Origin: Ignavibacteriota bacterium
GTDB taxonomy: Bacteria > Bacteroidota > Ignavibacteria > Ignavibacteriales > Melioribacteraceae
Direction: 5' to 3'
DNA length: 64,000 nt
Assembly (NCBI GenBank): GCA_002698995.1
Contig: PAAX01000035.1
Coordinates: forward strand, 67,050-131,049
The position numbers and the translations under genes are program-made. Under the pieces are notes generated by a model, which did no database searches, was not told the DNA's origin, and was given only the letters and a program-made list of their open reading frames with translations. How positions within the stretch are numbered: position 1 is the first letter of the stretch; every line of letters starts with the position of its first letter. Shown piece after piece: positions 1 to 64,000 of the stretch.

Positions 1-283
1 TATTATCTACTTTGTTTGATTTTTCTAATGAATCAAAATTGAACATCTCCGCTAATCCGTAGTAAGCACAGAAACGCATTCGTGCTTGTAAAAAACCAAT
101 TGCAGATATTACAGCGGGAATAAAAGTAAGAAAACGAACTCCCTTTGAAACTTCAAAATAAACGAAAAGAGAATATGTAAGAACGGTTAAAATTAATCCT
201 ACAATACCGGCTCGTTTCCGCTTATTTATTTCTTCTTTACCGATGTTACAAACACCGGGAACGTAATTAATAGTATTCATCAT
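1..283 (-). CDS. Partial small membrane protein (C-terminus outside window)
   Basis: The reading frame starts at ATG 283 and is open to the window edge (94 codons visible). The tract AAGAAG stands upstream; a second ATG follows directly. The protein begins MMNTINYVPGVCNIGKEE and has two hydrophobic segments (about residues 27-42 and 50-66), so it is probably a small inner-membrane protein. I do not recognise the family. It is the most upstream gene of a minus-strand group that includes DoxX and DsbA-like genes. Confidence 0.6.
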   Translation of the reverse strand, partial: MMNTINYVPGVCNIGKEEINKRKRAGIVGLILTVLTYSLFVYFEVSKGVRFLTFIPAVISAIGFLQARMRFCAYYGLAEMFNFDSLEKSNKVDN

Positions 284-377
284 AATTCACTTCTTTTTAT
301 TAACAAATGTTATTGCACAGTTCCATCTTCAGAACTGGAATAAAGACAATTTTGGATTGTATCCTACTCGCAATCTT

Positions 378-773
378 TTAATTGATGCTCAACGGAACAT
401 TTGGAACAACTTTATAAAGATACCATATCAATATAGCGGCGCCGGTTAATGCCATATTTTTCATAAACATTATCATATCGTTTTGTTTCATCATTGGATC
501 TTTAATAGTCCAAAAGTTGTGCATCAAAAAAGAAGTTGGCACTAAAAAAACGACAATTAATAAAGCTCCAATTTCAACATAAGCTCCTAATAGAACGCTT
601 AGTCCCCCCAGCATCAACATTATTCCGGTAACTATAACACCTAATTTTGGTGCGGGTACTTTTTTAGATGCAGCATATTGAGCCATTTGTTCAGTTTGAG
701 TGAAATGTCCCAAACCTGAAAATAAAAATATCATTGAAAAAAGAAAACGAGCTGCTAAAACAAGTATGTCCAT
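378..773 (-). CDS. DoxX family membrane protein
   Basis: A 131-residue protein with four hydrophobic segments. It begins with the DoxX-type pattern of an N-terminal helix followed by FSGLGHFTQTEQMAQYAASK, then a Pro-rich turn (KVPAPKLGVI), and has the family's usual length. DoxX proteins sit in the inner membrane and are linked to redox stress handling; the substrate is not known here. It lies 11 bp from the DsbA/FrnE-like gene and runs the same way, so a shared transcript and a redox role are likely. The family call is good; the exact function is open. Confidence 0.8.
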   Translation of the reverse strand: MDILVLAARFLFSMIFLFSGLGHFTQTEQMAQYAASKKVPAPKLGVIVTGIMLMLGGLSVLLGAYVEIGALLIVVFLVPTSFLMHNFWTIKDPMMKQNDMIMFMKNMALTGAAILIWYLYKVVPNVPLSIN

Positions 774-784
774 TGTACTCTCCT

Positions 785-1426
785 TTATGTTTGTCTTTTA
801 AGTTGTTCATCAAATGTTTTTAGATAAACTTCAGTTGGAACTGCACCGGGGATTTTTATTTGTTGATTTATTACAACGGTGGGAACCGAATTAATATTCA
901 TCGACCTGGCAAGTTCAAAATCCTTTGAAATTTTTTCTTTCGTTGAATCATCCTGAAAATTTTTTCCAAATTGCGCCATATCCAATTTTAATTCTGTGGC
1001 TATGTCAAATAAAACTTGTTTATCAGCAATATTTCCGCATTCAGCAGCATGAGCATATTGAACTCGATCGAAAAATTTCCAATGTAATTCTTGACCACCT
1101 TGAAGTTCTGCCGCTTTGCACGCTATAAGCCCGGGTAGCGAATGGGGATAGGGAAATGTTCTTTCACGCATTAATTCGACATTTATTTCTACCTCATTAA
1201 TAGAATGATCTTTTGCAGACTGCCAGTGTCTAAGTATTTCTTCTTTACCCAATATATGATTTCCGAACATCCGTGTAATATCGTCTTGAGTTGGTGCTAA
1301 TGCAAAACATCTGTGCTTTACTTCAATATTTCCATCAAACTGTTCGATTGCTTTTCTAAGTCGTGGTGAAGCAATATAGCACCATACGCAAAGCACATCG
1401 TGAAAAAAATCAATTTTAATTTCCAT
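785..1426 (-). CDS. DsbA/FrnE-like thiol-disulfide oxidoreductase
   Basis: A 213-residue protein of the DsbA superfamily, FrnE/2-hydroxychromene-2-carboxylate isomerase-like branch. Residues 5-20 (IDFFHDVLCVWCYIAS) carry the CxxC active site (CVWC) after the first thioredoxin strand. The cis-Pro loop is seen near the end (NSVPTVVIN), and an all-helical insertion lies between. No signal peptide is visible, so it probably works in the cytoplasm. It is transcribed with the DoxX gene and downstream of an ArsR-type regulator. Confidence 0.85.
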   Translation of the reverse strand: MEIKIDFFHDVLCVWCYIASPRLRKAIEQFDGNIEVKHRCFALAPTQDDITRMFGNHILGKEEILRHWQSAKDHSINEVEINVELMRERTFPYPHSLPGLIACKAAELQGGQELHWKFFDRVQYAHAAECGNIADKQVLFDIATELKLDMAQFGKNFQDDSTKEKISKDFELARSMNINSVPTVVINQQIKIPGAVPTEVYLKTFDEQLKRQT

Positions 1427-1504
1427 AAATACTTTTAATTATTAAATAATTGTTTGACTATTAAATTACTATGTAAAAGAACCGGTGAATACATTAATTA
1501 ACGG

Positions 1505-1798
1505 TCAAGTTTTATTAAGATGAGTTTTCTTAAAACCCGGAAGATATTTATTCAGTACTTCCATATTAAGCGAAACAAATACATGCTGTCCCTCTTTTCT
1601 GGTTATAATTAAATCAGCATTTTCTAAAATCCTATAATGATGTGATAAAGCCGATTTAGTTGATCTGAATTCTTTGTCAAAATCCATACAACCCATTTCA
1701 CCTCTTTCTAAAACCAAAGTAACAATTTGATACCTGGTTGGGTCAGCTAATGCTTTGAAAACTTTTACTGCATGATCACTAAATTTGTTGTTTGCCAT
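1505..1798 (-). CDS. ArsR-type winged-helix regulator
   Basis: A 97-residue protein with the compact ArsR/HTH_5 fold. FKALADPTRYQIVTLVLE is the classic first helix pair, SALSHHYRILENADLI the recognition helix, and GQHVFVSLN the wing. The family acts as a dimeric repressor released by metals or redox signals. One Cys (MGCMDFD) lies in the loop before the recognition helix, but no full metal site is evident. It heads the minus-strand group with the DsbA-like and DoxX genes and probably controls them. Confidence 0.85.
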   Translation of the reverse strand: MANNKFSDHAVKVFKALADPTRYQIVTLVLERGEMGCMDFDKEFRSTKSALSHHYRILENADLIITRKEGQHVFVSLNMEVLNKYLPGFKKTHLNKT

Positions 1799-1860
1799 TT
1801 TAATATTTCAATAATTGTTCAAATATTAAAGTAAAAATAAGACTTCTTATTCATTTAGTC

Positions 1861-2247
1861 AAGAGAAAATACTACTTTGGAAGAGGAATTGTTCTTCACA
1901 TTGTGCACAAAGGATTCGACTTAGATGGAGTTGTGCGTTTTCGCGGCATTCTTGCTCCTTTATAAATAGCTGAGAAAGGAAAAGTGAAAGCACAACTTTT
2001 AGTTTGTAACGGCACCAATGATAAATTTGTACCTCAAGAACAAATTGATGCTTTTAAAAATGAAATGAGAGATGTATACGTTAATTTTGAATTTGTTAAT
2101 TACTAAGGAAGTTTACATGCATTTACAAATCCCGATGCAACCGAATTGGGCAAGTAATTCAATATGCCTATTACTGATAACGAAAAAGCGGATAAAGAGA
2201 CTTGTGTCAAAACGAAAATATTTCTTAAAACAGTTTTTAATGAATGA
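1861..2247 (+). pseudogene. Dienelactone hydrolase remnant with three in-frame stops
   Basis: Reading one constant frame on the plus strand gives the C-terminal two thirds of a dienelactone hydrolase. It shows a decayed nucleophile elbow (YYFGRGIVLH), GFDLDGVVRFRG, VKAQLLVCNGTNDKFVPQEQ with the catalytic Asp, then GSLHAFTNPDATELG with the catalytic His. Three TAA codons interrupt it, and it ends at a TGA after FLKTVFNE. The N-terminal part is missing. The frame is kept without indels, so the decay looks recent, or the gene was cut and then gained stops. Confidence 0.8.
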
Positions 2248-2369
2248 ATTTCTTTTTAGAATATTTTATTCAATACTCAATGTGTGCTTTTATTAATTAT
2301 ACAAGACATTTTAGTTCTAAATTAATATATTTGTATAAGTCTTGCAGGTAAAAAATTTTTAGTAGAGTT

Positions 2370-2858
2370 ATGATCATGAGTTCCCTCAATAAAATTCAAA
2401 AACTAAGACCTCTTGATATGGGAGTTTACACTCACTCATTTGTTTCTGGTAAACAGCAGAATTATATTGACACACAATATTTTTTTGACAAAGAAACTAA
2501 AAGGTTTTATGCAAAAGTATTTTTTCATAAAGAAGCACAAGGTCAACCACAAATTGTACATGGTGGTGCAATAGCTGCTGTGCTCGATGAGACTTTGGGT
2601 GCTGCATCTTTTATGAATGGATATCCTGCAGTTACCGCAAGTTTCAACATAACTTACCGCATACCATTAGCTATTGAAAGTGAAGTAATTGTTGAAACCT
2701 GGGTTGAAAAAATTGACGGAAAGAAAGTTTTTTTAATGGGTAAAATGTTTGATAAAGATGAATCAATTATTGCAGAAACAAATGGGATCTATATTAAAAT
2801 CCCTAAGGATAAGTTAGATTCATTAATCTTGGAACATGGTCAATTAAAAATTTTATAA
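2370..2858 (+). CDS. PaaI-like hotdog thioesterase
   Basis: A 162-residue hotdog-fold protein. The central block VHGGAIAAVLDETLGAA matches the PaaI/4HBT family motif HGG-x(5)-DE, in which the Asp/Glu and His-Gly-Gly polarise the thioester. The likely reaction is hydrolysis of acyl-CoA or acyl-ACP in the cytoplasm. It closely resembles the thioesterase at 7215-7730 (same motif order and length), so the two are paralogues. It stands alone on the plus strand between two decayed patches. Confidence 0.85.
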   Translation: MIMSSLNKIQKLRPLDMGVYTHSFVSGKQQNYIDTQYFFDKETKRFYAKVFFHKEAQGQPQIVHGGAIAAVLDETLGAASFMNGYPAVTASFNITYRIPLAIESEVIVETWVEKIDGKKVFLMGKMFDKDESIIAETNGIYIKIPKDKLDSLILEHGQLKIL

Positions 2859-2869
2859 AATAATTAAAT

Positions 2870-3055
2870 AATATTGATAAAAAAATAGACGAAAAAGCTG
2901 ACAGACTTTTCGATTTAAGAAATGAAATTCTGCACGGCGGTAGTAGTAACTTAAGAGACTGGGAAGGGTATGAAATATATTTAACAATTTATGATGTGTA
3001 CCCATTTATTGATATAGAACTAATATGCTACAGAAGTATTGTTAACTATTATTAA
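2870..3055 (+). pseudogene. C-terminal fragment of a HEPN-like protein
   Basis: A 61-codon plus-strand frame without a start codon reads KADRLFDLRNEILHGG and ends in ELICYRSIVNYY and TAA. RNEILH fits the R-x4-H motif of HEPN domains, the RNase-like domain of many toxins and defence proteins. The N-terminal part is absent, so this looks like the tail of a truncated gene left behind by rearrangement. Confidence 0.5.
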
Positions 3056-3097
3056 TTCGTAAAAAAAATATAACCAGTTATTCCGGTTAAAGTCAAC

Positions 3098-3123
3098 GCC
3101 AAGTTTGAAATTTTGGCTTTTTT
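3098..3123 (+). terminator. Rho-independent terminator
   Basis: GCCAA (3098-3102) pairs with TTGGC (3113-3117), followed by a run of six T on the plus strand. It lies just after the HEPN-like fragment and could end plus-strand transcription from the thioesterase gene. Confidence 0.5.
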
Positions 3124-3199
3124 CTTTGAATAGAGTTTTTATTACATCAAATTCAGTTTGATTTACACAAGTTCCGTTTAGGTTTTTAGCTTGTGAATA

Positions 3200-3490
3200 T
3201 TATAAAGGTGAAGAGATTGTTAACCAAGGGTCAAAAAATGATTTGTTATTTTCAGATTTTGTTAGCTCTTGGATAAAATTAAAAACATAGGTTGGTGCTG
3301 TAATTGAAAATGTTTCTGCCATTTTTAAGAGCAATTCTTTGTCCTCAAAAATAAAATCAAGTTTTTCACTTCCTAATGTCGTACCGATAAGTACCAATAT
3401 TTTAGTGTCACGAAAACCAGAAAAATTTAAGTCAGCTCGAAGTTTATCGAGATTGCTCCAAATTTTATTTTTTATCTCTTGGTTTTCCAT
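3200..3490 (-). CDS. Hypothetical protein, possibly an HsdM N-terminal remnant
   Basis: A 96-residue protein I cannot assign firmly. Its start (KIWSNLDKLRADLNFSGFRD) recalls the N-terminal helical domain of type I DNA methylases (IWxxxDKLRG...), but the protein stops soon afterwards with FDPWLTISSPL and has no SAM motif. The sequence just upstream (about 3520-3560) holds a short palindrome, TACGCAATGCGTGTA. It may be a truncated gene or a small accessory gene of the decayed island at 1.8-3.6 kb. Confidence 0.4.
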   Translation of the reverse strand: MENQEIKNKIWSNLDKLRADLNFSGFRDTKILVLIGTTLGSEKLDFIFEDKELLLKMAETFSITAPTYVFNFIQELTKSENNKSFFDPWLTISSPL

Positions 3491-3611
3491 TTGTTTTCGG
3501 TTCGTTTTTTGCTTGCTGGTAAAGTCCTGCTATACGCAATGCGTGTACAGAGACGTTAAACAATATTTTTACTAACGGCAACCACTTTCATAAATAAACA
3601 TAGACAAAAAA

Positions 3612-4955
3612 TTAAAAGTTATACTTAACCTTTAAAAACATCTCATCAAAATCTTTAACATTGCTAAAAAGATTGTTCCCCTTACCGTCAATTAAATATG
3701 CACCGAGTGCTATTTCAAGACCGTCAAAGGGGTAATAATCTATTTCGGGACCTCCAGCAAGTCCGTAATTATCCCAAATATTTTTCCAGTCTATGGTAGA
3801 GAATACTATTCCAAATGGGATAAATTTTAGGGCATCATTTAAGAACTTCTTTTCAAACCGCACTAAGAAATAATCGTTTAGGTTTTCAGAACCTCTCTCA
3901 TGAATAAATCCGTGAAGAAATTGTCCATTCACATACCAGCCATTTGTAAAAGTATAATCTGCGCCAACTATATATTTAAAATATGGTTTGTCATCAAGAG
4001 CTATTTCCTGTTGTGTAACCATACCATATTCAGGATGTGGAAAAGTAATATCCACAAACTGTTTTTTTGGGATAAAAACAGCTCCCTCAGCCCAGAACCC
4101 TACATTGAAGATTGAGCCAGCTAAATCAGCACCAACAACTTGCATCCGTGGATAAGTCATTTCTGTGTGTGCATTCATTGTGCCGATTGTATCGATAGGT
4201 GTCATATTTACTTTAGTTAATAATGGAAGATCGTCTCTGCCATTGTAATAACTTAGAGAAACATCATAATCAAAAACATTCGTTTTAACTTTAAAAGCAA
4301 AGCTTTGTATTTCAGAAATTTTATTTTCAGGTAAAATAATTTTATCATCTATTGTGGCGATTGTTATACCAGGTGGCAAAGAAAAATCTGGTGTAAATGC
4401 TGTAATCCAATCACCATAAGGGAAAGCTCCTGGTGTAAAGATAGGAACATATACCCCTTGTAAACTGAAATCATCTAAATAATAAGTAGCAGAAACAGCA
4501 TCACTACCAAGATGTTCACCAAAATTAAAAATATCTTCAAGATCGTCAGGGTTAATGTTATCAGTTGGATTTATTCCATCAGCAGTTCCCCATGCGATAC
4601 GCTGACGACCGAAACGAACGTCTAAATTTTCATCAAATAGACCATACGCATCAATGTAAATCTCTCTTAATTCTAATCCCAAAGGTTGAGCATATACTTT
4701 GCTTTGAGATTGCAAGTCGGTCATACTATTTATATTTGGCGAACTAAAAGCACGAAGCCGAACTTCACTAAAATAATGGATATTGTAGGAGGGAGTACCT
4801 TCAAATTTTAGATTTAGTCTATTTTCATTCCAAGATAGTTTCCCATTCTGCTGAGTGCGGAAACGATTGTCTGTGCTTAAGTAACCATTTATACTAACTT
4901 GAGCATTGATTTGAATACTCACTATTACTAAAACAAAAAATATTATTTTTTTCAT
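3612..4955 (-). CDS. Outer-membrane beta-barrel protein (DUF1302-like)
   Basis: The start is set at ATG 4955, which has GGAG 5 bases upstream and opens a clear signal peptide (MKKIIFFVLVIVSIQINAQ); an upstream in-frame codon at 4982 has neither. The 447-residue mature region is full of alternating aromatic/polar strands and ends in KVKYNF, the usual C-terminal barrel signature. The stretch FGRQRIAWGTADGINPTDNI resembles the conserved block of DUF1302-type barrels that accompany MMPL exporters. It is the last gene of the lipid operon and could be the outer-membrane outlet. Confidence 0.7.
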   Translation of the reverse strand: MKKIIFFVLVIVSIQINAQVSINGYLSTDNRFRTQQNGKLSWNENRLNLKFEGTPSYNIHYFSEVRLRAFSSPNINSMTDLQSQSKVYAQPLGLELREIYIDAYGLFDENLDVRFGRQRIAWGTADGINPTDNINPDDLEDIFNFGEHLGSDAVSATYYLDDFSLQGVYVPIFTPGAFPYGDWITAFTPDFSLPPGITIATIDDKIILPENKISEIQSFAFKVKTNVFDYDVSLSYYNGRDDLPLLTKVNMTPIDTIGTMNAHTEMTYPRMQVVGADLAGSIFNVGFWAEGAVFIPKKQFVDITFPHPEYGMVTQQEIALDDKPYFKYIVGADYTFTNGWYVNGQFLHGFIHERGSENLNDYFLVRFEKKFLNDALKFIPFGIVFSTIDWKNIWDNYGLAGGPEIDYYPFDGLEIALGAYLIDGKGNNLFSNVKDFDEMFLKVKYNF

Positions 4956-5030
4956 TGTTTCTCCTTGAAAGTGATTCAGCAAATAAGCATTTATAATATT
5001 GCTGAATGATTTACTTTGTCAAAATCTTGC

Positions 5031-5939
5031 TCACCTTAATAGTGAGTCATTTTTGTTTAATTCTTCCATAGCACATTTGTATCCAATGTCTATTAATTCT
5101 TTTCCTTTTGAAAAATCAAAAAGAGTATATGAACTTGTTTCAGGTTGAATTAGAATGTCTGGTTTTACAACCCTCATTGTCAACTTTGCCATTTGAACTT
5201 GAACTATAAGAAGTGCTTGATATATAATCTTTCCAAAATGTGGACTTTCTATGCTTTTTGTTACTTTTTTATCATTGAAATAATCAATTGGGTGTTTAAT
5301 AAAATATTCTAATTTTTGGTTTAATGACAGATTTGATAAATCATCTTTTAAATCTTTGGTATCAATTTCTACTTTTAATTCTGGCTTAGTTGGGGCAGTG
5401 TTTATCAAATTAACTGCAATAATTTTATCAACATTATGTTCTCTAACTACATCAACTGGTATTGGATTCACTAATCCACCATCAACTAATTTATGATTCT
5501 TATAAATTACAGGTGACAATACAATAGGAATAGAAATGCTGGCACGTATTGCAGTTAAAAGCTCTCCACTATTTAGTACAACCATATCCCCAGTTTCAAT
5601 ATCTGTTGCAATTGCAGAAAACGGAATTTTGAGGTCTTCAAATGTTTTGTCTTTGAAATATGTGCTTAAAAATTCTCTTAAATAACTATCATTTAATAAT
5701 GCTGACATTGAAAATGTTGGAGACATTAATCTAGCCATTAATTTCCAATCAGTTTGTAGAGCAATATCTTCAATCTCTGCAACAGACATACCCATTGCAT
5801 AAGCACCTCCAATCAATGCACCAATACTACTACCAGATATATAATCTATCTTTATATTTTTTTCTTCGAGCGCTTTCAGTACACCGATATGAGTTAAACC
5901 TCTCGCCGAGCCACTACCTAAAGCTAGTCCTATTTTCAT
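5031..5939 (-). CDS. Patatin-like phospholipase (RssA/YlbK type)
   Basis: A 302-residue patatin domain protein. The oxyanion-hole loop is GSGSARG (residues 8-14), the nucleophile elbow is GSSIG (about 40-44), and the second catalytic residue is the Asp of VDGGLVNP. No signal peptide is visible, so it is probably cytoplasmic or membrane-associated. The family cleaves acyl esters of phospholipids. It sits between the palmitoyltransferase-like gene (gap 15 bp) and the outer-membrane protein, so acyl-chain recycling in the same pathway is a fair inference. Confidence 0.85.
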   Translation of the reverse strand: MKIGLALGSGSARGLTHIGVLKALEEKNIKIDYISGSSIGALIGGAYAMGMSVAEIEDIALQTDWKLMARLMSPTFSMSALLNDSYLREFLSTYFKDKTFEDLKIPFSAIATDIETGDMVVLNSGELLTAIRASISIPIVLSPVIYKNHKLVDGGLVNPIPVDVVREHNVDKIIAVNLINTAPTKPELKVEIDTKDLKDDLSNLSLNQKLEYFIKHPIDYFNDKKVTKSIESPHFGKIIYQALLIVQVQMAKLTMRVVKPDILIQPETSSYTLFDFSKGKELIDIGYKCAMEELNKNDSLLR

Positions 5940-5954
5940 TACTTCTCCCTAATA

Positions 5955-7148
5955 TTAAATGATATTTAATTCCTTGCCAATTTTATGAAATATTTCAAGT
6001 GACTTTTTCAAATCTTCATCTGTATGTGTAGACATATAACTTGTTCTAATTAAAGCCTGGTCAGGCGGTACAGCCGGACTTAAAATTGCATTTGTGAAAA
6101 TGCCCGAATCATACAGCCTTTTCCAAAAATATAAAGTTTTTTCATCATCACGTATGAACAATGGTATTATAGGTGTGAGATTACTTTGCCCAATATCAAA
6201 GCCCATATCTTTAAACGAATTATGCATAAAACTTGAATTGTGGCTAAGTCTTTCCATTCGTTCTGGTTCCTCTTCAATAATTTCTAAAGATTTTAGAGCA
6301 GCGGCAGTTGCGGCTGGCATTGGAGCTGCGGTAAAAATTAGTGCTCTTGCAGAGTGTTTTATATAATGAATTACTTCTTCTGAACCAGCGACAAAACCAC
6401 CTATTGAGCCTAAGGACTTGCTAAAAGTACTCATCACTATATCTACTTTATCTTCTAATCCTAAATACTCACATGCACCTCGACCGTGTTTCCCTAAAAC
6501 ACCTAGACCATGTGCTTCGTCGATATAAATACGTGCCTCATATTTATTAGCAATTTCTGTCATTCGTTTTAGATTAACGATATCGCCTTCCATGCTAAAT
6601 ACACCATCGCTAACAATAATTTTCCCTTTTCCCTTATCAATGTTGGAGATAATTTGTTCCAAATCATTCATATCATTATGTCGGTATCTTTTAATATTTG
6701 CTCCAGTAGCAGCTTGAATGCCAGCATAGATAGATGCATGACAAGCTCTATCCATAATGATGTAATCATCTTTCCCGGCAAGAGCCGAGATAGCACCTAA
6801 ATTAGCCATGAAGCCTGTGCTGAAAATAAGTGCGGCATCTTTGTTCATAAATTTTGCTAATTTTTCTTCAAGTTCAATGTGTATATCTAATGTGCCATTC
6901 ATAAAACGTGAACCAGAACAACTGGTTCCATATTTTTCTGTAGCCTTTTTAGAAGCCTCAATTACACGTGGGTCGTGAGTTAATCCAAGGTAATTGTTTG
7001 AACCAATCATAATTGTTGAACGTCCATCCATTTCTACACGGGCACCATCATTGCCAGACAATGACTTAAAAAAAGGATACATTCCAGCGTCCATTATTTC
7101 TTTTGCACGTGTAAAGTTTTTACATTTGTCTAAAATATCCACATTCAC
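5955..7148 (-). CDS. spt: Alpha-oxoamine synthase, probably serine palmitoyltransferase
   Basis: A PLP-dependent fold-I enzyme of 397 residues. IYIDEAHGLGVLGKHGRG holds the Asp and His that contact the cofactor, and STFSKSLGSIGGFVAG carries the Schiff-base Lys. The N-terminal SNNYLGLTHDPRV and SGSRFMNGTLDIHIELE are family signatures. Overall pattern (MYPFF, SIGGF, IKHSARALIF) is closer to Bacteroidota serine palmitoyltransferases than to BioF or Kbl, so it likely condenses serine (or another amino acid) with acyl-CoA/ACP to give 3-ketosphinganine. Start is a GTG at 7148; no in-frame ATG precedes it. Acyl-handling neighbours support a lipid role. BioF remains an alternative. Confidence 0.75.
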   Translation of the reverse strand: MNVDILDKCKNFTRAKEIMDAGMYPFFKSLSGNDGARVEMDGRSTIMIGSNNYLGLTHDPRVIEASKKATEKYGTSCSGSRFMNGTLDIHIELEEKLAKFMNKDAALIFSTGFMANLGAISALAGKDDYIIMDRACHASIYAGIQAATGANIKRYRHNDMNDLEQIISNIDKGKGKIIVSDGVFSMEGDIVNLKRMTEIANKYEARIYIDEAHGLGVLGKHGRGACEYLGLEDKVDIVMSTFSKSLGSIGGFVAGSEEVIHYIKHSARALIFTAAPMPAATAAALKSLEIIEEEPERMERLSHNSSFMHNSFKDMGFDIGQSNLTPIIPLFIRDDEKTLYFWKRLYDSGIFTNAILSPAVPPDQALIRTSYMSTHTDEDLKKSLEIFHKIGKELNII

Positions 7149-7214
7149 TCCATTTATTCTTTATCTTCATTTTAGTTCTTATAGCAATCTTTCTCTTGTT
7201 ATAATTCATTCATT

Positions 7215-7730
7215 TTAGCTTTTAAATTTAATTTGTAGTTCAGATTCGATTTTCTCGAAGTAATTCTCAGGTAAATTTCCCATTTTTTTTAGAATATGAA
7301 GTGATAGAATTCTAAAAATACCATCTGATTCAGCATAAGTAACATTATTTTCATCAATCATTCTACTCTTCATAAATACTTTTTTCTTATCTAATTTATC
7401 AATCCAAGCTTCAACAAATAGTTCGTTATTTAATTTAATTGATTTTATAAAATTTATGCTGAGATGAGTTGTAACAACAGGATACCCATTCATCCAAGCT
7501 GCCCCGCCCATTGTTTCATCCAATACTGCTGAAATAGCTCCCCCGTGTACGTGTTGTGGTGGACCTTGGGTATTTGATGTAAAAAAAACTTTTGAATAAA
7601 AAAGGCCATTATTTCTGTTAAAGTAATAACTAACTTTAATGTCGCTCTGAGAATCTCCAGATACAAAAGAATCTTTATAGTTTAACAAAGTTAGTTCTGT
7701 TAATTTATCTATTTCATTTTTAATTTTCAT
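7215..7730 (-). CDS. Hotdog-fold thioesterase
   Basis: A 171-residue PaaI-like protein with VHGGAISAVLDETMGGAAW as the active-site block. It is a close relative of the gene at 2370-2858. It overlaps the acyltransferase gene upstream by 11 bp and lies before the palmitoyltransferase-like gene. The likely job is trimming or releasing acyl thioesters for this pathway. Confidence 0.85.
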   Translation of the reverse strand: MKIKNEIDKLTELTLLNYKDSFVSGDSQSDIKVSYYFNRNNGLFYSKVFFTSNTQGPPQHVHGGAISAVLDETMGGAAWMNGYPVVTTHLSINFIKSIKLNNELFVEAWIDKLDKKKVFMKSRMIDENNVTYAESDGIFRILSLHILKKMGNLPENYFEKIESELQIKFKS

Positions 7731-8355
7731 ATATCTTCAAGTTTCCTTTTAATTCTTCCAAGTTTTCTATCATCATATTTCTTATATCTTTTGAGATTTG
7801 TGCAGCATTTTCTTTTTCTAAACTATTTGCCTTACAATTCAAAACAACCGGTGGTAAAATGTTTATATAAACTTTCCCACGACTTGGGAAAAACTTTTTA
7901 TCTTTCATTACAATATGGCTGCCATATATGACAATGGGAATAACCGGAACTTTAGCATTAGCCCCTAAATGAACAAAACTATTTTTGAATTGCAATACAT
8001 CATTTCCATCATTTACCTTCCCTTCAGGAAAAATAAGCAAGAAGTTATTTTCAGTGAGTTTCCGTTCGGCTTTAATTAATGAATGACGATTATCCCTCCG
8101 CGCATCAACCGGAATTGCTTTTAATGTTTTCAAAAACCATAATCTAAGTTTATTTTCAAAAAATCGTGAATTAACAAATACATGAAAATCTCTTTCTAGT
8201 ACACTTAACAGTAAAAATCCATCAAGTGTACTTGGATGATTAGCAATTAGAATAGCGGATCCATTTTTAGGAATATTTTCCAATCCTTTAACTCTTACTG
8301 ATAACACCATTCTTAAGTAAGTTATAACAAACATTTTAATTAGTTGATAAAGCAT
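7720..8355 (-). CDS. PlsC-type 1-acylglycerol-3-phosphate acyltransferase
   Basis: A 211-residue PlsC/LPLAT domain. NHPSTLDGFLL holds the catalytic H-x4-D motif, and FPEGKVNDGND is the acceptor-binding FPEG motif. A hydrophobic N-terminus anchors it to the inner membrane. It transfers an acyl chain to a hydroxyl acceptor; lyso-phospholipid or an amino-lipid is possible given the palmitoyltransferase-like enzyme two genes on. Confidence 0.8.
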   Translation of the reverse strand: MLYQLIKMFVITYLRMVLSVRVKGLENIPKNGSAILIANHPSTLDGFLLLSVLERDFHVFVNSRFFENKLRLWFLKTLKAIPVDARRDNRHSLIKAERKLTENNFLLIFPEGKVNDGNDVLQFKNSFVHLGANAKVPVIPIVIYGSHIVMKDKKFFPSRGKVYINILPPVVLNCKANSLEKENAAQISKDIRNMMIENLEELKGNLKIYEN

Positions 8356-8376
8356 AATCTTGAACTCATTTTTGAA

Positions 8377-9030
8377 CTATTGAAAAATTTGAGCAAATGT
8401 GTTCCATTGCACTTCTAAAGATTTAATACTTGTATAAAAGAAATAACTTAACGTAACTACAAAAAGTCCGGACGATACAAACTTTAGTGTATGTTTTACT
8501 TTTTCAAATCGGTCTAAATTTTTCATTACTTTTATTGCCAAGTATTGGGTAGTCAATACACCTAAGGCATATAAAAAACTAAAAAGAATATAGTTGTGTA
8601 AACTATTTTGTGAAATAAGGTTAGTGTTTGCATAAACTGAAATGTTTATCCAAAAAGCCCAAAGAGTCGGATTGGAAATGTAATAACCAATCACTAAAAG
8701 TAAATTACCAAGAAGGCTGCCTTTATTAAGTATAATATTCTTTTTAATACTCTGTTTGTTTGCATTAAAAAATATTTCTTTTATTCCGATAAAAAGCAGA
8801 AATAGTAATCCAATTACTTGAGTACAAAGCTTAAAAGTTGGATCTAATTCTATTTGAGAAAAACCAATAAGAAAAGTTAAGCTAAATATAAATCCAGCAA
8901 TCGAATCAATTATTGCGATAGAAAACCCATCCCAAAACCCTTTTTCGACCGATCTTTTTAGCATAATCATTCCTAATGGTCCAATCGGAACAGAAAATAC
9001 TAATCCAATAAAAAATGCTATAATTATCAT
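8377..9030 (-). CDS. LysE/RhtB family membrane transporter
   Basis: A 217-residue protein with six hydrophobic segments. The start IIAFFIGLVFSVPIGPLGMI is the typical LysE-family first helix with the Pro-Gly-Pro turn, and GLLFLLFIGIKEIFF follows the family's third helix. The family exports amino acids or small molecules, but members inside lipid operons may move other substrates. It is 3 bp from the upstream GT2 gene. Confidence 0.75.
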   Translation of the reverse strand: MIIIAFFIGLVFSVPIGPLGMIMLKRSVEKGFWDGFSIAIIDSIAGFIFSLTFLIGFSQIELDPTFKLCTQVIGLLFLLFIGIKEIFFNANKQSIKKNIILNKGSLLGNLLLVIGYYISNPTLWAFWINISVYANTNLISQNSLHNYILFSFLYALGVLTTQYLAIKVMKNLDRFEKVKHTLKFVSSGLFVVTLSYFFYTSIKSLEVQWNTFAQIFQ

Positions 9031-9033
9031 TAT

Positions 9034-9729
9034 TTATGGAATCCTGAATATTGCTTTTGCAGCCAACATCACTAATGCATAATTAGCGATTAATGTTTTA
9101 GCTATTTGTTTTGTTTCAGAAGCATAATTTTCAACTGAACCGATAAAACCAGCTTTTCGAATTTTTGTCAAATGATAAACACCCCACAAATACTCAAATT
9201 TAATCTTTTGACCGTTACTCTTATAATATAAATTCAGCATTGTCTCAATACCATATTGTGTTGCTCTCATATCCTCAAGAAAAGGAACAATATCTTTTTT
9301 ATAAACTGCTCGTTCACCGGCAAGCATTTGTAGTGGATTTAGTTTTTCATCAAACTTGTTTTCTGTAGGATGACCAATGACCATTCCTGCTTCTTTATTC
9401 ACCAGGGGTATAATAAGCTGCTTAATATGTTTTTCTTCAAAGTTGAGAATATCAGCATCGATAAATACAATAATATCTCCGGTTGCTGTTTCTACTCCTT
9501 CAACCATGGCAAAGGATTTGCCGCGATTTTTTTCGTATTCTATACATTTATACTTTGAATTACTTAGAAAATTTTCTAAGTTTTTTGCAGTATTATCAGT
9601 AGAGCCATCGTTAATAAGAATCACTTCATCTATAATGTTACTTTTTAATGCAGTCTCAACAACTGCGGCGACAGTATTCTCTTCGTTATAAGCAGATATT
9701 ACAGCAGAAATTTTTACATCATTCCACAT
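9034..9729 (-). CDS. Family 2 glycosyltransferase
   Basis: The start at ATG 9729 is chosen because GGAGAAAC precedes it; the frame is open back to 9753. ISAVISAYNEENTVAAVVET is the GT2 N-terminus, INDGSTDNT the first Asp motif, and VFIDADILNF the DxD metal site. The C-terminal part is short and has one hydrophobic tail segment (LIANYALVMLAAKAIF), as in membrane-bound lipid glycosyltransferases. It probably adds a sugar to a lipid head group on the cytoplasmic face. Confidence 0.8.
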   Translation of the reverse strand: MWNDVKISAVISAYNEENTVAAVVETALKSNIIDEVILINDGSTDNTAKNLENFLSNSKYKCIEYEKNRGKSFAMVEGVETATGDIIVFIDADILNFEEKHIKQLIIPLVNKEAGMVIGHPTENKFDEKLNPLQMLAGERAVYKKDIVPFLEDMRATQYGIETMLNLYYKSNGQKIKFEYLWGVYHLTKIRKAGFIGSVENYASETKQIAKTLIANYALVMLAAKAIFRIP

Positions 9730-9781
9730 TGTTTCTCCTTTAATGTGTTTCACAATAGCAAGTACTAAAATTTTCCAGATT

Positions 9782-11464
9782 TCAAAGTTTACCGGATTTC
9801 ACTATTCCAATTAAAAGCCAAACTCCTAAGACCGAAGCTAAAACGTAACCAATAACACCCAAAGCTGGATATCCCAAAAGCATAGCCCCTTTATCAATTT
9901 GGATAATAAAGGATGAACCAATAATTAGCGCGGCTATTACTAGAGAAAATGAAATCCTGTTACTCGAACGATCCATTTCCTTAGCAAAATTATCCAACCC
10001 TTGATGCTCCAAATTTATTTTTATTTTATCTTTTTTTAGTTTTAATAGAAGATATTGTAGATCTTCCGGTAATCCTTTCAGTAATGCCGAACTTTGTTCA
10101 AGAATATTGAAAATTTTCTTATAATGATTTAGTGGATTTATAGAATCTAAAAATGCACGACGAGTATAAGGTAATAATAGATTTAATAAGTTAAATTCAG
10201 GGTATAATTTAACACCGGTTGCTTCAGTCATAACCAGTGCTTTACCCATCATCACAAGATCTGCGGGAAGTTTAATCTGATATTCACGGATAAGTTCCAT
10301 AAATTCATTTAGTGGAATGGCAGCATCCAATTGGTTTAACGGAATACCATAATACCTATCAATAAAATCCAAAATATCTCTTTCTAATGCCCTGGAGTTT
10401 ACATGGTCTTCAAGCAGTCCAATCCTGAGTAATACTCGTGTAATACGATAAGCATCTTTATCAACAAGGCCACGTAAAATATCCAGCAGATCCTTTTTCA
10501 TCTCTTCATCTATACGACCCATCATACCGAAATCAATTGGGGCAATAATATTACCTGGCAGCACAAATAGATTGCCTGGATGTGGATCTGCGTGGAAAAA
10601 CCCATATTCGAATATTTGTTTTAGTAAAGTATTTGCCCCGTTTTTTGCAACTTCCTTACGATCAATACCTTTTTCATCCATTATATTTATTTCAGAAATT
10701 TTAATTCCGTCAATAAATTCAGTAACCAATATTTTTTCAGTAGAAAAATCCCAATAGACTATCGGAATTTTCAAAGTTGAGTCATCTTTAGCATAACGCC
10801 GGAAAGCGTCTATATTTCTACCTTCCAACATTAAATTTTGCTCTTTTCTAATAGTTTTATCAAACTCCTTAACTATTCCTAATGGATCATATAATTTACT
10901 TTCCGGTATATATTTCACTAACAGTTGAGCTAAATTGGATAAAATATCGATATCTGTTGTAATCTTCTGTTTTAGGTTTGAACGCAGTATTTTTACAGCA
11001 ACTATCTCTCCGCTTTTTATTTTAGCCTTATAAACTTGTGCCATTGATGCGGCAGCTAATGGTGTTTTATCGAAATCCGCAAATACTTCTGATATGGATT
11101 TCTGATATTCTTTCACCAAATAAGGCTCAATTTTTTCAAAAGGTTCAGCAGCTACATCATCTTGTAACTTTGAAAACTCATGAGCAATTTCCGGTGGGAT
11201 TAGATCGGGTCTTAAACTTAGCATTTGACCAAGCTTAATGAATGTTGTCCCTAATTCCTCGAAAGCCATTCTTAAACGTACTGATTTTTCTAAATGTGCA
11301 AGCCCCTTCTTTTCAGTTTTGGGTAACATTTTCTTTGCCATATCAGGAATGAGGCCAATTTTAATTTTATCTACAACATCCAAGAAACCATACTTTACAA
11401 AAACCTTTAGAATTTCTTGGTAGCGATTTAGATGTCGCATCGATTGTCTAATGTCTCTCCACAT
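9782..11464 (-). CDS. ABC1/UbiB-type atypical kinase
   Basis: A 560-residue ABC1/UbiB/ADCK protein. LGQMLSLRPDLIPPE is the KxGQ-type N-terminal motif (here LGQ), AAASMAQVYKAKI replaces the P-loop with the Ala-rich loop typical of this family, EQNLMLEGRNIDAF is the ExD helix, and FFHADPHPGNLFVL with PIDFGMMG form the catalytic loop. Two C-terminal transmembrane helices anchor it. The family acts on quinone or other lipid intermediates. No ubiquinone genes are nearby, so a lipid-operon role is inferred. Confidence 0.85.
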   Translation of the reverse strand: MWRDIRQSMRHLNRYQEILKVFVKYGFLDVVDKIKIGLIPDMAKKMLPKTEKKGLAHLEKSVRLRMAFEELGTTFIKLGQMLSLRPDLIPPEIAHEFSKLQDDVAAEPFEKIEPYLVKEYQKSISEVFADFDKTPLAAASMAQVYKAKIKSGEIVAVKILRSNLKQKITTDIDILSNLAQLLVKYIPESKLYDPLGIVKEFDKTIRKEQNLMLEGRNIDAFRRYAKDDSTLKIPIVYWDFSTEKILVTEFIDGIKISEINIMDEKGIDRKEVAKNGANTLLKQIFEYGFFHADPHPGNLFVLPGNIIAPIDFGMMGRIDEEMKKDLLDILRGLVDKDAYRITRVLLRIGLLEDHVNSRALERDILDFIDRYYGIPLNQLDAAIPLNEFMELIREYQIKLPADLVMMGKALVMTEATGVKLYPEFNLLNLLLPYTRRAFLDSINPLNHYKKIFNILEQSSALLKGLPEDLQYLLLKLKKDKIKINLEHQGLDNFAKEMDRSSNRISFSLVIAALIIGSSFIIQIDKGAMLLGYPALGVIGYVLASVLGVWLLIGIVKSGKL

Positions 11465-11569
11465 AATTTATCCAGAATTATTATTTCATAATAATTTCTT
11501 ATTTGGGAAATAGACACAAGTTCCGAGCATTTACTGAACACCATACCTATTCCTATTTAATTAGAATTG

Positions 11570-11866
11570 TTACTTAGTGTTTTTCTTTTCGAGTTCTTCA
11601 ACACGTTTAAGTAAATTATCATAATCGCTCTTTGCAACTACTCCCAGTTTGTTCATTCCTTCTGTTACAGTATTGTTAATTTTTGTTTTTATTTCTTTTT
11701 CTTCTTTTTCTATTTTATCCAAAATATCTTGAACCACTTTTGGTTTATCATCCTTTGTCAATTGACCTTTTTCAATTAATTCATCTACTAAACTTTCTAT
11801 TTTCTCTTTTGAGGCAGTTGCGGCACCTAAACCCAAATAGATACTTTTTTTTATTAAGTCTAACAT
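11570..11866 (-). CDS. Phasin-like small helical protein
   Basis: The start at ATG 11866 has GGAG well placed upstream; the frame is open to 11878. About 98 residues, almost wholly helical and charged: a short hydrophobic N-terminus (LIKKSIYLGLGAATASKEKI), then a coiled-coil ending in LLKRVEELEKKN. This matches the phasin/poly-granule-associated family, small proteins that coat lipid inclusions. It sits between the UbiB-like and LolA-like genes. Confidence 0.65.
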   Translation of the reverse strand: MLDLIKKSIYLGLGAATASKEKIESLVDELIEKGQLTKDDKPKVVQDILDKIEKEEKEIKTKINNTVTEGMNKLGVVAKSDYDNLLKRVEELEKKNTK

Positions 11867-11900
11867 TTCATACTCCATTAATATTATTTAAGTGTTTATT

Positions 11901-12641
11901 TTATTTTGCTTTTTTCAAATATCTCTCTGTAAAAGTTTCATCAGAGATTCCGGTATCAAACTCAACATCCGAAAGAATCATTTTTGTTCTGTGTTCTTCC
12001 TTCAGATCTTTTATTTCAAACTCTTTAGAGAACCAATATTTTCCTATCTTTTCAACATTACGACGTTCCATTGTTTTCCAAAGATTTCCGCCTTTATCGT
12101 AATAATCTATTTTTGCAGGATAGTGGTTGTCCTTACGAATTGACATTATTAGTTTACCGTAATCTTTTTCTACGCCGGTTTTAGGGGTTAATTCCATAAC
12201 CCAATAAGTTTCGTCTTCGCTTACTTGTTTTGCATCATATTGTTTTGCATACTCAAACGAACTAAGATCATCATAAGAAAAATCAGTTCCGGCAAATTTT
12301 GTGTTTTTTACGTGTGAAGCAATTCTTCTTACTTTATGAAACGCAGGCATGTAAAGATATTGGATATCATCAGGCAAACTTAGGAACGCTATCCCTTTTT
12401 GGTCTGCCGGAGATGTAAATCTCATTATTCGTTTTTCACTTCCTTTTTGTAGAAATGTTGTTTCACGGACTTTCTCGTTCCCCTCTTTGTCGATTAGAAT
12501 CATTTTCATATTAGCTGTTTGGTCTTTCGGTGCATTCACAACTTCGTCAGCTTTTGCAACAATGGATTGTGCATCTTGAGCCAATGTAATTGATGTTATT
12601 GCAAACAAGACTAGTATAAATTGTTTGATTAAATTTTTCAT
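11901..12641 (-). CDS. LolA-like outer-membrane lipoprotein-sorting protein
   Basis: A 246-residue protein with a signal peptide (MKNLIKQFILVLFAITSITLAQ). Repeated beta strands with QKGSEKRIMRFTSPADQKG and DIQYLYMPAFHKVRRIA are the pattern of the COG2834-type family that accompanies MMPL exporters. It is expected in the periplasm, holding a lipid or lipoprotein between inner and outer membrane. It is 9 bp downstream of the MMPL gene, the usual pairing. Confidence 0.8.
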   Translation of the reverse strand: MKNLIKQFILVLFAITSITLAQDAQSIVAKADEVVNAPKDQTANMKMILIDKEGNEKVRETTFLQKGSEKRIMRFTSPADQKGIAFLSLPDDIQYLYMPAFHKVRRIASHVKNTKFAGTDFSYDDLSSFEYAKQYDAKQVSEDETYWVMELTPKTGVEKDYGKLIMSIRKDNHYPAKIDYYDKGGNLWKTMERRNVEKIGKYWFSKEFEIKDLKEEHRTKMILSDVEFDTGISDETFTERYLKKAK

Positions 12642-12650
12642 TTCATTCTC

Positions 12651-15551
12651 CTAATTATTTATTTGATTTGTTGGTTCTTCTATATTTTTAAGACCATTGA
12701 TAAATTTTGCTTTAGTTAAAAGAATTAACGCGGGTAAAAATGTAATTGCTCCGGCTGCACTAAATACCATTGTTGTAGCAGTAAGCCATCCGAAACGCTG
12801 GATGGGGATCAACTGTGCAAACAGTAAGACAATAAAACCCATTGCAACAGATAAGGCGTTTATTAGAATAGCTTTACCGGTACTTTCCAAAGTTTTTTCC
12901 ATTGCTTTTAATTGTGATTTTTCTTTTTTGTATTCTTCTTTAAATCGATTAGTAAAATGAATTGTATAATCGATCCCTACTCCTATTGCAATGCTGGCGA
13001 CAAGTATAGTAGCTATATCAAGCGGAACATTTAAGTAAGACATTACCGCGAAATTGAGAAGAACCGTTACAATAATTGGTGTAACAGCAATTAACCCACC
13101 AATGAATGATCGTAATTGAAACATTAGAAGCAACGCAACAAGAGCGATTGCAATTAAAATACTTTGAAACTGGCTTTTAATTAAGCTGTCATCCATATGT
13201 GTGAAAATAATCGGCATTCCGGTTTGGATAAAACCGAGTTCAAATATCTCACCATCTAATTTGTTTACATCAGCAATACTTTTGTTTACTGAAAAATTAT
13301 TTTCATTAAGCAGCCATAAATCATCTCGTAAATCATTCCTAAGTTTTTGATTGTTACTTAACTCATTTGGAAAAAGAGGTATTATTTTTTCTACTCCAGC
13401 AAGTATTTTCTCTTTCTGATAATATTCTGTAAGTATTACATTCAGAGAGTATGCCGTTAGCTCAATCCCTTCTGAATCACTTGCAATAGATTTTGGCACA
13501 TTAGATTTAATAATATTTTGCAAATCCATTTTCTTGGGAATTGATTTTTTATCAAGAGCTGCAATTATTGTTCTAATTATTTTATCAATTGAATTTCTGT
13601 TTTCAATCTCAATTTCTGATTCATATTCAAAAAAGCGGTTTAACCGATCACTTATTTCTTCCAAAGTTGTTTCTGAATATTTGACTTTTTCTATGTTTCC
13701 TATTTCATTTACAATACTTTTTAATTTATTTTCATCAATGTTATTATTAACCTGGTATCGGAGCTTCTCCAATTTTATTTGTGAAACAATTTCATCTACT
13801 ACATAATTATTAATATTTTTATCAAGTTTTAAATCAACATTATTTATGACAATAATTTCATCACTAATATTATTTTTGATATAGTTATTAATTGAATCAA
13901 CTGTTTCGTTTATATATTTTGTATCCATCGTTCCAAGATTAGCTTGAATAATACCTTCGTCAGAATTTGCATTAACAAGCTGTTTCATAACAGATTCACT
14001 TTCAATAAAGAACCATAAATTTGTAACACCTTCTCGCGTATCTGGTATAGTGTAATGTCCATTCATTACTTTGTTCATTTCGCAAATCAAATCGGCTACT
14101 GACTGAGGTTTGCCAACAAACGGAACTGTTTCCATATATTTTTCAAGTTTTCGTATCTCTTTTAGAACAAAGGGATTTTTAAGATCTCCATTCACTACTA
14201 TTTGCACCGGAATAGAACCGCCAAAATTTTCCTGCATCATTATTTCAGCAATTCGGATATCAGTATCATCACTGAAATATTCCGTCATATTTGCTTGTCT
14301 CTTAAGATGGGGCAGACCAATTAAACCAATAATAATTATTACAACTGATGAAAAAACTATCAGCTTCTCTTTTTTAAGAACGAACTGAGCAATTTTATCA
14401 ATGGTATGGACTATTGCAGTATCTTCTTTACCATGCTCCGTTCTCTTTACTTTAGGAGGTTTTAGGTAAGATAAAATTGCGGGAATAAAAGTAAGTGATA
14501 CAAGCAACGCAAATCCAACACCGATACCGGTAAAAATTCCAAAGTCAGTAACAGCGGTTAAATATGCTCCGGTAAATGAGAGAAAGCCAATGAGTGTTGT
14601 AACTCCGGCTAAAATAATCGAGAGACCAACTTCAGATAATGATTTTTTAACACACTCTTTACTGTCATTGCATCCACCAATATCTTCATTATATCGTGAA
14701 ATCATGTGAATTCCATAAGCAGAACCAACAGCAATTAAAATTACTGGCATAAGATTAGAAATCATTGAAAGCTCAACTCCAACCATTGTCATCAAACCCA
14801 ACGCCCACACAGTGCTAATAAAAACTGTTAATAAAGGAAGTATAACCCCACGTTTAGAACGAAAGCTGAAATAAAGTACAAAAACAAGCATTGTAGCAAC
14901 AAGGGGAATTAGCCAAACCATATCGCTTATAATAATTTCGCTTAGTTCTGACATCTGCATTGGCATTCCTGAAAAATAAAGTTTAAAATTCTTTGCATCT
15001 CTTTGTGAAACTGATTTAATTTCATCAGCAATTGCAATTTTATCACTCTCTTGCTTTAGTCTTGCGATAATAACAGTGATTTTTCCATCGGGGGAAACTA
15101 CACTACCATTATACATATCTTTTGATAATGCATAATTACGGATATTCTCCAACTCTGCTTTATCAGTAGGTATATTGTTTTTATTTATTAACCTTCCAAC
15201 TTCCAATCCTCCATCAACACTTTTTATATCAAGAATATCGGTTAAACTCATTACCGATGAGACACCATCAATCTGTTTAAACTCTTCGGTAAGTTTATTA
15301 ATAGTTGTAAGGGTTTTATATTCAAAAACATCGTCTGATTCTATTCCAACCATTGCAAGTGCTGTACCAGAATATTCTTCTCCTACGCGATTGAATAATA
15401 CAACTGCCGGGTCATCTGGTTTTAGATAAGAGACAATATCACTATTAACTTTTAGATTCTTTAATTGGTAACCAAAAAAAAGTGTCAACATCAATATTGA
15501 TGCAAGTACAATGCCTCTATTTTTCAAAACAACTTCAGCAAATTTATTCAT
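12651..15551 (-). CDS. MMPL/RND superfamily lipid exporter
   Basis: A 966-residue transporter with the twofold RND layout: TM1, a large periplasmic domain, five TM helices (about 210-365), TM7 (about 395), a second periplasmic domain, and TM8-12 (about 785-945). IAIGVGIDYTIHFTNRF and VAVGSAYGIHMISRY-like segments in each half are MMPL hallmarks with the proton-relay Asp in GVGIDY. The second periplasmic domain is unusually long and coil-rich. It most likely moves a hydrophobic molecule from the inner membrane; with the LolA-like and barrel proteins it could form a trans-envelope route. Confidence 0.85.
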   Translation of the reverse strand: MNKFAEVVLKNRGIVLASILMLTLFFGYQLKNLKVNSDIVSYLKPDDPAVVLFNRVGEEYSGTALAMVGIESDDVFEYKTLTTINKLTEEFKQIDGVSSVMSLTDILDIKSVDGGLEVGRLINKNNIPTDKAELENIRNYALSKDMYNGSVVSPDGKITVIIARLKQESDKIAIADEIKSVSQRDAKNFKLYFSGMPMQMSELSEIIISDMVWLIPLVATMLVFVLYFSFRSKRGVILPLLTVFISTVWALGLMTMVGVELSMISNLMPVILIAVGSAYGIHMISRYNEDIGGCNDSKECVKKSLSEVGLSIILAGVTTLIGFLSFTGAYLTAVTDFGIFTGIGVGFALLVSLTFIPAILSYLKPPKVKRTEHGKEDTAIVHTIDKIAQFVLKKEKLIVFSSVVIIIIGLIGLPHLKRQANMTEYFSDDTDIRIAEIMMQENFGGSIPVQIVVNGDLKNPFVLKEIRKLEKYMETVPFVGKPQSVADLICEMNKVMNGHYTIPDTREGVTNLWFFIESESVMKQLVNANSDEGIIQANLGTMDTKYINETVDSINNYIKNNISDEIIVINNVDLKLDKNINNYVVDEIVSQIKLEKLRYQVNNNIDENKLKSIVNEIGNIEKVKYSETTLEEISDRLNRFFEYESEIEIENRNSIDKIIRTIIAALDKKSIPKKMDLQNIIKSNVPKSIASDSEGIELTAYSLNVILTEYYQKEKILAGVEKIIPLFPNELSNNQKLRNDLRDDLWLLNENNFSVNKSIADVNKLDGEIFELGFIQTGMPIIFTHMDDSLIKSQFQSILIAIALVALLLMFQLRSFIGGLIAVTPIIVTVLLNFAVMSYLNVPLDIATILVASIAIGVGIDYTIHFTNRFKEEYKKEKSQLKAMEKTLESTGKAILINALSVAMGFIVLLFAQLIPIQRFGWLTATTMVFSAAGAITFLPALILLTKAKFINGLKNIEEPTNQINN

Positions 15552-15580
15552 GGAATTCCTTCGTTAATTAAATTATAGTA

Positions 15581-15610
15581 TTCGACTATTATCGTTTTGT
15601 ATTCGATAAT
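15581..15610. promoter_or_regulatory. Putative TetR operator before the MMPL gene
   Basis: TTCGACTATTAT (15581-15592) recurs at 16220-16231 in front of tetR. ATTATCG (15588-15594) and CGATAAT (15604-15610) form an inverted repeat. Position in the tetR-MMPL gap suggests an operator for the downstream genes. Confidence 0.5.
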
Positions 15611-15623
15611 TGTATAAAAATTT

Positions 15624-16211
15624 TTATTTTCTCGTCTCAATTCCTCTAAATAAAACATGCAACAACATATTTATATCATTTCTAATTTCACTTTCGGATT
15701 TCTCAATTGTCCAACTTAATTCCAAACCTTTTAAAGCCACAACAATTATTTCTGAAACTAAGTGGGTATCTTCAATGTCAAAAATTCCTTGCTCGACACC
15801 ATCCTGCAGTATATTACTAACAATAGTCTTTTCAAACACGTCATGTGCAGCTCTCTCTTTTTCAATAAAAGAATAATGCTCTAAATAATTGTCCCTAAGG
15901 GCACTGTAGTAATTAACAAGTTCCTTTACTGATAAAATACGTGTGATAAAATAAACAGACAATTTATTCTGCGGAGTATTTTCTTTATTAATTGCAATCC
16001 TAATTTTCTCTTGAAGGATTTTTCCTTCTTTCTGAATAACTTCCTTATAAATTGATTCTTTGCTCTTAAAGTAATAATAGATACTAGCTTTACCCATTCT
16101 CGCCATTTTAGCAATTTCATCCATCGTAGTTTTCTCAAGACCGAACTTTGAGAATAAATCTTGGGCTACTTTAAGTATAGTTGGTTTACGTTCTATCTTC
16201 TCGGTTTTCAT
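15624..16211 (-). CDS. TetR/AcrR family regulator
   Basis: A 195-residue TetR protein. The N-terminal HTH is complete: ILKVAQDLFSKFGLEKTTMDEIAKMARMG with recognition helix KASIYYYFKSKESIYKEV. The C-terminal helical domain would bind a ligand, plausibly a lipid or acyl-CoA given the operon. It is the first gene of the minus-strand block, and similar palindromes lie in front of it and in front of the MMPL gene. Confidence 0.9.
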   Translation of the reverse strand: MKTEKIERKPTILKVAQDLFSKFGLEKTTMDEIAKMARMGKASIYYYFKSKESIYKEVIQKEGKILQEKIRIAINKENTPQNKLSVYFITRILSVKELVNYYSALRDNYLEHYSFIEKERAAHDVFEKTIVSNILQDGVEQGIFDIEDTHLVSEIIVVALKGLELSWTIEKSESEIRNDINMLLHVLFRGIETRK

Positions 16212-16218
16212 TATTTGT

Positions 16219-16250
16219 TTTCGACTATTATTATTTATTGGTCGAAATAT
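16219..16250. promoter_or_regulatory. Putative TetR autoregulatory operator
   Basis: TTTCGAC (16219-16225) and GTCGAAA (16241-16247) form a perfect 7-bp inverted repeat just upstream of the tetR start. The TTCGACTATTAT core is shared with the site at 15581. Confidence 0.5.
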
Positions 16251-16360
16251 AGTAGAAAAAGTTTAATAACGCAAAAACTAACTTTATTTGTTAATTCTTT
16301 TGTAAACTTATTGAGTATATTTCTTTTGACCAATATGCTGGTAATTTTCTAAAAACAGTT

Positions 16361-16422
16361 GTTTAACAAAAGCTATAAGCAATAGCTGAAAAACGCAACT
16401 GCTCATAGCAAGATCGTTAGAA
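16361..16422. other. attC-like imperfect palindrome (weak)
   Basis: GTTTAAC (16361-16367) fits the attC R'' consensus RYYYAAC, and GTTAGAA (16416-16422) fits most of R'. Inside, GCTATaaGCA (16372-16381) pairs with TGCtcATAGC (16400-16409). The outer arms pair over only four bases, so this may be chance. It lies at the junction of host and element-like DNA. Confidence 0.25.
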
Positions 16423-16780
16423 ATTGAATTGGGAATAATAAATGCGCTTATAACCAGCTGTCCCTGTTCATTTGCTCATCCGTCTCAAATATTCTGCTAA
16501 GACTAATGAATCTTAACAGTCATAGAAATTATTAGAGCTGGTTTATTTGTCACGCAAAAATAGCTTATTGTTGATCAGCTGATAAATTCTACATAAGCTT
16601 AGATTTGAGAATAAAAATTTCTTAAAAAATATTTTTTTTCGACTTTAATTTTGAAAAAATATTTAATTATTCGCGCATAGCCTAGTTAGACCGGGGGTGG
16701 GGTAGGGAGCCTCATAGCGGTGATCCGAGTTTTAAACTTTTTTGGGGGGGTTTGGGGTGGTTTAGGAGTTGTTTATGAGC
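16423..16780. other. Non-coding region with G-rich tract
   Basis: No convincing gene. Between 16690 and 16770 the plus strand carries runs of 3 to 7 G (for example GGGGGTGGGGTAGGG and a G7 run), very unlike the surrounding A/T-rich DNA. It lies beside the iteron-like repeats and could be part of an origin or a strand-specific structure. Confidence 0.5.
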
Positions 16781-16782
16781 TG

Positions 16783-17103
16783 TTTCCGCACTTTCCCTAC
16801 TTTGTAGAAAAAGAATATATACTATTTTTTTATTTATAAATTTTTTCTAGAAAACTTTTTTATAAAACTACGGAAAGTAAGGAAAGAGGTTCAATTACTT
16901 TGATTTTGGCCTATTTTCAAACTATTTTGGACGTACTTTGCCATTTCCAAAGTGCGCCCGAAGTACGGAAATTCCGCACTTTCAAAAGTGTAATTGCTCC
17001 ATTGAGTCATTCTTAGCTCCCTTATCAACAAAAAAGCCCCAACCAAAGTACGGAAGGGGCTCAAAAGTACGGAAATTACCGTACTTTGAATTTTCAAAGT
17101 ACG
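16783..17103. repeat. Iteron-like repeats around CAAAGTACGGAA
   Basis: Copies or near copies of CAAAGTACGGAA in both orientations lie at 16783, 16869, 16932, 16948, 16961, 16972, 17044, 17062, 17079 and 17095. Some form palindromes, such as AAGTACGGAAATTCCGCACTT and the pair at 17062-17088. One hairpin, AGCCCC (17035-17040) with GGGGCT (17056-17061), may also be a terminator. They lie directly 3' of the primase-helicase gene, where replication-origin iterons would fit. Confidence 0.6.
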
Positions 17104-17112
17104 CCTAGTTAT

Positions 17113-19722
17113 TTACCATTCATAATAATATTCATCGTCTCTTCCATCGCTGTATTTATATCTTTTAATCTTTATTCCATACAGTTTTAATTGTCTGGTA
17201 AGTTTGGTAGGTGTAACCCAACCGTCATTTGTATGATAATAAGATTTTAGCAGAACTTCTCTCAAAACTTTTCTAGAACTAAGTTGAGTTTCTGTCATTA
17301 GAACATTTCTTTCATCCTTACCTAAAAAGTTATTTCCTTTCCTTGGGAAATTCTCATCAAACCAATTCCAATCATCTGTCTTTAACTTACTTGCAAATAA
17401 TTCAAACCTATTCATGCTTAATTCTTGTATACTTGCCTTCGCTTCATTTTCAATCACTTCATCAACTAATCTTACATCATAATTGTAATTAAGAAGATAT
17501 TGCGCGAAATCAACAAGCTCCTCATTTAATGAGGCGATAAAACCTTCTGCATCGGCTGCAAAAGATTTTACATTCTTCAACTTCCCACCGGTTTCTACAA
17601 CATTAAATCTTCTGTCATCAGTTTCGATAAGTATTGGTATAGCTTCATTACTAAAGAACATAATATTTGTAAAGTTGTCGATCTCAAAATTCTTAACATG
17701 TTTTTCGTTTATTATTATTTTTTCATCAGTAATTAGAGATTTAATCTTTGATTTTACACTTCTCTTTGTACTAGTATCATCATTTGCTACTTCATTAAAT
17801 GCAATAAAAAGCTTATTCATCATAAATCCATTAAAGTCGCTCTGAAGTCTTGCGTCATCAACAACCATCGTCTGTTTCTGACCAAATAAAGGTTTAATTA
17901 TATGGTCAAAGAATAGATTTTTACCAGATCCTTGTGTACCGGTAAAAACCCAAGAGGTTCTAGCTTTGTTAAGATTGGAAAAGATATAACTCAGCCAATT
18001 GATAAAGTGTTGTCTTTCACTATCTACGGGAATTAGATTTTTGATAAGCTGAAATGTTCTTGGACAAGTAACTTCTAAATCAATCTTTTCATTATCCTTC
18101 TTCTGAAACATATAGCTGGTTGGAGAAAATACGTTGAAGGACTTTTTCCAAATATTAAACCTATCTTCTCTATCATGGGGATTAAACTCAACCCTAAATG
18201 TTGGATAACGAGTAGGGCGGCCTAGATTATGATCCAACATTATTGCTTCTATGATCTTTTCATCAACTCCTAGACTTAAATTATCTTCTATACTATTGTA
18301 ATAACTCCTACTATTTGTGTTAGTGTCAATAAATGGAATAATTGGTTTATCAATCATCGACTTGGTTATATTATCCTTATTGATATCACGCTTGGATCTG
18401 ATAAGTTTCTTAAACGCTGGCAAAGTACCCTTGAAAATAGAAGATAATTCTGTGTGAAGTTCTGCAATGATACTTTCATCTCTAATCAATAGAAGAATTT
18501 CAAATATCTTTTCTTCCACTTTTTTCTTTTCAATCGGGTTCAACTTTTCATAATCACTAATCAACCCCTTCACAACCCAAAGAGCCCCGTGTATCGGTTT
18601 CTCCTTGATTATTGTTTCAAGTGAGTGAAGTCCATTAGCTCTAAAGTATTCATCTGGATCTTTGTAATTACCATACTCTAATGGATCAATAACATAAGGA
18701 ACAGTATTGCTGTTCTCCAAAATCATTAAAACTGCTTTCTCAGTATTAGCCGGTCCAACTCCATCATTATCAAATGATATAATTATGTTTTTAACCTTCT
18801 TAGAGCGGATACCATCAAGATGCTTTTTGCTTAGTAATCCTTGCCCGCCTGCCGTAACATTTTTAATCCCGCTGGCTTGGAAATAAAGTGCATCGGGATA
18901 ACCTTCTACAATTAGAATAGTTTCTTCTTTGGTATCTACTTTATCCAATCCAAATAAATCACCTTTTTTAGTTCCATAACTACTATCATAACGGGCATAT
19001 TTTAATTCACCATTTTTATCTGTGTATTCATGTCCCTTCCCTCCAACAAAACGTTTAACAATTCCAGTAATTATTCCATCACCATTATGGTACGGGAATG
19101 CTAATCTGAAGTTATCGCCGTGCGCACCTTGCAGAGGCAATTTAGAAATATCTTTCACCATATCTGGATATTGTGAAATCATCTCTTTTTTTATATCGAT
19201 TTCTTCTGGTAAATAAAACCATTCTGTTTTCTTTAGGATATCTTCATCATACTTTCTTTCGTTAATTAGATAATCTAATGCATCTTTCCCTTCTTCACCG
19301 TAAAGTTTAGTCTTCCCAATCTCAACTAACTTTTCAAAGACCATACTACGGCTGAACATATCTTTTTCTTCTTGAATCTGCTCTGGGGTTTGTTTGGGGA
19401 TGTTCTGGAGTTTTCCAAGATCAACTTTAAGGTGAAACTCATCTACTAACCATTTAAGTGATTCAACCTTATTTAATCCTTTTACTTCTTGAACCAATTG
19501 AATAGCATCACCATAGGTTTCACAGTTCCAGCAATGAAATCGTTTTAGATTATTATTTACATGAAATGAGTTCTTACTATTAGAGGAATGGCCGGTCGGA
19601 CAAGTTCCCGCGAATGAATTTCCTTGTTGATGTAATGTTGATCCTAGACGTGTAGCTACTTCTACGATATTTAGGCTATCGTTAACCTCTTGATAAATTT
19701 CCTTTTTGATTTTGTTTGACAT
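17113..19722 (-). CDS. DnaG-type primase fused to a D5/SF3-like helicase
   Basis: The start at ATG 19722 follows AGAGAAC; the frame is open to 19755. The 869-residue protein has a CHC2-type zinc finger (CPTGHSS...FHCWNC, about residues 40-75), a TOPRIM domain (LIVEGYPDALYF and IISFDNDGVGPANTEKAV, about 245-320), and a C-terminal ATPase with Walker A GTQGSGKN and Walker B LFIAFNEV. This is the replicative primase-helicase of phages, plasmids and satellites. It overlaps the upstream small gene by 41 bp, so the two are translationally linked. Confidence 0.85.
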   Translation of the reverse strand: MSNKIKKEIYQEVNDSLNIVEVATRLGSTLHQQGNSFAGTCPTGHSSNSKNSFHVNNNLKRFHCWNCETYGDAIQLVQEVKGLNKVESLKWLVDEFHLKVDLGKLQNIPKQTPEQIQEEKDMFSRSMVFEKLVEIGKTKLYGEEGKDALDYLINERKYDEDILKKTEWFYLPEEIDIKKEMISQYPDMVKDISKLPLQGAHGDNFRLAFPYHNGDGIITGIVKRFVGGKGHEYTDKNGELKYARYDSSYGTKKGDLFGLDKVDTKEETILIVEGYPDALYFQASGIKNVTAGGQGLLSKKHLDGIRSKKVKNIIISFDNDGVGPANTEKAVLMILENSNTVPYVIDPLEYGNYKDPDEYFRANGLHSLETIIKEKPIHGALWVVKGLISDYEKLNPIEKKKVEEKIFEILLLIRDESIIAELHTELSSIFKGTLPAFKKLIRSKRDINKDNITKSMIDKPIIPFIDTNTNSRSYYNSIEDNLSLGVDEKIIEAIMLDHNLGRPTRYPTFRVEFNPHDREDRFNIWKKSFNVFSPTSYMFQKKDNEKIDLEVTCPRTFQLIKNLIPVDSERQHFINWLSYIFSNLNKARTSWVFTGTQGSGKNLFFDHIIKPLFGQKQTMVVDDARLQSDFNGFMMNKLFIAFNEVANDDTSTKRSVKSKIKSLITDEKIIINEKHVKNFEIDNFTNIMFFSNEAIPILIETDDRRFNVVETGGKLKNVKSFAADAEGFIASLNEELVDFAQYLLNYNYDVRLVDEVIENEAKASIQELSMNRFELFASKLKTDDWNWFDENFPRKGNNFLGKDERNVLMTETQLSSRKVLREVLLKSYYHTNDGWVTPTKLTRQLKLYGIKIKRYKYSDGRDDEYYYEW

Positions 19723-20071
19723 AATAGTTCTCTGATTTAGATTCTGATAAAGCATTGTGTAAAATACTTTTCAGAGTGCGGATGTATGTACTGTAGCGCA
19801 TTGGTTTAACCCATCCGCTATCAGTATAATATTGGTCTACTAGATTTATAAGTTCATTATTTTTAATAAATCTAAATACCGAGATTGGCCCTTGTCTACG
19901 GTGCTCAACCAAATCGAGCCCCGAGGCCATCAAGAATGCAGACAGATAAAAGTCTTTATTCTCATAAAACTGCTTTTGTTGAATCATATTCTGATCTCCA
20001 CTGTTTTTATATGGATTATGCCCAGATATAGTGCTGGATACACTATTTCTCCTTTTTAGTTTATAAGACAT
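19682..20071 (-). CDS. Small element protein, DUF5659-like
   Basis: A 129-residue protein. The central part (FYLSAFLMASGLDLVEHRRQ, then SVFRFIKNNELINLVDQYY and STYIRTLKSILHNAL) resembles the DUF5659 pattern found next to replication genes in mobile elements. It has a basic N-terminus and no membrane segment. The gene overlaps the primase-helicase start, which suggests a role in replication. The family call is from memory. Confidence 0.55.
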   Translation of the reverse strand: MSYKLKRRNSVSSTISGHNPYKNSGDQNMIQQKQFYENKDFYLSAFLMASGLDLVEHRRQGPISVFRFIKNNELINLVDQYYTDSGWVKPMRYSTYIRTLKSILHNALSESKSENYYVKQNQKGNLSRG

Positions 20072-20316
20072 ATTTTAGATAATATCTTTGAAGTGTATAG
20101 AGGAAAATCAAAAGGCAGGCAATTCCCACTTAATTTGAAACTACATCTGCATTTGATTTGAAGATAAATTGAACCATTAATTATTTTTACTGGTTCCTAG
20201 TATATTATATTAATTTTTTAACTCAGGGGCAAATAAAAAGTGAATTATTTTCAAAAAAAAAACTATTTTTTTAGCAGATTCTTATTCTAAAAACCACGAT
20301 AAAAAAATAATTTACT

Positions 20317-21156
20317 ATGCCTGAAAAAGAATACATAATCTTCTGTGATGAATCTGAAAAGTTTGGTAAGTACTATTCCAATTTTTACGGTGGTGCAATA
20401 GTCGGCGCTTCTAAGTATGAAAAAATAACAAACGTATTAAATTCTCTTAAAGAGAAACATAATTTTTACGGCGAAATAAAATGGTCAAAGGTAAGTGCAA
20501 ATTATCTTGAAAAGTATCAGAAGATTATATCCGCTTTTTTTAAGTATGTTGCTAAGGGTGATCTTAAAATTAGAATAATGTTTACGCAAAACCGCAACGT
20601 TATTAGGCAATTACTACCGGCTAAAAGGGACTTAGAATATTTTCTTCTATATTATCAATTTATTAAACACGCATTTGGTTTACGGTACATCCCTTTTCGC
20701 GATGAAGGAACGAGATTGCGCTTGTTCTTCGATGTTTTTCCTCACAAAAAGGAAAAAGTAGAACAATTCAAAGGATATCTTCTTGCATTGCAATCAAGCA
20801 AAGATTTCAAGGATGCTAATATCATAATACCTAAACAAGAAATAGCGGAAGTTGATTCTCACAATCACGTCATTCTGCAATTTACTGATTTAATTCTCGG
20901 CTCAATTGCTTTTAGGCTTAACGATAAACACAAAGAGAAAATTCCCGGTACACGTTTCAGAGGCAAAAAGACTTTAGCTAAAGAAAAATTGTATAAACAT
21001 ATCTTAAGCGAAATCTGCAAAATTAGACCGAACTTTAATATCGGCATTTCAACAAGCGAAAAAGGTGATAAGAAAAATAGATGGAACTATCCATATATGC
21101 ATTGGTTATTTGTACCAAAAGAATCTGAAGTCGATAAGTCTATTAAGAAAGGTTGA
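20317..21156 (+). CDS. DUF3800 protein (RNase H-like fold)
   Basis: A 279-residue DUF3800 protein. IIFCDESEKFG is the conserved N-terminal Asp-Glu-Ser, EIKWSKVS the second motif, LRLFFDVFPHKKEK holds another acidic residue, and SHNHVILQFTDLILGSIAFR the conserved C-terminal helix. The fold is thought to be nuclease-like and is common in mobile elements and defence loci; no substrate is known. It is divergent from the primase operon across a 245-bp A/T-rich gap that holds the palindrome GAACCA (20171)/TGGTTC (20191). Confidence 0.8.
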   Translation: MPEKEYIIFCDESEKFGKYYSNFYGGAIVGASKYEKITNVLNSLKEKHNFYGEIKWSKVSANYLEKYQKIISAFFKYVAKGDLKIRIMFTQNRNVIRQLLPAKRDLEYFLLYYQFIKHAFGLRYIPFRDEGTRLRLFFDVFPHKKEKVEQFKGYLLALQSSKDFKDANIIIPKQEIAEVDSHNHVILQFTDLILGSIAFRLNDKHKEKIPGTRFRGKKTLAKEKLYKHILSEICKIRPNFNIGISTSEKGDKKNRWNYPYMHWLFVPKESEVDKSIKKG

Positions 21157-21173
21157 TCTCTTTAAAATAAAAA

Positions 21174-21233
21174 AACCCCGCTTGTTCTACTCACTACCTG
21201 ACGCCTGACGTCAAGCTTCAAACAAGCCGGGTT
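21174..21233 (-). terminator. Hairpin after the DUF3800 gene
   Basis: AACCCCGCTTGTT (21174-21186) pairs with AACAAGCCGGGTT (21221-21233) with one mismatch. A seven-base A run precedes it on the plus strand, giving a T run only for minus-strand transcripts. It could also serve as an RNA 3' end for the DUF3800 gene. Confidence 0.5.
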
Positions 21234-21322
21234 AAAATCTTAACTAAAGATATACTTTTGACATTTTAGAGTCAATATCGGTTCCCAATAAATATACTGG
21301 TTTACCTGTCCTCTTCAATCCT

Positions 21323-21489
21323 TTGCACAAATTGCACATCGATTGCACAATAATTGAATAATCAAGATCAAAATCAGAACTAAAATCAACCGAATTAACT
21401 GATAATTGGCGTTTAACTCGATCGCCTCAATCGGCTCACAATGGGATCATAATCGTCTCAATCGCATCATTATTGCTTCATAATTGCAC
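21323..21489. repeat. TTGCACA and TCAATCG short direct repeats
   Basis: TTGCACA occurs at 21323, 21332 and 21343, and TTGCAC again at 21484. Between 21420 and 21485 variants of TCAATCG/TCATAAT recur about every 11-14 bases. No gene is visible in 21157-22246. The clustered short repeats look like protein-binding sites, possibly a second origin or control region. Confidence 0.45.
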
Positions 21490-21751
21490 CTTTTCTTGAC
21501 TTATTTCAATGAAGTCAAAGCCGTCACAAAGCAGCCATAAACCCGCCATTAAAAAATCTCAGTGAGAAATATGAGATTGAAACTTGGCGTTCTTGGCGAT
21601 TATCTGGCGAATATTATCTGTCCTATTTGTCCTTTATGTCCATTCCTTTAAGAAAAACCAAAAACCCAAAACTCTTTATGGGTTAAGTAACAAAACACGT
21701 GAAGGGTCTCAGCTCATCGTAAAATGGGACAGCCAGTATTACATAATCCTA

Positions 21752-21862
21752 CATTATGTGCAAGTCTTTGGGCAGTCCCAACGTAACATTTGTAGTTCTA
21801 TCGAAGCACATAATGTTGGTTTATGCAAACTCGGCACCTGCCCGCCAATACTTAAGGCGGGC
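21752..21862. repeat. Palindromic block in a non-coding tract
   Basis: CATTATGTGC (21752-21761) is matched exactly by GCACATAATG (21806-21815). Next to it GCCCGCC (21840-21846) pairs with GGCGGGC (21856-21862). Open frames crossing this block have no start signals and no family resemblance. The rest of 21863-22246 holds GC-richer non-coding sequence with further short palindromes. Confidence 0.5.
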
Positions 21863-22246
21863 GAAACATTGGTCAGTTCATCATCGCTCCACTTCGGTCG
21901 TCCCTTCGGGAACACACCTTCGTTCCGCTCACATTGACGAAAAGCCATCAGTAAAACCTTTCATTGGTCTTTCTATCATTATATTTTTAGCCGTACATCG
22001 CTCATTCCGGGTCGCCGATTCCGGCACACCCTCCATTCGCTTTCATTCTTTTGGACACTTTGGACACAATTAATACCACTTTTCATTTGCGTTTTGAAAC
22101 CATAGAAATTTGAGTCCAAAACGTCCAATCTCTAATTCGCTCCTATTTTTATCTTCAAGTCAAACAAAGGCAAAACAAACATAAACATTGATTGTTGTTT
22201 AAAACTCACTCAACTCCTAATTTCTAAATAAGAAATTGAGCTAATA

Positions 22247-22795
22247 ATGTTTAACCGTCATACACATACATATAACCCACCAAAAATACTTACACTCTTG
22301 TCACATCATATCTGGATACTTATTTTCCTGCTTCTTTTTCTTTCTGGTTCTATTCGTTGTCAATACAAAACGTATTTTCCTTACGGCTACACAGTAAAAG
22401 CAAAAGTAGCTCGCATAATTGACGGCGATACCTTTGTCCTTTCAGATTCACAACGAGTAAGAATGCTGGGGATAGACACACCGGAATTAGAAAGAAATGG
22501 TAAATCTGCTGAACCCTTCTCAGATTCTGCTAAGGCTCTTACCAAGCAGCTTATTGATGGTAAAACAATTAAACTCACTTTCGAGGGTAAATCATTCGAT
22601 TTTTTCGGAAGATTACTAGCCTATGTTTGGTTAACAGATACAAATGGAAAAGATTCTCTTTTTATTCAAGCTGAATTATTGAAGAAAGGTTATGCAAGAA
22701 TTAGTTACTATAACAAAGATAAAAGGTACTATCACATCTTTTACAACCTGCGTAGAACTGCAATGAAAAACAATTTAGGTATCTGGTCCCGTTAA
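22247..22795 (+). CDS. Secreted staphylococcal-nuclease-like protein
   Basis: A 182-residue protein with an N-terminal hydrophobic segment (ILIFLLLFLSGSIRCQ, about 24-39) and an SNase/thermonuclease domain. VARIIDGDTFVL, VRMLGIDTPELERNGK (catalytic Arg and Asp) and FDFFGRLLAYVWL are the family motifs. It probably cuts DNA or RNA outside the cytoplasm. It is followed after 3 bp by a small gene. Confidence 0.8.
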   Translation: MFNRHTHTYNPPKILTLLSHHIWILIFLLLFLSGSIRCQYKTYFPYGYTVKAKVARIIDGDTFVLSDSQRVRMLGIDTPELERNGKSAEPFSDSAKALTKQLIDGKTIKLTFEGKSFDFFGRLLAYVWLTDTNGKDSLFIQAELLKKGYARISYYNKDKRYYHIFYNLRRTAMKNNLGIWSR

Positions 22796-22798
22796 TTT

Positions 22799-23062
22799 AT
22801 GAATCAACAGCAACTAAATATCGATACTATTCTCAATGACAATAAATTCAAAGAGTACTACTCTATGGGTTTAATCGATGATATAGCTGTACGTAATCTT
22901 AAAATCAAAAATGAGTATGCTAAACTTCGTAAACAACATCCAATGTTCGCTTCAATTTCCATCTTATCTTCAAAGTATTTCCTTTCATTCGATTCCATCA
23001 ATTCAATTTTATTCCGCGCAAGAAATAAAAAATCTTTATCCGCATTTCAAATTTCTAGGTAG
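22799..23062 (+). CDS. Hypothetical 87-residue protein
   Basis: No family recognised. Helical, lysine-rich, with a C-terminal stretch (ISILSSKYFLSFDSINSILF) that could form a helix-turn-helix. It starts 3 bp after the nuclease gene, so both are probably on one transcript. Confidence 0.5.
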   Translation: MNQQQLNIDTILNDNKFKEYYSMGLIDDIAVRNLKIKNEYAKLRKQHPMFASISILSSKYFLSFDSINSILFRARNKKSLSAFQISR

Positions 23063-23185
23063 TATCTAACTAGTCTCTGCATAGTCTTAACCTAAAAACC
23101 TACTGTAATCAATACTACAGTGATGATTTATTTCGCAATTTATATTTTGTACTCAACATTAATCATTAAAAAGGAGTACATAAAA

Positions 23186-23869
23186 ATGGCACGTGTAACC
23201 GGTAATGTTTTAGGTAACTTAAGAGGTAAATTAGGTAACCTTTCGGCAAGAACTGTAGAAGGTAAAACTATACTTTCTGCAAGACCTTCATCTTTCAACA
23301 TTAGTCAAACCCCGGAATCAATCGAAGCTCGTAAGAAATTCGGTGTAACCGGTCATCTCTGTAAATTCATTATGGATTTACCGGATCTTGTAAGTATCTG
23401 GTCAAAAGAAAAACTTCCTGGTATGAGTGTCTTCAACACTCTCTTTAAGAAGAATTATCCTTTTGTTGATGCAGATAAACCAACTGTTGACAATATCCTT
23501 ACTCCCGGCGGATTCAGCCTACCGGTTCAATCTGCTGCTGTAGCTGCGGATAATGTTTCATTAGAATTAAATGCACTCAATACCGCAGCGGTTATCTCCG
23601 CAGAAGAAGTTGATTTGTCGGTCAATGCATTGATTGTTTACCACAATCCCACTAATCCTGAAGATGCTCCTTACAGCATCGTAAAACTTACTAAAGCCGA
23701 AGCCGGTTTCGATTTTACAACTGCCTACACCGGCTCAATAAGTTTAGATGTAGTTCAGCAAGCTCTTGCTGCAAAGTATCAAAATAGCATTCTTTATTTA
23801 GCTGTTGCTTCCAAAAATGCTGACGGTAAAGTAGTTCAATACTCAGCTACTTACTCTAGCCAGTCATAA
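23186..23869 (+). CDS. DUF6266-like protein of the mobile element
   Basis: The start at ATG 23186 has AAGGAG ideally placed; the frame extends upstream to 23120 without signal. The 227-residue product begins MARVTGNVLGNLRGKLGNLS, the glycine-rich pattern I associate with DUF6266 proteins of Bacteroidota. The middle has a basic, Trp-containing part and the C-terminal half is beta-rich and low in Lys (LSVNALIVYHNP, ISLDVVQQALAAKY). No enzyme motif or signal peptide. Strong ribosome binding site and Gly/Ala-rich, beta-rich sequence would suit an abundant structural protein, but this is inference. Confidence 0.55.
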   Translation: MARVTGNVLGNLRGKLGNLSARTVEGKTILSARPSSFNISQTPESIEARKKFGVTGHLCKFIMDLPDLVSIWSKEKLPGMSVFNTLFKKNYPFVDADKPTVDNILTPGGFSLPVQSAAVAADNVSLELNALNTAAVISAEEVDLSVNALIVYHNPTNPEDAPYSIVKLTKAEAGFDFTTAYTGSISLDVVQQALAAKYQNSILYLAVASKNADGKVVQYSATYSSQS

Positions 23870-23889
23870 CAGCTTAATCCTTCCAGCGG

Positions 23890-24318
23890 CTTCCCTCATT
23901 AGTAGGGAAGTCGTACTATTATCAAGTTAGTCGAACCTTCGCCCTATTTCGCTCATTCCGTAAATATAAAAGCATTTACTTCATTCGCTCAGCAAGGCTA
24001 TCAATCAGTCCTAACATTCAGCGTCAATAAGACGTAGCTCTTGCCACCGTAAAAAGCACGGTGTCAACACCTACTAAATACGAATTTGATGTTTTGCTGC
24101 TCGCAAAACGTTAAAGCACTTTTTGCCCGCTTCTTTTTCAAGCTTAGTGTTAAACGAACATAATCACTAAATCGGGTCAAGGGTATATAAACAAATATCG
24201 CTCTTTATTATAGAATATTGAAAGCGGTATTTGCCCTTGACTTGAATAATCAAGTTAACGTACACCATCACCGTGTCCTTACATAAAAAACGCTAATACT
24301 CAGTTAAGCGGGCAAAAA
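23890..24318. repeat. Non-coding tract with six palindromes
   Basis: Inverted repeats follow in series: CTTCCCT/AGGGAAG (23890-23910), CACCGT/ACGGTG (24045-24063), GTTTTGC/GCAAAAC (24091-24109), TTAGTGTTA/TAATCACTAA (24144-24170), and GTCAAGGG/CCCTTGAC (24176-24241) with an inner AAATATCGCT/AGCGGTATTT arm. An outer 13-bp pair, TTTTTGCCCGCTT (24120-24132) and AAGCGGGCAAAAA (24306-24318), encloses the last two. No gene is visible. Confidence 0.65.
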
Positions 24319-24375
24319 ATGTTTTTTGTGGGGCAGTACGCCCTTTTGATAATCCACTTAACAAAAGGAGTTACA

Positions 24376-24612
24376 ATGAATTCAAATCAAAAACCGGATG
24401 AATTTGGGAGTCCATCCCTTCGTGAGAAATTATTCTTTGAAGAAAGCCAAAATTCCGGCTGGATTCCCAAACACGAGTGCAGTAAAAACCTTAAAATCAT
24501 CTCCCAGACTCACTCAGTTAATTCTTTACACAATATAGTTATTGCACAAACCAAGCAATGTAAAATTTGCGGTAAAAAGTTTGAAGAATCTAATCCGGAG
24601 GGGATAAGATGA
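24376..24612 (+). CDS. Hypothetical protein with CxxC pair
   Basis: The start at ATG 24376 has AAGGAG 6 bases upstream. About 78 residues with a C-terminal CKICGKKFEE, a Cys pair of zinc-ribbon style; a further Cys and a His (KHECSKN, residues about 36-40) could complete a zinc site. Its stop overlaps the start of the SymE-like gene (ATGA). Confidence 0.6.
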   Translation: MNSNQKPDEFGSPSLREKLFFEESQNSGWIPKHECSKNLKIISQTHSVNSLHNIVIAQTKQCKICGKKFEESNPEGIR

Positions 24613-24788
24613 AAGTTTATGAAAGCAGCCATCCAACAATGCGGGATTATAAGAAAGTCCCGCAGATTAAAATAAAAAATTCACAGTTATCCAATGTCGG
24701 TTTTGAAATCGGGAAAGAATATCGTGTTATATATCAACCCGGTAAAATTACACTCATTTTAGTTGCTAAAGAGGGAAGCAATCACTAA
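24609..24788 (+). CDS. SymE-like small protein
   Basis: A 59-codon gene, starting inside the stop of the gene before (ATGA overlap). VPQIKIKNSQLSNVGFEIGK followed by YRVIYQPGKITLILV matches the SymE/AbrB-like pattern (P-x-I-x-L-x-G-x-WL-x2-AGF-x2-G...). SymE relatives are toxin-like RNA- or nucleoid-acting proteins held down by antisense RNA; here the family is inferred from the pattern only. A second SymE-like gene lies in the prophage at 55843-56029. Confidence 0.6.
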   Translation: MKVYESSHPTMRDYKKVPQIKIKNSQLSNVGFEIGKEYRVIYQPGKITLILVAKEGSNH

Positions 24789-24863
24789 TTTCATTTTAAG
24801 ATGTCACTCAATTTAACTAACCATATTAACCAACCAACAATAAAAAGGATGTACCTCAAAAAA

Positions 24864-24894
24864 GTGGGTACAAAATGGGTACACAGTGGGTACA
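24864..24894. repeat. Three 11-bp-spaced GTGGGTACA repeats
   Basis: GTGGGTACA at 24864-24872, ATGGGTACA at 24875-24883 and GTGGGTACA at 24886-24894, exactly one helical turn apart. They lie at the same place relative to the tRNA-Asp 3' end as the AGTGTTATA pair at the prophage's right end. Arm-type integrase sites of another element are likely. Confidence 0.6.
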
Positions 24895-24929
24895 ATGACA
24901 GTGGGATTTTAAGGAAGAGCAGAAACAAA

Positions 24930-24962
24930 AAAAGCCTCAAAACAATCTGTTTTGAAGCTTTT
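24930..24962. terminator. Terminator after the tRNA-Asp remnant
   Basis: AAAAGCcTCAAAACA pairs with TGTTTTGAaGCTTTT. It faces the tRNA fragment on the minus strand, where the intact tRNA has an equivalent hairpin at 63497-63529, but the stem sequence differs. Confidence 0.7.
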
Positions 24963-24965
24963 CTA

Positions 24966-25009
24966 TGCGGGGTCGACGAGACTCGAACTCGCGACCTCCT
25001 GCGTGACAG
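24966..25009. other. Attachment site, left (partial tRNA-Asp)
   Basis: A 44-bp stretch that repeats 63534-63577 with one mismatch (24973), the last 36 bp being identical. It is the 3' half of tRNA-Asp up to the anticodon loop, on the minus strand. It marks the left end of the prophage. Confidence 0.9.
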
Positions 25010-25090
25010 AAAGCTGAATCCCCAATTTCAAGCTAAATTCTAAGAATTTTATCATCATAAAACCTATTTTTAATATTGTCCTTTGAGAAA

Positions 25091-25110
25091 AGTGTTATAA
25101 TAGTGTTATA
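25091..25110. repeat. Left arm-type sites AGTGTTATA x2
   Basis: AGTGTTATA at 25091-25099 and 25102-25110. The same 9-mer occurs twice at 63445-63465, just inside the other end, and once at 56833. Position and spacing fit integrase arm sites. The rest of 25111-25292 is A/T-rich with nothing else recognised. Confidence 0.65.
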
Positions 25111-25292
25111 GATTAATTTTAATAACAGGTTAAACTTAATTTCATAGATAAATTTATTGCCAAATATATTTATTGTTAAATATTGATTAATTAATAAGTT
25201 GAATCAATCGTTACAAAAAGTAAATTGTTTTTATTTTATTATAGTTTTACGATATTAGATAATTAAATATTATATATGGTTGGGAATTAAGT

Positions 25293-25601
25293 ATGAATGC
25301 AGATCAAATGCCCTTAAATGTAAAAATTCAAGTCAGCGATGTGAATGGTATTAAAAACTTTGCAACAAGAATAGATGTTAACACTGTTGTAATCTCCTGG
25401 GTGAATCAAGAAGAAGAAGTTCTTCGAATTCGTTCTTATCTAAATTCAGGACTGAATATTTTTGAAAGTTGTGATACAGATTTTTGGGAAATTACACTTA
25501 ATGGAAATGCATGTACTCCGGCTACTATTAATAATTTACTTGGTAAAACCCCTGAAGTTAAAGTTGATTGCTCAAAAAAATCATTATCTCTTAAAGTGTA
25601 G
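25293..25601 (+). CDS. Hypothetical protein at prophage left end
   Basis: A 102-residue protein, beta-rich, without signal peptide or recognised domain. It is the only plus-strand gene at this end and is convergent with the tail operon, a typical place for a lysogenic accessory gene. Confidence 0.55.
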   Translation: MNADQMPLNVKIQVSDVNGIKNFATRIDVNTVVISWVNQEEEVLRIRSYLNSGLNIFESCDTDFWEITLNGNACTPATINNLLGKTPEVKVDCSKKSLSLKV

Positions 25602-25655
25602 ATGTTTTTTCTTGGATTGGGTGAAAGAACCTAAATATTTTTCATGATTTTTACC

Positions 25656-26060
25656 TCAAATTCCCCAATCCCCCCTAAACCCAAACCTACGGAGAAACTT
25701 TGTAATCCAATTATGAAATGAAATATTAAAAGCAGTGCCGTTTACTATGTATAATCCGATAACTAAAATAATTCCTTGCCAATAGATTAAACCAAGTGCA
25801 ACCGGAATTGAACTTGCTTTTAAAATGAGTGCAGCACTTTTACAGAAATGAAATCCGTCCTTCATAAATGAGAGTGGAACTTTCATAATCCATTGCCAGA
25901 TTGGATTCTCATATTTCCATAAATTTTTATTCCACCAGTCTCCGGAGATCCAAGTCTTTGCGTACTTCATTAGAATTGTTTCCTGCTCTCCGGTTAATAG
26001 TCCGGCAATAAACCAAAGTATCGCGATGATCAATAACTTAATTAATAATTCTTCGTTCAT
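25656..26060 (-). CDS. Small phage membrane protein
   Basis: A 134-residue protein with an N-terminal transmembrane helix (LLIKLLIIAILWFIAGLLTG) and a second hydrophobic stretch near residues 80-110. It is the last gene of the late operon and overlaps the gene before by 4 bp (ATGA). No family recognised; a lysis or tail-tip accessory role is possible. Confidence 0.6.
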   Translation of the reverse strand: MNEELLIKLLIIAILWFIAGLLTGEQETILMKYAKTWISGDWWNKNLWKYENPIWQWIMKVPLSFMKDGFHFCKSAALILKASSIPVALGLIYWQGIILVIGLYIVNGTAFNISFHNWITKFLRRFGFRGDWGI

Positions 26061-27355
26061 GTTTTTATAATTCCTTCTAAAGTTATTTCATTTTCTATGT
26101 AGTCAATTTCTTGACTGAACGGATGATAAGTATATTCATAAGCTTTAATAAGATCAGCAACATAAAATCCTTCAACATTCTTGATTCTTATTTCATCAGT
26201 TCGCTTTCTATGTCCGTCAAAGAAAAATCCTTTCCAGTATTTAGGAAGAAAGTATTCACGCACGAGAACGCCCGAACTTTCGTTTGTCCTTCTGCAGTAA
26301 CTTGCATTTGAATATTGATTTGTCCCGGTTCTAATTCTGTAAATATCACCAAAGATATTTTTCTTCATTGTTTCAAATTCAAAAACTTTCTTATTGCTAT
26401 TCTGAATTACAGACCAATTATAAGTTCCGTTTGCTTGATTCAATTCAAGTCGTTCAATTGTTGGTCTGTCCACTTTATAAACAACATCTAAGATTTCACT
26501 TTCCGGGATCTCATAAGGATTAGTTAAAGAATTAAGCTCAACAAATACAGCTTTATTAGAGGAAACCATTCCGCTTATTGCACCGAACTCAAAGGAAAGA
26601 AATTTGAGCAACTCCATAAAGTTTTCCGGCTCTCCTGGGGAAAGTCCTAAACCGTTCCCAAAATTCCAAGTGAACTGTTCACCATATTTTCCGAATAAAT
26701 AATAATTCAAAACATATAGAGAACTTAATGCAGTATTGCAGTTTGATGCGGTTGTTCCAAATCTCCATGAGTGTGGTCTGAAATCAACAGTTATAGTCGG
26801 TTGAATTATCTTGAATATTCTTTCAATTACTTCATGAACTTTTGAATGATATAAATCCTTCTGTCCCGATTCTAAAGGATTGAGGTTAAGCGAATCCCAT
26901 CCTAATTCCATTATTCCGCTCGGGAAAGTTCCTTCATCATTCCAGATTTTCTTTTCCTTTAGTACATAGGATTTAGGTTTATATTCAAGAACAATTTCTT
27001 TCTCTCTTAAATTGTATTCAATCGATTCATCATCAAGATAGCCATGAAAAATAACTGAGCTTCCTTTTCTAAAAAAAATCTGAGAAGTTCTGTAATCAAT
27101 TCTTTTATCAAGCGCAGCTTTAACGAAAATATTATTGTAGCTGTTGTCCAATAGCTTAATTCGGAATGTACCGAGCAATGTTATAAGTTCATCAACATCA
27201 TAATCATATTTCAATTTCAGTTCATCTAATAATCTTATATCATTATCAAGACAATAAACTGTTTCTAAAGTTGAATATCCTAAATCAAAGAAGAACTCAA
27301 TCGAGTAAGTGCCGCTAACCAATTGAACAGGATCATATACAAATCTTTTATTCAT
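26057..27355 (-). CDS. Tail protein after the tape measure (Dit/hub-like)
   Basis: A 432-residue, beta-rich protein with no catalytic motif. It starts exactly at the end of the tape-measure gene (1-bp overlap), the position of the distal tail or tail hub protein in siphophages. The N-terminal 120 residues (YDPVQLVSGTYSIEFFFDLG...) look like a barrel domain. The call rests on gene order, not on sequence motifs. Confidence 0.5.
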   Translation of the reverse strand: MNKRFVYDPVQLVSGTYSIEFFFDLGYSTLETVYCLDNDIRLLDELKLKYDYDVDELITLLGTFRIKLLDNSYNNIFVKAALDKRIDYRTSQIFFRKGSSVIFHGYLDDESIEYNLREKEIVLEYKPKSYVLKEKKIWNDEGTFPSGIMELGWDSLNLNPLESGQKDLYHSKVHEVIERIFKIIQPTITVDFRPHSWRFGTTASNCNTALSSLYVLNYYLFGKYGEQFTWNFGNGLGLSPGEPENFMELLKFLSFEFGAISGMVSSNKAVFVELNSLTNPYEIPESEILDVVYKVDRPTIERLELNQANGTYNWSVIQNSNKKVFEFETMKKNIFGDIYRIRTGTNQYSNASYCRRTNESSGVLVREYFLPKYWKGFFFDGHRKRTDEIRIKNVEGFYVADLIKAYEYTYHPFSQEIDYIENEITLEGIIKT

Positions 27356-29310
27356 TATCTGTATTTCTTCTCTTTTCTATCGATAAGCTTTAGAACGCCT
27401 CTCATATCATATCCACTTTGTTTTAATTCAACCGGATTCATTGTTAAATTTACATTTACAGAACTGGTTCCGGCTAAAGAACTAATCAGCTGTGCCGATC
27501 TTCCAACCAGTCCGCCATTTGCAAACTTTTGAAATAATGGTCTTACATTGGTTTTGTCATAATTATTTATTGCTTCCAGAATAGGAAGAAAAGCTTTAGT
27601 AGCCTTTGCCTTAACCACAAATTCACCTTTGCTTAATCTTGCGAGAATTGAATCGCTTGTTTCTGTACCAGGACCATCAATCAATCCACCTTCGGCTTTT
27701 CCACCGATATTTAAGAATCCAGCCATAAAGCCACCGGAGCCACCGGAAACTAAATTGAAAATTCCAAAAGCAGTTTGTTGAGTAAAAAGACTAGCCAAAG
27801 CAGAAGCAACATCAGCAATTAAGTTTGTAAATAAATTATCTGCATCACCGATAACTTTTCTAAATGCTCTCCCTATGTAATTATGAATTGATTGTCCGAT
27901 TGATTGAATTGCAGTATTTTGAGCAGTTGCCCAAGCAGTATCTTCAAATGGTTTCCAAGGATCATCTTGAGTTGCATTTCCTTCAACATCCACCGGTTCT
28001 AATTCAACTGGAATTTTTATTGAAGTATTTCCAAAGTTTTGAACTCCTAAATAATCATCGCCACTAAATAATTTAGTTTTTATCGGATCGGATTTTAATT
28101 CGTTGCGAAATTTCTTTTCAAGTTCTTTAAGTTTTTCAATGTCTGCGATAATTTCATTACGTTCTTTTTGCGTGCTTACTGATTCAAGTTCAATATTCCA
28201 TAATCTAATAGCTTCCTTAATATCATTTATAGAATTTAATGGAGTGATTCCTTTTTTAAGATTCTCAATTTTCGTAAGTAATTGTGATGATTTTCCAGTT
28301 AAAGATTGTATCCTCTTTTCTAGCTCAGCTATATCTTCATTTACTTTTTCATATTCAGCATCATCTTTTATTGAAGTAACCGTTTTATAAGCTATAATTG
28401 CTTTTCCATCAGCGTCAAAAACTGGGACTTGCCTTTCAACTTCTAAATCCTTTTTACGATTAATTAAGTCTGGAAGTTTAACTTCTTTAATTTCTCTAAC
28501 AGCTGCATCAAGTTGAGTCTTCCCTAAATTCTCATACTCATTCGCTAAATTCTTTACTTCTTCTGCATTCTCTTTAATCTGTTTTTTCTCTTTATCCCAC
28601 AAGAAAGCAAGTGCATTTATTAAGAACATCAGTCCGTTAATTGCAATCATTACTCCACCAGGACCCTTAATCGCACCGATTAAAACATCCTTCATAGTTT
28701 CTCCGGTATCCTTAATCTTATCCCGGACATATCCAAAACCTTGTGCAATCATGGGAATATTATTTCCGATACTCATCATACCCATTCGAAAATTAACCAA
28801 GAACATATCAGCGTCACCAATAGCCCAGCCTAATTGTCCCATAGTCTGGCTCATTGCCTGAACTCCCGAACTTGTCCCTTTCATTGTGTTTGTTAAGGCT
28901 CCGCTTCCGGTTCTTGCATGTCCATAAGCATTGGTAATTGTTTCAATTGCTTGATTATATTTCTGATATTCAACAGTATTTACGCCGAGTGCTGCTTTTT
29001 CTTGCTTCAGAACATTTATTACATCTGCAATTTGATTTTCACTTAGTCCGTTCATTCTTATAAAATCTGAAACGGATTCTGTTAAGTTTTCTGATGTGCC
29101 GGAAACCTCTACAAGTTCATTTTTGAACTGATCAAGAACTAAAGCAAATGTATTTGTTGATTTAGATGCGGTTTCAGTTTCTGATTTATACTTGGTGTAA
29201 TTCTTTGCAAGTTGTTGAAGTTTCTCATCAGCAACATGAAGAACTCCGGTAACTTCCTTACCGTCAACTGAAAGTTTTATCTTTATTTCGCGTGTAAGTT
29301 TGTCGCTCAC
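27355..29310 (-). CDS. Tail tape measure protein
   Basis: A 651-residue protein with long helical parts, a hydrophobic centre (about residues 180-240), coiled coils (about 290-400), and the C-terminal GGLIDGPGTETSDSILARLS with KGEFVV, a hallmark of tape measure proteins. It sets tail length and enters the membrane at ejection. The start is GTG 29310, overlapping the TGA that ends the frameshifted chaperone product. Confidence 0.85.
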   Translation of the reverse strand: MSDKLTREIKIKLSVDGKEVTGVLHVADEKLQQLAKNYTKYKSETETASKSTNTFALVLDQFKNELVEVSGTSENLTESVSDFIRMNGLSENQIADVINVLKQEKAALGVNTVEYQKYNQAIETITNAYGHARTGSGALTNTMKGTSSGVQAMSQTMGQLGWAIGDADMFLVNFRMGMMSIGNNIPMIAQGFGYVRDKIKDTGETMKDVLIGAIKGPGGVMIAINGLMFLINALAFLWDKEKKQIKENAEEVKNLANEYENLGKTQLDAAVREIKEVKLPDLINRKKDLEVERQVPVFDADGKAIIAYKTVTSIKDDAEYEKVNEDIAELEKRIQSLTGKSSQLLTKIENLKKGITPLNSINDIKEAIRLWNIELESVSTQKERNEIIADIEKLKELEKKFRNELKSDPIKTKLFSGDDYLGVQNFGNTSIKIPVELEPVDVEGNATQDDPWKPFEDTAWATAQNTAIQSIGQSIHNYIGRAFRKVIGDADNLFTNLIADVASALASLFTQQTAFGIFNLVSGGSGGFMAGFLNIGGKAEGGLIDGPGTETSDSILARLSKGEFVVKAKATKAFLPILEAINNYDKTNVRPLFQKFANGGLVGRSAQLISSLAGTSSVNVNLTMNPVELKQSGYDMRGVLKLIDRKEKKYR

Positions 29311-29563
29311 AAATTCACCAGTAATTTATTCAGATTTTCAATTCGTTTATGATAGAGAAAGAAATATGCGGTTTTAAGTTTTGTCTGCTTTACTTGTTCA
29401 ATCTTGGAAAGATCACCATTACTCAAAGCAAAAAGTATTTCGGTCTGATAATCTTTCCAGTCACTCTCAAATATTTTTAGTTCGCTTTCTTTTTCTGCAA
29501 GAAGTTTCGTTTCTGCTTCATCTTCAGCTCTATTGAGTCCTGAAGATAGTTCGGAATACCATA
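29307..29563 (-). CDS. Frameshift extension of the tail assembly chaperone (T part)
   Basis: In the -1 frame relative to the upstream gene, 85 codons are open from the slippery site to TGA 29309-29307. The extension reads LWYSELSSGLNRAEDEAETK, then a charged helical region ending KRIENLNKLLVNL. It has no start codon or ribosome binding site of its own. This is the layout of lambda gpGT: a fused chaperone that binds the tape measure protein, encoded directly before it. Full-length product would be about 174 residues. Confidence 0.8.
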
Positions 29564-29830
29564 AAAAAAATCCACTCTCGCCACAATAAAGTCCGTCATT
29601 ATATCAAGCAGAGTTTTATAACTAACTTTTTTGAAATTGGTATTCTCTTTATCACCAACCAAAAGCAAAGGAAGAATCTTATCCGGTGAAACATTAAGGG
29701 AAATTGTGTTATCATCCGGTGACTGAAACCCGAGCAGAGCATTAATTTGAGCTTCTTCATCAACAGTAAGATCTTCATAGCTTACAAGTGAATATTCTTT
29801 TCCGTCAACTAAATATTTTTTCTCTTTCAT
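29477..29830 (-). CDS. Tail assembly chaperone, short form (gpG-like)
   Basis: The start at ATG 29830 overlaps the stop of the previous gene (ATGA); the frame is open upstream to 29893. The 117-residue product begins MKEKKYLVDGKEYSLVSYED and contains an acidic helical domain (DLTVDEEAQINALLGF, DKILPLLLV). The last 28 residues after the slip site (YGIPNYLQ...LQKKKAN) are probably a by-product of the zero frame. Gene order between tail tube and tape measure fits the chaperone role. Confidence 0.75.
   Translation of the reverse strand: MKEKKYLVDGKEYSLVSYEDLTVDEEAQINALLGFQSPDDNTISLNVSPDKILPLLLVGDKENTNFKKVSYKTLLDIMTDFIVARVDFFYGIPNYLQDSIELKMKQKRNFLQKKKAN
29563..29570 (-). other. -1 ribosomal frameshift slippery site
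   Basis: A run of eight T on the minus strand (GGATTTTTTTTATGG). Zero-frame codons are GAT TTT TTT TAT, so T TTT TTT fits X XXY YYZ for a -1 slip on two Phe codons. The -1 frame then stays open to the tape measure start. Confidence 0.8.
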
Positions 29831-30702
29831 ATCTCGTAACTGTTTAGTGATAAATAATTTTCCGGATTCTTCATCATTGTTTTGTGAATCCATTTTAGAT
29901 AATCGGAATTACATTCCTTTAAAGCTTTTCTCTCAAGTAAATTCAGATAAGTCTTATTGTTCTTTCCCCCCATCAAATGAAAATAGCCTAATTGATTCAT
30001 GCGATCTTCATTTAGTCCGGTTTCAAAAACTTCTTTCTTTTCTTCATAGCACATAGCAGCCAAAATGTGCTGTTCAAAACTAATTGGGAATAATCTTCTT
30101 TCAAGGTTCGGAAGATCATTAAGCATTTCTTTTGTTGGGAATAATGCAAGTTGTTTAGCTTCAGCAACATATCTTTTAATAAACTCAAGATCATTACCAC
30201 CGAACATTCCCAAGTTATAAGCATAAGGAGATTGGTTGTAATAATAATTGTTCTCAAATCCCCACTGCTTAACTATCTGCCTAATAGTTGAGTAATATTT
30301 ATGATTACTCATTTGAAAATATTCTTTGTGCTGAACTATTATATCAGCCTTAAGCATATCTTCAGTCGGCGGTTTGAAAAGAAACGCATCATAATCAATA
30401 TGAACAAAAGGTTCTTTCTGAATTTCATAAGCAATCAGTTTTCCGTAAGCCCACATCTCCGGAAGAACTGATTCCGGTATCTCATCAAGTTCAAGAGATA
30501 CATTATCAAACGGAAGATCGAGTTCAACTAAAGCGTTATAGCCCTCTGTATCCGTTACCAGTTTAACCTTATCAAAATATCTTTTTGCAAAGTGAACCGA
30601 TAAAATCCAGCAGAGAGCAAATAACTTTGCAGAAACTTCTCCATGAACTTTCTTTCCGTTTGCCAAAAACGGTTTAGACCAAAATGAATAAACGGCATTC
30701 AT
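29827..30702 (-). CDS. Glycosyltransferase-like protein in the tail operon
   Basis: A 291-residue protein with a GT-A-like layout: YSFWSKPFLANGK at the start, KRYFDKVKLVTDTEGYNALV, then VHIDYDAFLFKPP, where DYD could be the metal-binding DxD. It resembles the DUF6734 group of Bacteroidota. It lies between the tail tube gene (1-bp overlap) and the tail chaperone, where a glycosyltransferase is not usual. It may modify a tail protein or host surface sugar; function is inferred only. Confidence 0.55.
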   Translation of the reverse strand: MNAVYSFWSKPFLANGKKVHGEVSAKLFALCWILSVHFAKRYFDKVKLVTDTEGYNALVELDLPFDNVSLELDEIPESVLPEMWAYGKLIAYEIQKEPFVHIDYDAFLFKPPTEDMLKADIIVQHKEYFQMSNHKYYSTIRQIVKQWGFENNYYYNQSPYAYNLGMFGGNDLEFIKRYVAEAKQLALFPTKEMLNDLPNLERRLFPISFEQHILAAMCYEEKKEVFETGLNEDRMNQLGYFHLMGGKNNKTYLNLLERKALKECNSDYLKWIHKTMMKNPENYLSLNSYEI

Positions 30703-31280
30703 TATATTTCAATCTTGCCCATTGCGGCATAAAATGTATTTGAACCAATTGGATTAGAAACTCTTGCATCCGGAGAATCTTGAGGTGATGCTGTTCCTTC
30801 GGAACTTTCCCAAGGTTCTGATAAAGCTCCCCATGGATTTCCGTCAATAACATCTCTAATTTTTTGAACTCTTTTAGAAGCCATCAATTTAATTCTTGCA
30901 TCGCCAGTATTATTGAAAGCAGCATCAACACTCATATTCATGTTAATGTTTTTCAGATAAGTCTGAATTCCGTTAAGGTTAACTGTGCAAAGTTCATTGT
31001 TGAATTTCTCAAATTCGAGCATCGAATAAAATTGGAGTGAAGTTATTTCAACGCTGAAATTCCAAGCCATGCTAAATTTAGAGCCGTCAATAATATTCTT
31101 CTGAATCGGTTCTAACTTAATTGTAACTTGACCTTCTTCAATCCATCCGGCATTTTTCCAGCCGTTATATTTTGGATCACCGGACATTAAATTTTCGTTG
31201 GTCTGAATCAATACATCTTTTACAACTCCGGTTAAAACTCTACCGGAATCTTTTCTAAGGTTTATTACTTTAAGAGCCAT
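30702..31280 (-). CDS. Probable major tail tube protein
   Basis: A 192-residue beta-rich protein with no enzyme motif. It begins MALKVINLRKDSGRVLTGVV and ends FYAAMGKIEI, and has an ordered run of strands (GQVTIKLEP, FSVEITSLQFYSML). Size, beta content and position before the chaperone/tape measure pair fit the tail tube subunit, but no signature was seen. Confidence 0.5.
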   Translation of the reverse strand: MALKVINLRKDSGRVLTGVVKDVLIQTNENLMSGDPKYNGWKNAGWIEEGQVTIKLEPIQKNIIDGSKFSMAWNFSVEITSLQFYSMLEFEKFNNELCTVNLNGIQTYLKNINMNMSVDAAFNNTGDARIKLMASKRVQKIRDVIDGNPWGALSEPWESSEGTASPQDSPDARVSNPIGSNTFYAAMGKIEI

Positions 31281-31361
31281 GTTTTATACTCTCCAAAAAC
31301 TTTTTGATTTCAATATGATTTAAATAAAAGAAGGCACTCAAAACTGAGTGCCGTTAAAATG

Positions 31362-33026
31362 TTAAGTTAAGATTGCTATATCGCCAGTCTGAACAACACC
31401 ACCGGAATCTTTGTATTTTACTTTCAATGTGTCGGTTGTTTCGTCCATGTAGAAAACTAAATCTTTGTTTGATAAGTCAGCATCAGCCGGAACAGTTGTT
31501 GAAATTTTTTGAAGCAATGAATTATTTATTGTTTTTAATTCATTTGCCATTATCACAGATGTGCTAATCACAGAACCAGATGAATTAAGGATTTTTGTGG
31601 TTCTTGGTGCTGTTGAACTATCAACAAATTCAATAACATCTGGGTCGTATTGCACTTCCATTTGTGAATTTGTTGAGCTTCTCAAGATTCTTGCTTTTGT
31701 TCTTGAAAGACCCGACCCGTCATAATTGAGCGAACCAGCATGGAAGATGACCATGTTACCTTTTTCTTTGCCATAATATTCATTGCTGATTAAGTTTGCT
31801 ACGTTCGTTACTTCAAAATTCTTGCCTGAAACAGATGGCTCATAACCTGCTGCCCATCCAAACGAAGCATCATCAATGAAAAACGATGATTCATTATCAG
31901 GCCATATAAATATTGCACCTTTGTTTGTTGCTGTACTTGTTGATGCAGAACCTGTACCACCTATGATTTTGATTGATTTAATATATCCTGATGATACTTG
32001 TCCAACGATTATACCTCTGGCAGTTGTAAGTTTCATGTCTAAAGAAAGTCCGCCATCTGAAATAAATTGCTTACATTCTAAAACAAGTAAGTTTCCTGAT
32101 TCTTTTCCTACAGTTTCTGAACCAACTATCACTATTCTATCGAAATATAAATACCCTACAGCATTCCACGCCTTTGATAAATCAGCCGAATCAAAAGTGT
32201 ATTCTGCAGTACCTTTGAAAGTCAATAGGTTTTGATTAACAGGCATATCACTGCTATATAATAATCTTGCTTGACTATCATTTGCAATAGGTGATGTCAA
32301 ACCGTTTCTGATGAATGCATAAAAACCAGATTCATCTGTTTCTGAATTTGCATAAGTTCCAACCCATTTGATGAAAATTGAACCGTTATTTTTATTCAAC
32401 AGCTGCGGTGTGCTGAAGCTATAATCACCGCCATGAATAAAAATATATGCATTCGCACCACCTAAGTCATTAGGCAAAAGTTCACTTATTCTGTTGAATG
32501 TTTTGACAGCATTGTCAAAGTCAGAACCGTCATTCAGATCTGAACCGTCTGCTTTCATATAAAGTCTATAGGAAGGAGATGAATCATTCCAACGAGGCAC
32601 TAATTTCGAACTAAACGGATCAGCTTCAACATAAACAGTGTCACCAAACTGAATTTTAGTTTCATCAACAACATCAAATTTTGCAACTACACGAACCTTT
32701 TCAATCTGAACAAGAATATCATCCGGAGCAGAAAGTCCATCAAGGATTTCTACTAAAGCTAAATGTCTGAGGTTCATATCTGTTTGAGGATTTCCACCCC
32801 AAAGAGTTACTTTTGCTTCAACTGCATTCCAAATTGTGTTATCTGATGTATTGTAAACATTTGCACTTTCGCTGTTTACCAACAAAGAACCAATGATAAG
32901 TCCGGCATCTAAAAATTCTTGATACTGCTTATCATCCTTGAACTGAAGCTTACCACCGATAGTAATTGCAGACTGTAAATTTGCTTTTAACATATCGGTA
33001 TAATCATAAAATTGTTGTACTTGCAT
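31362..33026 (-). CDS. Beta-helix tail fibre or tail-spike protein
   Basis: A 554-residue protein. The N-terminal 150 residues look like a tail attachment domain. From about residue 180, MKADGSDLNDGSDFDNAVKT followed by YIFIHGGDYSF is the pectate-lyase-like beta-helix opening seen in tail spikes. The C-terminal SNKDLVFYMDETTDTLKVKY is typical of fibre ends. It is likely host recognition. It sits between the lysis genes and the tail tube gene, away from the tape measure. Confidence 0.65.
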   Translation of the reverse strand: MQVQQFYDYTDMLKANLQSAITIGGKLQFKDDKQYQEFLDAGLIIGSLLVNSESANVYNTSDNTIWNAVEAKVTLWGGNPQTDMNLRHLALVEILDGLSAPDDILVQIEKVRVVAKFDVVDETKIQFGDTVYVEADPFSSKLVPRWNDSSPSYRLYMKADGSDLNDGSDFDNAVKTFNRISELLPNDLGGANAYIFIHGGDYSFSTPQLLNKNNGSIFIKWVGTYANSETDESGFYAFIRNGLTSPIANDSQARLLYSSDMPVNQNLLTFKGTAEYTFDSADLSKAWNAVGYLYFDRIVIVGSETVGKESGNLLVLECKQFISDGGLSLDMKLTTARGIIVGQVSSGYIKSIKIIGGTGSASTSTATNKGAIFIWPDNESSFFIDDASFGWAAGYEPSVSGKNFEVTNVANLISNEYYGKEKGNMVIFHAGSLNYDGSGLSRTKARILRSSTNSQMEVQYDPDVIEFVDSSTAPRTTKILNSSGSVISTSVIMANELKTINNSLLQKISTTVPADADLSNKDLVFYMDETTDTLKVKYKDSGGVVQTGDIAILT

Positions 33027-33034
33027 TGTTACCT

Positions 33035-33466
33035 CTATTTTAATTTGTCAACTTTACTGTTATTTAACTTTTCTCTTGAACGACCAAAAGCATAAATCCC
33101 GGCAACTCCACCCCAAGCCAGCCAAAATTCACTCGGCAGATCGATTGACGGAACAGTCATTCCTCTGAAATAACTTGCCCATGGCAGTAGAACATGATTA
33201 ACTAAAAGAATAATTAGTCCGGCATATAAAACTGTTGGTCTTGCTCTTTTGGTGTAAAGATCATCCTGCTGAAGCTCTGCAACCATTATTTCTTTCTGGC
33301 TCTCAACAACTTTGGATTCGTACTCTAAAACTTTTGCTTTATATGAGTTTTCTATTTCAAGAAGCTTGTTTTTTAACTCAGCTTTTTCTTCATCCGAAGT
33401 TGATAAGTTGTCAATCAAATCCGTTACCGGCTTAATTGCACTTCCTAAAAAATCAAATACACCCAT
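33035..33466 (-). CDS. Holin of the 3TM type
   Basis: A 143-residue protein: an N-terminal helix (MGVFDFLGSAIKPVTDLIDN), a long coiled coil (about 25-70), then two hydrophobic segments after KRARPTVLYAGLIILLVNHV, which is the conserved RPT block of the phage 3TM holin family. It would form membrane lesions that release the endolysin encoded just upstream. Confidence 0.75.
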   Translation of the reverse strand: MGVFDFLGSAIKPVTDLIDNLSTSDEEKAELKNKLLEIENSYKAKVLEYESKVVESQKEIMVAELQQDDLYTKRARPTVLYAGLIILLVNHVLLPWASYFRGMTVPSIDLPSEFWLAWGGVAGIYAFGRSREKLNNSKVDKLK

Positions 33467-33487
33467 TTCAAAACCCTTTAATTTTCC

Positions 33488-33556
33488 GTCAGTTCGAGTG
33501 AACGAAGTGAATCGAGAACATCTCGATGCGTCGCTTTGCTCCTTACTCGATGTGAC
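33488..33556. repeat. Large REP-like palindrome between lysis genes
   Basis: Outer arms GTCAgttCGAGT and ACTCGAtgTGAC, and a central TCGAGA-ACA-TCTCGA, make a long hairpin in the gap between endolysin and holin genes. Such palindromes resemble dispersed REP-type repeats. Confidence 0.6.
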
Positions 33557-33561
33557 AATTA

Positions 33562-34140
33562 TTATTTCAAAATTTCAATTCTACTAAACCAGCCAATGTA
33601 TTTCTCATAAACCGGATTATTCAGCATCAATTCTGTGTAAAACGCACCTTGCAGAATATTCAGAACATTAAAAAGCAGCTTTTCAGAATTCTTTTGTAAG
33701 CAAAGCCTTAATGTGCTTAATGTTTGCGGACCAACTTTTCCGTCAATTTTTATATCTGGATAAAACTTTCCATTTCTATTTAGTAGATTGAGAACTGTCT
33801 GAAGTATTATTGAAGCTCTCATAATTCCGGTATTAACGCTAATCTCAAAAATTTCCTCTGCTATTTGATAAGGAAGTGAATCACATAAGAAAACATCCCA
33901 AAATTTCTCTTTGTAGAATTTCTGAACTTCCCATTCTAAATATTCGCTCTCATGCAAGTGTTCTGCAAAATCTTCACCGTAATATTCTTTTGATGTTTCA
34001 ATTAACTTCCATCCTTCCCAATTTGGGTTAAAGTTCCTCGCGATACCTTTATAAGTTTCTCCACCTTTATCATCCTTATCAAAAACATATCCACCTTCAA
34101 AGCGGACTAACTTCTTATATGCTTTTTCAAAATTTGTCAT
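33562..34140 (-). CDS. Endolysin, GH108-type muramidase with peptidoglycan-binding domain
   Basis: A 192-residue protein. FEGGYVFDKDDKGGETYKGI (about 14-33) is the GH108 N-terminal motif, with the catalytic Glu in EGGY. The C-terminal part IKIDGKVGPQTLSTL is the usual Predicted-peptidoglycan-binding motif. It cleaves the cell wall glycan. No signal peptide, so export needs the holin. It ends where the next small membrane gene stops (1-bp overlap). Confidence 0.85.
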   Translation of the reverse strand: MTNFEKAYKKLVRFEGGYVFDKDDKGGETYKGIARNFNPNWEGWKLIETSKEYYGEDFAEHLHESEYLEWEVQKFYKEKFWDVFLCDSLPYQIAEEIFEISVNTGIMRASIILQTVLNLLNRNGKFYPDIKIDGKVGPQTLSTLRLCLQKNSEKLLFNVLNILQGAFYTELMLNNPVYEKYIGWFSRIEILK

Positions 34141-34343
34141 TACTTCACTTCATCTTTTTTTGTTTTTAAGATTGTGTACGTTCTAACTATTGTAAATATT
34201 ACAGTAGCTATTAAAAGAACCACTTTAAGAACCGCTTCAATTTCAGCCATCAACTGAATGTTTCCGTCTGTTTGCAAAAATGCAATTGCACTAAAGTTTA
34301 CTGCCGGAACTCCCAGCAGTTCGCCTAATTTTTTCAATCTCAT
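34140..34343 (-). CDS. Small membrane protein in the lysis cassette
   Basis: About 67 residues from ATG 34343 (AAGGAA just upstream); an alternative start at 34388 overlaps the gene before. One clear transmembrane helix (AVLKVVLLIATVIFTIVRTY) and a charged tail (LKTKKDEVK). It could be a second holin or antiholin next to the endolysin. Confidence 0.55.
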   Translation of the reverse strand: MRLKKLGELLGVPAVNFSAIAFLQTDGNIQLMAEIEAVLKVVLLIATVIFTIVRTYTILKTKKDEVK

Positions 34344-34356
34344 TTCCTTAAATCTT

Positions 34357-34755
34357 TTATATGTTTGAAGTATAAACATCATACTCAATTGCCACTCCGC
34401 AGCATTTTATTGAACCAATCATTAATTCACTTTCACTCTCGCCAATAGGATCAAGATTAAATCTCTCTGAACTAAATTCCGCAATATCATTTGTTACATA
34501 CTGAGCAAGAGTTTCAGCCTGTATTTTTGCCTCTTTATAACTTTTGTGTTGAGGCATTGCAACTAAAGCAGTAACAAAAAGCTTAGGTCTTTTCTTTAAA
34601 ACCTTTGAACCGGATTTCTTTATGTAATTAGAACCGTCAACTTCAATTAAGAGCATCGGGAATGTTTTGAACTCCTTGAACTTATCATATTCAACATGAT
34701 AGTTGTTTTGTTCTAAGTGTTCGCCAAGTTCTATTGCTGCTTGAAAAGGAATCAT
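34357..34755 (-). CDS. Probable tail terminator protein
   Basis: A 132-residue alpha/beta protein (MIPFQAAIELGEHLEQNNYH, then PMLLIEVDGSNYIKK). Size and place after the gp10-like gene match the tail terminator/completion slot. It overlaps that gene by 4 bp. Sequence similarity was not recognised. Confidence 0.5.
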   Translation of the reverse strand: MIPFQAAIELGEHLEQNNYHVEYDKFKEFKTFPMLLIEVDGSNYIKKSGSKVLKKRPKLFVTALVAMPQHKSYKEAKIQAETLAQYVTNDIAEFSSERFNLDPIGESESELMIGSIKCCGVAIEYDVYTSNI

Positions 34756-35318
34756 AATTCATTTGCCATTTTTAATATTGCCGGTTCAGCTTGAGCAAGA
34801 GCTAGTTCAAAAAATTTCTTTCCTCTTGTTCCTTTCTTTGAAATACTTTTTGCAATTGCATAAGCCACGCTTCTAACTTCAGAAGAATATCTTCTCTCAC
34901 TTAACCCGGACTTTGTTTTAACCGCTTTTCTTTTGGTTGCAATTGCTCTTTTACTTTTGATATAAAACTGCTGACCTATTCCTTTATTCTTAACCCAGCG
35001 CATAATCGGTTCAATAGGTGGAAAGAAAGTGGCTCTGGGTGGGTCATGTCCGGGTCCTGTACCTTCATGCACATAAACTGCATAATTAACATTTCCGAAA
35101 ACTTTAACTAAATAAGAAAGAACTACCTCTTTGCTTCTATTTTCAATATCACTCGATATTGATTTTCTTAAGCTTCCTTCTGATCTAATATCATTTTTAT
35201 CAATAACATCAACAGTTTCCGCTTCTAATTTCAGAGCAATATTTTCTGCAAGCTTTTCAATTTCCGAAATAATAATTTTTCCAAATTCATCTTCAAGGCT
35301 TCTCAAATTGCACCCCAT
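34752..35318 (-). CDS. HK97 gp10-like neck/tail completion protein
   Basis: A 188-residue protein. NVNYAVYVHEGTGPGHDPPR is the signature of the HK97 gp10 family, and a long N-terminal amphipathic helix precedes it. It would act at head-tail joining. It overlaps the connector gene by 16 bp. Confidence 0.75.
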   Translation of the reverse strand: MGCNLRSLEDEFGKIIISEIEKLAENIALKLEAETVDVIDKNDIRSEGSLRKSISSDIENRSKEVVLSYLVKVFGNVNYAVYVHEGTGPGHDPPRATFFPPIEPIMRWVKNKGIGQQFYIKSKRAIATKRKAVKTKSGLSERRYSSEVRSVAYAIAKSISKKGTRGKKFFELALAQAEPAILKMANEL

Positions 35319-35728
35319 TTAATATCATCGCTTTGAGGATTTTCCTTTTGAGGTAAATAAGGCTGAATTAATTTCATTGCTCTATCTCTGAACATTTCGG
35401 CTAACTGGCTTGCTTCATTCCAAGAAATCATTTCGCTTCTGCTTTCGTCCCAACCTTTACTTCGTACAATTCCGGTTCCTTGTGTTTCTATATTAAATAC
35501 CGGAACTGCATAATAAAGAGTTAATAACGCTTCAGCTTTTGAAAGAACTTTTTTATCCTCATCATCACTATTTTTTTCTTCATAAGCGGAATAAGAATCT
35601 TTTCCCAATAATTCCTTCATTTCAAGAGATGCGGTTTCAATATGAACTTCAATCTTTTCCGGAGCAGTTATATCTTCGGTTTTAAGATTTCCTTCTTTTC
35701 TAACTTGTTGTTGATCAGTTAAAGGCAA
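35303..35728 (-). CDS. Head-tail connector-like protein
   Basis: A 141-residue helical protein (KVLSKAEALLTLYYAVPVFN, EASQLAEMFRDRAMKLIQPY). All-helical fold, size and place after the capsid gene fit the gp6/adaptor class. No decisive motif. Confidence 0.55.
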   Translation of the reverse strand: MPLTDQQQVRKEGNLKTEDITAPEKIEVHIETASLEMKELLGKDSYSAYEEKNSDDEDKKVLSKAEALLTLYYAVPVFNIETQGTGIVRSKGWDESRSEMISWNEASQLAEMFRDRAMKLIQPYLPQKENPQSDDIKWGAI

Positions 35729-35731
35729 GGT

Positions 35732-35920
35732 TTATTTCTCCTTGCCCTTATTTGGATTTTCATTCGTTTTTACTTCTTCAGAAGTTTTAGAACTCTTTAA
35801 TTCAGAAAACTTTGTTTGAACTCTTTTAGGAAGAGCCTTAAAATCCTTTTCTGAAATTGTTTGGTTTTTATAAATCACTTTATCACCAAACCCAACATTC
35901 GCATTCGCTTTATAAACCAT
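35732..35920 (-). CDS. Small protein between capsid and connector genes
   Basis: 62 residues, with a Lys-rich disordered tail (SSKTSEEVKTNENPNKGKEK). The N-terminal part (YKNQTISEKDFKALPKRVQT) resembles short head-associated proteins. No family recognised. Between it and the capsid gene lies a run of ACTCAATACT-like repeats (35938-35975). Confidence 0.5.
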   Translation of the reverse strand: MVYKANANVGFGDKVIYKNQTISEKDFKALPKRVQTKFSELKSSKTSEEVKTNENPNKGKEK

Positions 35921-35977
35921 TATTGCAACTCCTTAACTTTTACTCAATACTAATTACTCAATACTCACTACTCGTTA

Positions 35978-36946
35978 CTATTTATAACCAAGAACAATCT
36001 GATCTGAAACTGCATAATTAAAATCAACTTTAGCAGTAACGGTATATTCAATCACTCTCTTTCTTTCCTGAACCTGACGTCCAACTCTCATCGCTCTGCC
36101 GATACCAACAGCAAGGTTTTTAGCATGAGTAAACAGAATTGCATTATCCGGCATAAAAGGAAGAGGAACAACATCAATTCCGTTAAATTGTGCTGATCTT
36201 CTTTCGGTTACCATTGAATCACCTAAAGCAGTAACACGTTCACCAAGTTCTGCTCTATAATCAACTTCAACATTTGGGGAAACCAAGAAAATCAAGTTCG
36301 GAATATCGCGTCTCCATTTGTTTGGGAGCAGTTTGAACATTGATTTGAACACATCTTTATAGGTTGGTGTAGCTGGAATTGTGAAATCATGAACTGAAGA
36401 ATCACCAAGAGCAATTTTTAACCAGCCGTCATTTTGTCTTAAGAATGAATGATCATTTTGAGAAAGTCCGGTTGTATCATCCAAACCATTTGCCGGAGTT
36501 GTATCAGTAATAGTTTCTGCCAATGATTCATCGCCATTTACAGCTAAATCCAATAGATCATTACCAAACTGTTTTGCAAATGCTCTCTGAATCTTTGCAT
36601 CGGCATTATTGCCTTCAATGTTTTCTTCAAGGAAAGAGAAAGTAACATCAAAAGGAAGAATGGTTTCTTTGTAGTTCAACGATCTTGGTGTAATATTTAC
36701 GCCAAAAGTTTCTGCCGGAGCAGTTCCTTCAACTGCACGTCTTAACATTCTGCTGTTAAGGTCTAATAAACTTAACTGATATTCACTTGCTGTCATTTGA
36801 ACAGTTTGAATCTTTTGTAAGAATTCATTTTGTGAAACAACAAGATCAATAAGTTCTTTGGCTTGTTCAGTATTTAACTGTCCGCCAGTAGCTGTAGAAA
36901 TAGTTGCTTTTCTTATCAGCTCTTGAATTTGCTCATTTGTTAACAT
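35978..36946 (-). CDS. Major capsid protein
   Basis: A 322-residue protein of HK97-fold size. Features are an N-terminal helical arm (MLTNEQIQELIRKATI), a loop region (GVNITPRSLNYKETILPFDV), and PNLIFLVSPNVEVDYRAELG with VVPLPFMPDNAILFTHAKNL, the strand pattern common to phage capsid proteins. Gene order (portal, minor head, protease, capsid, connector) confirms the call. Confidence 0.75.
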   Translation of the reverse strand: MLTNEQIQELIRKATISTATGGQLNTEQAKELIDLVVSQNEFLQKIQTVQMTASEYQLSLLDLNSRMLRRAVEGTAPAETFGVNITPRSLNYKETILPFDVTFSFLEENIEGNNADAKIQRAFAKQFGNDLLDLAVNGDESLAETITDTTPANGLDDTTGLSQNDHSFLRQNDGWLKIALGDSSVHDFTIPATPTYKDVFKSMFKLLPNKWRRDIPNLIFLVSPNVEVDYRAELGERVTALGDSMVTERRSAQFNGIDVVPLPFMPDNAILFTHAKNLAVGIGRAMRVGRQVQERKRVIEYTVTAKVDFNYAVSDQIVLGYK

Positions 36947-36999
36947 TTTTTATTTCTCCAAATAAATTTCAAATTTTCTCTTAATCCGTCAGTGTGACG

Positions 37000-37971
37000 T
37001 TAAATAAATATGCTTGATTTACTTATCGGCTCTTGACCGCCGTTATTTCCTTCTTCTCCTTGAGAACTGCCTGGAGTAGCTTTAGCAATTGTTTCTATCT
37101 TTTCACTGTTCTCTTTTGATGATTTTTCAAGAGCTTCAATTTTCTCATTCAAAGGTTTAACAGCTTCTTCAACTGCTGTTTTTACGATAGCCTGAACTTC
37201 TTCAGCTTTCATATCTTCTTCCTCACTTTTATTAATATTATCTAAACTGAAATTTTCTACTGCTGTTTTGAATTGATCTATATCTCTAAGGATTGCAGAT
37301 TTTTTATCAGTAATTGATTCATCACCAATTGTTTTGTCGATACTGTCCTGTAGTGCCCAAGACATACTTCTTAATACTCTAAATTCATTTTCCGAATTAA
37401 AATCTTTCTCAACTATTTGCACCGTTTTGATTGCTTTCTTTACTGCAGCAACTATTTTTTCAATTAAACTTTTTTCATCAGATTTTTTTACTTCTTCCTT
37501 AACCGCAAAACCACCCATTGAAAGCCCTTTAATATCACCTTTCTTAACTGCTTCCCATGTATCGTTATTTTCAATCTGAATACCGACAGCCCAAGAACCA
37601 ACCGGATCATCCGGGAAAACCGGATCAGCTTCTTTAGTAATCCAGCATTCAGCAACAAAACCATGTCCAACAACCTCATCATGTTGCTTGTCGATCTTTC
37701 CTGTGCGTCCTTCCTTCATAAAGTTGTCACAAGCTTTCTGGATTTCTTCAGCTGTAGTAAATTCTTCATCAGTATCATTTTCATTAGGAGAGTAAACTAT
37801 TCCGTAAACACGCTTCTGCTCTTTATCAATTTTGTTAATCTGAATTGTCTTTTCGATTGTTGGTGGTTTGGTTTCACCGGACTTATAAATAATCTCTTTC
37901 TTATTAGCTCCGGACTTAACTAAACTGATGAAATGAATGTCGATGTTGGTAAGTTTCTTTGGCACGATCAA
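37000..37971 (-). CDS. Prohead protease (XkdF-like) with scaffold-like C-terminus
   Basis: A 323-residue protein. The first 160 residues match the XkdF putative protease: RVYGIVYSPNENDTDEEFTT, GKIDKQHDEVVGHGFVAECW (candidate catalytic His), and GIQIENNDTWEAVKKGDIKG with LSMGG (candidate Ser). The C-terminal 80 residues are coiled coil (VKPLNEKIEALEKSSKENSE) and low-complexity, as in a scaffold. It would process the prohead. The restriction-modification gene is divergent from it, across about 118 bp. Confidence 0.75.
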   Translation of the reverse strand: MIVPKKLTNIDIHFISLVKSGANKKEIIYKSGETKPPTIEKTIQINKIDKEQKRVYGIVYSPNENDTDEEFTTAEEIQKACDNFMKEGRTGKIDKQHDEVVGHGFVAECWITKEADPVFPDDPVGSWAVGIQIENNDTWEAVKKGDIKGLSMGGFAVKEEVKKSDEKSLIEKIVAAVKKAIKTVQIVEKDFNSENEFRVLRSMSWALQDSIDKTIGDESITDKKSAILRDIDQFKTAVENFSLDNINKSEEEDMKAEEVQAIVKTAVEEAVKPLNEKIEALEKSSKENSEKIETIAKATPGSSQGEEGNNGGQEPISKSSIFI

Positions 37972-38089
37972 AACCTATTCTTTTTGATCGCAAAGTCTTT
38001 ATTATGATTTTAAGAAAAAACCTAATATTTTTGAGGTAATAATCACTTTTAATTTTTGTAACTACTTAATTCAATTGCGCTGCTTAATT

Positions 38090-40555
38090 ATGAAAAAATA
38101 TAATAACGAAGAAGAAGTTAAGATTCATTTAGTTATTCCATGGTTGGAAAGCCTGGGATATAAAAAAAGTTTCATGGAATTTGAAAAAACAATTAAGGTC
38201 AACGAAGGGAGAAAAACAAAATCAATATTTGCTGATATAATTGTATATACAGATAAAAAAATGGAAACCCCTCTAATTGTGATAGATACTAAATCTCCAA
38301 CTGAAATTTTATCAAAAGAGGCAAGAGATCAAGTAATTAGCTATGCCAGATTATTACCAAAGATAGCTCCAATTGCAGTTTTGACAAACGGTTACCATTC
38401 TCAGGTATTTCAAACTCTTGATAAATCTAGAATAAAAGAAGTACCGTTAAGAAAAAATATTTTAAAGGATTTTGTTAGTGCTGTTCTAAGTAAAAATATC
38501 CAAGAGGCATTAAGAGACGAAGCAACTAAAGAATTATTTACGATAGATGATGTATCAACATTTAAGGAATTATTAAAAAAATGCCATAATATTATACGAA
38601 ATAATGAGGGATATGATCCCATTCAAGCTTTTGATGAGTTGTCAAAAGTTTTATTTGCAAAAATGTATGAGGAACAATTTAATCAATCTTCTAATAGATT
38701 TACAACTGAGATTTTTACAAAAACATTAAGTGAATTAAAGGTTAATATAGTTCAACAACAGTTTAGTGAAATTCAAAAAATAAATGATTTTAAGGAATTG
38801 TTCCCAGAAAATAATGTAATTAAATTAAAAGATAGAACAATTAAGGAAATAGTATCGATTTTTGAAAGCTATGATTTGACACTTACAAATTTTGATGTAA
38901 AAGGTGAAGCATTTGAATATTTTTTAGGTGATACTTTTACAGGCGGTTTAGGTGAATATTTCACCCCAAGAAACGTTGTTGAATTTATAGTAGAGGCAAT
39001 TTCTCCGAAAATTGGTGAAAAAATTGTTGATCCTTTCTGTGGAACCGGGGGATTTCTAATATATGCATTTGAAAAAGTTAGTGAAAAGATAAGATTGCAA
39101 GAATTTTCGGATTCCGAAAAACTTAAATGGAAAAAAGTATTGTCAAACGAATCATTATTTGGAACCGATTGGAAAGCAAGAACTGCGCAAGCCTGTAAAA
39201 TGAATATGATAGTTCATGGAGATGGTAATACTGGTGTTTTCCAACATGATGGTTTTAAAGATATTAAAAACAAAATTTTTGAAAATAAATTCGATATTTG
39301 CTTCACGAATCCACCTTTTGGAGCAACTGAAACAGACGAAGAAATACTAAATATGTTTGAATTGGGAAATGGTCGCAGTACACAAGCACGTGAAATTCTA
39401 GCAATTGAAAGATGTATTAGGTTAGTAAAAAAAGGAACCGGAATAGTTGCAATGATTGTCCCTGATGGTATTTTAAATGGAGATAGAAATTCCTATGTAA
39501 GAGAATTTATACAAAGAGAATGTACGATTCTAGGTATTATCGGTTTGAACAAAGAAACTTTCCAAGGTTACAATGCATCAGTAAAGACTTCTGTAATATT
39601 TTTAAAGAGAAAAGAAAATCCTAACGAAAAAATATCAGAAGATATATTTATGGCTGTTTGTACTAATTCAGGTTATGCCCCTACTGGTATTCAAGTTCCT
39701 GGTAACGAATTGCCAGATATTTTATATGATTTTAGAAACTTTTTAACTTCTAAAAGTGATAAACATTTATTTAAGTTTTCTAAAATTGTGAAAATTGAAT
39801 CCCTTGTTTCTAGATTAGACGCTGAACGCTACATAAATATTAATGATAATTTAAAAATTCATTCCACTAATCAAGTTATTGAAATATTTTTGAATGAAAT
39901 TGATATTCTTACTCGTAACTTTAAGAAAATAGAAACGAGCTTAAATAATTCTTTTAATGATAATGATTTTAGTTTCGTAAAAGTTGATAAAATATTTAAA
40001 CCAATAAAAAATTTAATATATCTCCATCCAAATCAAGAATATATGAGCTTGGGATTAAGTGGAAAAGGTAATGGAATATTTAACAAGGGTTCAATCTCTT
40101 CTAATAACATAAAAGCAAATAAGCTTAATCAAGTAAAAACAGGATGGTTTGTATATAGTAGACTATTTGCTCATAATGGATCTTTCGCTTTTGTTACCGA
40201 AGAATTTTCTGGTGGATTATTATCAAATGAATTTCCAACTTTCGAATTAATTTATAATAATTTTTTGAAAGATGATTTACTTGAGTATTTGTCATTTTAT
40301 TTTGTTAGTCCTCAAATTCTAGCTTTAATCAATAGGCTTACTACTGGTTCAACAAAAGAAAGTAGAGCAAGGTTTAAAGAGGAACAATTTTTAGAACTTT
40401 ATGCTCCAGTACCAAAAAACGAGGAATTGTTTAATAATATTGTCAAATCTATTAAGTTGATTAATAAATTTAAGAAGGATTTAAAATCTCTTTATTTAAA
40501 AATGGATGAGTTGCCAATATCTTTTGGACATTCGTTGCCATTTATGGAATTCTAA
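38090..40555 (+). CDS. Single-chain restriction-modification-specificity protein (type I-like domains, no helicase)
   Basis: The start is set at ATG 38090 (an upstream TTG at 38075 is possible; no clear ribosome binding site). The 821-residue protein has an HSDR_N-type nuclease domain at about 5-130 (ADIIVY and IVIDTKSP, with D...DxK), an HsdM-type N6-adenine methylase at about 265-540 (DPFCGTGGF, NPPFG), and an HsdS-like C-terminal specificity part (about 600-815). No SF2 helicase is present, so it resembles type IIG enzymes. It runs against the late operon, 2 bp from the end of the minor head gene, and looks A/T-richer than its neighbours. Likely a lysogen defence gene. Confidence 0.8.
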   Translation: MKKYNNEEEVKIHLVIPWLESLGYKKSFMEFEKTIKVNEGRKTKSIFADIIVYTDKKMETPLIVIDTKSPTEILSKEARDQVISYARLLPKIAPIAVLTNGYHSQVFQTLDKSRIKEVPLRKNILKDFVSAVLSKNIQEALRDEATKELFTIDDVSTFKELLKKCHNIIRNNEGYDPIQAFDELSKVLFAKMYEEQFNQSSNRFTTEIFTKTLSELKVNIVQQQFSEIQKINDFKELFPENNVIKLKDRTIKEIVSIFESYDLTLTNFDVKGEAFEYFLGDTFTGGLGEYFTPRNVVEFIVEAISPKIGEKIVDPFCGTGGFLIYAFEKVSEKIRLQEFSDSEKLKWKKVLSNESLFGTDWKARTAQACKMNMIVHGDGNTGVFQHDGFKDIKNKIFENKFDICFTNPPFGATETDEEILNMFELGNGRSTQAREILAIERCIRLVKKGTGIVAMIVPDGILNGDRNSYVREFIQRECTILGIIGLNKETFQGYNASVKTSVIFLKRKENPNEKISEDIFMAVCTNSGYAPTGIQVPGNELPDILYDFRNFLTSKSDKHLFKFSKIVKIESLVSRLDAERYININDNLKIHSTNQVIEIFLNEIDILTRNFKKIETSLNNSFNDNDFSFVKVDKIFKPIKNLIYLHPNQEYMSLGLSGKGNGIFNKGSISSNNIKANKLNQVKTGWFVYSRLFAHNGSFAFVTEEFSGGLLSNEFPTFELIYNNFLKDDLLEYLSFYFVSPQILALINRLTTGSTKESRARFKEEQFLELYAPVPKNEELFNNIVKSIKLINKFKKDLKSLYLKMDELPISFGHSLPFMEF

Positions 40556-40557
40556 AT

Positions 40558-41460
40558 TTATTCCACCACCGTCCTAGTCCTGCACCTCGCATGGTATGGC
40601 GGTAATCCCACAGAGGAAGGAATCTTATCCGGGTTCTTTCCTTCAAAGATTTCAACTTGTTTATCAGAGTACCAAGGAGCCAGCTTTTTAATCTGCTTTA
40701 ATGTTTTTGCTTTCATAAGTTCATCACGCTGTTTAACTAACTTATTTACATTAATTACTTTTCCATTTAAGAAACGGCATATTGCACTTGTCCGGTGGTC
40801 AATAACGGCAACAATTTTAACTTCGGTAATTCCGGATTTTTCATAAGCTGAAACCTTTCCAAATTCTCGGCTTCTTGTTACAACGTGCTCTGCCAACAGC
40901 TCCCAATAACTTCTTTTTCTGCTGAAACCTTCACTCAAAATCGATTCGAAATATTTTCCGGCATCTACACGTCCCATTCCTTGCTTCATAACTTCTTCAG
41001 CCATTTCATTTAAGAAATTATTTATCCAAGTATTGTAACTGTCGCCAATCCAAAACTGCTTAACATCTTTTTGAGTAAGCCAGTAAAGAGCTTTCTTATC
41101 AGTAGTATTAAATTCAAAAGTAATTCCAATATCAGCATGACCTTTACTATAACTTTCAAGAGAGATCGTTTCAATATCTTTCCGCATTGCCTCAAAGATT
41201 GAAGTCCCTAACTTTGCCTCAAGAGTATTAACAGCAATCTCCATTTCTTCATCAGAAATATATCCTTCACCTTGAATAAGTAAATCGATAGTTTCAATAA
41301 TTGCTGCTTTCTGTTCCTTATCCCATTTCTTTAAAAGCAAATTGGAAAGTCTATTTGCCATAGCTTCCCATTTATCTCCTTTAAGGATAACACCAAGAAG
41401 ATCATCAACTTCATACAATAATTCTTTTGCTTCTTGTTTAAGCAGCGAGTTCATTTTCAA
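40558..41460 (-). CDS. Phage minor head protein (Mu gpF/SPP1 gp7-like)
   Basis: A 300-residue protein. The C-terminal 90 residues carry VAVIDHRTSAICRFLNGKVI and LPPYHARCRTRTVVE, the Phage_Mu_F/gp7 signature. The rest is helical. It overlaps the portal gene by 23 bp. Such proteins sit inside the head at the portal and help DNA exit. Confidence 0.8.
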   Translation of the reverse strand: MKMNSLLKQEAKELLYEVDDLLGVILKGDKWEAMANRLSNLLLKKWDKEQKAAIIETIDLLIQGEGYISDEEMEIAVNTLEAKLGTSIFEAMRKDIETISLESYSKGHADIGITFEFNTTDKKALYWLTQKDVKQFWIGDSYNTWINNFLNEMAEEVMKQGMGRVDAGKYFESILSEGFSRKRSYWELLAEHVVTRSREFGKVSAYEKSGITEVKIVAVIDHRTSAICRFLNGKVINVNKLVKQRDELMKAKTLKQIKKLAPWYSDKQVEIFEGKNPDKIPSSVGLPPYHARCRTRTVVE

Positions 41461-42787
41461 GAGCCTTTCTTAATTCGATAATTTGTTTAACCAGCGAACC
41501 AACATCAGAAGATTTTTCTGTTTTAATTTTTCTCGGTTGATAACCAAGTTCTGCACGAGCTTCATCCGGTTCAAGAACTCCGCTATTAATCATCTTTTCG
41601 TAAAACTCCGCATCATCCTTTGGATCGGCAATATAGAACGGATCGAATTTAATTTTGTAGTTCTCAATCTTCATTCCTTGCTTAAAGATATTATTCAAGA
41701 AATGTTCTACTCTTGCCTGCACAGGAGAAATAATAATATTCTGAAATAACTCCATTTGAGCCTTTGTTTCTGTAGTATCACCAAGCTTATTCCCAGAGGA
41801 TACTCCAACCAAACGAGGGGGAACACCATGAGAAGAAATTATATCATCTTTAGAATCAAGCTTAAGAGTTCTAAAGAAACTGTCCTTCGGCATTTGTGAA
41901 AGTTCTTTGATGTCAATTTTTATGCTTTCACCTTCTCCGGTTTCAAGAACAATTCCTTTTCCGGCATTCTTAACTCCCTTAAATTCATTATTCAAAAAGT
42001 TTTTAAGAGAAGCAAAAGCTTCATCGGTCAACTTTCCGTTTTCAACAATTACAGCAAAATGAGGCATTCCATAGTTTTCTAAGAAATAAAGATTGTAACT
42101 TTCTCCGGCTCTCATTAAGCTCATGGAAATCAAACTTGAGATATAATCCGGCACACCATAAATAGTATTTTTAGGAGAATAGTTTGAAAGTCTGAAATAG
42201 AAATTCCCCGGTTTCTCTCTTGTGTAAGGTTCGGTATAAGGATAAAACTTAACTTCCTTTAATCCAGCTTTCTGAACTGCAATTCTTTTGAGAAATCTGT
42301 TTTTGGTTTTCTTATTAGAATCAATTGCAAGTCTTGTATTATAGCTCTTTAAGTGATAGAGTTCTTGAATCTCTCCGGCTCTGTTTACAGCTCCTTCCAA
42401 GTAAGCATCACCAAATATTTTCCAGTCGGTTAAAAAGTTTACCATTGTTTCAGTAAAACTCTGTCCGGTATAATCAGAATGAGAAGTAATAAATTCATTA
42501 AGCTTTTTATATTCCTTGTCTTTCTCATCTGCTTCTTTTCCGTCGTATCGTTCTATCTTAAAACCAACTCCGCAGACTGCATGAGCAGTAACATTTATAC
42601 AGCGAGCATTGTAAACATTCTCACCATAAAGATTAGTAAGCACATCATAATCATACAAAGGATTTTCCGATGTGTAAGTTGCATCAGTAGTTTCAACTTG
42701 CTTTGATTCCTTTGCAATAGAGCTTTTATCAAACGAATTTAACTGAATAACTCTAACAGATACCTCATTTCTTTTTTCTTTTTCCAT
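41438..42787 (-). CDS. Portal protein (PBSX-like)
   Basis: The start at ATG 42787 follows AAAGGAATT; the frame is open to 42805. A 449-residue portal: GVPDYISSLISMSLMRAGESYN is the conserved helix, SHGVPPRLVGVSSG the typical portal loop, and FLNNIFKQGMKIENYKIKF the C-terminal helix. It forms the dodecameric DNA gate of the capsid. Confidence 0.8.
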   Translation of the reverse strand: MEKEKRNEVSVRVIQLNSFDKSSIAKESKQVETTDATYTSENPLYDYDVLTNLYGENVYNARCINVTAHAVCGVGFKIERYDGKEADEKDKEYKKLNEFITSHSDYTGQSFTETMVNFLTDWKIFGDAYLEGAVNRAGEIQELYHLKSYNTRLAIDSNKKTKNRFLKRIAVQKAGLKEVKFYPYTEPYTREKPGNFYFRLSNYSPKNTIYGVPDYISSLISMSLMRAGESYNLYFLENYGMPHFAVIVENGKLTDEAFASLKNFLNNEFKGVKNAGKGIVLETGEGESIKIDIKELSQMPKDSFFRTLKLDSKDDIISSHGVPPRLVGVSSGNKLGDTTETKAQMELFQNIIISPVQARVEHFLNNIFKQGMKIENYKIKFDPFYIADPKDDAEFYEKMINSGVLEPDEARAELGYQPRKIKTEKSSDVGSLVKQIIELRKALENELAA

Positions 42788-42791
42788 TTTA

Positions 42792-42995
42792 TTAATTCCT
42801 TTCACGTTTTGCTTTTTGTGGAAATCTTCTTAGAGTTCCCTTTTCATCTTTTATGTAACAAATACCTTTTCTATCAAAAAACAAATTTTTGCTTTTCTCG
42901 TGCTGACGATAAATTGTACAAGCATCAACACGATCAATAATTTTTCCATCCATTGTTTTTACTTTCCCGTCTGCTATTGCATCGATATTTTCCAT
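42792..42995 (-). CDS. Small protein between terminase and portal
   Basis: 67 residues, very basic, beta-like (GKVKTMDGKIIDRVDACTIY). It ends just before the portal start. No family recognised; small packaging-associated genes are common in this slot. Confidence 0.5.
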   Translation of the reverse strand: MENIDAIADGKVKTMDGKIIDRVDACTIYRQHEKSKNLFFDRKGICYIKDEKGTLRRFPQKAKRERN

Positions 42996-43042
42996 AACTC
43001 AATTCCTTTATGAACTTTATTACTTTATAAACTTGATAAACT

Positions 43043-44566
43043 TTACACTGTCCTTACAGTTACTTCCGCTTTTGGTTTTCTCGGCACTCTTACCCAGTTC
43101 CAATAAACTGCAGCATCACCTTTATTTGGTGAACGTCCTAATCTCTTTCTGATCTCCGGCTTTCCTTCAACAATTATTACTTTATCGTTAATCTTCCAAG
43201 TTGGAGCGCACAAATCAGAAATTAAATCTGGATCATTAGGAAGACAGATTTCTCCGTTCTTGAGATCTTCTCTCATTTGCCAATACATTTGACTGCGGAG
43301 ATTGTTAAATGTGAATTCTGTTTCCTTAATTTTAATCGGCTTTTCACCACCAATAATATTTTGAACTTTTATTCCTAATTCCTTCAAAGCGTTAACAGTT
43401 CCGGCTCCAACGCCAACACCGTCAACTCCAACTCTGTCTGCTTTTACTTTTTTCTCTTTCATCTTTTCGTAAACATCACGTTTGCCTAATTGATTACTAT
43501 CCGGACAGTAAAAATCTTCAACCCCTAAAAGCACAGATCCCAAACCTTCAGCAATTGCAGCTTTGTCTCCGGCTTCGCTATTTGCAACGTCCACACCAAG
43601 AGCCGGTTCACCTTTCATAAATTCTTTTCTATCGCGATTAACCGCATCATCGCACCATTTAAGATTTATTAACGAATCTTTACTTTGTCCTGGTGAAATT
43701 CCTCTCACACGAGAGAGATAAAATGGATGATCTTCGCTTCCAACTTCATCAATAATATCTTGAATTCCTTGTCTCGATTTTCCACCCGGAATAAATGAAG
43801 GATTATCAAGAACTATGTTTGGATAATCTAAACCGGAAATCCTTATATGCTCAACTCTTCCAAGTTGGCAAAATTTGTGTAATTGATCTAAGTGGTGGTT
43901 TGGATTGCCTAATGCTAAAATCAAGTTGTGAGGAGCTTGTGAAGTCAATTTAAATGAATTTATAATCGACTTCGGAATACCTGGAGTTTCTTCCAAAATA
44001 ATTAACATATGCTCGGCATGAAAACCTTGAGCCTTGTCTTCAGTTTCTTTGTCTGAAGAAGTACCGGAAACAAATCCGAATGCAGCCCATTCATAACTTT
44101 TCTTTCCCGAGTCATCTTTCTTCATTCTCAAAGTAAGAGTATCAAGATAACCCTTACCAAACTTCGGAAAGAGTCTTGAAATTTCTTTCCACATATTTTT
44201 TTCTAACTGATCTTGCTTTGGTGCGGTTGTAATTACTATTGAATTCTCAAAACATTCAAGAAACCAAAAGGTTATACAAGCTGCAATAAAAGTTTTAGAA
44301 CATCCGGTTGCAGATTCAACACCAACCCATTTATTCTCAACTAAAGCATTAAGAATAGCCATTAAAGGATTTGGAGTTCCGTCCCAATCATGAAATTCAT
44401 ATTCCGGAATTAAAGACCAGTCGATAGTTTCCTTATTAATTCCTAATCGTTCATGGAAATAATCAAGAGGATGAGTTCTATAATACAACTGAAGAGTTGA
44501 ATTATCTTTCAATCTCTCTTTATGCCTTATTCTTTTCTCTTTCTCTATATCAATTAGACTTAACAT
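43043..44566 (-). CDS. terL: Terminase large subunit
   Basis: The start at ATG 44566 is preferred to the GTG at 44578. The ATPase domain has Walker A-like GVESATGCSKTF, Walker B MLIILEETPG and motif III LILALGNPNHH. The RNase H-like nuclease has GVDVANSEAGDKAA and VGVDGVGVGAGT. At 507 residues it matches the family. It cuts and pumps phage DNA into proheads. It overlaps the small subunit gene by 17 bp. Confidence 0.85.
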   Translation of the reverse strand: MLSLIDIEKEKRIRHKERLKDNSTLQLYYRTHPLDYFHERLGINKETIDWSLIPEYEFHDWDGTPNPLMAILNALVENKWVGVESATGCSKTFIAACITFWFLECFENSIVITTAPKQDQLEKNMWKEISRLFPKFGKGYLDTLTLRMKKDDSGKKSYEWAAFGFVSGTSSDKETEDKAQGFHAEHMLIILEETPGIPKSIINSFKLTSQAPHNLILALGNPNHHLDQLHKFCQLGRVEHIRISGLDYPNIVLDNPSFIPGGKSRQGIQDIIDEVGSEDHPFYLSRVRGISPGQSKDSLINLKWCDDAVNRDRKEFMKGEPALGVDVANSEAGDKAAIAEGLGSVLLGVEDFYCPDSNQLGKRDVYEKMKEKKVKADRVGVDGVGVGAGTVNALKELGIKVQNIIGGEKPIKIKETEFTFNNLRSQMYWQMREDLKNGEICLPNDPDLISDLCAPTWKINDKVIIVEGKPEIRKRLGRSPNKGDAAVYWNWVRVPRKPKAEVTVRTV

Positions 44567-45077
44567 TAATTCCCACACTTAATAAATATGGTTTTGGATC
44601 TTCACCTTTCTTGATTATTGATTCAAGGATTGAAAGCTGTTCATCAGTTAGTTTTGATAAATCAATATTATTAATGCTTATTGTTCCGGAGTGTTTTACT
44701 TCATCTACATAAAGACCAAATAATTTATCGCGGTCTTTCACAATTTCAAGAGCAAGTTTGTAATCCGGTTTAATTATGTAATTGCCATTACCGTCTTTAC
44801 TCCCTTTAGCTTTTTGAAATAAAAATTCTCTGTCCCTAATAGCTTTTTCAAAAGCTTTTTTATGGTTTGGTTTACCTAGCTTATTAATTTCCCTAAGTGC
44901 TTCTTTGATGTATCTTAAAGCAGTTCTTTTTGAAACTCCAAATTTGTTTGCAACTATATCTCTTAATTCAGTTTCACGTTTCTTTTGAGTATAACGGTCA
45001 TTTTCTAAAACAAGATTAACAACCGCGTCAATCCTCATATAAATCAAGTCTGTATGTGGATTTTTAGTTTTTGGCAT
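44550..45077 (-). CDS. terS: Terminase small subunit-like DNA-binding protein
   Basis: A 175-residue protein with an N-terminal HTH (RDIVANKFGVSKRTALRYIK), a helical centre and a short C-terminal helix (LTDEQLSILESIIKKG). Its place directly before terL and the HTH-plus-helix layout support TerS. It overlaps the gene before by 14 bp. Confidence 0.7.
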   Translation of the reverse strand: MPKTKNPHTDLIYMRIDAVVNLVLENDRYTQKKRETELRDIVANKFGVSKRTALRYIKEALREINKLGKPNHKKAFEKAIRDREFLFQKAKGSKDGNGNYIIKPDYKLALEIVKDRDKLFGLYVDEVKHSGTISINNIDLSKLTDEQLSILESIIKKGEDPKPYLLSVGINVKSN

Positions 45078-45510
45078 ATTTATCTTCTAAATAAATTTGA
45101 TTTGCAAACTGCCAGTTTCTACAAGTGAAATAAGCTTTTATTACCGAATTAAAATGATTCACTTTCTTAATCGAATGGGAATCAATTTTAATTTCTTCGG
45201 CATTCTCTATAATTATTTCAATACCATTCCGATTAGCGGAAATTGAACTTCCGGCTTTAAATCTAAATGCTAAATGAAAGTTGTTGGACCAACGATAGGG
45301 AAGTGAAACACCACACAAATAATAATATTGCGATATTTCCTCATCCAAAACAATATCACTTTCAGATTGAATTTGATTGTTGATCTTTAAGCTGTATTCA
45401 CCAATCAAACATTTTGCACAATGGACAGAAAGATCAATATCATTTACATATTTCAGCCACAAATATTTAAAAGGTGCATTTACATTTATTATTTTAATTA
45501 CAGGAAACAT
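45064..45510 (-). CDS. Hypothetical protein between ParB-methyltransferase and TerS
   Basis: A 148-residue protein without recognised domain; beta-rich, with three Cys (CAKC and a CRNW). It overlaps both neighbours. The neighbours suggest a role in DNA modification or packaging, but this is guesswork. Confidence 0.45.
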   Translation of the reverse strand: MFPVIKIINVNAPFKYLWLKYVNDIDLSVHCAKCLIGEYSLKINNQIQSESDIVLDEEISQYYYLCGVSLPYRWSNNFHLAFRFKAGSSISANRNGIEIIIENAEEIKIDSHSIKKVNHFNSVIKAYFTCRNWQFANQIYLEDKYAKN

Positions 45511-46888
45511 TTCTCTCCTTAACTCTTTTCAAAATTTCATTTACTAATTTTTCATGCTTATTATGTCTGTAGTTGTTTGGGTACTCAATATTGAATTCAT
45601 TTGTTAAAGCAGTTAAATATTGTTCATCACTTAATCGAATTGGATTCTTACAAACAGCATAATGTTGTGAACTTCCTCTAGATACTGTAACATTCAGAAA
45701 ATACTTTGTCAATAATTTTATTAATGATTCTTTTGAATGAAATTTTTGTAACGTCCAAACACCTTCGCGGAATGTTGCTGAAAAATTATCCTTGTCTAGA
45801 AATTCTATTGATCTTCCTTTTTGAGTTGTTACACTTGCTCTTACTTTAGATTCAGCAGATTCAAGAGTTCTAGTTGCCAGATATAAAACTCCATCCGGTT
45901 TCATTAAAGCATTGCAGCTTGTTAAAACAAAATCTTGATAATCGTTTGAAGTAATGGAATTTATCACACTATCCAAAACAACAACATCAAATAATCCGTT
46001 TAGTTTAACTTCATATTCAAGTTTCATTATTGAATTGAGAACAAATCCAATATCAATTTTACTTCTTGATTTAGCTCTAAAGAACGGTTCATAACCAAAA
46101 ATCTTAAATCCTTTTTCTTTCAGATAATTTACATAAGCAAACTTTCCGGCTCCGAAGTCAACTATTCTCTTATCTCTTGAAATTCTTTCTAGAACAACTG
46201 TTTCGTAAAGACTTGAACGTAAAGCCTCACGATTATCCGACTTTACTCTGTTCATTTGACAGTGAAGCTGAACGTATGGTTTTATATTCAGAGCCTTGAA
46301 ATTGTATTCACCATAGTCTAGACCCAAATAATGTAAAAGATTGCTTCTGAGCTTACCGGAAAGCTTATAAACTAAAATTGGTTCTTTGTATGTCTTCATT
46401 GCCAAAGCATAATCGGAATTAAGAATAATATTTCCTTCATCATCAGCAACAACGCTTCCCCAATTTCCATATCTTACATAAAGGTCTGCAATACTTTTAA
46501 CAACCGCGGAATTTTTATTCTCTCCGCATTCGTATTGATCAGCCGGAACAAAGGAATATCCATAAGGAACTGAAGTAATATTTTTAATTATTACTCTTGA
46601 TTTATTTGTTTCAATAGAGTTGTGAAACAAGTTGAATTTAATTTCATCATGCAGAGAAATATTTTTTAACATAATAACCGGAGCTTCAGTAAAACCAATC
46701 TCTTTCATGGCTTTTATTCTTTGGTGGCCCGCAGTTAAAACACCATTCCCATTTAGAATAATAGGTTTAATTATTCCAAACTTTTGAAGTGATTCCTTGA
46801 GACTTTCAAAAGAATCCGGATTAATAACACGCGGATTATAGTCAGCCGGTCTAAGTTCACTGATTTTATAATTCGGAATGAAGTTCAT
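45494..46888 (-). CDS. ParB/Srx-domain protein fused to a SAM methyltransferase
   Basis: The start at ATG 46888 follows AGGTG. The N-terminal 90 residues are a ParB-type domain (LRPADYNPRVINPDSFESLK, GVLTAGHQRIKAM), whose GHQR loop binds and hydrolyses CTP in true ParB proteins. From about residue 230 comes a class I methyltransferase (IVDFGAGKFAYVNYLKEKGF, IFGYEPF, FDVVVLDSVINSI). No DPPY-type motif is seen, so it is not a standard N6/N4 DNA methylase. It may modify DNA or a nucleotide, or act at packaging. The second ParB gene overlaps it upstream. Confidence 0.65.
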   Translation of the reverse strand: MNFIPNYKISELRPADYNPRVINPDSFESLKESLQKFGIIKPIILNGNGVLTAGHQRIKAMKEIGFTEAPVIMLKNISLHDEIKFNLFHNSIETNKSRVIIKNITSVPYGYSFVPADQYECGENKNSAVVKSIADLYVRYGNWGSVVADDEGNIILNSDYALAMKTYKEPILVYKLSGKLRSNLLHYLGLDYGEYNFKALNIKPYVQLHCQMNRVKSDNREALRSSLYETVVLERISRDKRIVDFGAGKFAYVNYLKEKGFKIFGYEPFFRAKSRSKIDIGFVLNSIMKLEYEVKLNGLFDVVVLDSVINSITSNDYQDFVLTSCNALMKPDGVLYLATRTLESAESKVRASVTTQKGRSIEFLDKDNFSATFREGVWTLQKFHSKESLIKLLTKYFLNVTVSRGSSQHYAVCKNPIRLSDEQYLTALTNEFNIEYPNNYRHNKHEKLVNEILKRVKERNVSCN

Positions 46889-47507
46889 TTTCACCTATTA
46901 AAAATGTTACAAAACCGTAAGCTGTTTTTGTTGAGTTAACAAACTCTTCATATTTGTTATTTAGTAGCTGTAATTCCGACTCTGTTAAATAAACAGTTAC
47001 ATCACCAAACTTTAATGTATGTCTGCTTTCTCGTGCGAGTTCGGATTTCTCTGATTCAATTTCAATTACTTCATTTGTAAGCTGTGGAAACTCAATTTCA
47101 TCCAGTATTAAATCTGCTACTAGTTCCTGATCATTAAGTTGTATTTCCTGAAGAATTAATTCGGCATGCGTAGTGAACTCACCTTGAATCTTGGGATTAT
47201 TGGCTGTTAAGTTTGCTGCTTTCTCAGTTAGTTCATCCCAATCAACAAAACGAATTTTGAATATTTGTCTTCCCGGAGCTTCAATAAATCCTTCTTCATC
47301 ATTAAGAGGAACAATTTGTAAATCACCGAATTTTTCTGTGATTGCTTTTACTCTTTGATGTCCTGTAACTAAGTTTCCGGTTCGTTTATTAAAAACTATT
47401 CCGGAGAGATCCCCGAACTTTGTAATACTTTTTGTTAATCCCTTTAAAGCCTGATCAGATATTATTCTCGGGTTGTAATCTGCCGCTTTCAAATCTGTTA
47501 ATTTCAT
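46866..47507 (-). CDS. ParB/Srx-domain protein
   Basis: A 213-residue protein with the same opening as the next gene: LTDLKAADYNPRIISDQALK and LVTGHQRVKAI. The remainder is acidic and helical, with LAANNP-like text replaced by NLTANNPKIQGEF as found in phage ParB-type proteins. It overlaps its upstream neighbour by 53 bp and the fused gene by 23 bp. Such genes are common next to terminases. Confidence 0.7.
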   Translation of the reverse strand: MKLTDLKAADYNPRIISDQALKGLTKSITKFGDLSGIVFNKRTGNLVTGHQRVKAITEKFGDLQIVPLNDEEGFIEAPGRQIFKIRFVDWDELTEKAANLTANNPKIQGEFTTHAELILQEIQLNDQELVADLILDEIEFPQLTNEVIEIESEKSELARESRHTLKFGDVTVYLTESELQLLNNKYEEFVNSTKTAYGFVTFLIGENELHSEL

Positions 47508-47745
47508 GATGTACCTTTATGTCAATAATTGCTTCAATTGATTTTTCTGAAAGATTATGTTTTTCGGAAAGAGAAAATATTGCCTCTTTTCTTCCCATTG
47601 TTTCGCTTAAAAGTGCATACTCATAGATAATATCAAGATTTCGGCTTTTCTCTATTGTGGAAAGCCCCATCTCAACATGAGCATCAACGGTACGCTTTGC
47701 GATTCCGTAAAAAAGACTTAAGAATTTCAGCTGATATTTATTCAT
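47455..47745 (-). CDS. Hypothetical HTH-like protein
   Basis: 96 residues, helical. AIFSLSEKHNLSEKSIEAII looks like a Mor/sigma-type helix-turn-helix. It overlaps the ParB gene by 53 bp. No family recognised. Confidence 0.5.
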   Translation of the reverse strand: MNKYQLKFLSLFYGIAKRTVDAHVEMGLSTIEKSRNLDIIYEYALLSETMGRKEAIFSLSEKHNLSEKSIEAIIDIKVHHEINRFESGRLQPENNI

Positions 47746-47811
47746 CTTGGTTTGATACTTAAAAAATTGATTTCTCTTTTTTTACCTAATATTTTTAAGG
47801 TAAGTTGTTTA

Positions 47812-47868
47812 GTATAACAGACAGTTGATCGAGGCACAAAAAACGTGCTCGATAACTGTACGTTATGC
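47812..47868 (-). repeat. Integron attC-like site, 57 bp
   Basis: On the minus strand: GCATAAC ... GTTATAC ends, with ACAGTTATCGAGCAC pairing with GTGCCTCGATCAACTGT inside. The two arms differ by unpaired bases, as in attC sites. The stop codon of the cassette-like gene lies inside its first seven bases. Confidence 0.65.
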
Positions 47869-48093
47869 AGAATTTTTGGCTGCACCGTGATTATGTAAAA
47901 CTGAAATTGCACTTTTTGTGTTTTTAATATCTTCTTCTAATTTCGTCGTGTCTGTTCTTACGTCTGCCATTGCCTTATTTGATTCGTGCGGTGCAACAAT
48001 TCTATTCCACTCTTTTATTTCATTAAGTTTGTGTTGTAGTTCTGTAAGTTTTGACTCCAGCACAAATATTGGGTATTCTAATGTTGATTCCAT
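47863..48093 (-). CDS. Cassette-like small coiled-coil protein
   Basis: The start at ATG 48093 has GGA upstream; the frame is open to 48138 through the attC-like site. About 76 residues: two helices (LESKLTELQHKLNEIKEW and TTKLEEDIKNTKSAISVLHN). No family recognised. It lies precisely between two attC-like sites in the same orientation, as an integron gene cassette would. Confidence 0.55.
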   Translation of the reverse strand: MESTLEYPIFVLESKLTELQHKLNEIKEWNRIVAPHESNKAMADVRTDTTKLEEDIKNTKSAISVLHNHGAAKNSA

Positions 48094-48120
48094 TTTTCTA
48101 ATCCTTCCCGCCAAAAATCT

Positions 48121-48177
48121 GCATAACAAACGCATCAATTTGACCGATATTCATCGGTCTGCTTTGATGCGTTATGA
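48121..48177 (-). repeat. Integron attC-like site, 57 bp
   Basis: On the minus strand: TCATAAC ... GTTATGC ends, with GCATCAA and TTGATGC, then AGACCGAT and ATCGGTC inside, and unpaired AGC/AAA between. Length equals that of the site at 47812. The flanks GCCAAAA and TTTTGGC extend the symmetry. Confidence 0.65.
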
Positions 48178-48211
48178 GATTTTGGCTATTTAGTTTTAAG
48201 TTTTTCATTTT

Positions 48212-48247
48212 GTTATAGTCGGCAAATTATGCGCAACACCGTTATAA
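48212..48247 (-). repeat. Partial attC-like site
   Basis: After the stop of the 62-residue gene comes CAAAATTCTTTATAACGG, the same CAAAA-TTCT-x-ATAAC pattern that opens the other two sites. No matching right half is found, so it looks truncated. Confidence 0.4.
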
Positions 48248-48258
48248 AGAATTTTGGG

Positions 48259-48447
48259 CTAACTTCTGTCCCAATTTTCTTTTATTTCGTTTAATGTTTG
48301 TTCATTACTAAATCGTTTAACAAAAGATTCAAATTCATCGTAGTCTTCAAATTTGATTACTGCATTTTCACCAAAAAATATATAAACACCTCTTTCAACA
48401 ATGTCACCGTCTTTGTCATAAATATTTACTCCAAAACTTATTTCCAT
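48259..48447 (-). CDS. Cassette-like small acidic protein
   Basis: 62 residues, acidic (IYDKDGDIVERG, KFEDYDEFESFVKRF), with GGAG 8 bases before the ATG. No family recognised. The attC-like sequences begin directly after its stop, so it may be the first gene of a small cassette array. Confidence 0.55.
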   Translation of the reverse strand: MEISFGVNIYDKDGDIVERGVYIFFGENAVIKFEDYDEFESFVKRFSNEQTLNEIKENWDRS

Positions 48448-48483
48448 CTTATTTTCTCCAATTCACTCTATTATTAAATTTTG

Positions 48484-48897
48484 TCATACCTCACAAATCT
48501 CAACACCAACCAAAGGCTTTTCCGAGTAATACTTATCAATTCTTAAGCTCACAATTTGTTTATCATCCTCATAAGCAATTCCATTCAAACTGTCTGCAAT
48601 TATCTTAGCAATGTTATCTAAGTCCGGTTTTTTTGTTGGTCTTATTGATCTGAAAAGTGCCAGTTTCTTTTTGTGTGCTGAATAACTTTTTGGAATAGAT
48701 GTGTTAACAGTGATTCTCATTTCAATAGCACCCTTTAGTAAATCCAAACTTGGGTATTCACGTTTGAAAGAGAGCTTTACAAGGTTTTCATAACTTGCTG
48801 TTTTGTCCGGAGTGTAAGCCCCAGCAAAATCACCACGTCTAAAAAACTTCGGTCTTCCTTTTCCTCTCGCTTCACCCGGGATTTCAAATTTTATCAT
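48484..48897 (-). CDS. rusA: RusA-type Holliday junction resolvase
   Basis: A 137-residue RusA protein. GEARGKGRPKFFRRGDFAG is the basic N-terminus, and KKPDLDNIAKIIADSLNG with YEDDKQIV supply the catalytic Asp residues. It cuts branched phage DNA before packaging. It overlaps the ASCH gene by 4 bp. Confidence 0.85.
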   Translation of the reverse strand: MIKFEIPGEARGKGRPKFFRRGDFAGAYTPDKTASYENLVKLSFKREYPSLDLLKGAIEMRITVNTSIPKSYSAHKKKLALFRSIRPTKKPDLDNIAKIIADSLNGIAYEDDKQIVSLRIDKYYSEKPLVGVEICEV

Positions 48898-49268
48898 TGG
48901 TTAACCTCTGTATAATTAACTTCAAATAAACCTAGTTGCCCTTTAACGTCAAAAGGTTCAATTTCCTTTGCTGTTTCTAGTATCCAAGAGTAACCATGGT
49001 ATAAGTCACATAGAGCAAATCCTTGGTGAAAATCTTTCATTTTTGTACAATCTACAAGCTCTGCTACTCCCAAAGCTTTACCTATTAAAAACTGATGATC
49101 TTCAGGAAATAACGGCTTAAAATCTCTCATGGCTTTTCTATCGATCGTTTTTGAAGAACAGATTAATAGTTTGCCTCTGTAATCAGTTTTCCAAGTTCTT
49201 GTTTCTATAGACTTAAAGCCCCAGATTATTAAATCAGCCCACGGTTGTTTGATTGATAGAGCTTTCAT
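48894..49268 (-). CDS. ASCH domain protein
   Basis: A 124-residue ASCH protein: LSIKQPWADLIIWGFKSIETR is the N-terminal strand-helix, RGKLLICSSK the second. Members act on RNA or modified cytidines; phage ones are common in early operons. Confidence 0.8.
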   Translation of the reverse strand: MKALSIKQPWADLIIWGFKSIETRTWKTDYRGKLLICSSKTIDRKAMRDFKPLFPEDHQFLIGKALGVAELVDCTKMKDFHQGFALCDLYHGYSWILETAKEIEPFDVKGQLGLFEVNYTEVNQ

Positions 49269-49340
49269 AATTCCCTCAAATCATAATTCTTAATTGAAAA
49301 TGCAAATTTTGTTTTGCGACATCTATTGCCACTTTAATTC

Positions 49341-50375
49341 CTATGATATTTTCATCGATAATGCAAGAGATTCAACTGTTCTGGTCTTGATTTCCGGTTG
49401 GTCTTTGGATTCATTTTCAAGTTCCGCAATCTTGGTTTCAGCCTTATCCAACTGGTTTGTATTGAGGAACTGAATAAGTCGGTCCTGTTCTAACGGAGTT
49501 AATAAATCCTTGATCTTTCTGAACCTAGACCAAAGCTCTTGGTATTTTTGGCTTATTATCTTGGCGTCTTTTTTCCGGTCTGATTCAGCTTCCTTCATTT
49601 CTAGCTGTTTTCGTTCTTTTTGTTCTAAATCAAACCTTTCCTTAAGCAGATTCTTAAAAATTCCCTTAACATAAGCGATATTCATTTTTTCAGAACCTTG
49701 TTCCATTGCCTTATGGAAGGAGTTTTTAACGTCCTCAATTCCATGATCTTCAATAAGTTTTTTAACCTCAAAAACTTCATGGGGAGAAGGATTTCTTCTC
49801 CAGTACATTATGAAAAGCTTAGCCGGTTCAGTTTCAAAAACTTTTTCAAGAAAATTGTTGTCGGTTTCTTCCTCTTTAATATCCTTTACTTTACTTTTAT
49901 TTACTTTACTTTGCTTTACTTTACTTTGTGTACTTTCTTCCAGTTTTAAGGGGGTTTCTTCCTCATTTATGTTTGTTTCTTCGGAAGAAACTAAATTAAA
50001 TTCGGAATTTATTTCCGCAGATCGCTTTGATCTCTTAATAGCATTAAGCCATCTTTTCTGAATGCCCTTTGATGTCAAGATGCCAAACCTCTTAAATACA
50101 GATTCGTTAAAGAATCCACGTTTAAGCAACTCGGCAGTAACTTCTTGAACAAAGGACGGTTTGAAATTCGAGAAACTCTTTTTTGTAAATAGCAGACAAA
50201 TTTCATCGTTCCACTCACAATAGTAACCGTTTCTATAAATCCAAGTAAGCAGTTTTACAACCACTAACTCACCCTTTTCACCAAATAGATTTTCGATAAA
50301 AAGAATTTTGGGATCGTCGAAAAAGTCAATGTCCAGTGGAAAATATTCCAAACCTTCTTTAACTGGTCTTGCCAT
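49341..50375 (-). CDS. Phage replication protein, DUF4373/DnaD-like
   Basis: A 344-residue protein. The N-terminal 90 residues (YFPLDIDFFDDPKILFIENL ... LLTWIYRNGYY) are the Lin1244/DUF4373 winged-helix domain. A Lys/Ser-rich linker (SKVKQSKVNKSKVKDIKEEE) follows, then a DnaD-like helical part (PHEVFEVKKLIEDHGIEDVK) and a coiled coil. Likely an origin-binding or helicase-loading protein. Confidence 0.75.
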   Translation of the reverse strand: MARPVKEGLEYFPLDIDFFDDPKILFIENLFGEKGELVVVKLLTWIYRNGYYCEWNDEICLLFTKKSFSNFKPSFVQEVTAELLKRGFFNESVFKRFGILTSKGIQKRWLNAIKRSKRSAEINSEFNLVSSEETNINEEETPLKLEESTQSKVKQSKVNKSKVKDIKEEETDNNFLEKVFETEPAKLFIMYWRRNPSPHEVFEVKKLIEDHGIEDVKNSFHKAMEQGSEKMNIAYVKGIFKNLLKERFDLEQKERKQLEMKEAESDRKKDAKIISQKYQELWSRFRKIKDLLTPLEQDRLIQFLNTNQLDKAETKIAELENESKDQPEIKTRTVESLALSMKIS

Positions 50376-50379
50376 AATT

Positions 50380-50652
50380 TCAATATCTCTTTTTAGGTCT
50401 ATAAGTTGGTTTAAATGAAGGTAATCCTAATCCCTTCATAGTTTTTTCATACATACCGTCTATGTAGCTTAACATATTATCAGAAAATTTCTGTTTGGTT
50501 AAGTACATGTTTCTGAACTGATAAAAGGCTTCAACGTCCTTATCAGTTGCAGCTTTCTTAAAGGCTTGGAATTGAGAATCAATAAACTTGATCTGCTCAA
50601 TTCCGCCTCTTTGTGAAAGTGCTTTATCAGAAGCAAATCCCGCACGTCCCAT
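50380..50652 (-). CDS. Small early protein
   Basis: 90 residues, basic, helical with a C-terminal basic tail (SFKPTYRPKKRY). No family recognised. It overlaps its upstream neighbour by 1 bp and precedes the replication gene. Confidence 0.5.
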   Translation of the reverse strand: MGRAGFASDKALSQRGGIEQIKFIDSQFQAFKKAATDKDVEAFYQFRNMYLTKQKFSDNMLSYIDGMYEKTMKGLGLPSFKPTYRPKKRY

Positions 50653-51158
50653 TAAGCTGCTTCCTCTTTGTTTTCTTGAAACATTTCAATCTGATTATCT
50701 TTCTCGTAATCAATAAATGTACAAGTTTCATATTGAACTTCTTTTAATAATGATAATAGATTAGCACTCATTAAATCTTTTTTAGCTTCATCAGTATTAG
50801 CTTTTCCGTCTTCCCATTTTATTGGAGTTTTTAAGATTAAATTCTCATTGCTGCCTTTTAAGTAAAGTTCAGCAGTCATTTGAGCCCCCAAACCTTTATC
50901 TTGATGATATTTAAAGTCAACTTGCTTAACAGCAATAAATTGGTTCTCTTCAAGGTTCAATTCTGCTATTAATAAAAATTCTTCTGCCAGCTCAAATAGT
51001 GAATTAATTAAATTCTTAGCCTCTGCTCTACTGGTTTTAAGCACCATTTCAGATTGAACAATGTTTGTATTAGGCACAAGTTTATCGAAAGTGATTTCCA
51101 TTTTGGATTCACTAAACGAAATATCATTCCTTTTTACTTTTTTGATTCTGTAATTCAT
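50652..51158 (-). CDS. Hypothetical early phage protein
   Basis: A 168-residue, acidic, beta-rich protein (KMEITFDKLVPNTNIVQSEM; KQVDFKYHQDKGLGAQMTAE). No recognised motif. It overlaps the gene before by 4 bp. Confidence 0.5.
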   Translation of the reverse strand: MNYRIKKVKRNDISFSESKMEITFDKLVPNTNIVQSEMVLKTSRAEAKNLINSLFELAEEFLLIAELNLEENQFIAVKQVDFKYHQDKGLGAQMTAELYLKGSNENLILKTPIKWEDGKANTDEAKKDLMSANLLSLLKEVQYETCTFIDYEKDNQIEMFQENKEEAA

Positions 51159-51511
51159 TTCTTCTCCTCTTTTTTTTCTCTTGCTATCAACATTGCATCA
51201 GCTATTTTATAACTTTCTCTTGCTACTCTCGACTCATAAGAAGTTATTGTTCTAAATCTTCTTTGACTATCCATATACGATATGGTGTAATACTGATTAT
51301 TGGACTTTATGAGGCTGCCATTTCTATCTTCTTCTACATCTTCGTCTAAAATTGGGATATGATAATCTGGGTGCCCTAATATCGTTTGCATAGCTTTTGC
51401 AGCAAAGTAATCTCTTAAGTCCATTCCTTCGTTTGCATAAAAGTATTTTTCATTAGTATTTGGGTTCTCACCACTTCCAATGATTACTGGAAAGGCTTTT
51501 GGATTATTCAT
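51155..51511 (-). CDS. Hypothetical phage protein (DYFAA type)
   Basis: 118 residues. GMDLRDYFAAKAMQTILG is a block common to small phage proteins of unknown function, and YKIADAMLIAREKKEEKK ends the protein as in that group. Overlaps both neighbours. Confidence 0.6.
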   Translation of the reverse strand: MNNPKAFPVIIGSGENPNTNEKYFYANEGMDLRDYFAAKAMQTILGHPDYHIPILDEDVEEDRNGSLIKSNNQYYTISYMDSQRRFRTITSYESRVARESYKIADAMLIAREKKEEKK

Positions 51512-51686
51512 TGTTTATTTCCTCCACCATATAGTAAACTTCAACATCGCTTCGTTTTGCAAATCTCATCTGGAATTCTTTAATAGCTTTTTCAAATTCT
51601 CTTCCTTTGAGGTATTTATCCTCTTGTAGGTTTGCTCTTAGCTTTAGTTTATATCTACTATCCGGGTTAAATTTTGATTTTGCCAT
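51504..51686 (-). CDS. Small basic early protein
   Basis: 60 residues, basic N-terminus (MAKSKFNPDSRYKLKLR). No family recognised. It overlaps the next gene by 8 bp and lies 1 bp from the MBL gene, so it is part of the early operon. Confidence 0.5.
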   Translation of the reverse strand: MAKSKFNPDSRYKLKLRANLQEDKYLKGREFEKAIKEFQMRFAKRSDVEVYYMVEEINNE

Positions 51687-51687
51687 A

Positions 51688-52389
51688 TCAACAAATAGTT
51701 ACCGGAACTCCGGTTACTGTTTCAATTTCCTCTTTAAATTCATTTGCATTACTATTTGAATTACTTAAGTGCATAAGCATTATTCCTTTAAGTGCACTTA
51801 GATCGTTTGCCTCTAAAAACTTTATTACATTTTCCAGACTGAAATGAGAGCTGAGCAATCTTTTTCTTAGTGCTGGAATAAGATTTCCGGAGTGAATGTT
51901 TTTATCCAATAGTTTTTTACTGTAATTACATTCAACCATTATGTAATTGAGAGAATTGAATTTATACTTGATGTAATAAGTATCTGTAGCGAAAAGAAGT
52001 TTTCCAAACTCCGGATGATAAATTAAATATCCCAATGGTTCTGCAGCATCATGCTGAATTTCAAAAGGAAGTATTATAAAATTTCCGGCTCTAAACTGTT
52101 TTTCACTTTGTACTTTATGAATTCTATGTCCTTCAACTCCTAAAGCTTTGAGAGTTCCAGCAGAGGAATAAATTTCAATTCCCGATTTTGCCAAGTCATT
52201 AACAGATTTCGAATGATCAGCATGTTCATGCGTAACCAAACATCCAACCACATTAATTAAATTGTAGTTTAGAGCTTCAAAAATCCTTTTATAATGAACT
52301 CCGCATTCAAGAATTAAAACTTCTTTAGAAGTGTTAATCAAATAACAATTACCTGTACTGGAACTTCCCAAGACTTTAAGATCAAGCAT
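51688..52389 (-). CDS. MBL-fold metallohydrolase (likely nuclease)
   Basis: A 233-residue YycJ-type beta-lactamase fold. GSSSTGNCYLI opens the fold; THEHADH is the main metal motif (HxHxDH); IQHDAAEPLGY, LFATDT and MLMHLS give the other ligands. It is next to recT, so a 5'-3' exonuclease or processing nuclease working with it is plausible. Confidence 0.8.
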   Translation of the reverse strand: MLDLKVLGSSSTGNCYLINTSKEVLILECGVHYKRIFEALNYNLINVVGCLVTHEHADHSKSVNDLAKSGIEIYSSAGTLKALGVEGHRIHKVQSEKQFRAGNFIILPFEIQHDAAEPLGYLIYHPEFGKLLFATDTYYIKYKFNSLNYIMVECNYSKKLLDKNIHSGNLIPALRKRLLSSHFSLENVIKFLEANDLSALKGIMLMHLSNSNSNANEFKEEIETVTGVPVTIC

Positions 52390-52392
52390 TTC

Positions 52393-53304
52393 TTAAAATT
52401 CCCTTTGTGCGTCTGCTTCAGCCATTTCTTTTTCAAAAATTTTCTGCTGTTCTTCCGGAGTTGGTGCTGAAGAAGTTTTTATATCAATAAGGTCTTTATT
52501 GGCTTTCTCTTGAATTTCTTCTTCAACTTCAATTTCATAATCAGGTTCCGGTATTGAATCAATATCTTTTGTGTTATTAATTGCACCGATAAGAACATCG
52601 CTGTCATCAGAAGTATTGAAGAATATTTTGCATGCTCTGTTTATTACAGTCTTCTTTGCCATTTCATCAGTAAAGTTTGTATGTGCTTTAGATTTCCCGG
52701 AACTGTAAGCACTTCCTTGCATCCAAGATTTTTTAATCTGATCAATATTCATTATCTCAACGAATGGCGGAAGGTTCTCTCTAATAATACAAGCGTAAGC
52801 ACCTTTTATTTTAGCCGGATTAATATTCTCAAAGTTCTGATTGTGTTTTACCAATTCCTTTAATCCGGTTTCAAGATTGATTTTATATTCAAACTCATCA
52901 CCTTCATAAATTATATTGGCAAATACTTCTTTAATTCCTTTGAGTCTTTTTGTAACGGCAATTGTACCTAAGTATGATCTCATTAATGTTAACTGCTTTC
53001 CGTAGGCTATGAAGTAACATTGCTTCTTAGCCGGAGAAAGTCCTTGAATTACCATATCCAATAAGGAGTTTGCAATACTTTCTTTACTGCAAGAAGACAG
53101 AACTGGTTTTTTCTCAGTGTCAACTGTGGATTGTAAAATTAACCAAGCAGATTTTAACGCATTAGCATAGCTGTAATTTGCCGGAAAATTTAATCCTCCG
53201 GATTTTTCCAAATCATTAACTCTTGCAAGTACAGTATCTGTAATGTTCTTTTCTTGAATTGTAACTGCGTTTGTTGTTGGTTCTTTTTTCTCATCTTTAG
53301 CCAT
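52393..53304 (-). CDS. recT: RecT single-strand annealing protein
   Basis: A 303-residue RecT. SLLDMVIQGLSPAKKQCYFI and MRSYLGTIAVTKRLKGIKEV are the core motifs, and EMAKKTVINRACKIFFN is the conserved C-terminal helix. It anneals single strands in phage recombination. It is 3 bp from the MBL gene and adjoins the SbcC-like gene. Confidence 0.85.
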   Translation of the reverse strand: MAKDEKKEPTTNAVTIQEKNITDTVLARVNDLEKSGGLNFPANYSYANALKSAWLILQSTVDTEKKPVLSSCSKESIANSLLDMVIQGLSPAKKQCYFIAYGKQLTLMRSYLGTIAVTKRLKGIKEVFANIIYEGDEFEYKINLETGLKELVKHNQNFENINPAKIKGAYACIIRENLPPFVEIMNIDQIKKSWMQGSAYSSGKSKAHTNFTDEMAKKTVINRACKIFFNTSDDSDVLIGAINNTKDIDSIPEPDYEIEVEEEIQEKANKDLIDIKTSSAPTPEEQQKIFEKEMAEADAQREF

Positions 53305-55236
53305 TTAAGCCACCTTTAAAAATTTATCATGTGAAACAATTAGGTTAATTATTTGTGCGCTGGTCGATAGTATTTCGTTGATTCCTTCTCGGTTGTCAAT
53401 AAAGATTGGAGCTGATATATCATAGAATTCCGATAAGGCATTTATTATGTCTATACCGGCATTGTATTTAGCTGCGTTGTTTGCATCACTGAAAGGGACT
53501 CCATTAATTAGAGGTTGGCAAGTTTCAACTAAGGCTCCATTAATTTGAGTCTCAAATAGTTTGAACCGGACATAACTAAATCGGCTGTTAATTCTTGATT
53601 CAAGAAGTTCAACTTTCGTTTTGATGTATTTATCACAAAGGGATTCTTGCTTTTCTAAATCTGCAATTTGCTGTGCAAGTTCTCTTTCTTTTGCTTTTAG
53701 TTCGTCAATTCTTATAAGAAGTTTTTTATTATTCTCTTCATTATGAAGCATCGAATTAATTGATTCAATCTCTTTTCTTAGTTCGCTTTTCAATCTTACT
53801 AATTCATCAGTATGATCTTTCTTTTCATTAATTGAATTTAATTCATTTGTCAGCTGATCAACTTCTTCCTTTAGTTCATAATATTTCTCCGGAAATTCGA
53901 TAACCTTATTATTGAACTCTTCAATCTCAAGTTTAGTCTGCTGGACTAATTCCTCAGCATTATGAATAGCGGTTTTTAATTCCTCAATTTTCTTAAGGAT
54001 TACTGCAATTTGATTTTGTACTTCTTTCTTTTCAGTTGCTGCATCTTTCCCTTGTTTGTTAATTAATTCAAGAGATTTAGCTTTTTGCTTGTTAAAGTTA
54101 TCAAGCATTTCCTTTGTTTTATTCTCTATAACTTCAATATCTAATTTTCTGTGGCATGTAGGACATTCAAAGTTTTCATTAATTATAAACTGTTCTGCTT
54201 TCTTTTCATCCCATTGTTTTCTGAAATCTTCAATTCTTTGTTCAAGAATTTTTTCACGTTCATACAGTCTTTTGAGATCCTTTTCCTTATCAATCAAAAC
54301 TTGGTTTGTTTCATAGACTTGATTTTCATGTCTGCGGAGTTTTGAACTTAATTCACGCTTTACATTCATTCTATCATTTTCAATATCATCTTCAATTACT
54401 CTTATCTGATTTCTTAATCCAGAAAGCTTGTTTCTTTTTTCGATAACTAAAGGATTCTCTTTTAAGCTATACATCAAATCTTCTTCAACAGAACCGAGCT
54501 TCATAATTTTTTTATTCAGCTGATCTTTAAGTTCTTTGAAGTCTAATTCAACTATTGATTTATAGCATTCATCTATTCTATACGGAAGGGATTTAATTTC
54601 TTCATTAAGCTTTCTTTTTCTGGCACTTAGCTTAACTTTTGTTTTATCAATACCGGAATCATCCATTAATTCTCTTAACTCTTCGAGTTTATTATCATAA
54701 CTGAATATTTGTTCAGTAGTCAAATCACCAACCATATCTAAAAGAATTGTTCTTCGGTCCTGCCATTTCATTGTTTGGGAGAAATACAGCGGATCGGTAA
54801 TTAATTTGAAAATTGTTTCATCAACTATTTCTGAAATTTCAACTTGATATTCAGAAGCTTTAACCGGGACATCGTTTATGTAGTATAAAGTTTCATGTCC
54901 GGTAAATTGCGATTCAGTTTCCTGTCTTCTTTTCTGCCATTTTTCTTTATAGATTTTTTTGAAGACTTTTATCTTTCCGTTAATTGATAATTCTCCGGTT
55001 ACTGAATGCTCTAAACCATGAATTACATTATTATTTTCATCAAGAGTTTTGATTTCGAAATTCTTTCTATCGGTGCTGTCTTTATCAAATAATAACCAGC
55101 GGAATGCATCGTTAATTGTGGTTTTACCACTTGCATTTTCACCGTATATATTTGTTACACCATTAAAATTCAGTGTTAAATCTCTAATACCTTTGAAATT
55201 TTTTAGTACGAGAGTTTTTAATTCTATTCTGTTCAT
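53305..55236 (-). CDS. SbcC/Rad50-like ATPase
   Basis: A 643-residue SMC-type ATPase. IYGENASGKTTINDAF is Walker A, FECPTCHRKL is the zinc-hook CPTC in the middle of long coiled coils, and the C-terminal APIFIDNREGINE replaces the usual Walker B/D-loop, ending in LIVSHDKF. It would hold DNA ends for recombination with RecT. No SbcD-type nuclease is encoded; the MBL protein may stand in. Confidence 0.8.
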   Translation of the reverse strand: MNRIELKTLVLKNFKGIRDLTLNFNGVTNIYGENASGKTTINDAFRWLLFDKDSTDRKNFEIKTLDENNNVIHGLEHSVTGELSINGKIKVFKKIYKEKWQKRRQETESQFTGHETLYYINDVPVKASEYQVEISEIVDETIFKLITDPLYFSQTMKWQDRRTILLDMVGDLTTEQIFSYDNKLEELRELMDDSGIDKTKVKLSARKRKLNEEIKSLPYRIDECYKSIVELDFKELKDQLNKKIMKLGSVEEDLMYSLKENPLVIEKRNKLSGLRNQIRVIEDDIENDRMNVKRELSSKLRRHENQVYETNQVLIDKEKDLKRLYEREKILEQRIEDFRKQWDEKKAEQFIINENFECPTCHRKLDIEVIENKTKEMLDNFNKQKAKSLELINKQGKDAATEKKEVQNQIAVILKKIEELKTAIHNAEELVQQTKLEIEEFNNKVIEFPEKYYELKEEVDQLTNELNSINEKKDHTDELVRLKSELRKEIESINSMLHNEENNKKLLIRIDELKAKERELAQQIADLEKQESLCDKYIKTKVELLESRINSRFSYVRFKLFETQINGALVETCQPLINGVPFSDANNAAKYNAGIDIINALSEFYDISAPIFIDNREGINEILSTSAQIINLIVSHDKFLKVA

Positions 55237-55526
55237 CTTTTGCCTCTCATTATTTGTTTAACTCTTTCTTTTCCTTCATCTGTTAATTGATAAACTGTAA
55301 AGCCGTTAACCTTACCAACGTCTGTAAGTAATTTTTCATCAACTGCTTCTGTGAATCTTCCAGAGTTTGTATCAAGATTGAATGAAACCATCTTCTTGAT
55401 TTCTTCTCTGGTTGCTCTCCCAAGTATCCAGTAAATCTTAAGAATTTCATTCTTCCTTGAGAGCTTCTTGGGTGAAACTCTTTCATGTGCAGTTTTTGAC
55501 ATTTGAAATTGAACTGCGTTATTCAT
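55233..55526 (-). CDS. Winged-helix early protein
   Basis: A 97-residue protein: KLSRKNEILKIYWILGRATR with EEIKKMVSFNL and FTVYQLTDEGKERVKQI make a winged helix (cf. ArsR-like). Likely DNA-binding control or replication. Overlaps the SbcC-like gene by 4 bp. Confidence 0.6.
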   Translation of the reverse strand: MNNAVQFQMSKTAHERVSPKKLSRKNEILKIYWILGRATREEIKKMVSFNLDTNSGRFTEAVDEKLLTDVGKVNGFTVYQLTDEGKERVKQIMRGKR

Positions 55527-55564
55527 ATTTTACCTCACCTTGATTTTTGAAAAATGTTCTTTGG

Positions 55565-55594
55565 AAAAAGGGGCTTTGCGAGGAGCCTCTTTTT
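55565..55594. terminator. Hairpin in early operon
   Basis: AAAAAGgGGCT pairs with AGCCtCTTTTT. T runs lie at both ends, so it could stop or weaken transcription between the 78-residue gene and the winged-helix gene. Confidence 0.5.
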
Positions 55595-55606
55595 TCGTTT
55601 AAATAG

Positions 55607-55843
55607 TTAGTTAGTTTCATACTGCATCACCTTCTCTTTATAAAGGTCTCTCTGTTTGGTTAATTCAGCTACTTGCTTGTCCTGCTCTTGGAGTTCATCT
55701 AATAAACACTGAACTCTGCTTTCGGAAAATTTATCAGAGAACTCTTTACTTCGGTTTGCTGCAAAGGTCGCTCCGAAAGGAATTCCGATAGTCATTCCGC
55801 CAATTAAACCGAGAGTTATAGCAATTATAACTTCCCAATCCAT
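55607..55843 (-). CDS. Small membrane-anchored coiled-coil protein
   Basis: 78 residues: one transmembrane helix (VIIAITLGLIGGMTIGIPFG) then a coiled coil (CLLDELQEQDKQVAELTKQR). Its ATG shares a base with the stop of the SymE-like frame. No family recognised. Confidence 0.6.
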   Translation of the reverse strand: MDWEVIIAITLGLIGGMTIGIPFGATFAANRSKEFSDKFSESRVQCLLDELQEQDKQVAELTKQRDLYKEKVMQYETN

Positions 55844-56029
55844 TAAGCCTCCTTGTTTATTTGTTGTAGAATTATTTTGTTATCTGTAACTGTAAGCTGA
55901 AATCTTTCTCCAGTCTCAAATCCAAGTTCTCTTAACCATTCTCCGGAGAGTCTTATAAATGGTTTTGTCTTGAAATTAGAATTCATTCTGTAACCAACTT
56001 TGTAGATTCGACTGGGATTTTTTTTTCAT
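55843..56029 (-). pseudogene. SymE-like gene out of frame with its start (A9 tract)
   Basis: An ATG at 56029 has AGGAG upstream but is followed by nine A (complement of 56018-56026), which puts it one base out of frame with the SymE-like sequence. That sequence reads IYKVGYRMNSNF, then KPFIRLSGEWLRELGFETGE, RFQLTVTDNKIILQQ to TAA 55843, and its frame hits TGA across the start codon. With eight A the frame would be whole (about 61 residues). An internal ATG at 55986 could still give 47 residues. Slippage, phase variation, sequencing error or decay are all possible. Confidence 0.6.
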
Positions 56030-56042
56030 GGGTTTTTATCTC

Positions 56043-56405
56043 CTATACATTGAAAATTCTTTTTGCCATATCTTCTGCAGATTCAAACTCTTCTGCATGT
56101 ATGCTTATATGATCATACTTAGTTTCTTTTTGGAAATTGTGAATAGAAGAAACCTTAAATCTGTATCTGGTTTTTCTATCACCATCTTTATAAGTGCGAG
56201 CTTCTAATTGTCCCTTCTTTACTAAATCAACTACTGTATCTGGACTTAAGTGAAGTTTCTTTGCTGCTTTACTTAGTGAAATTTCTTCGATGCTATTTTC
56301 AGCCTCTTTATTAAGAATAGCTTTTATCAATCTTTCAAGACCTTCAATCTTTTCAAGCAATAGTTTTTCAGATCGTGTCATTGTTGGGATTGAGTTCTCG
56401 TTCAT
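56043..56405 (-). CDS. Excisionase/MerR-like helix-turn-helix protein
   Basis: A 120-residue protein with a coiled-coil N-terminus and an HTH_17-like domain (LSKAAKKLHLSPDTVVDLVK, GQLEARTYKDGDRKTRYRF). Such proteins act as excisionase or early regulator. It overlaps the next gene by 4 bp. Confidence 0.65.
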   Translation of the reverse strand: MNENSIPTMTRSEKLLLEKIEGLERLIKAILNKEAENSIEEISLSKAAKKLHLSPDTVVDLVKKGQLEARTYKDGDRKTRYRFKVSSIHNFQKETKYDHISIHAEEFESAEDMAKRIFNV

Positions 56406-56812
56406 TCCACTTCTCCATAAGTCAACTGTAACAGCTTATCGAAAGTCTCATTGAACTCTTTCTTAATGTCTTCAAGTCTGTATCTCATTCTTATTCTTTC
56501 ATCTGGAGTAAAATTTCCGTCTTTGATGTCGGTTAGAACTTGATCATTAAGTTTCTTTAGTTCTTCACCAATTTTGCTGTTTGATTTGAAGTTGAGTTCA
56601 ATTAATGTTGAGCACTTTGCTGTACTGTCTGCAATAAAACCATGCTTTTCAAATAAGAGCATAATTTCATTGTAGAGTTTATTATCATCTCTTTTTGAAA
56701 ATTCTACATAATATTGAATCTTCTGATAGTAAGTCCCTATTCTTTCTGCAATCCAAGAGTAACTTATTCCATGCTTTAACATTATTGATTTGATTTCCTC
56801 TTGAGGTGTCAT
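56402..56812 (-). CDS. Hypothetical phage protein with HTH-like N-terminus
   Basis: 136 residues. MLKHGISYSWIAERIGTYYQ looks like an XRE-like helix pair; the C-terminal half is helical and charged. An AGTGTTATA copy (56833-56841) lies 20 bp upstream. No family recognised. Confidence 0.55.
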   Translation of the reverse strand: MTPQEEIKSIMLKHGISYSWIAERIGTYYQKIQYYVEFSKRDDNKLYNEIMLLFEKHGFIADSTAKCSTLIELNFKSNSKIGEELKKLNDQVLTDIKDGNFTPDERIRMRYRLEDIKKEFNETFDKLLQLTYGEVE

Positions 56813-56915
56813 AATTGAAATCCCTTTAAAAAAAGTGTTATAGTTTTTAAGTGGTTTTGAAATAGAATCTCTAGACAGAATGCACTAAGTTTTTTATGAA
56901 AATTGTTCTTTGACA

Positions 56916-57086
56916 TTAATTGATTCCTTTAGCAATAAACTCTGCAAGCCTACCCGGTGCAATTGAGCCAAATTGAATTTCCTTTGAAATTCTTTCTCGG
57001 TACTTTTTAGGAACCGGATAAGTACCAAGCATGATTAAACTTTCGCGGCTGATTAGTTCTTTTGATTTATGGGGTTGCTGATTCAT
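56916..57086 (-). CDS. Small early protein (56 residues)
   Basis: An ATG at 57086 opens 56 codons that end at TAA 56916-56918, overlapping the gene before by 20 bp. The product reads LISRESLIMLGTYPVPKKYR and IAPGRLAEFIAKGIN. No family recognised, but the gene is in the early operon frame of spacing and has no competing frame. Confidence 0.55.
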   Translation of the reverse strand: MNQQPHKSKELISRESLIMLGTYPVPKKYRERISKEIQFGSIAPGRLAEFIAKGIN

Positions 57087-57291
57087 AATTTTCTCTTTCT
57101 AAAAGTTTTATAATATGTTCTCTTTGCTCATTTGATATTTCTAATGCTTCTGATTCATTGCCAAGACTTAAAAAAATAATTATGCTTCCGTCACTTTGAA
57201 CTTTTGTAAAACTGAATAATGCTCTGATACCACTTTTTATCTTGATGATTGATCTTTCTTTTACCAGTACACCACTGAGCTTGATCTTCAT
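57067..57291 (-). CDS. Hypothetical early protein
   Basis: 74 residues, beta-rich N-terminus (LSGVLVKERSIIKIKSGIRA) and a short helix at the end. Second gene of the lytic operon, overlapping the Cro-like gene by 4 bp. Confidence 0.5.
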   Translation of the reverse strand: MKIKLSGVLVKERSIIKIKSGIRALFSFTKVQSDGSIIIFLSLGNESEALEISNEQREHIIKLLERENYESATP

Positions 57292-57494
57292 GCTACTTGG
57301 TTCTCTTCCTCTTTAATTATGTAATCGGAACAGTCACCAAAAATGGATTCGAGTTGTCTTAGGAAGCTAAGTTTAATTGTCCCACGCTTTTGCATTTCCC
57401 AAACACCTACGTAGGAGACCTTTAATTTCTTAGCTAATTCAGGAGCAGAAATTCTTTTATCAAATAAAAAATTAGTAAAATTAAAATTAACCAT
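57288..57494 (-). CDS. Cro-like XRE regulator
   Basis: A 68-residue helix-turn-helix protein: ISAPELAKKLKVSYVGVWEM is the HTH, and LSFLRQLESIFGDC the following helix. It is the first gene of the lytic operon, divergent from the CI-like gene. Confidence 0.75.
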   Translation of the reverse strand: MVNFNFTNFLFDKRISAPELAKKLKVSYVGVWEMQKRGTIKLSFLRQLESIFGDCSDYIIKEEENQVA

Positions 57495-57496
57495 AT

Positions 57497-57585
57497 CTAA
57501 TATTCTCTAATATTATTTAAGAACTGTCACTAATATACACTAAGAATAATTTGTTGTCAATAAAAAATATTAAAAAATATTAGAG
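57497..57585. promoter_or_regulatory. Lysis-lysogeny operator region
   Basis: CTAATATT (57497-57504) and CTCTAATATT (57505-57514) in tandem near the cro side, and the inverted copy AATATTAGAG (57576-57585) near the cI side. Probable binding sites of CI and Cro in the divergent promoter gap. Confidence 0.6.
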
Positions 57586-57628
57586 ATTATTAAATATTTT
57601 TTACAGGAAATAAAATATATGTTGGGAC

Positions 57629-58282
57629 ATGAATAATTATTACGAACTATTACAAGAATTAATTAGAGATTTTCGCTCAAGTAGTTATGAGATGGAGAAT
57701 AAATATGGGATTAAAGGTTTCTCAGTAAAAATGAGTGAACTTAAAAAAGATCCCAATAGAAAATTAACTCAAAAATCCATCGCTGATATTGAGAATGCAT
57801 TAAATATAAAAATCAATGACAGAGATCCTGATAATATTACTTATAAAAAACTTGCAGATACCAAAGTCGGCGGATTTGAAGGAGAAATTCCGGTTGCTAA
57901 AATTCCGCTGCTCAGTGAAGTTTATGCCGGAGAGCCTCAATATTTAGATACCGAATTTCATGACGAGTACCATTTCTTTGTAAGCACTAAACCTAATCAT
58001 AGATGCTTTGCATTAAGAGTTTCCGGAAAGAGTATGGAAACAACCCTTAAAGATGGTGCAATTGTAGTTGTTGATATGGACGCAGAATATAAAGACGGGG
58101 ATATTGTAGCTGTTCGTTTGAAAAACGGTGAGCAGTATATAAAAAGATTTTATGACATGAACTATGCATTCATAAAACTTACATCAGATAATTCTGATTA
58201 CGGCGTTAGATTAATCGACAAAGAACATATTGATAAAATTTACAAAGTTGCTTCTGCTATTTTTGATCCAAATGAGCGGTAG
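57629..58282 (+). CDS. CI-like phage repressor with S24 peptidase domain
   Basis: A 217-residue repressor. The N-terminal 65 residues form an XRE-like domain (VKMSELKKDPNRKLTQKSIA). A LexA-type cleavage site Ala-Gly is in SEVYAGEP (about residue 105). The S24 domain has VSGKSMETTLKDGA with the nucleophile Ser and NGEQYIKRF with the catalytic Lys. It should keep lysogeny and be cleaved on SOS induction. Confidence 0.85.
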   Translation: MNNYYELLQELIRDFRSSSYEMENKYGIKGFSVKMSELKKDPNRKLTQKSIADIENALNIKINDRDPDNITYKKLADTKVGGFEGEIPVAKIPLLSEVYAGEPQYLDTEFHDEYHFFVSTKPNHRCFALRVSGKSMETTLKDGAIVVVDMDAEYKDGDIVAVRLKNGEQYIKRFYDMNYAFIKLTSDNSDYGVRLIDKEHIDKIYKVASAIFDPNER

Positions 58283-58312
58283 CCTTAATCGTACTATAGT
58301 AGAATTGAAATA

Positions 58313-58546
58313 ATGAGCGTTAATAAGAATAGAATCAAAGTAGACAGAATAAAAGTTACTAAAAGCATGATTAAGACTCCGGGTGTAATTCAGCCTGGAG
58401 ATGTTATTGAAGTTGACTTCACCAAGAAGCCTGATATTGGGGATTATGGTTTCTACTCATACATGACAACTCAATACATCAAAAAATATACATCACCAAA
58501 ACTCGGGGTGAATGTATATAAGATTACAATGGTAATCATGAATTGA
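58313..58546 (+). CDS. Small protein, possible S24-fold fragment
   Basis: 77 residues. IQPGDVIEVDFTKKPDIGDY followed by TTQYIKKYTSPKLG recalls the C-terminal half of S24 peptidases (GD-x-V/I-V, Y-I-K-R-F) but has no nucleophile Ser. It starts 31 bp after the repressor. It could be a leftover or a partner of the repressor. Confidence 0.45.
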   Translation: MSVNKNRIKVDRIKVTKSMIKTPGVIQPGDVIEVDFTKKPDIGDYGFYSYMTTQYIKKYTSPKLGVNVYKITMVIMN

Positions 58547-58618
58547 ATCCTATAAAATAACACAGAGAGAGAAGGGAGAGATGTTTTATTTAACTTATTA
58601 AATTAAGGAGAAATAAGT

Positions 58619-59092
58619 ATGTTCAGAAAAATGTTTACCTCGTTCGTTTTATCTTCGCTGATTATTATCCTTTCTTCATGTGCAGCTGCCAACAGTTATT
58701 ATTTTTCTAAAAATTTTAATACAGATGAAATTGTTACGGCAACAGTTGGATCGCCTTTATTGCATTTTGAAAGTGGAACATTCAATACCATCTACAACAA
58801 AGTGATTGACGGTTTAGTAAGCGAATTATATTACAGTGGTTCAGATGGAAATGTAGTTTATTTAACTTATAAAGAATTCCAGAAGAAAATAACCGGTTCC
58901 TATATAAGAGATTCATTCGGACAAGAACTAAAATACGACATTTCAAAAAGCAAAATCATCTCGTTTAGAAATTTGAAAATAGAAATCATCGAGGCAAATT
59001 CTAATGAAATAACTGCAAAAGTAATTGAATATCCTTCAGCAAATTTTATAAAGCAAGGTTACAGCGAGATTCCTATAGAACAAGTTGAATAA
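58619..59092 (+). CDS. Prophage lipoprotein
   Basis: 157 residues with a lipoprotein signal (FVLSSLIIILSSCAAA, Cys at about 21). The body is beta-rich. The AAGGAG upstream is strong. It lies in the lysogeny region, where surface lipoproteins often block superinfection; that role is inference. Confidence 0.65.
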   Translation: MFRKMFTSFVLSSLIIILSSCAAANSYYFSKNFNTDEIVTATVGSPLLHFESGTFNTIYNKVIDGLVSELYYSGSDGNVVYLTYKEFQKKITGSYIRDSFGQELKYDISKSKIISFRNLKIEIIEANSNEITAKVIEYPSANFIKQGYSEIPIEQVE

Positions 59093-59147
59093 GACTACGG
59101 ATTTAATCTCTAAATACAGAAGTAATTATTTTAAATAAGGAATATAA

Positions 59148-59954
59148 ATGGAAGAATTAAAGCCAATTTGCCCGACTTGTGGTGGAGAATTAAAAAAAAT
59201 ACCACAGAAAAAAACAAAATGCCCTCATTGTTCTGCTTTTATATATTTAAAGTATAGTCCTAGCAACCGGAATAAAAGATTAGTTAATGATGAAGAAAAC
59301 GAAAAGATTGAACAAGAATGGCAAGCTCATTATTCAATGCAAAAAATAAAGGACAAGCTTTCTTTTTATGGCATAGAACTAAGTAATTCAGAGATAGAAA
59401 GTTTGAAAAATAAAACTGAATCAGAAATCTATGTTGAATTGACCAATAGATTCATTGAAAAATCAGTTGAGTTTAAAAATTTATTTTCACTTTATTTTGA
59501 AATTGCAAAAGATTTATATCCGAAAACCATAGGAAAAGAACAAGCTTTTGAGGAACTCACTGAAGAAGAACAAGATGATTTATCAGAAACAGAATACAAT
59601 AGCTATTTCCCAGTGGGGAATAATTATGATAATTTCTGGGAAGCTTTCTTGGCTTACATTTCATATTTGCAAACCGAGATAAAACGCCTCAACCAATACA
59701 AAAAAGCGGGTTTAGAAAAATATAAAATTTCGGTTGTAGTAGATCATAACACATCTCAATTCGACATTAATTATAATAATAAATCATTTACTGTTACTGA
59801 GGCAATTGACTCAATCAAATTGCTTTTATCATCTAAAACAAAAGAAGAACTAATAAAATACAGACCCCTTTTACTTTTTGGAGATAATTCTACAACTAAA
59901 TTTTTGTTTCCACCATTTAGATTAGGTTGTAGAGCAAGAACAGTAACTATTTAG
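59148..59954 (+). CDS. Zinc-ribbon protein with a gpF-like C-terminus
   Basis: A 268-residue protein. CPTCGG and CPHC (residues 9-28) form a zinc ribbon; the middle is acidic and helical. The last 70 residues parallel the phage's minor head protein: VVVDHNTSQFDINYNNKSFT against VAVIDHRTSAICRFLNGKVI, LSSKTKEELIKY against MKAKTLKQIKKL, and FPPFRLGCRARTVTI against LPPYHARCRTRTVVE. It is expressed from the lysogeny side, not the late operon. A decoy or regulator of head assembly is possible; function is unknown. Confidence 0.6.
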   Translation: MEELKPICPTCGGELKKIPQKKTKCPHCSAFIYLKYSPSNRNKRLVNDEENEKIEQEWQAHYSMQKIKDKLSFYGIELSNSEIESLKNKTESEIYVELTNRFIEKSVEFKNLFSLYFEIAKDLYPKTIGKEQAFEELTEEEQDDLSETEYNSYFPVGNNYDNFWEAFLAYISYLQTEIKRLNQYKKAGLEKYKISVVVDHNTSQFDINYNNKSFTVTEAIDSIKLLLSSKTKEELIKYRPLLLFGDNSTTKFLFPPFRLGCRARTVTI

Positions 59955-59969
59955 TAATAGGACATATAA

Positions 59970-60191
59970 ATGAGCCTTAATTTCAAATTAGTAAACCGAG
60001 AACAATTAACAGAACTTTACGCACGGCTTGATGTCGTGCGTGAACATATCGATAAACGATTGGACAATCCGAAGAAAGATCCCAAAGATCGTTACAGAGG
60101 ATTTATCAACAAAGATCATCTTGAAACAGAAAAAATGTTAATCAAAAAAATAGCTGAACATTTGGAAGTTTTAAAGTTTGGGGAGAATTAA
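59970..60191 (+). CDS. Hypothetical 73-residue protein
   Basis: A basic helical protein (LYARLDVVREHIDKRLDNPK). It ends 3 bp before the DUF6161-like gene, so it is part of the same transcript. No family recognised. Confidence 0.5.
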   Translation: MSLNFKLVNREQLTELYARLDVVREHIDKRLDNPKKDPKDRYRGFINKDHLETEKMLIKKIAEHLEVLKFGEN

Positions 60192-60194
60192 AGG

Positions 60195-61448
60195 ATGGCA
60201 ATAGACGAACAAAATTTCGTATTAGAATTTAGGCTAGAAGATAACTTTGGAGAATTTTCTAAGACATTAAAAGGTCTTGATAATCTATCTGATTTCATTG
60301 AAAAAGAAAGTAATTATTGGAGTAAATTTAACAATCTTGGTTATATAAATTCGATTATCTACCGAAATGATGAAATTCAAAAACTAATAAAAAGTATCCG
60401 TGACATAGCAGAAAATAAAAAGCAATTTTCTCAAAATGAAAAGCAATTTGTTGAGAAAATAAACACCTTGCAGAGCAAGGTTTCTGAAAAACACATAAAT
60501 GGACGAAGTGAAATGCCAATTATGTATTCGAACACTGAACTTGCAGAAACTTATATAAGTTTAGCCTCCATAGAAGCAAATTATGCAGAAAACTTCATTA
60601 ATTATTTAAACAATAATAGAAATGGTCACATTCAAACCAATTATAAATCCTTAATTTCTTTGATTTCTGCGGCTGTATATAGAGGAGATATTAATTTTTC
60701 TCAAAGGGCAATTAAATATGAAAATAAAATTAGAGTAATAGTTGATGAGTATAAAAATAACCTAGATAAGTTTAGTAATGAAAGTAATGAAATTAAATCT
60801 AAATTTATATCTGAATTCAAAGATAGAAAGGAAGAAATTAAGAATTGGTTTGAGAAAGAAAAAAAATATATAGAATCCGAAAAAAATCGAATAGGAACTG
60901 AATTTACAGAATTAAAAAAGTTTGCAGAAGGAAAAGTCAACGAAAACGAACATCTTTTTAGAGAAAAATTAATGTTAGAAAAGCCAGTAGAGCACTGGGA
61001 AACTAGAGCTAAATACCTAGAAAGAGAAAACAAAAAATGGCTTTTCACATTTGGGATGGGTATTGCAATTGCAATTATAGCTCTTACAGCTATTCTTTAT
61101 TTTCCCCCGGACATATTTAAAGTTGGGTTGGATGGGAAAATAAAACTAGAAAATATCAAAGGAGTTATTCTGTTTGTATCAATTTTGTCGCTATTCGGAA
61201 TTTTTATAAAAGTACTTTCAAAACTAACCTTTAGTAATATACATTTAATGAGGGATGCCGAAGAAAGGAAGATGTTAACTTATTTTTATTTATCGCTTAA
61301 AGTTGAAACAAAAGATATGGGAGATGAAGAAAGGAAACTGATTCTACAATCATTATTTAGTACAGCTGACTTTGGAATTTTAACAAAAGAATCTGGACCA
61401 ACTATGCCAGGAATAACAGAATTAATTAAAAGTGTAAATGGTCATTAA
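60195..61448 (+). CDS. DUF6161-like membrane protein
   Basis: 417 residues: a long helical and coiled-coil cytoplasmic part (about 1-275), two transmembrane helices (WLFTFGMGIAIAIIALTAIL; GVILFVSILSLFGIFIKVL), then a conserved tail (HLMRDAEERKMLTYFYLSLK, ERKLILQSLFS). The layout matches DUF6161. Coiled-coil plus two-TM proteins in prophages often act in exclusion or abortive infection. It ends inside the integrase start (1-bp overlap). Confidence 0.6.
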   Translation: MAIDEQNFVLEFRLEDNFGEFSKTLKGLDNLSDFIEKESNYWSKFNNLGYINSIIYRNDEIQKLIKSIRDIAENKKQFSQNEKQFVEKINTLQSKVSEKHINGRSEMPIMYSNTELAETYISLASIEANYAENFINYLNNNRNGHIQTNYKSLISLISAAVYRGDINFSQRAIKYENKIRVIVDEYKNNLDKFSNESNEIKSKFISEFKDRKEEIKNWFEKEKKYIESEKNRIGTEFTELKKFAEGKVNENEHLFREKLMLEKPVEHWETRAKYLERENKKWLFTFGMGIAIAIIALTAILYFPPDIFKVGLDGKIKLENIKGVILFVSILSLFGIFIKVLSKLTFSNIHLMRDAEERKMLTYFYLSLKVETKDMGDEERKLILQSLFSTADFGILTKESGPTMPGITELIKSVNGH

Positions 61449-62635
61449 TGGCATCAATCTACACACAGAAAAATAGTCCTTACTACTGGATAAGATATTA
61501 CGATATTCTTGAGCATGAACCTTCAAAGAAAAGGAAATCTCTTAACAGCAAAATTCCTATTACTCCTGCAGATCAACGAAGAATAGAAGAAGCCAAAAAG
61601 AAAGGGGATAAACCGGAATTACAAGGAACTCCTGAACTAAAGAAAAGACTTCGAGAATTTAAAACCGGACTTGCAGAAAGGAACATGCAAGCAAAGAGCG
61701 GAGTGAAGTTAATTAAGAGGCTAACACTTTCTGAAGGATATAAAGAATTTAAGGAAGCAAGATCAATTCCTGGAAGTAAAAAGTATTTAAAACCAAAGAC
61801 CTTTCAAAGCTATGATATAGCAGTGAATCATTTCGTTGAAATAGCAGGGGATAGGTTGATTTATAAATACACAGAAAACGATTACGTGAAACTTCTTTAT
61901 CATTTTGAAGAAAAGGAATTATCAAGAAATTCCAGATCAATCTATACAAGGTCACTTCATGCTTTATGGAAATATTTTGTTGATCAGTTTTATACAAATC
62001 AAAATATCATTGAGACAATTGAACCGGAAGAAAAAGACCCTGATCCAATTTTACTTGAGGATATGTATGTTATAATTCAATACTTAAAAGAGGATAAGAG
62101 TTATCCTCATCATTACTGGATAATTTATTTTATGCTTTTAACCGGATGCAGACCAAGCAGCGCAATTGTGCAGCTTAAGGAAGATATAGACTTCAAAAGA
62201 AAACGAATTACAATTAAAAACGTAAAAGCCGGCGGAAAAAAAGGGAAGCCGTTTTATAGATTTCCATTGTACGCTGAATTAAAAAATCTAATTGAAGAAA
62301 TGGGAGTTAAACCGGGAGATACTGGAAGGTTGTTTGATATGTACACAATAGTTCCGGAAAATTATACTTGGCCATTAAGTTTTTGGGACAGGAAAATAGG
62401 ATTCCTTCTTAAATCTAAAAGCATAGAAAGGAAATACACTCTTAAACAGATTAGACCAACCTTAGCAAGTTTCTTAATAAATGTTCTTAAGATGGATATT
62501 TACACAGTAAAGAAATTACTAGACCATGCAAATATCAAAATCACAGATAAAAATTACGTTGATTTCAATGTGAACACAGCTAGAAAAGAATTGGATGATG
62601 TTACATTGGAAAGTTTTTTGGATGAAGGAGAATAA
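61448..62635 (+). CDS. int: Tyrosine recombinase (phage integrase)
   Basis: 395 residues with an N-terminal DNA-binding part, a SAM-like core-binding domain (about 100-185), and the catalytic domain: TGCRPSSAI (Arg I), KKGKPFYRF (Lys), LKQIRPTLASFL (box II Arg), KKLLDHANI (His/Trp position), KNYVDF (Tyr). The His of the usual HxxR is Lys here. The gene lies about 900 bp from attR in tRNA-Asp. Confidence 0.85.
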   Translation: MASIYTQKNSPYYWIRYYDILEHEPSKKRKSLNSKIPITPADQRRIEEAKKKGDKPELQGTPELKKRLREFKTGLAERNMQAKSGVKLIKRLTLSEGYKEFKEARSIPGSKKYLKPKTFQSYDIAVNHFVEIAGDRLIYKYTENDYVKLLYHFEEKELSRNSRSIYTRSLHALWKYFVDQFYTNQNIIETIEPEEKDPDPILLEDMYVIIQYLKEDKSYPHHYWIIYFMLLTGCRPSSAIVQLKEDIDFKRKRITIKNVKAGGKKGKPFYRFPLYAELKNLIEEMGVKPGDTGRLFDMYTIVPENYTWPLSFWDRKIGFLLKSKSIERKYTLKQIRPTLASFLINVLKMDIYTVKKLLDHANIKITDKNYVDFNVNTARKELDDVTLESFLDEGE

Positions 62636-62637
62636 TA

Positions 62638-63441
62638 ATGGCCGAAGAAAAGAAAAAAGAGAATGATGGCTCTGAGAAAAATAAAATTGAAAGCATCATA
62701 AAACTTCAGTTGGCAGTTATTACAATAGTAGTTAGTTCGATTGGAGTAATTTTTATAGCAGTTGGGTTTTTTCAAATGGAATCAACTGATCAAATTGTAT
62801 CCATTATAGAGGGGATGAGAAATGATGTAAATAAAAATCTTGAAGTAAATACTAAGATAGTAGAGAAATCCTTAACGCAAAGTAAAGATGAAGCAGACAA
62901 GTTTGAGAAGAAATTAGAACTGCGAATGGATGTGAAATTAAACGAATTAACAGAGAGGGTTAACCAAGCAATTGGTGAATTAGAAAAAACTGCAGAATTG
63001 AAGGTTGAATTTCGAGGGATCGAGCTATATGATAGAATCTTATCTTTAGATTATGATTGGGACAATGATTTTAATGACTATAAAGTTAGACATCCTGATA
63101 TATCTATTCAAAATATTGGTGTAATAGAAACAAAAAGAATTTTTTTTGAATTAAGAACAAGTCATGATATACATGCTAATCCAATTGAAAGTGGTTTTCC
63201 ATTAGGACATTGGAAAAGAATATTAGATCAACAGCAAATAGATAAACCTTATTTGAGAACATCGATTTTCCAATTTCAAGGAAGTGATGAATTTGTAATT
63301 AATCCACAGCAAAAGTGGGTTATTAGAATGCCATATTTTCATGTAAAAGATAAAAATTCTGCTATTTATTTAAAGCTAGTAATTTATTTTGGGCCATATG
63401 ATCCAGTAATCAAAGAGTACAAAATTGTTTCAAAGAATTAA
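62638..63441 (+). CDS. Membrane-anchored coiled-coil protein at prophage right end
   Basis: 267 residues: one transmembrane helix (LAVITIVVSSIGVIFIAVGF), a coiled coil (about 55-125), then a beta-rich C-terminal domain (ELYDRILSLDYDWDNDFNDY; VIRMPYFHVKDKNSAIYLKL). It is 3 bp after the integrase and next to the arm sites, an accessory-gene position. Family unknown. Confidence 0.55.
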   Translation: MAEEKKKENDGSEKNKIESIIKLQLAVITIVVSSIGVIFIAVGFFQMESTDQIVSIIEGMRNDVNKNLEVNTKIVEKSLTQSKDEADKFEKKLELRMDVKLNELTERVNQAIGELEKTAELKVEFRGIELYDRILSLDYDWDNDFNDYKVRHPDISIQNIGVIETKRIFFELRTSHDIHANPIESGFPLGHWKRILDQQQIDKPYLRTSIFQFQGSDEFVINPQQKWVIRMPYFHVKDKNSAIYLKLVIYFGPYDPVIKEYKIVSKN

Positions 63442-63444
63442 AAA

Positions 63445-63465
63445 AGTGTTATAAAAAGTGTTATA
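63445..63465. repeat. Right arm-type sites AGTGTTATA x2
   Basis: AGTGTTATA at 63445-63453 and 63457-63465, matching the left pair at 25091-25110. Confidence 0.65.
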
Positions 63466-63496
63466 GTCCGTATGGAAGGCAATTCTTTAAAAAGAA

Positions 63497-63529
63497 AAAG
63501 CCTTGTAAGTTATTGTCTTACAAGGCTTT
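63497..63529. terminator. Terminator after tRNA-Asp
   Basis: A perfect 13-bp stem: AAAGCCTTGTAAG (63497-63509) with CTTACAAGGCTTT (63517-63529). It lies directly after the 3' end of the minus-strand tRNA and may work in both directions. Confidence 0.75.
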
Positions 63530-63535
63530 AAAGTG

Positions 63536-63609
63536 CGGGGCCGACGAGACTCGAACTCGCGACCTCCTGCGTGACAGGCAGGCGTTCTAACCAACTGAAC
63601 TACGACCCC
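63536..63609 (-). tRNA. tRNA-Asp(GTC)
   Basis: A full cloverleaf of 74 bases on the minus strand. It starts GGGGTCG and ends CGGCCCC plus discriminator G, with anticodon GTC at 63575-63573 in loop CTGTCAC and TTCGAGT in the T-arm. CCA is not encoded. The acceptor stem has one T-G wobble, while the displaced copy at 24969 would pair perfectly. It is the prophage attachment site. Confidence 0.95.
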
Positions 63610-63666
63610 TTTTCAAAAAACTAGATTCCAAATATATTTGAATTAGTTTCTTAAAGCAAGAAAAAT

Positions 63667-64000
63667 TTATAATTTTTCTGTTCCGAATGATATTCCTACT
63701 GCTACCGCAGCTTTAAGCGCATGATCATCAGGTGTTACTAATTTTTGTTTGCTGATCGCTTCTTCAATTTTTACTGATTTAATCTCAGTCCCTTTCAATG
63801 CAACCATTCTGCCGAATTTTTTCTTAATAACCAAATCAATTGCGGCAGTTCCAAATTTGGTAGATAATATTCTATCAAAAGGAGTTGGACTTCCACCGCG
63901 CTGTAAATGTCCAAGTACGGTATATCTTGTTTCCAATCCAGTATTTTCGGAAATATTTTTCGCAACCAATTCTCCAATTCCGCCTAATTGAACCGGATCA
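63667..64000 (-). CDS. pfkA: 6-phosphofructokinase, C-terminal part
   Basis: The frame is open to the window edge; the N-terminal two thirds are missing. DPVQLGGIGELVAKNI, TRYTVLGHLQRGGSPTPFDR and STKFGTAAIDLVIKKKFGRM are signature PfkA blocks. It phosphorylates fructose 6-phosphate in glycolysis. It is a host gene just outside the prophage. Confidence 0.9.
   Translation of the reverse strand, partial: DPVQLGGIGELVAKNISENTGLETRYTVLGHLQRGGSPTPFDRILSTKFGTAAIDLVIKKKFGRMVALKGTEIKSVKIEEAISKQKLVTPDDHALKAAVAVGISFGTEKL

Follow-up and report, generated by a model that had tools for sequence, protein, structure and literature searches.

The locus described here raises the question of whether a temperate phage carries part of an integron cassette array and, if so, by what route that DNA entered the phage genome. 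The stretch of DNA that we analyzed (64,000 nt, referred to here as the window) contains a prophage in which two strong palindromes and two small genes are found between a gene for a RusA-like resolvase and the next gene of the phage operon. A sequence-only reading had interpreted these elements as integron attC sites with gene cassettes. Our analysis supports that interpretation and amends its anatomy: there are two sites, their polarity is opposite to that of the genes, and an integron integrase is encoded elsewhere in the host genome. We consider it very probable that the 689-nt segment between the RusA-like gene and its neighbor is a cassette-array fragment of the kind termed CALIN. Within it are two attC sites, one complete cassette (a 76-codon gene with attC-B), and a second gene of 62 codons. 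A CALIN is defined as two or more attC sites lying within 3 kb, with no integron integrase nearby (PMC9892861, in the portion of that paper available to us), and this is the arrangement of the prophage segment, in which attC-A and attC-B are separated by 252 nt. The segment is not a complete integron with intI and attI beside the array; a search of the window for an integron integrase found none. Coordinates of all features are given in Table 1.

Table 1. Features of the prophage and of the cassette segment, in window coordinates. A slash marks the cut in R' boxes.
Feature	Position	Strand	Length	Basis or remarks
attC-A	47812..47868	+	57 nt	Covariance models, strict template, fold z
attC-B	48121..48247	+	127 nt	Model R2, written-out pairing, strict template
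Complete cassette, G/TT cut to G/TT cut of the two R' boxes	47863..48241	+	379 bp	76-codon gene and attC-B
76-codon gene	47863..48093	-		Coiled-coil-like; stop inside R' box of attC-A
62-codon gene	48259..48447	-		Past attC-B in + direction
Segment absent from IMGVR_UViG_3300017698_000302	47807..48495		689 nt	13 unaligned nt in the relative
96-codon phage gene	47455..47745	-		Downstream neighbor in operon order
RusA-like resolvase gene	48484..48897	-		Upstream neighbor in operon order; PF05866 (1.6e-31), phrog_140
Primase-like gene	17113-19755			One end of prophage record
Phage integrase gene	61448-62635			Near other end of prophage record
tRNA	63536-63609			Close to phage integrase gene

The prophage corresponds to IMG/VR record IMGVR_UViG_2778261489_000003, which is identical to the window over the compared stretch and spans about positions 17113-63441 of it (coordinates extrapolated). 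One close relative was found, IMGVR_UViG_3300017698_000302, and in it the RusA gene is followed directly by the 96-codon gene; the DNA missing there includes both attC sites and both small genes. By blastn, the flanks of the segment are 91.7% and 97.9% identical to this relative, and other aligned blocks are 78-99% identical. The segment is thus an insertion relative to IMGVR_UViG_3300017698_000302 or was lost there, alternatives between which one relative cannot decide. Two other genes of the region deserve mention. At window positions 20317-21235 we detected a DUF3800 gene on the plus strand, immediately followed, on the other strand, by a match to the DUF3800-VIII RNA (45.7 bits). An 826-codon protein with an N6 methylase domain and a type I restriction N-terminal domain is encoded inside the prophage at 38075-40555 (+), on the strand opposite to that of the neighboring structural genes.

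Both 57-nt palindromes named in the sequence-only reading are present, at 47812-47868 and 48121-48177, and fold better than 200 of 200 shuffles on either strand (z from -4.5 to -6.1). A scanner that searched for boxes ending in AAC and starting with GTT around a stem returned, with a cutoff of -0.20 kcal per base, these two loci alone in the 64 kb and nothing in 40 windows resampled from the dinucleotide content, which is what served as shuffles for this scanner and for the template described below. Run without an energy cutoff, the scanner gave two weaker matches elsewhere in the window. The first palindrome is a whole attC site, as had been proposed. The second is not; it consists of only the R''-L'' arm of a longer site, attC-B, together with a local hairpin. 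A supposed truncated third site turned out to be the L'-R' arm of attC-B, and on its own it folds at chance level (z 0.62). The three-site reading was dropped, given that 48121-48247 is the extent both of the better model match and of the pairing when written out.

In attC-A, the boxes are R'' GTATAAC, L'' ACAGTT-(G)-ATCGAG-(G)-CAC, L' GTG-CTCGAT-AACTGT, and R' GTTATGC (extrahelical bases in parentheses), and single-strand folding of the site gives z values of -4.5 and -5.4. In attC-B, they are R'' GCATAAC, L'' GCAT-(C)-AATTTG-(A)-CCGA, L' TCGG-CAAATT-ATGC, and R' GTTATAA, with 14 Watson-Crick pairs between L'' and L', two extrahelical bases, and five of six outer pairs between R'' and R'. Both sites therefore have an R'' box ending in AAC and an R' box starting with GTT, with outer complementarity, and in both the L''/L' stem is broken by two extrahelical bases on the L'' arm. 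On the plus strand, these bases are C and A in attC-B and G and G in attC-A; those usually found are G and T on the bottom strand, i.e., C and A on top (PMC2727003, available part). The G and G of attC-A count against its reading as attC, as do its partly paired spacers. Inside the L'' arm of attC-B is the local hairpin (48129-48173), which is the lowest-energy fold of the plus strand of the site, at -20.0 kcal/mol versus -4.0 kcal/mol for the attC fold; this, too, weighs against the CALIN reading.

The identity of the sites was assessed with two covariance models. Model R1 was built from 17 aligned attC sites, all from outside the window, which were given the attC structure; they came from a class 1 integron plasmid, from phages TJE1, P12002L, and M16-3, and from integron loci reached through integrase searches. 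These training sites were chosen by a palindrome scan and oriented by the side of their extrahelical bases, an orientation that agrees with the annotated gene direction in three loci (L262, L263, and L265). Over the window at E<=10, R1 matched 47812-47868 with 33.1 bits (E 7.5e-5) and 48121-48177 with 16.5 bits, both on the plus strand, compared with at most 9.4 bits on the minus strand at the same two places. We ran the same model on 92 integron and control loci of a collection of 267, from which copies of the window, viral loci with RusA, and others (short or duplicate integrase loci and control L261) were left out. It gave 57 matches at E<=1, scoring 20.3-74.2 bits; 17 of these are the training sites, and two loci (L053 and L260) have one and the same site. 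The 16.5 bits of attC-B, of which R1 covers only 48121-48177, fall under all 57 control matches (20.3 and up), another point that weighs against the CALIN reading. Two TJE1 sites outside the training set scored 38.6 and 32.7 bits with R1; attC-A thus scores like the sites of TJE1, a phage with experimentally assayed attC sites (PMC9892861), which may or may not include these two.

Model R2 was built from the 57 matches, none of which comes from the window. With filters off, it matched 47812-47868 with 32.2 bits and 48121-48247 with 28.3 bits (E 8.1e-5), and the next-best match in the window had 10.6 bits. Ten long sites from the integron of a genome of the same family as the host (L242) and from host contig C8 scored 11.9-40.6 bits with R2, a range that includes attC-B. 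Scores like those of known sites were therefore reached by attC-A with R1 and by attC-B with R2. The sequence-only reading had staked itself on such scores, and models made from outside sites do give both loci good scores, with no other notable match in the window. At E<=10 with default filters, R1 had no matches in 79 viral loci with a RusA relative (802,762 bases; the 80 RusA loci without L151, which is this prophage), and R2 had none in 80 viral loci (815,038 bases; the same set plus L150). Model searches of the host's own genome gave one site each among the best 150 of 260 and the best 150 of 335 candidates; these searches missed attC-A despite its 33 bits in the window, so absence from them means little.

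A pairing template (4 pairs, an extra base, 6 pairs, an extra base, and 3 of the 6 inner pairs), derived from the attC structure assigned to the R1 training sites, was also applied; its last arm was shortened to three pairs in knowledge of attC-A. At 13 of 13 pairs it matched attC-A and attC-B only in the 64 kb, on the plus strand only, and nothing on either strand of 30 resampled windows; at 12 or more pairs there were three matches in the 30 resampled windows. The template is strict and misses many known sites: it matched 4/6 in L265, 1/3 in L263, 4/6 in L242, 1/7 in L073, 0/4 in L275, and 0/2 in L090, figures that are match counts without pairing of each match to its site, and it had no matches on the opposite strands of the control loci. 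Because the outside-trained models and the template single them out, we take both loci as attC, and 47812-47868 and 48121-48247 are two well-supported attC sites in a prophage. An initial working reading, in which the cassettes were placed on the minus strand, was rejected, as the strand of the model matches, the side of the extrahelical bases, and the template all give plus.

Because each cassette in an array begins with the final bases of the preceding R' box, its start is expected to be complementary to its own R'' side. This is the case for the 379-bp cassette, for which 10 consecutive complementary bases link start and own R'' side, against 5 for the start of the following cassette. Counted across 20 positions, there are 15 own matches and 14 next matches, which are close because the two starts resemble each other, and only the run of consecutive matches separates own from next end. 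According to the accessible part of PMC2727003, self-pairing of most cassettes can reach 9-11 nt. In 21 control stretches between neighboring detected sites of five arrays, 15 reach 8 own matches (0/3 in L275) and 1 reaches 8 next matches; that 6 of the 21 fall short of 8 own matches was counted against the CALIN reading.

The small gene expected between the palindromes is there, with 76 codons from an ATG at 48093 and its stop within the GCATAAC box; the open reading frame listing begins it at an upstream TTG, and we used the ATG. Both small genes read in the direction of the phage operon, on the minus strand, as had been noted. Codon scores favor these frames over the overlapping plus-strand open reading frames, at 0.38 versus -0.19 for the 76-codon gene and 0.51 versus -0.27 for the 62-codon gene (reference, 0.36 with a standard deviation of 0.12, from 70-codon windows of 64 long open reading frames). 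With attC sites on the plus strand and coding on the minus strand, the genes are antisense in their cassettes. A gene usually, though not universally, lies on the strand of its attC site; neither gene does so, and this departure from the usual arrangement was counted against the CALIN reading.

By sequence comparison, both genes are near-orphans. Among 391 genomes of the class, the 76-codon protein matched only itself, and the 62-codon protein matched itself and one other, weakly (E 0.0075, 24% identity). Neither protein had a match in plasmids; in phages, the 62-codon protein had none and the 76-codon protein had four weak Rhizobium-phage matches (E 0.02). These matches, and one of the 76-codon protein to EzrA (E 0.0004, below the Pfam cutoff), were set aside as coiled-coil similarity. 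Scans of viral contigs with either protein, by a method that reaches close relatives only, returned this prophage alone. Single-sequence AlphaFold models have two helices for the 76-codon protein (pLDDT 87) and three strands and two helices for the 62-codon protein (pLDDT 88); a fold search with the latter model against PDB and BFVD returned nothing at E<=0.001. The finding that the sequence-only reading had named as fatal to it, conservation of the segment as ordinary phage DNA in many related prophages, is opposite to what we observed, namely, absence from the sole close relative found and two proteins with almost no relatives.

The sequence-only reading had also noted the lack of an integron integrase, which holds for the window; elsewhere in the genome, one is encoded at G000:C20:94784-95722, near the contig end (TIGR02249, 446.6 bits; cutoff, 265). 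It is the only TIGR02249 match over the cutoff in the genome, and of its 341 residues, 32-341 can be aligned with the solved Vibrio IntI4. Among named full-length proteins, those closest to it come from Melioribacteraceae or Melioribacter (72-73% identity) and from a Bacteroidetes MAG (70% identity); these relatives are the basis for calling the host Melioribacteraceae-like. Melioribacteraceae lie within the Ignavibacteria, a class of which 294 genomes were examined; integrase matches at E<=1e-70 occurred in 54, and 53 of these exceed the cutoff. In six assemblies (the host, G000:C20, and G019, G029, G049, G157, and G222), contigs end within a few hundred bases downstream of intI; these breaks are consistent with arrays located 3' of intI, as in L242. 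An early scan of 20 intI neighborhoods found no convincing attC site, because it was too strict and had a 130-nt limit, which most native sites exceed; the model later turned up a site of 67 nt in L260 and another, weaker site in L244.

Host contigs C3 and C8 contain long attC sites, several of which are weak by model and have host-type ends. A TTAT..GCAAC.CCGTTA end is common to attC-B, to the L242 sites downstream of intI, and to the host sites on C3 and C8, and the 3' end of attC-B has two mismatches to the host-type pattern TTAT(T/G)(T/G)GCAACGCCGTTA. No exact match to the host-type L' end turned up in a scan of viral contigs, and a pattern search of the host's own genome for the shared 18-nt extension of the box gave 32 matches versus 21 for the reversed control. 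A local L'' hairpin like that of attC-B is found in some long L242 sites (z -4.6 and -4.0) and not in others.

The host arrays contain genes of interest in their own right. On C8 (L275, 4404-6914), two attC sites, 6692-6914 (11.9 bits, with matching ends) and 4404-4623 (29.7 bits), enclose a complete Thoeris pair composed of ThsA, which has SIR2 and STALD domains, and the TIR protein ThsB; a further TIR protein and a GIY-YIG protein are encoded in the neighboring stretches. On C3 (L274, 8408-9219), a Phd/YefM-ParE pair is antisense to an adjoining weak attC site (15.7 bits), an arrangement of gene and site similar to that of the antisense genes in the prophage. Transposases that resemble the IS110 family are encoded near attC sites at L275 1028-2044 and L274 11287-12606. 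In another locus (L009, 11959-12646), a small transposase-like gene lies between two palindromes with core AAACCTCCGAGGTTT, an arrangement resembling a REP/RAYT unit.

We propose that, when single stranded, attC-A and attC-B would fold via their L and R boxes and offer two extrahelical bases to IntI, and that recombination between the G/TT of the two R' boxes could excise or swap the 379-bp cassette, which may still be mobile. The likely enzyme would be the host's own chromosomal IntI. Since the genes are aligned with the phage operon, phage transcription would express them, antisense to attC as they are, and they might act as moron-like accessory genes of benefit to the phage or the host. The ends of the segment do not prove insertion by IntI, and gain here and loss in the relative are not separated. 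Three entry routes remain: normal capture by IntI followed by trimming, entry of an array fragment without IntI, and insertion of an inverted two-cassette circle.

Entry without IntI is a real, if tentative, candidate: a piece of a host or plasmid array, with cassettes cut at both ends, could have been brought in by illegitimate or homologous recombination. The paucity of bases preceding attC-A at the left end (in plus polarity), the absence of an attC site after the 62-codon gene, and junctions that are not clean R boxes are all features expected of such a piece; the intact 62-codon gene facing along the operon, and a left edge that falls at a GTT triplet, are not.

An inverted insertion seems to us rather doubtful. 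A circle of two whole cassettes would have recombined through the top strand of attC-A, at R'', with a secondary site resembling GTTATAC where rusA ends. That the array would thereby have been flipped, so that antisense cassette genes became sense genes in the phage operon, is equally doubtful, as is the assignment of one attC site to each gene that it entails (attC-B to the 76-codon gene and attC-A to the 62-codon gene). Such an event would explain both the one site per gene and the direction of the genes along the operon. Read on the minus strand, the segment begins with G/TATGAC and ends with the G/TTATAC of attC-A. The latter site is nearly symmetrical and has none of the usual extrahelical bases, which makes weak strand choice plausible. 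In the available parts of the respective papers, top-strand recombination was scored at R'' (PMC2727003) and secondary sites with a GNT core accept insertion (PMC10127599). Against this route, it leaves five bases (TAAAC) at the edge away from rusA unaccounted for, and the expected box is one T short. Moreover, among the rusA ends that we compared (21 of 80 RusA loci), that of a homologue in L153, a locus in which no attC site was found, also reads GAGGTATGA, so that the edge of the segment may be ordinary rusA sequence; we therefore rejected the rusA-side edge as proof of an R' box. It is unlikely that the host integrase itself inserted a reversed two-cassette circle via the top strand of attC-A and so made genes that are silent (antisense) in the host array expressible from the phage operon. 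If true, inverted insertion would give phages a way of converting cassettes into accessory genes.

It is likewise improbable that the segment is ancestral and was lost by the related phage. Only a single close relative is known, and the distant RusA homologue ends like the gene in the window, both of which fit loss; the viral-contig scans described above, within their reach of close relatives, returned just this prophage, and the other viral loci examined gave no attC. That the palindromes are ordinary phage hairpins, either terminators or a MITE around the 76-codon gene, that resemble attC by chance is very improbable: although both palindromes are strong and intergenic, the local hairpin is the lowest-energy fold of 48121-48247, and the 76-codon unit ends in inverted repeats in the fashion of a transposon, models trained on outside sites and a template with two extrahelical bases pick these sites in one polarity, the L' end is like that of host-type attC sites, cassettes in known arrays usually have ends with extended complementarity (15 of the 21 controls; PMC2727003, available part), and no long copy was found elsewhere in the genome, where, apart from the locus itself, the remaining 20 of 21 matches are 17-31 nt long with E 0.009 or more (among the best 40 of 113 candidates).

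The CALIN reading places the prophage segment among three sets of known systems. Class 1 cassettes, as in Escherichia coli plasmid pE15-1 (L265), share with the prophage cassette the presence of R and L boxes, two extrahelical bases in the same places, and extended end complementarity (in four of five cassettes); in contrast, the prophage segment has no resistance genes and no known integron promoter or attI alongside, and its genes are antisense. Complete integrons are mentioned in Ignavibacteriae in the available text of PMC9024848. The chromosomal integrons of Ignavibacteria resemble the prophage segment in the end of attC-B and, in some long sites, in the local L'' hairpin; they differ from it in site length (127 nt for attC-B, whereas the ten sites from L242 and C8 measure 187-226 nt), and the prophage segment has no integrase alongside and carries antisense genes.

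A further parallel is with the CALINs of phages. Few examples of phage-borne integron cassettes are known, and the statement of the sequence-only reading that phages with cassette arrays are rarely noted is fair, yet phage CALINs were surveyed and partly tested in 2023: a set of 10,705 phage genomes yielded 17 CALINs, and IntI1 recombined five of the six sites that were tested (Qi et al. 2023, PMC9892861, as far as the text was available). The present case was not found reported in the literature searched, mostly at the level of titles. Like the prophage segment, the phage CALINs described in the available text have at least two close attC sites in a phage genome and no integron integrase; attC sites of divergent direction are described there in phage P12002L, and one attC site of phage TJE1 has the R boxes of attC-A, GTATAAC/GTTATGC. 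Phage-borne cassettes having already been reported, the prophage segment is a further example and no new kind of system. It differs from the cases described in the accessible part of PMC9892861 in belonging to the prophage of a Melioribacteraceae-like host, in having a close phage free of the segment, in its antisense genes, and in the presence of a host integrase and attC sites in the same genome. Here, the phage copy, the segment-free close phage, and the host integrase with its arrays (one with the Thoeris anti-phage pair) can be examined together, which makes cassette exchange between chromosomal integrons and prophages directly testable.
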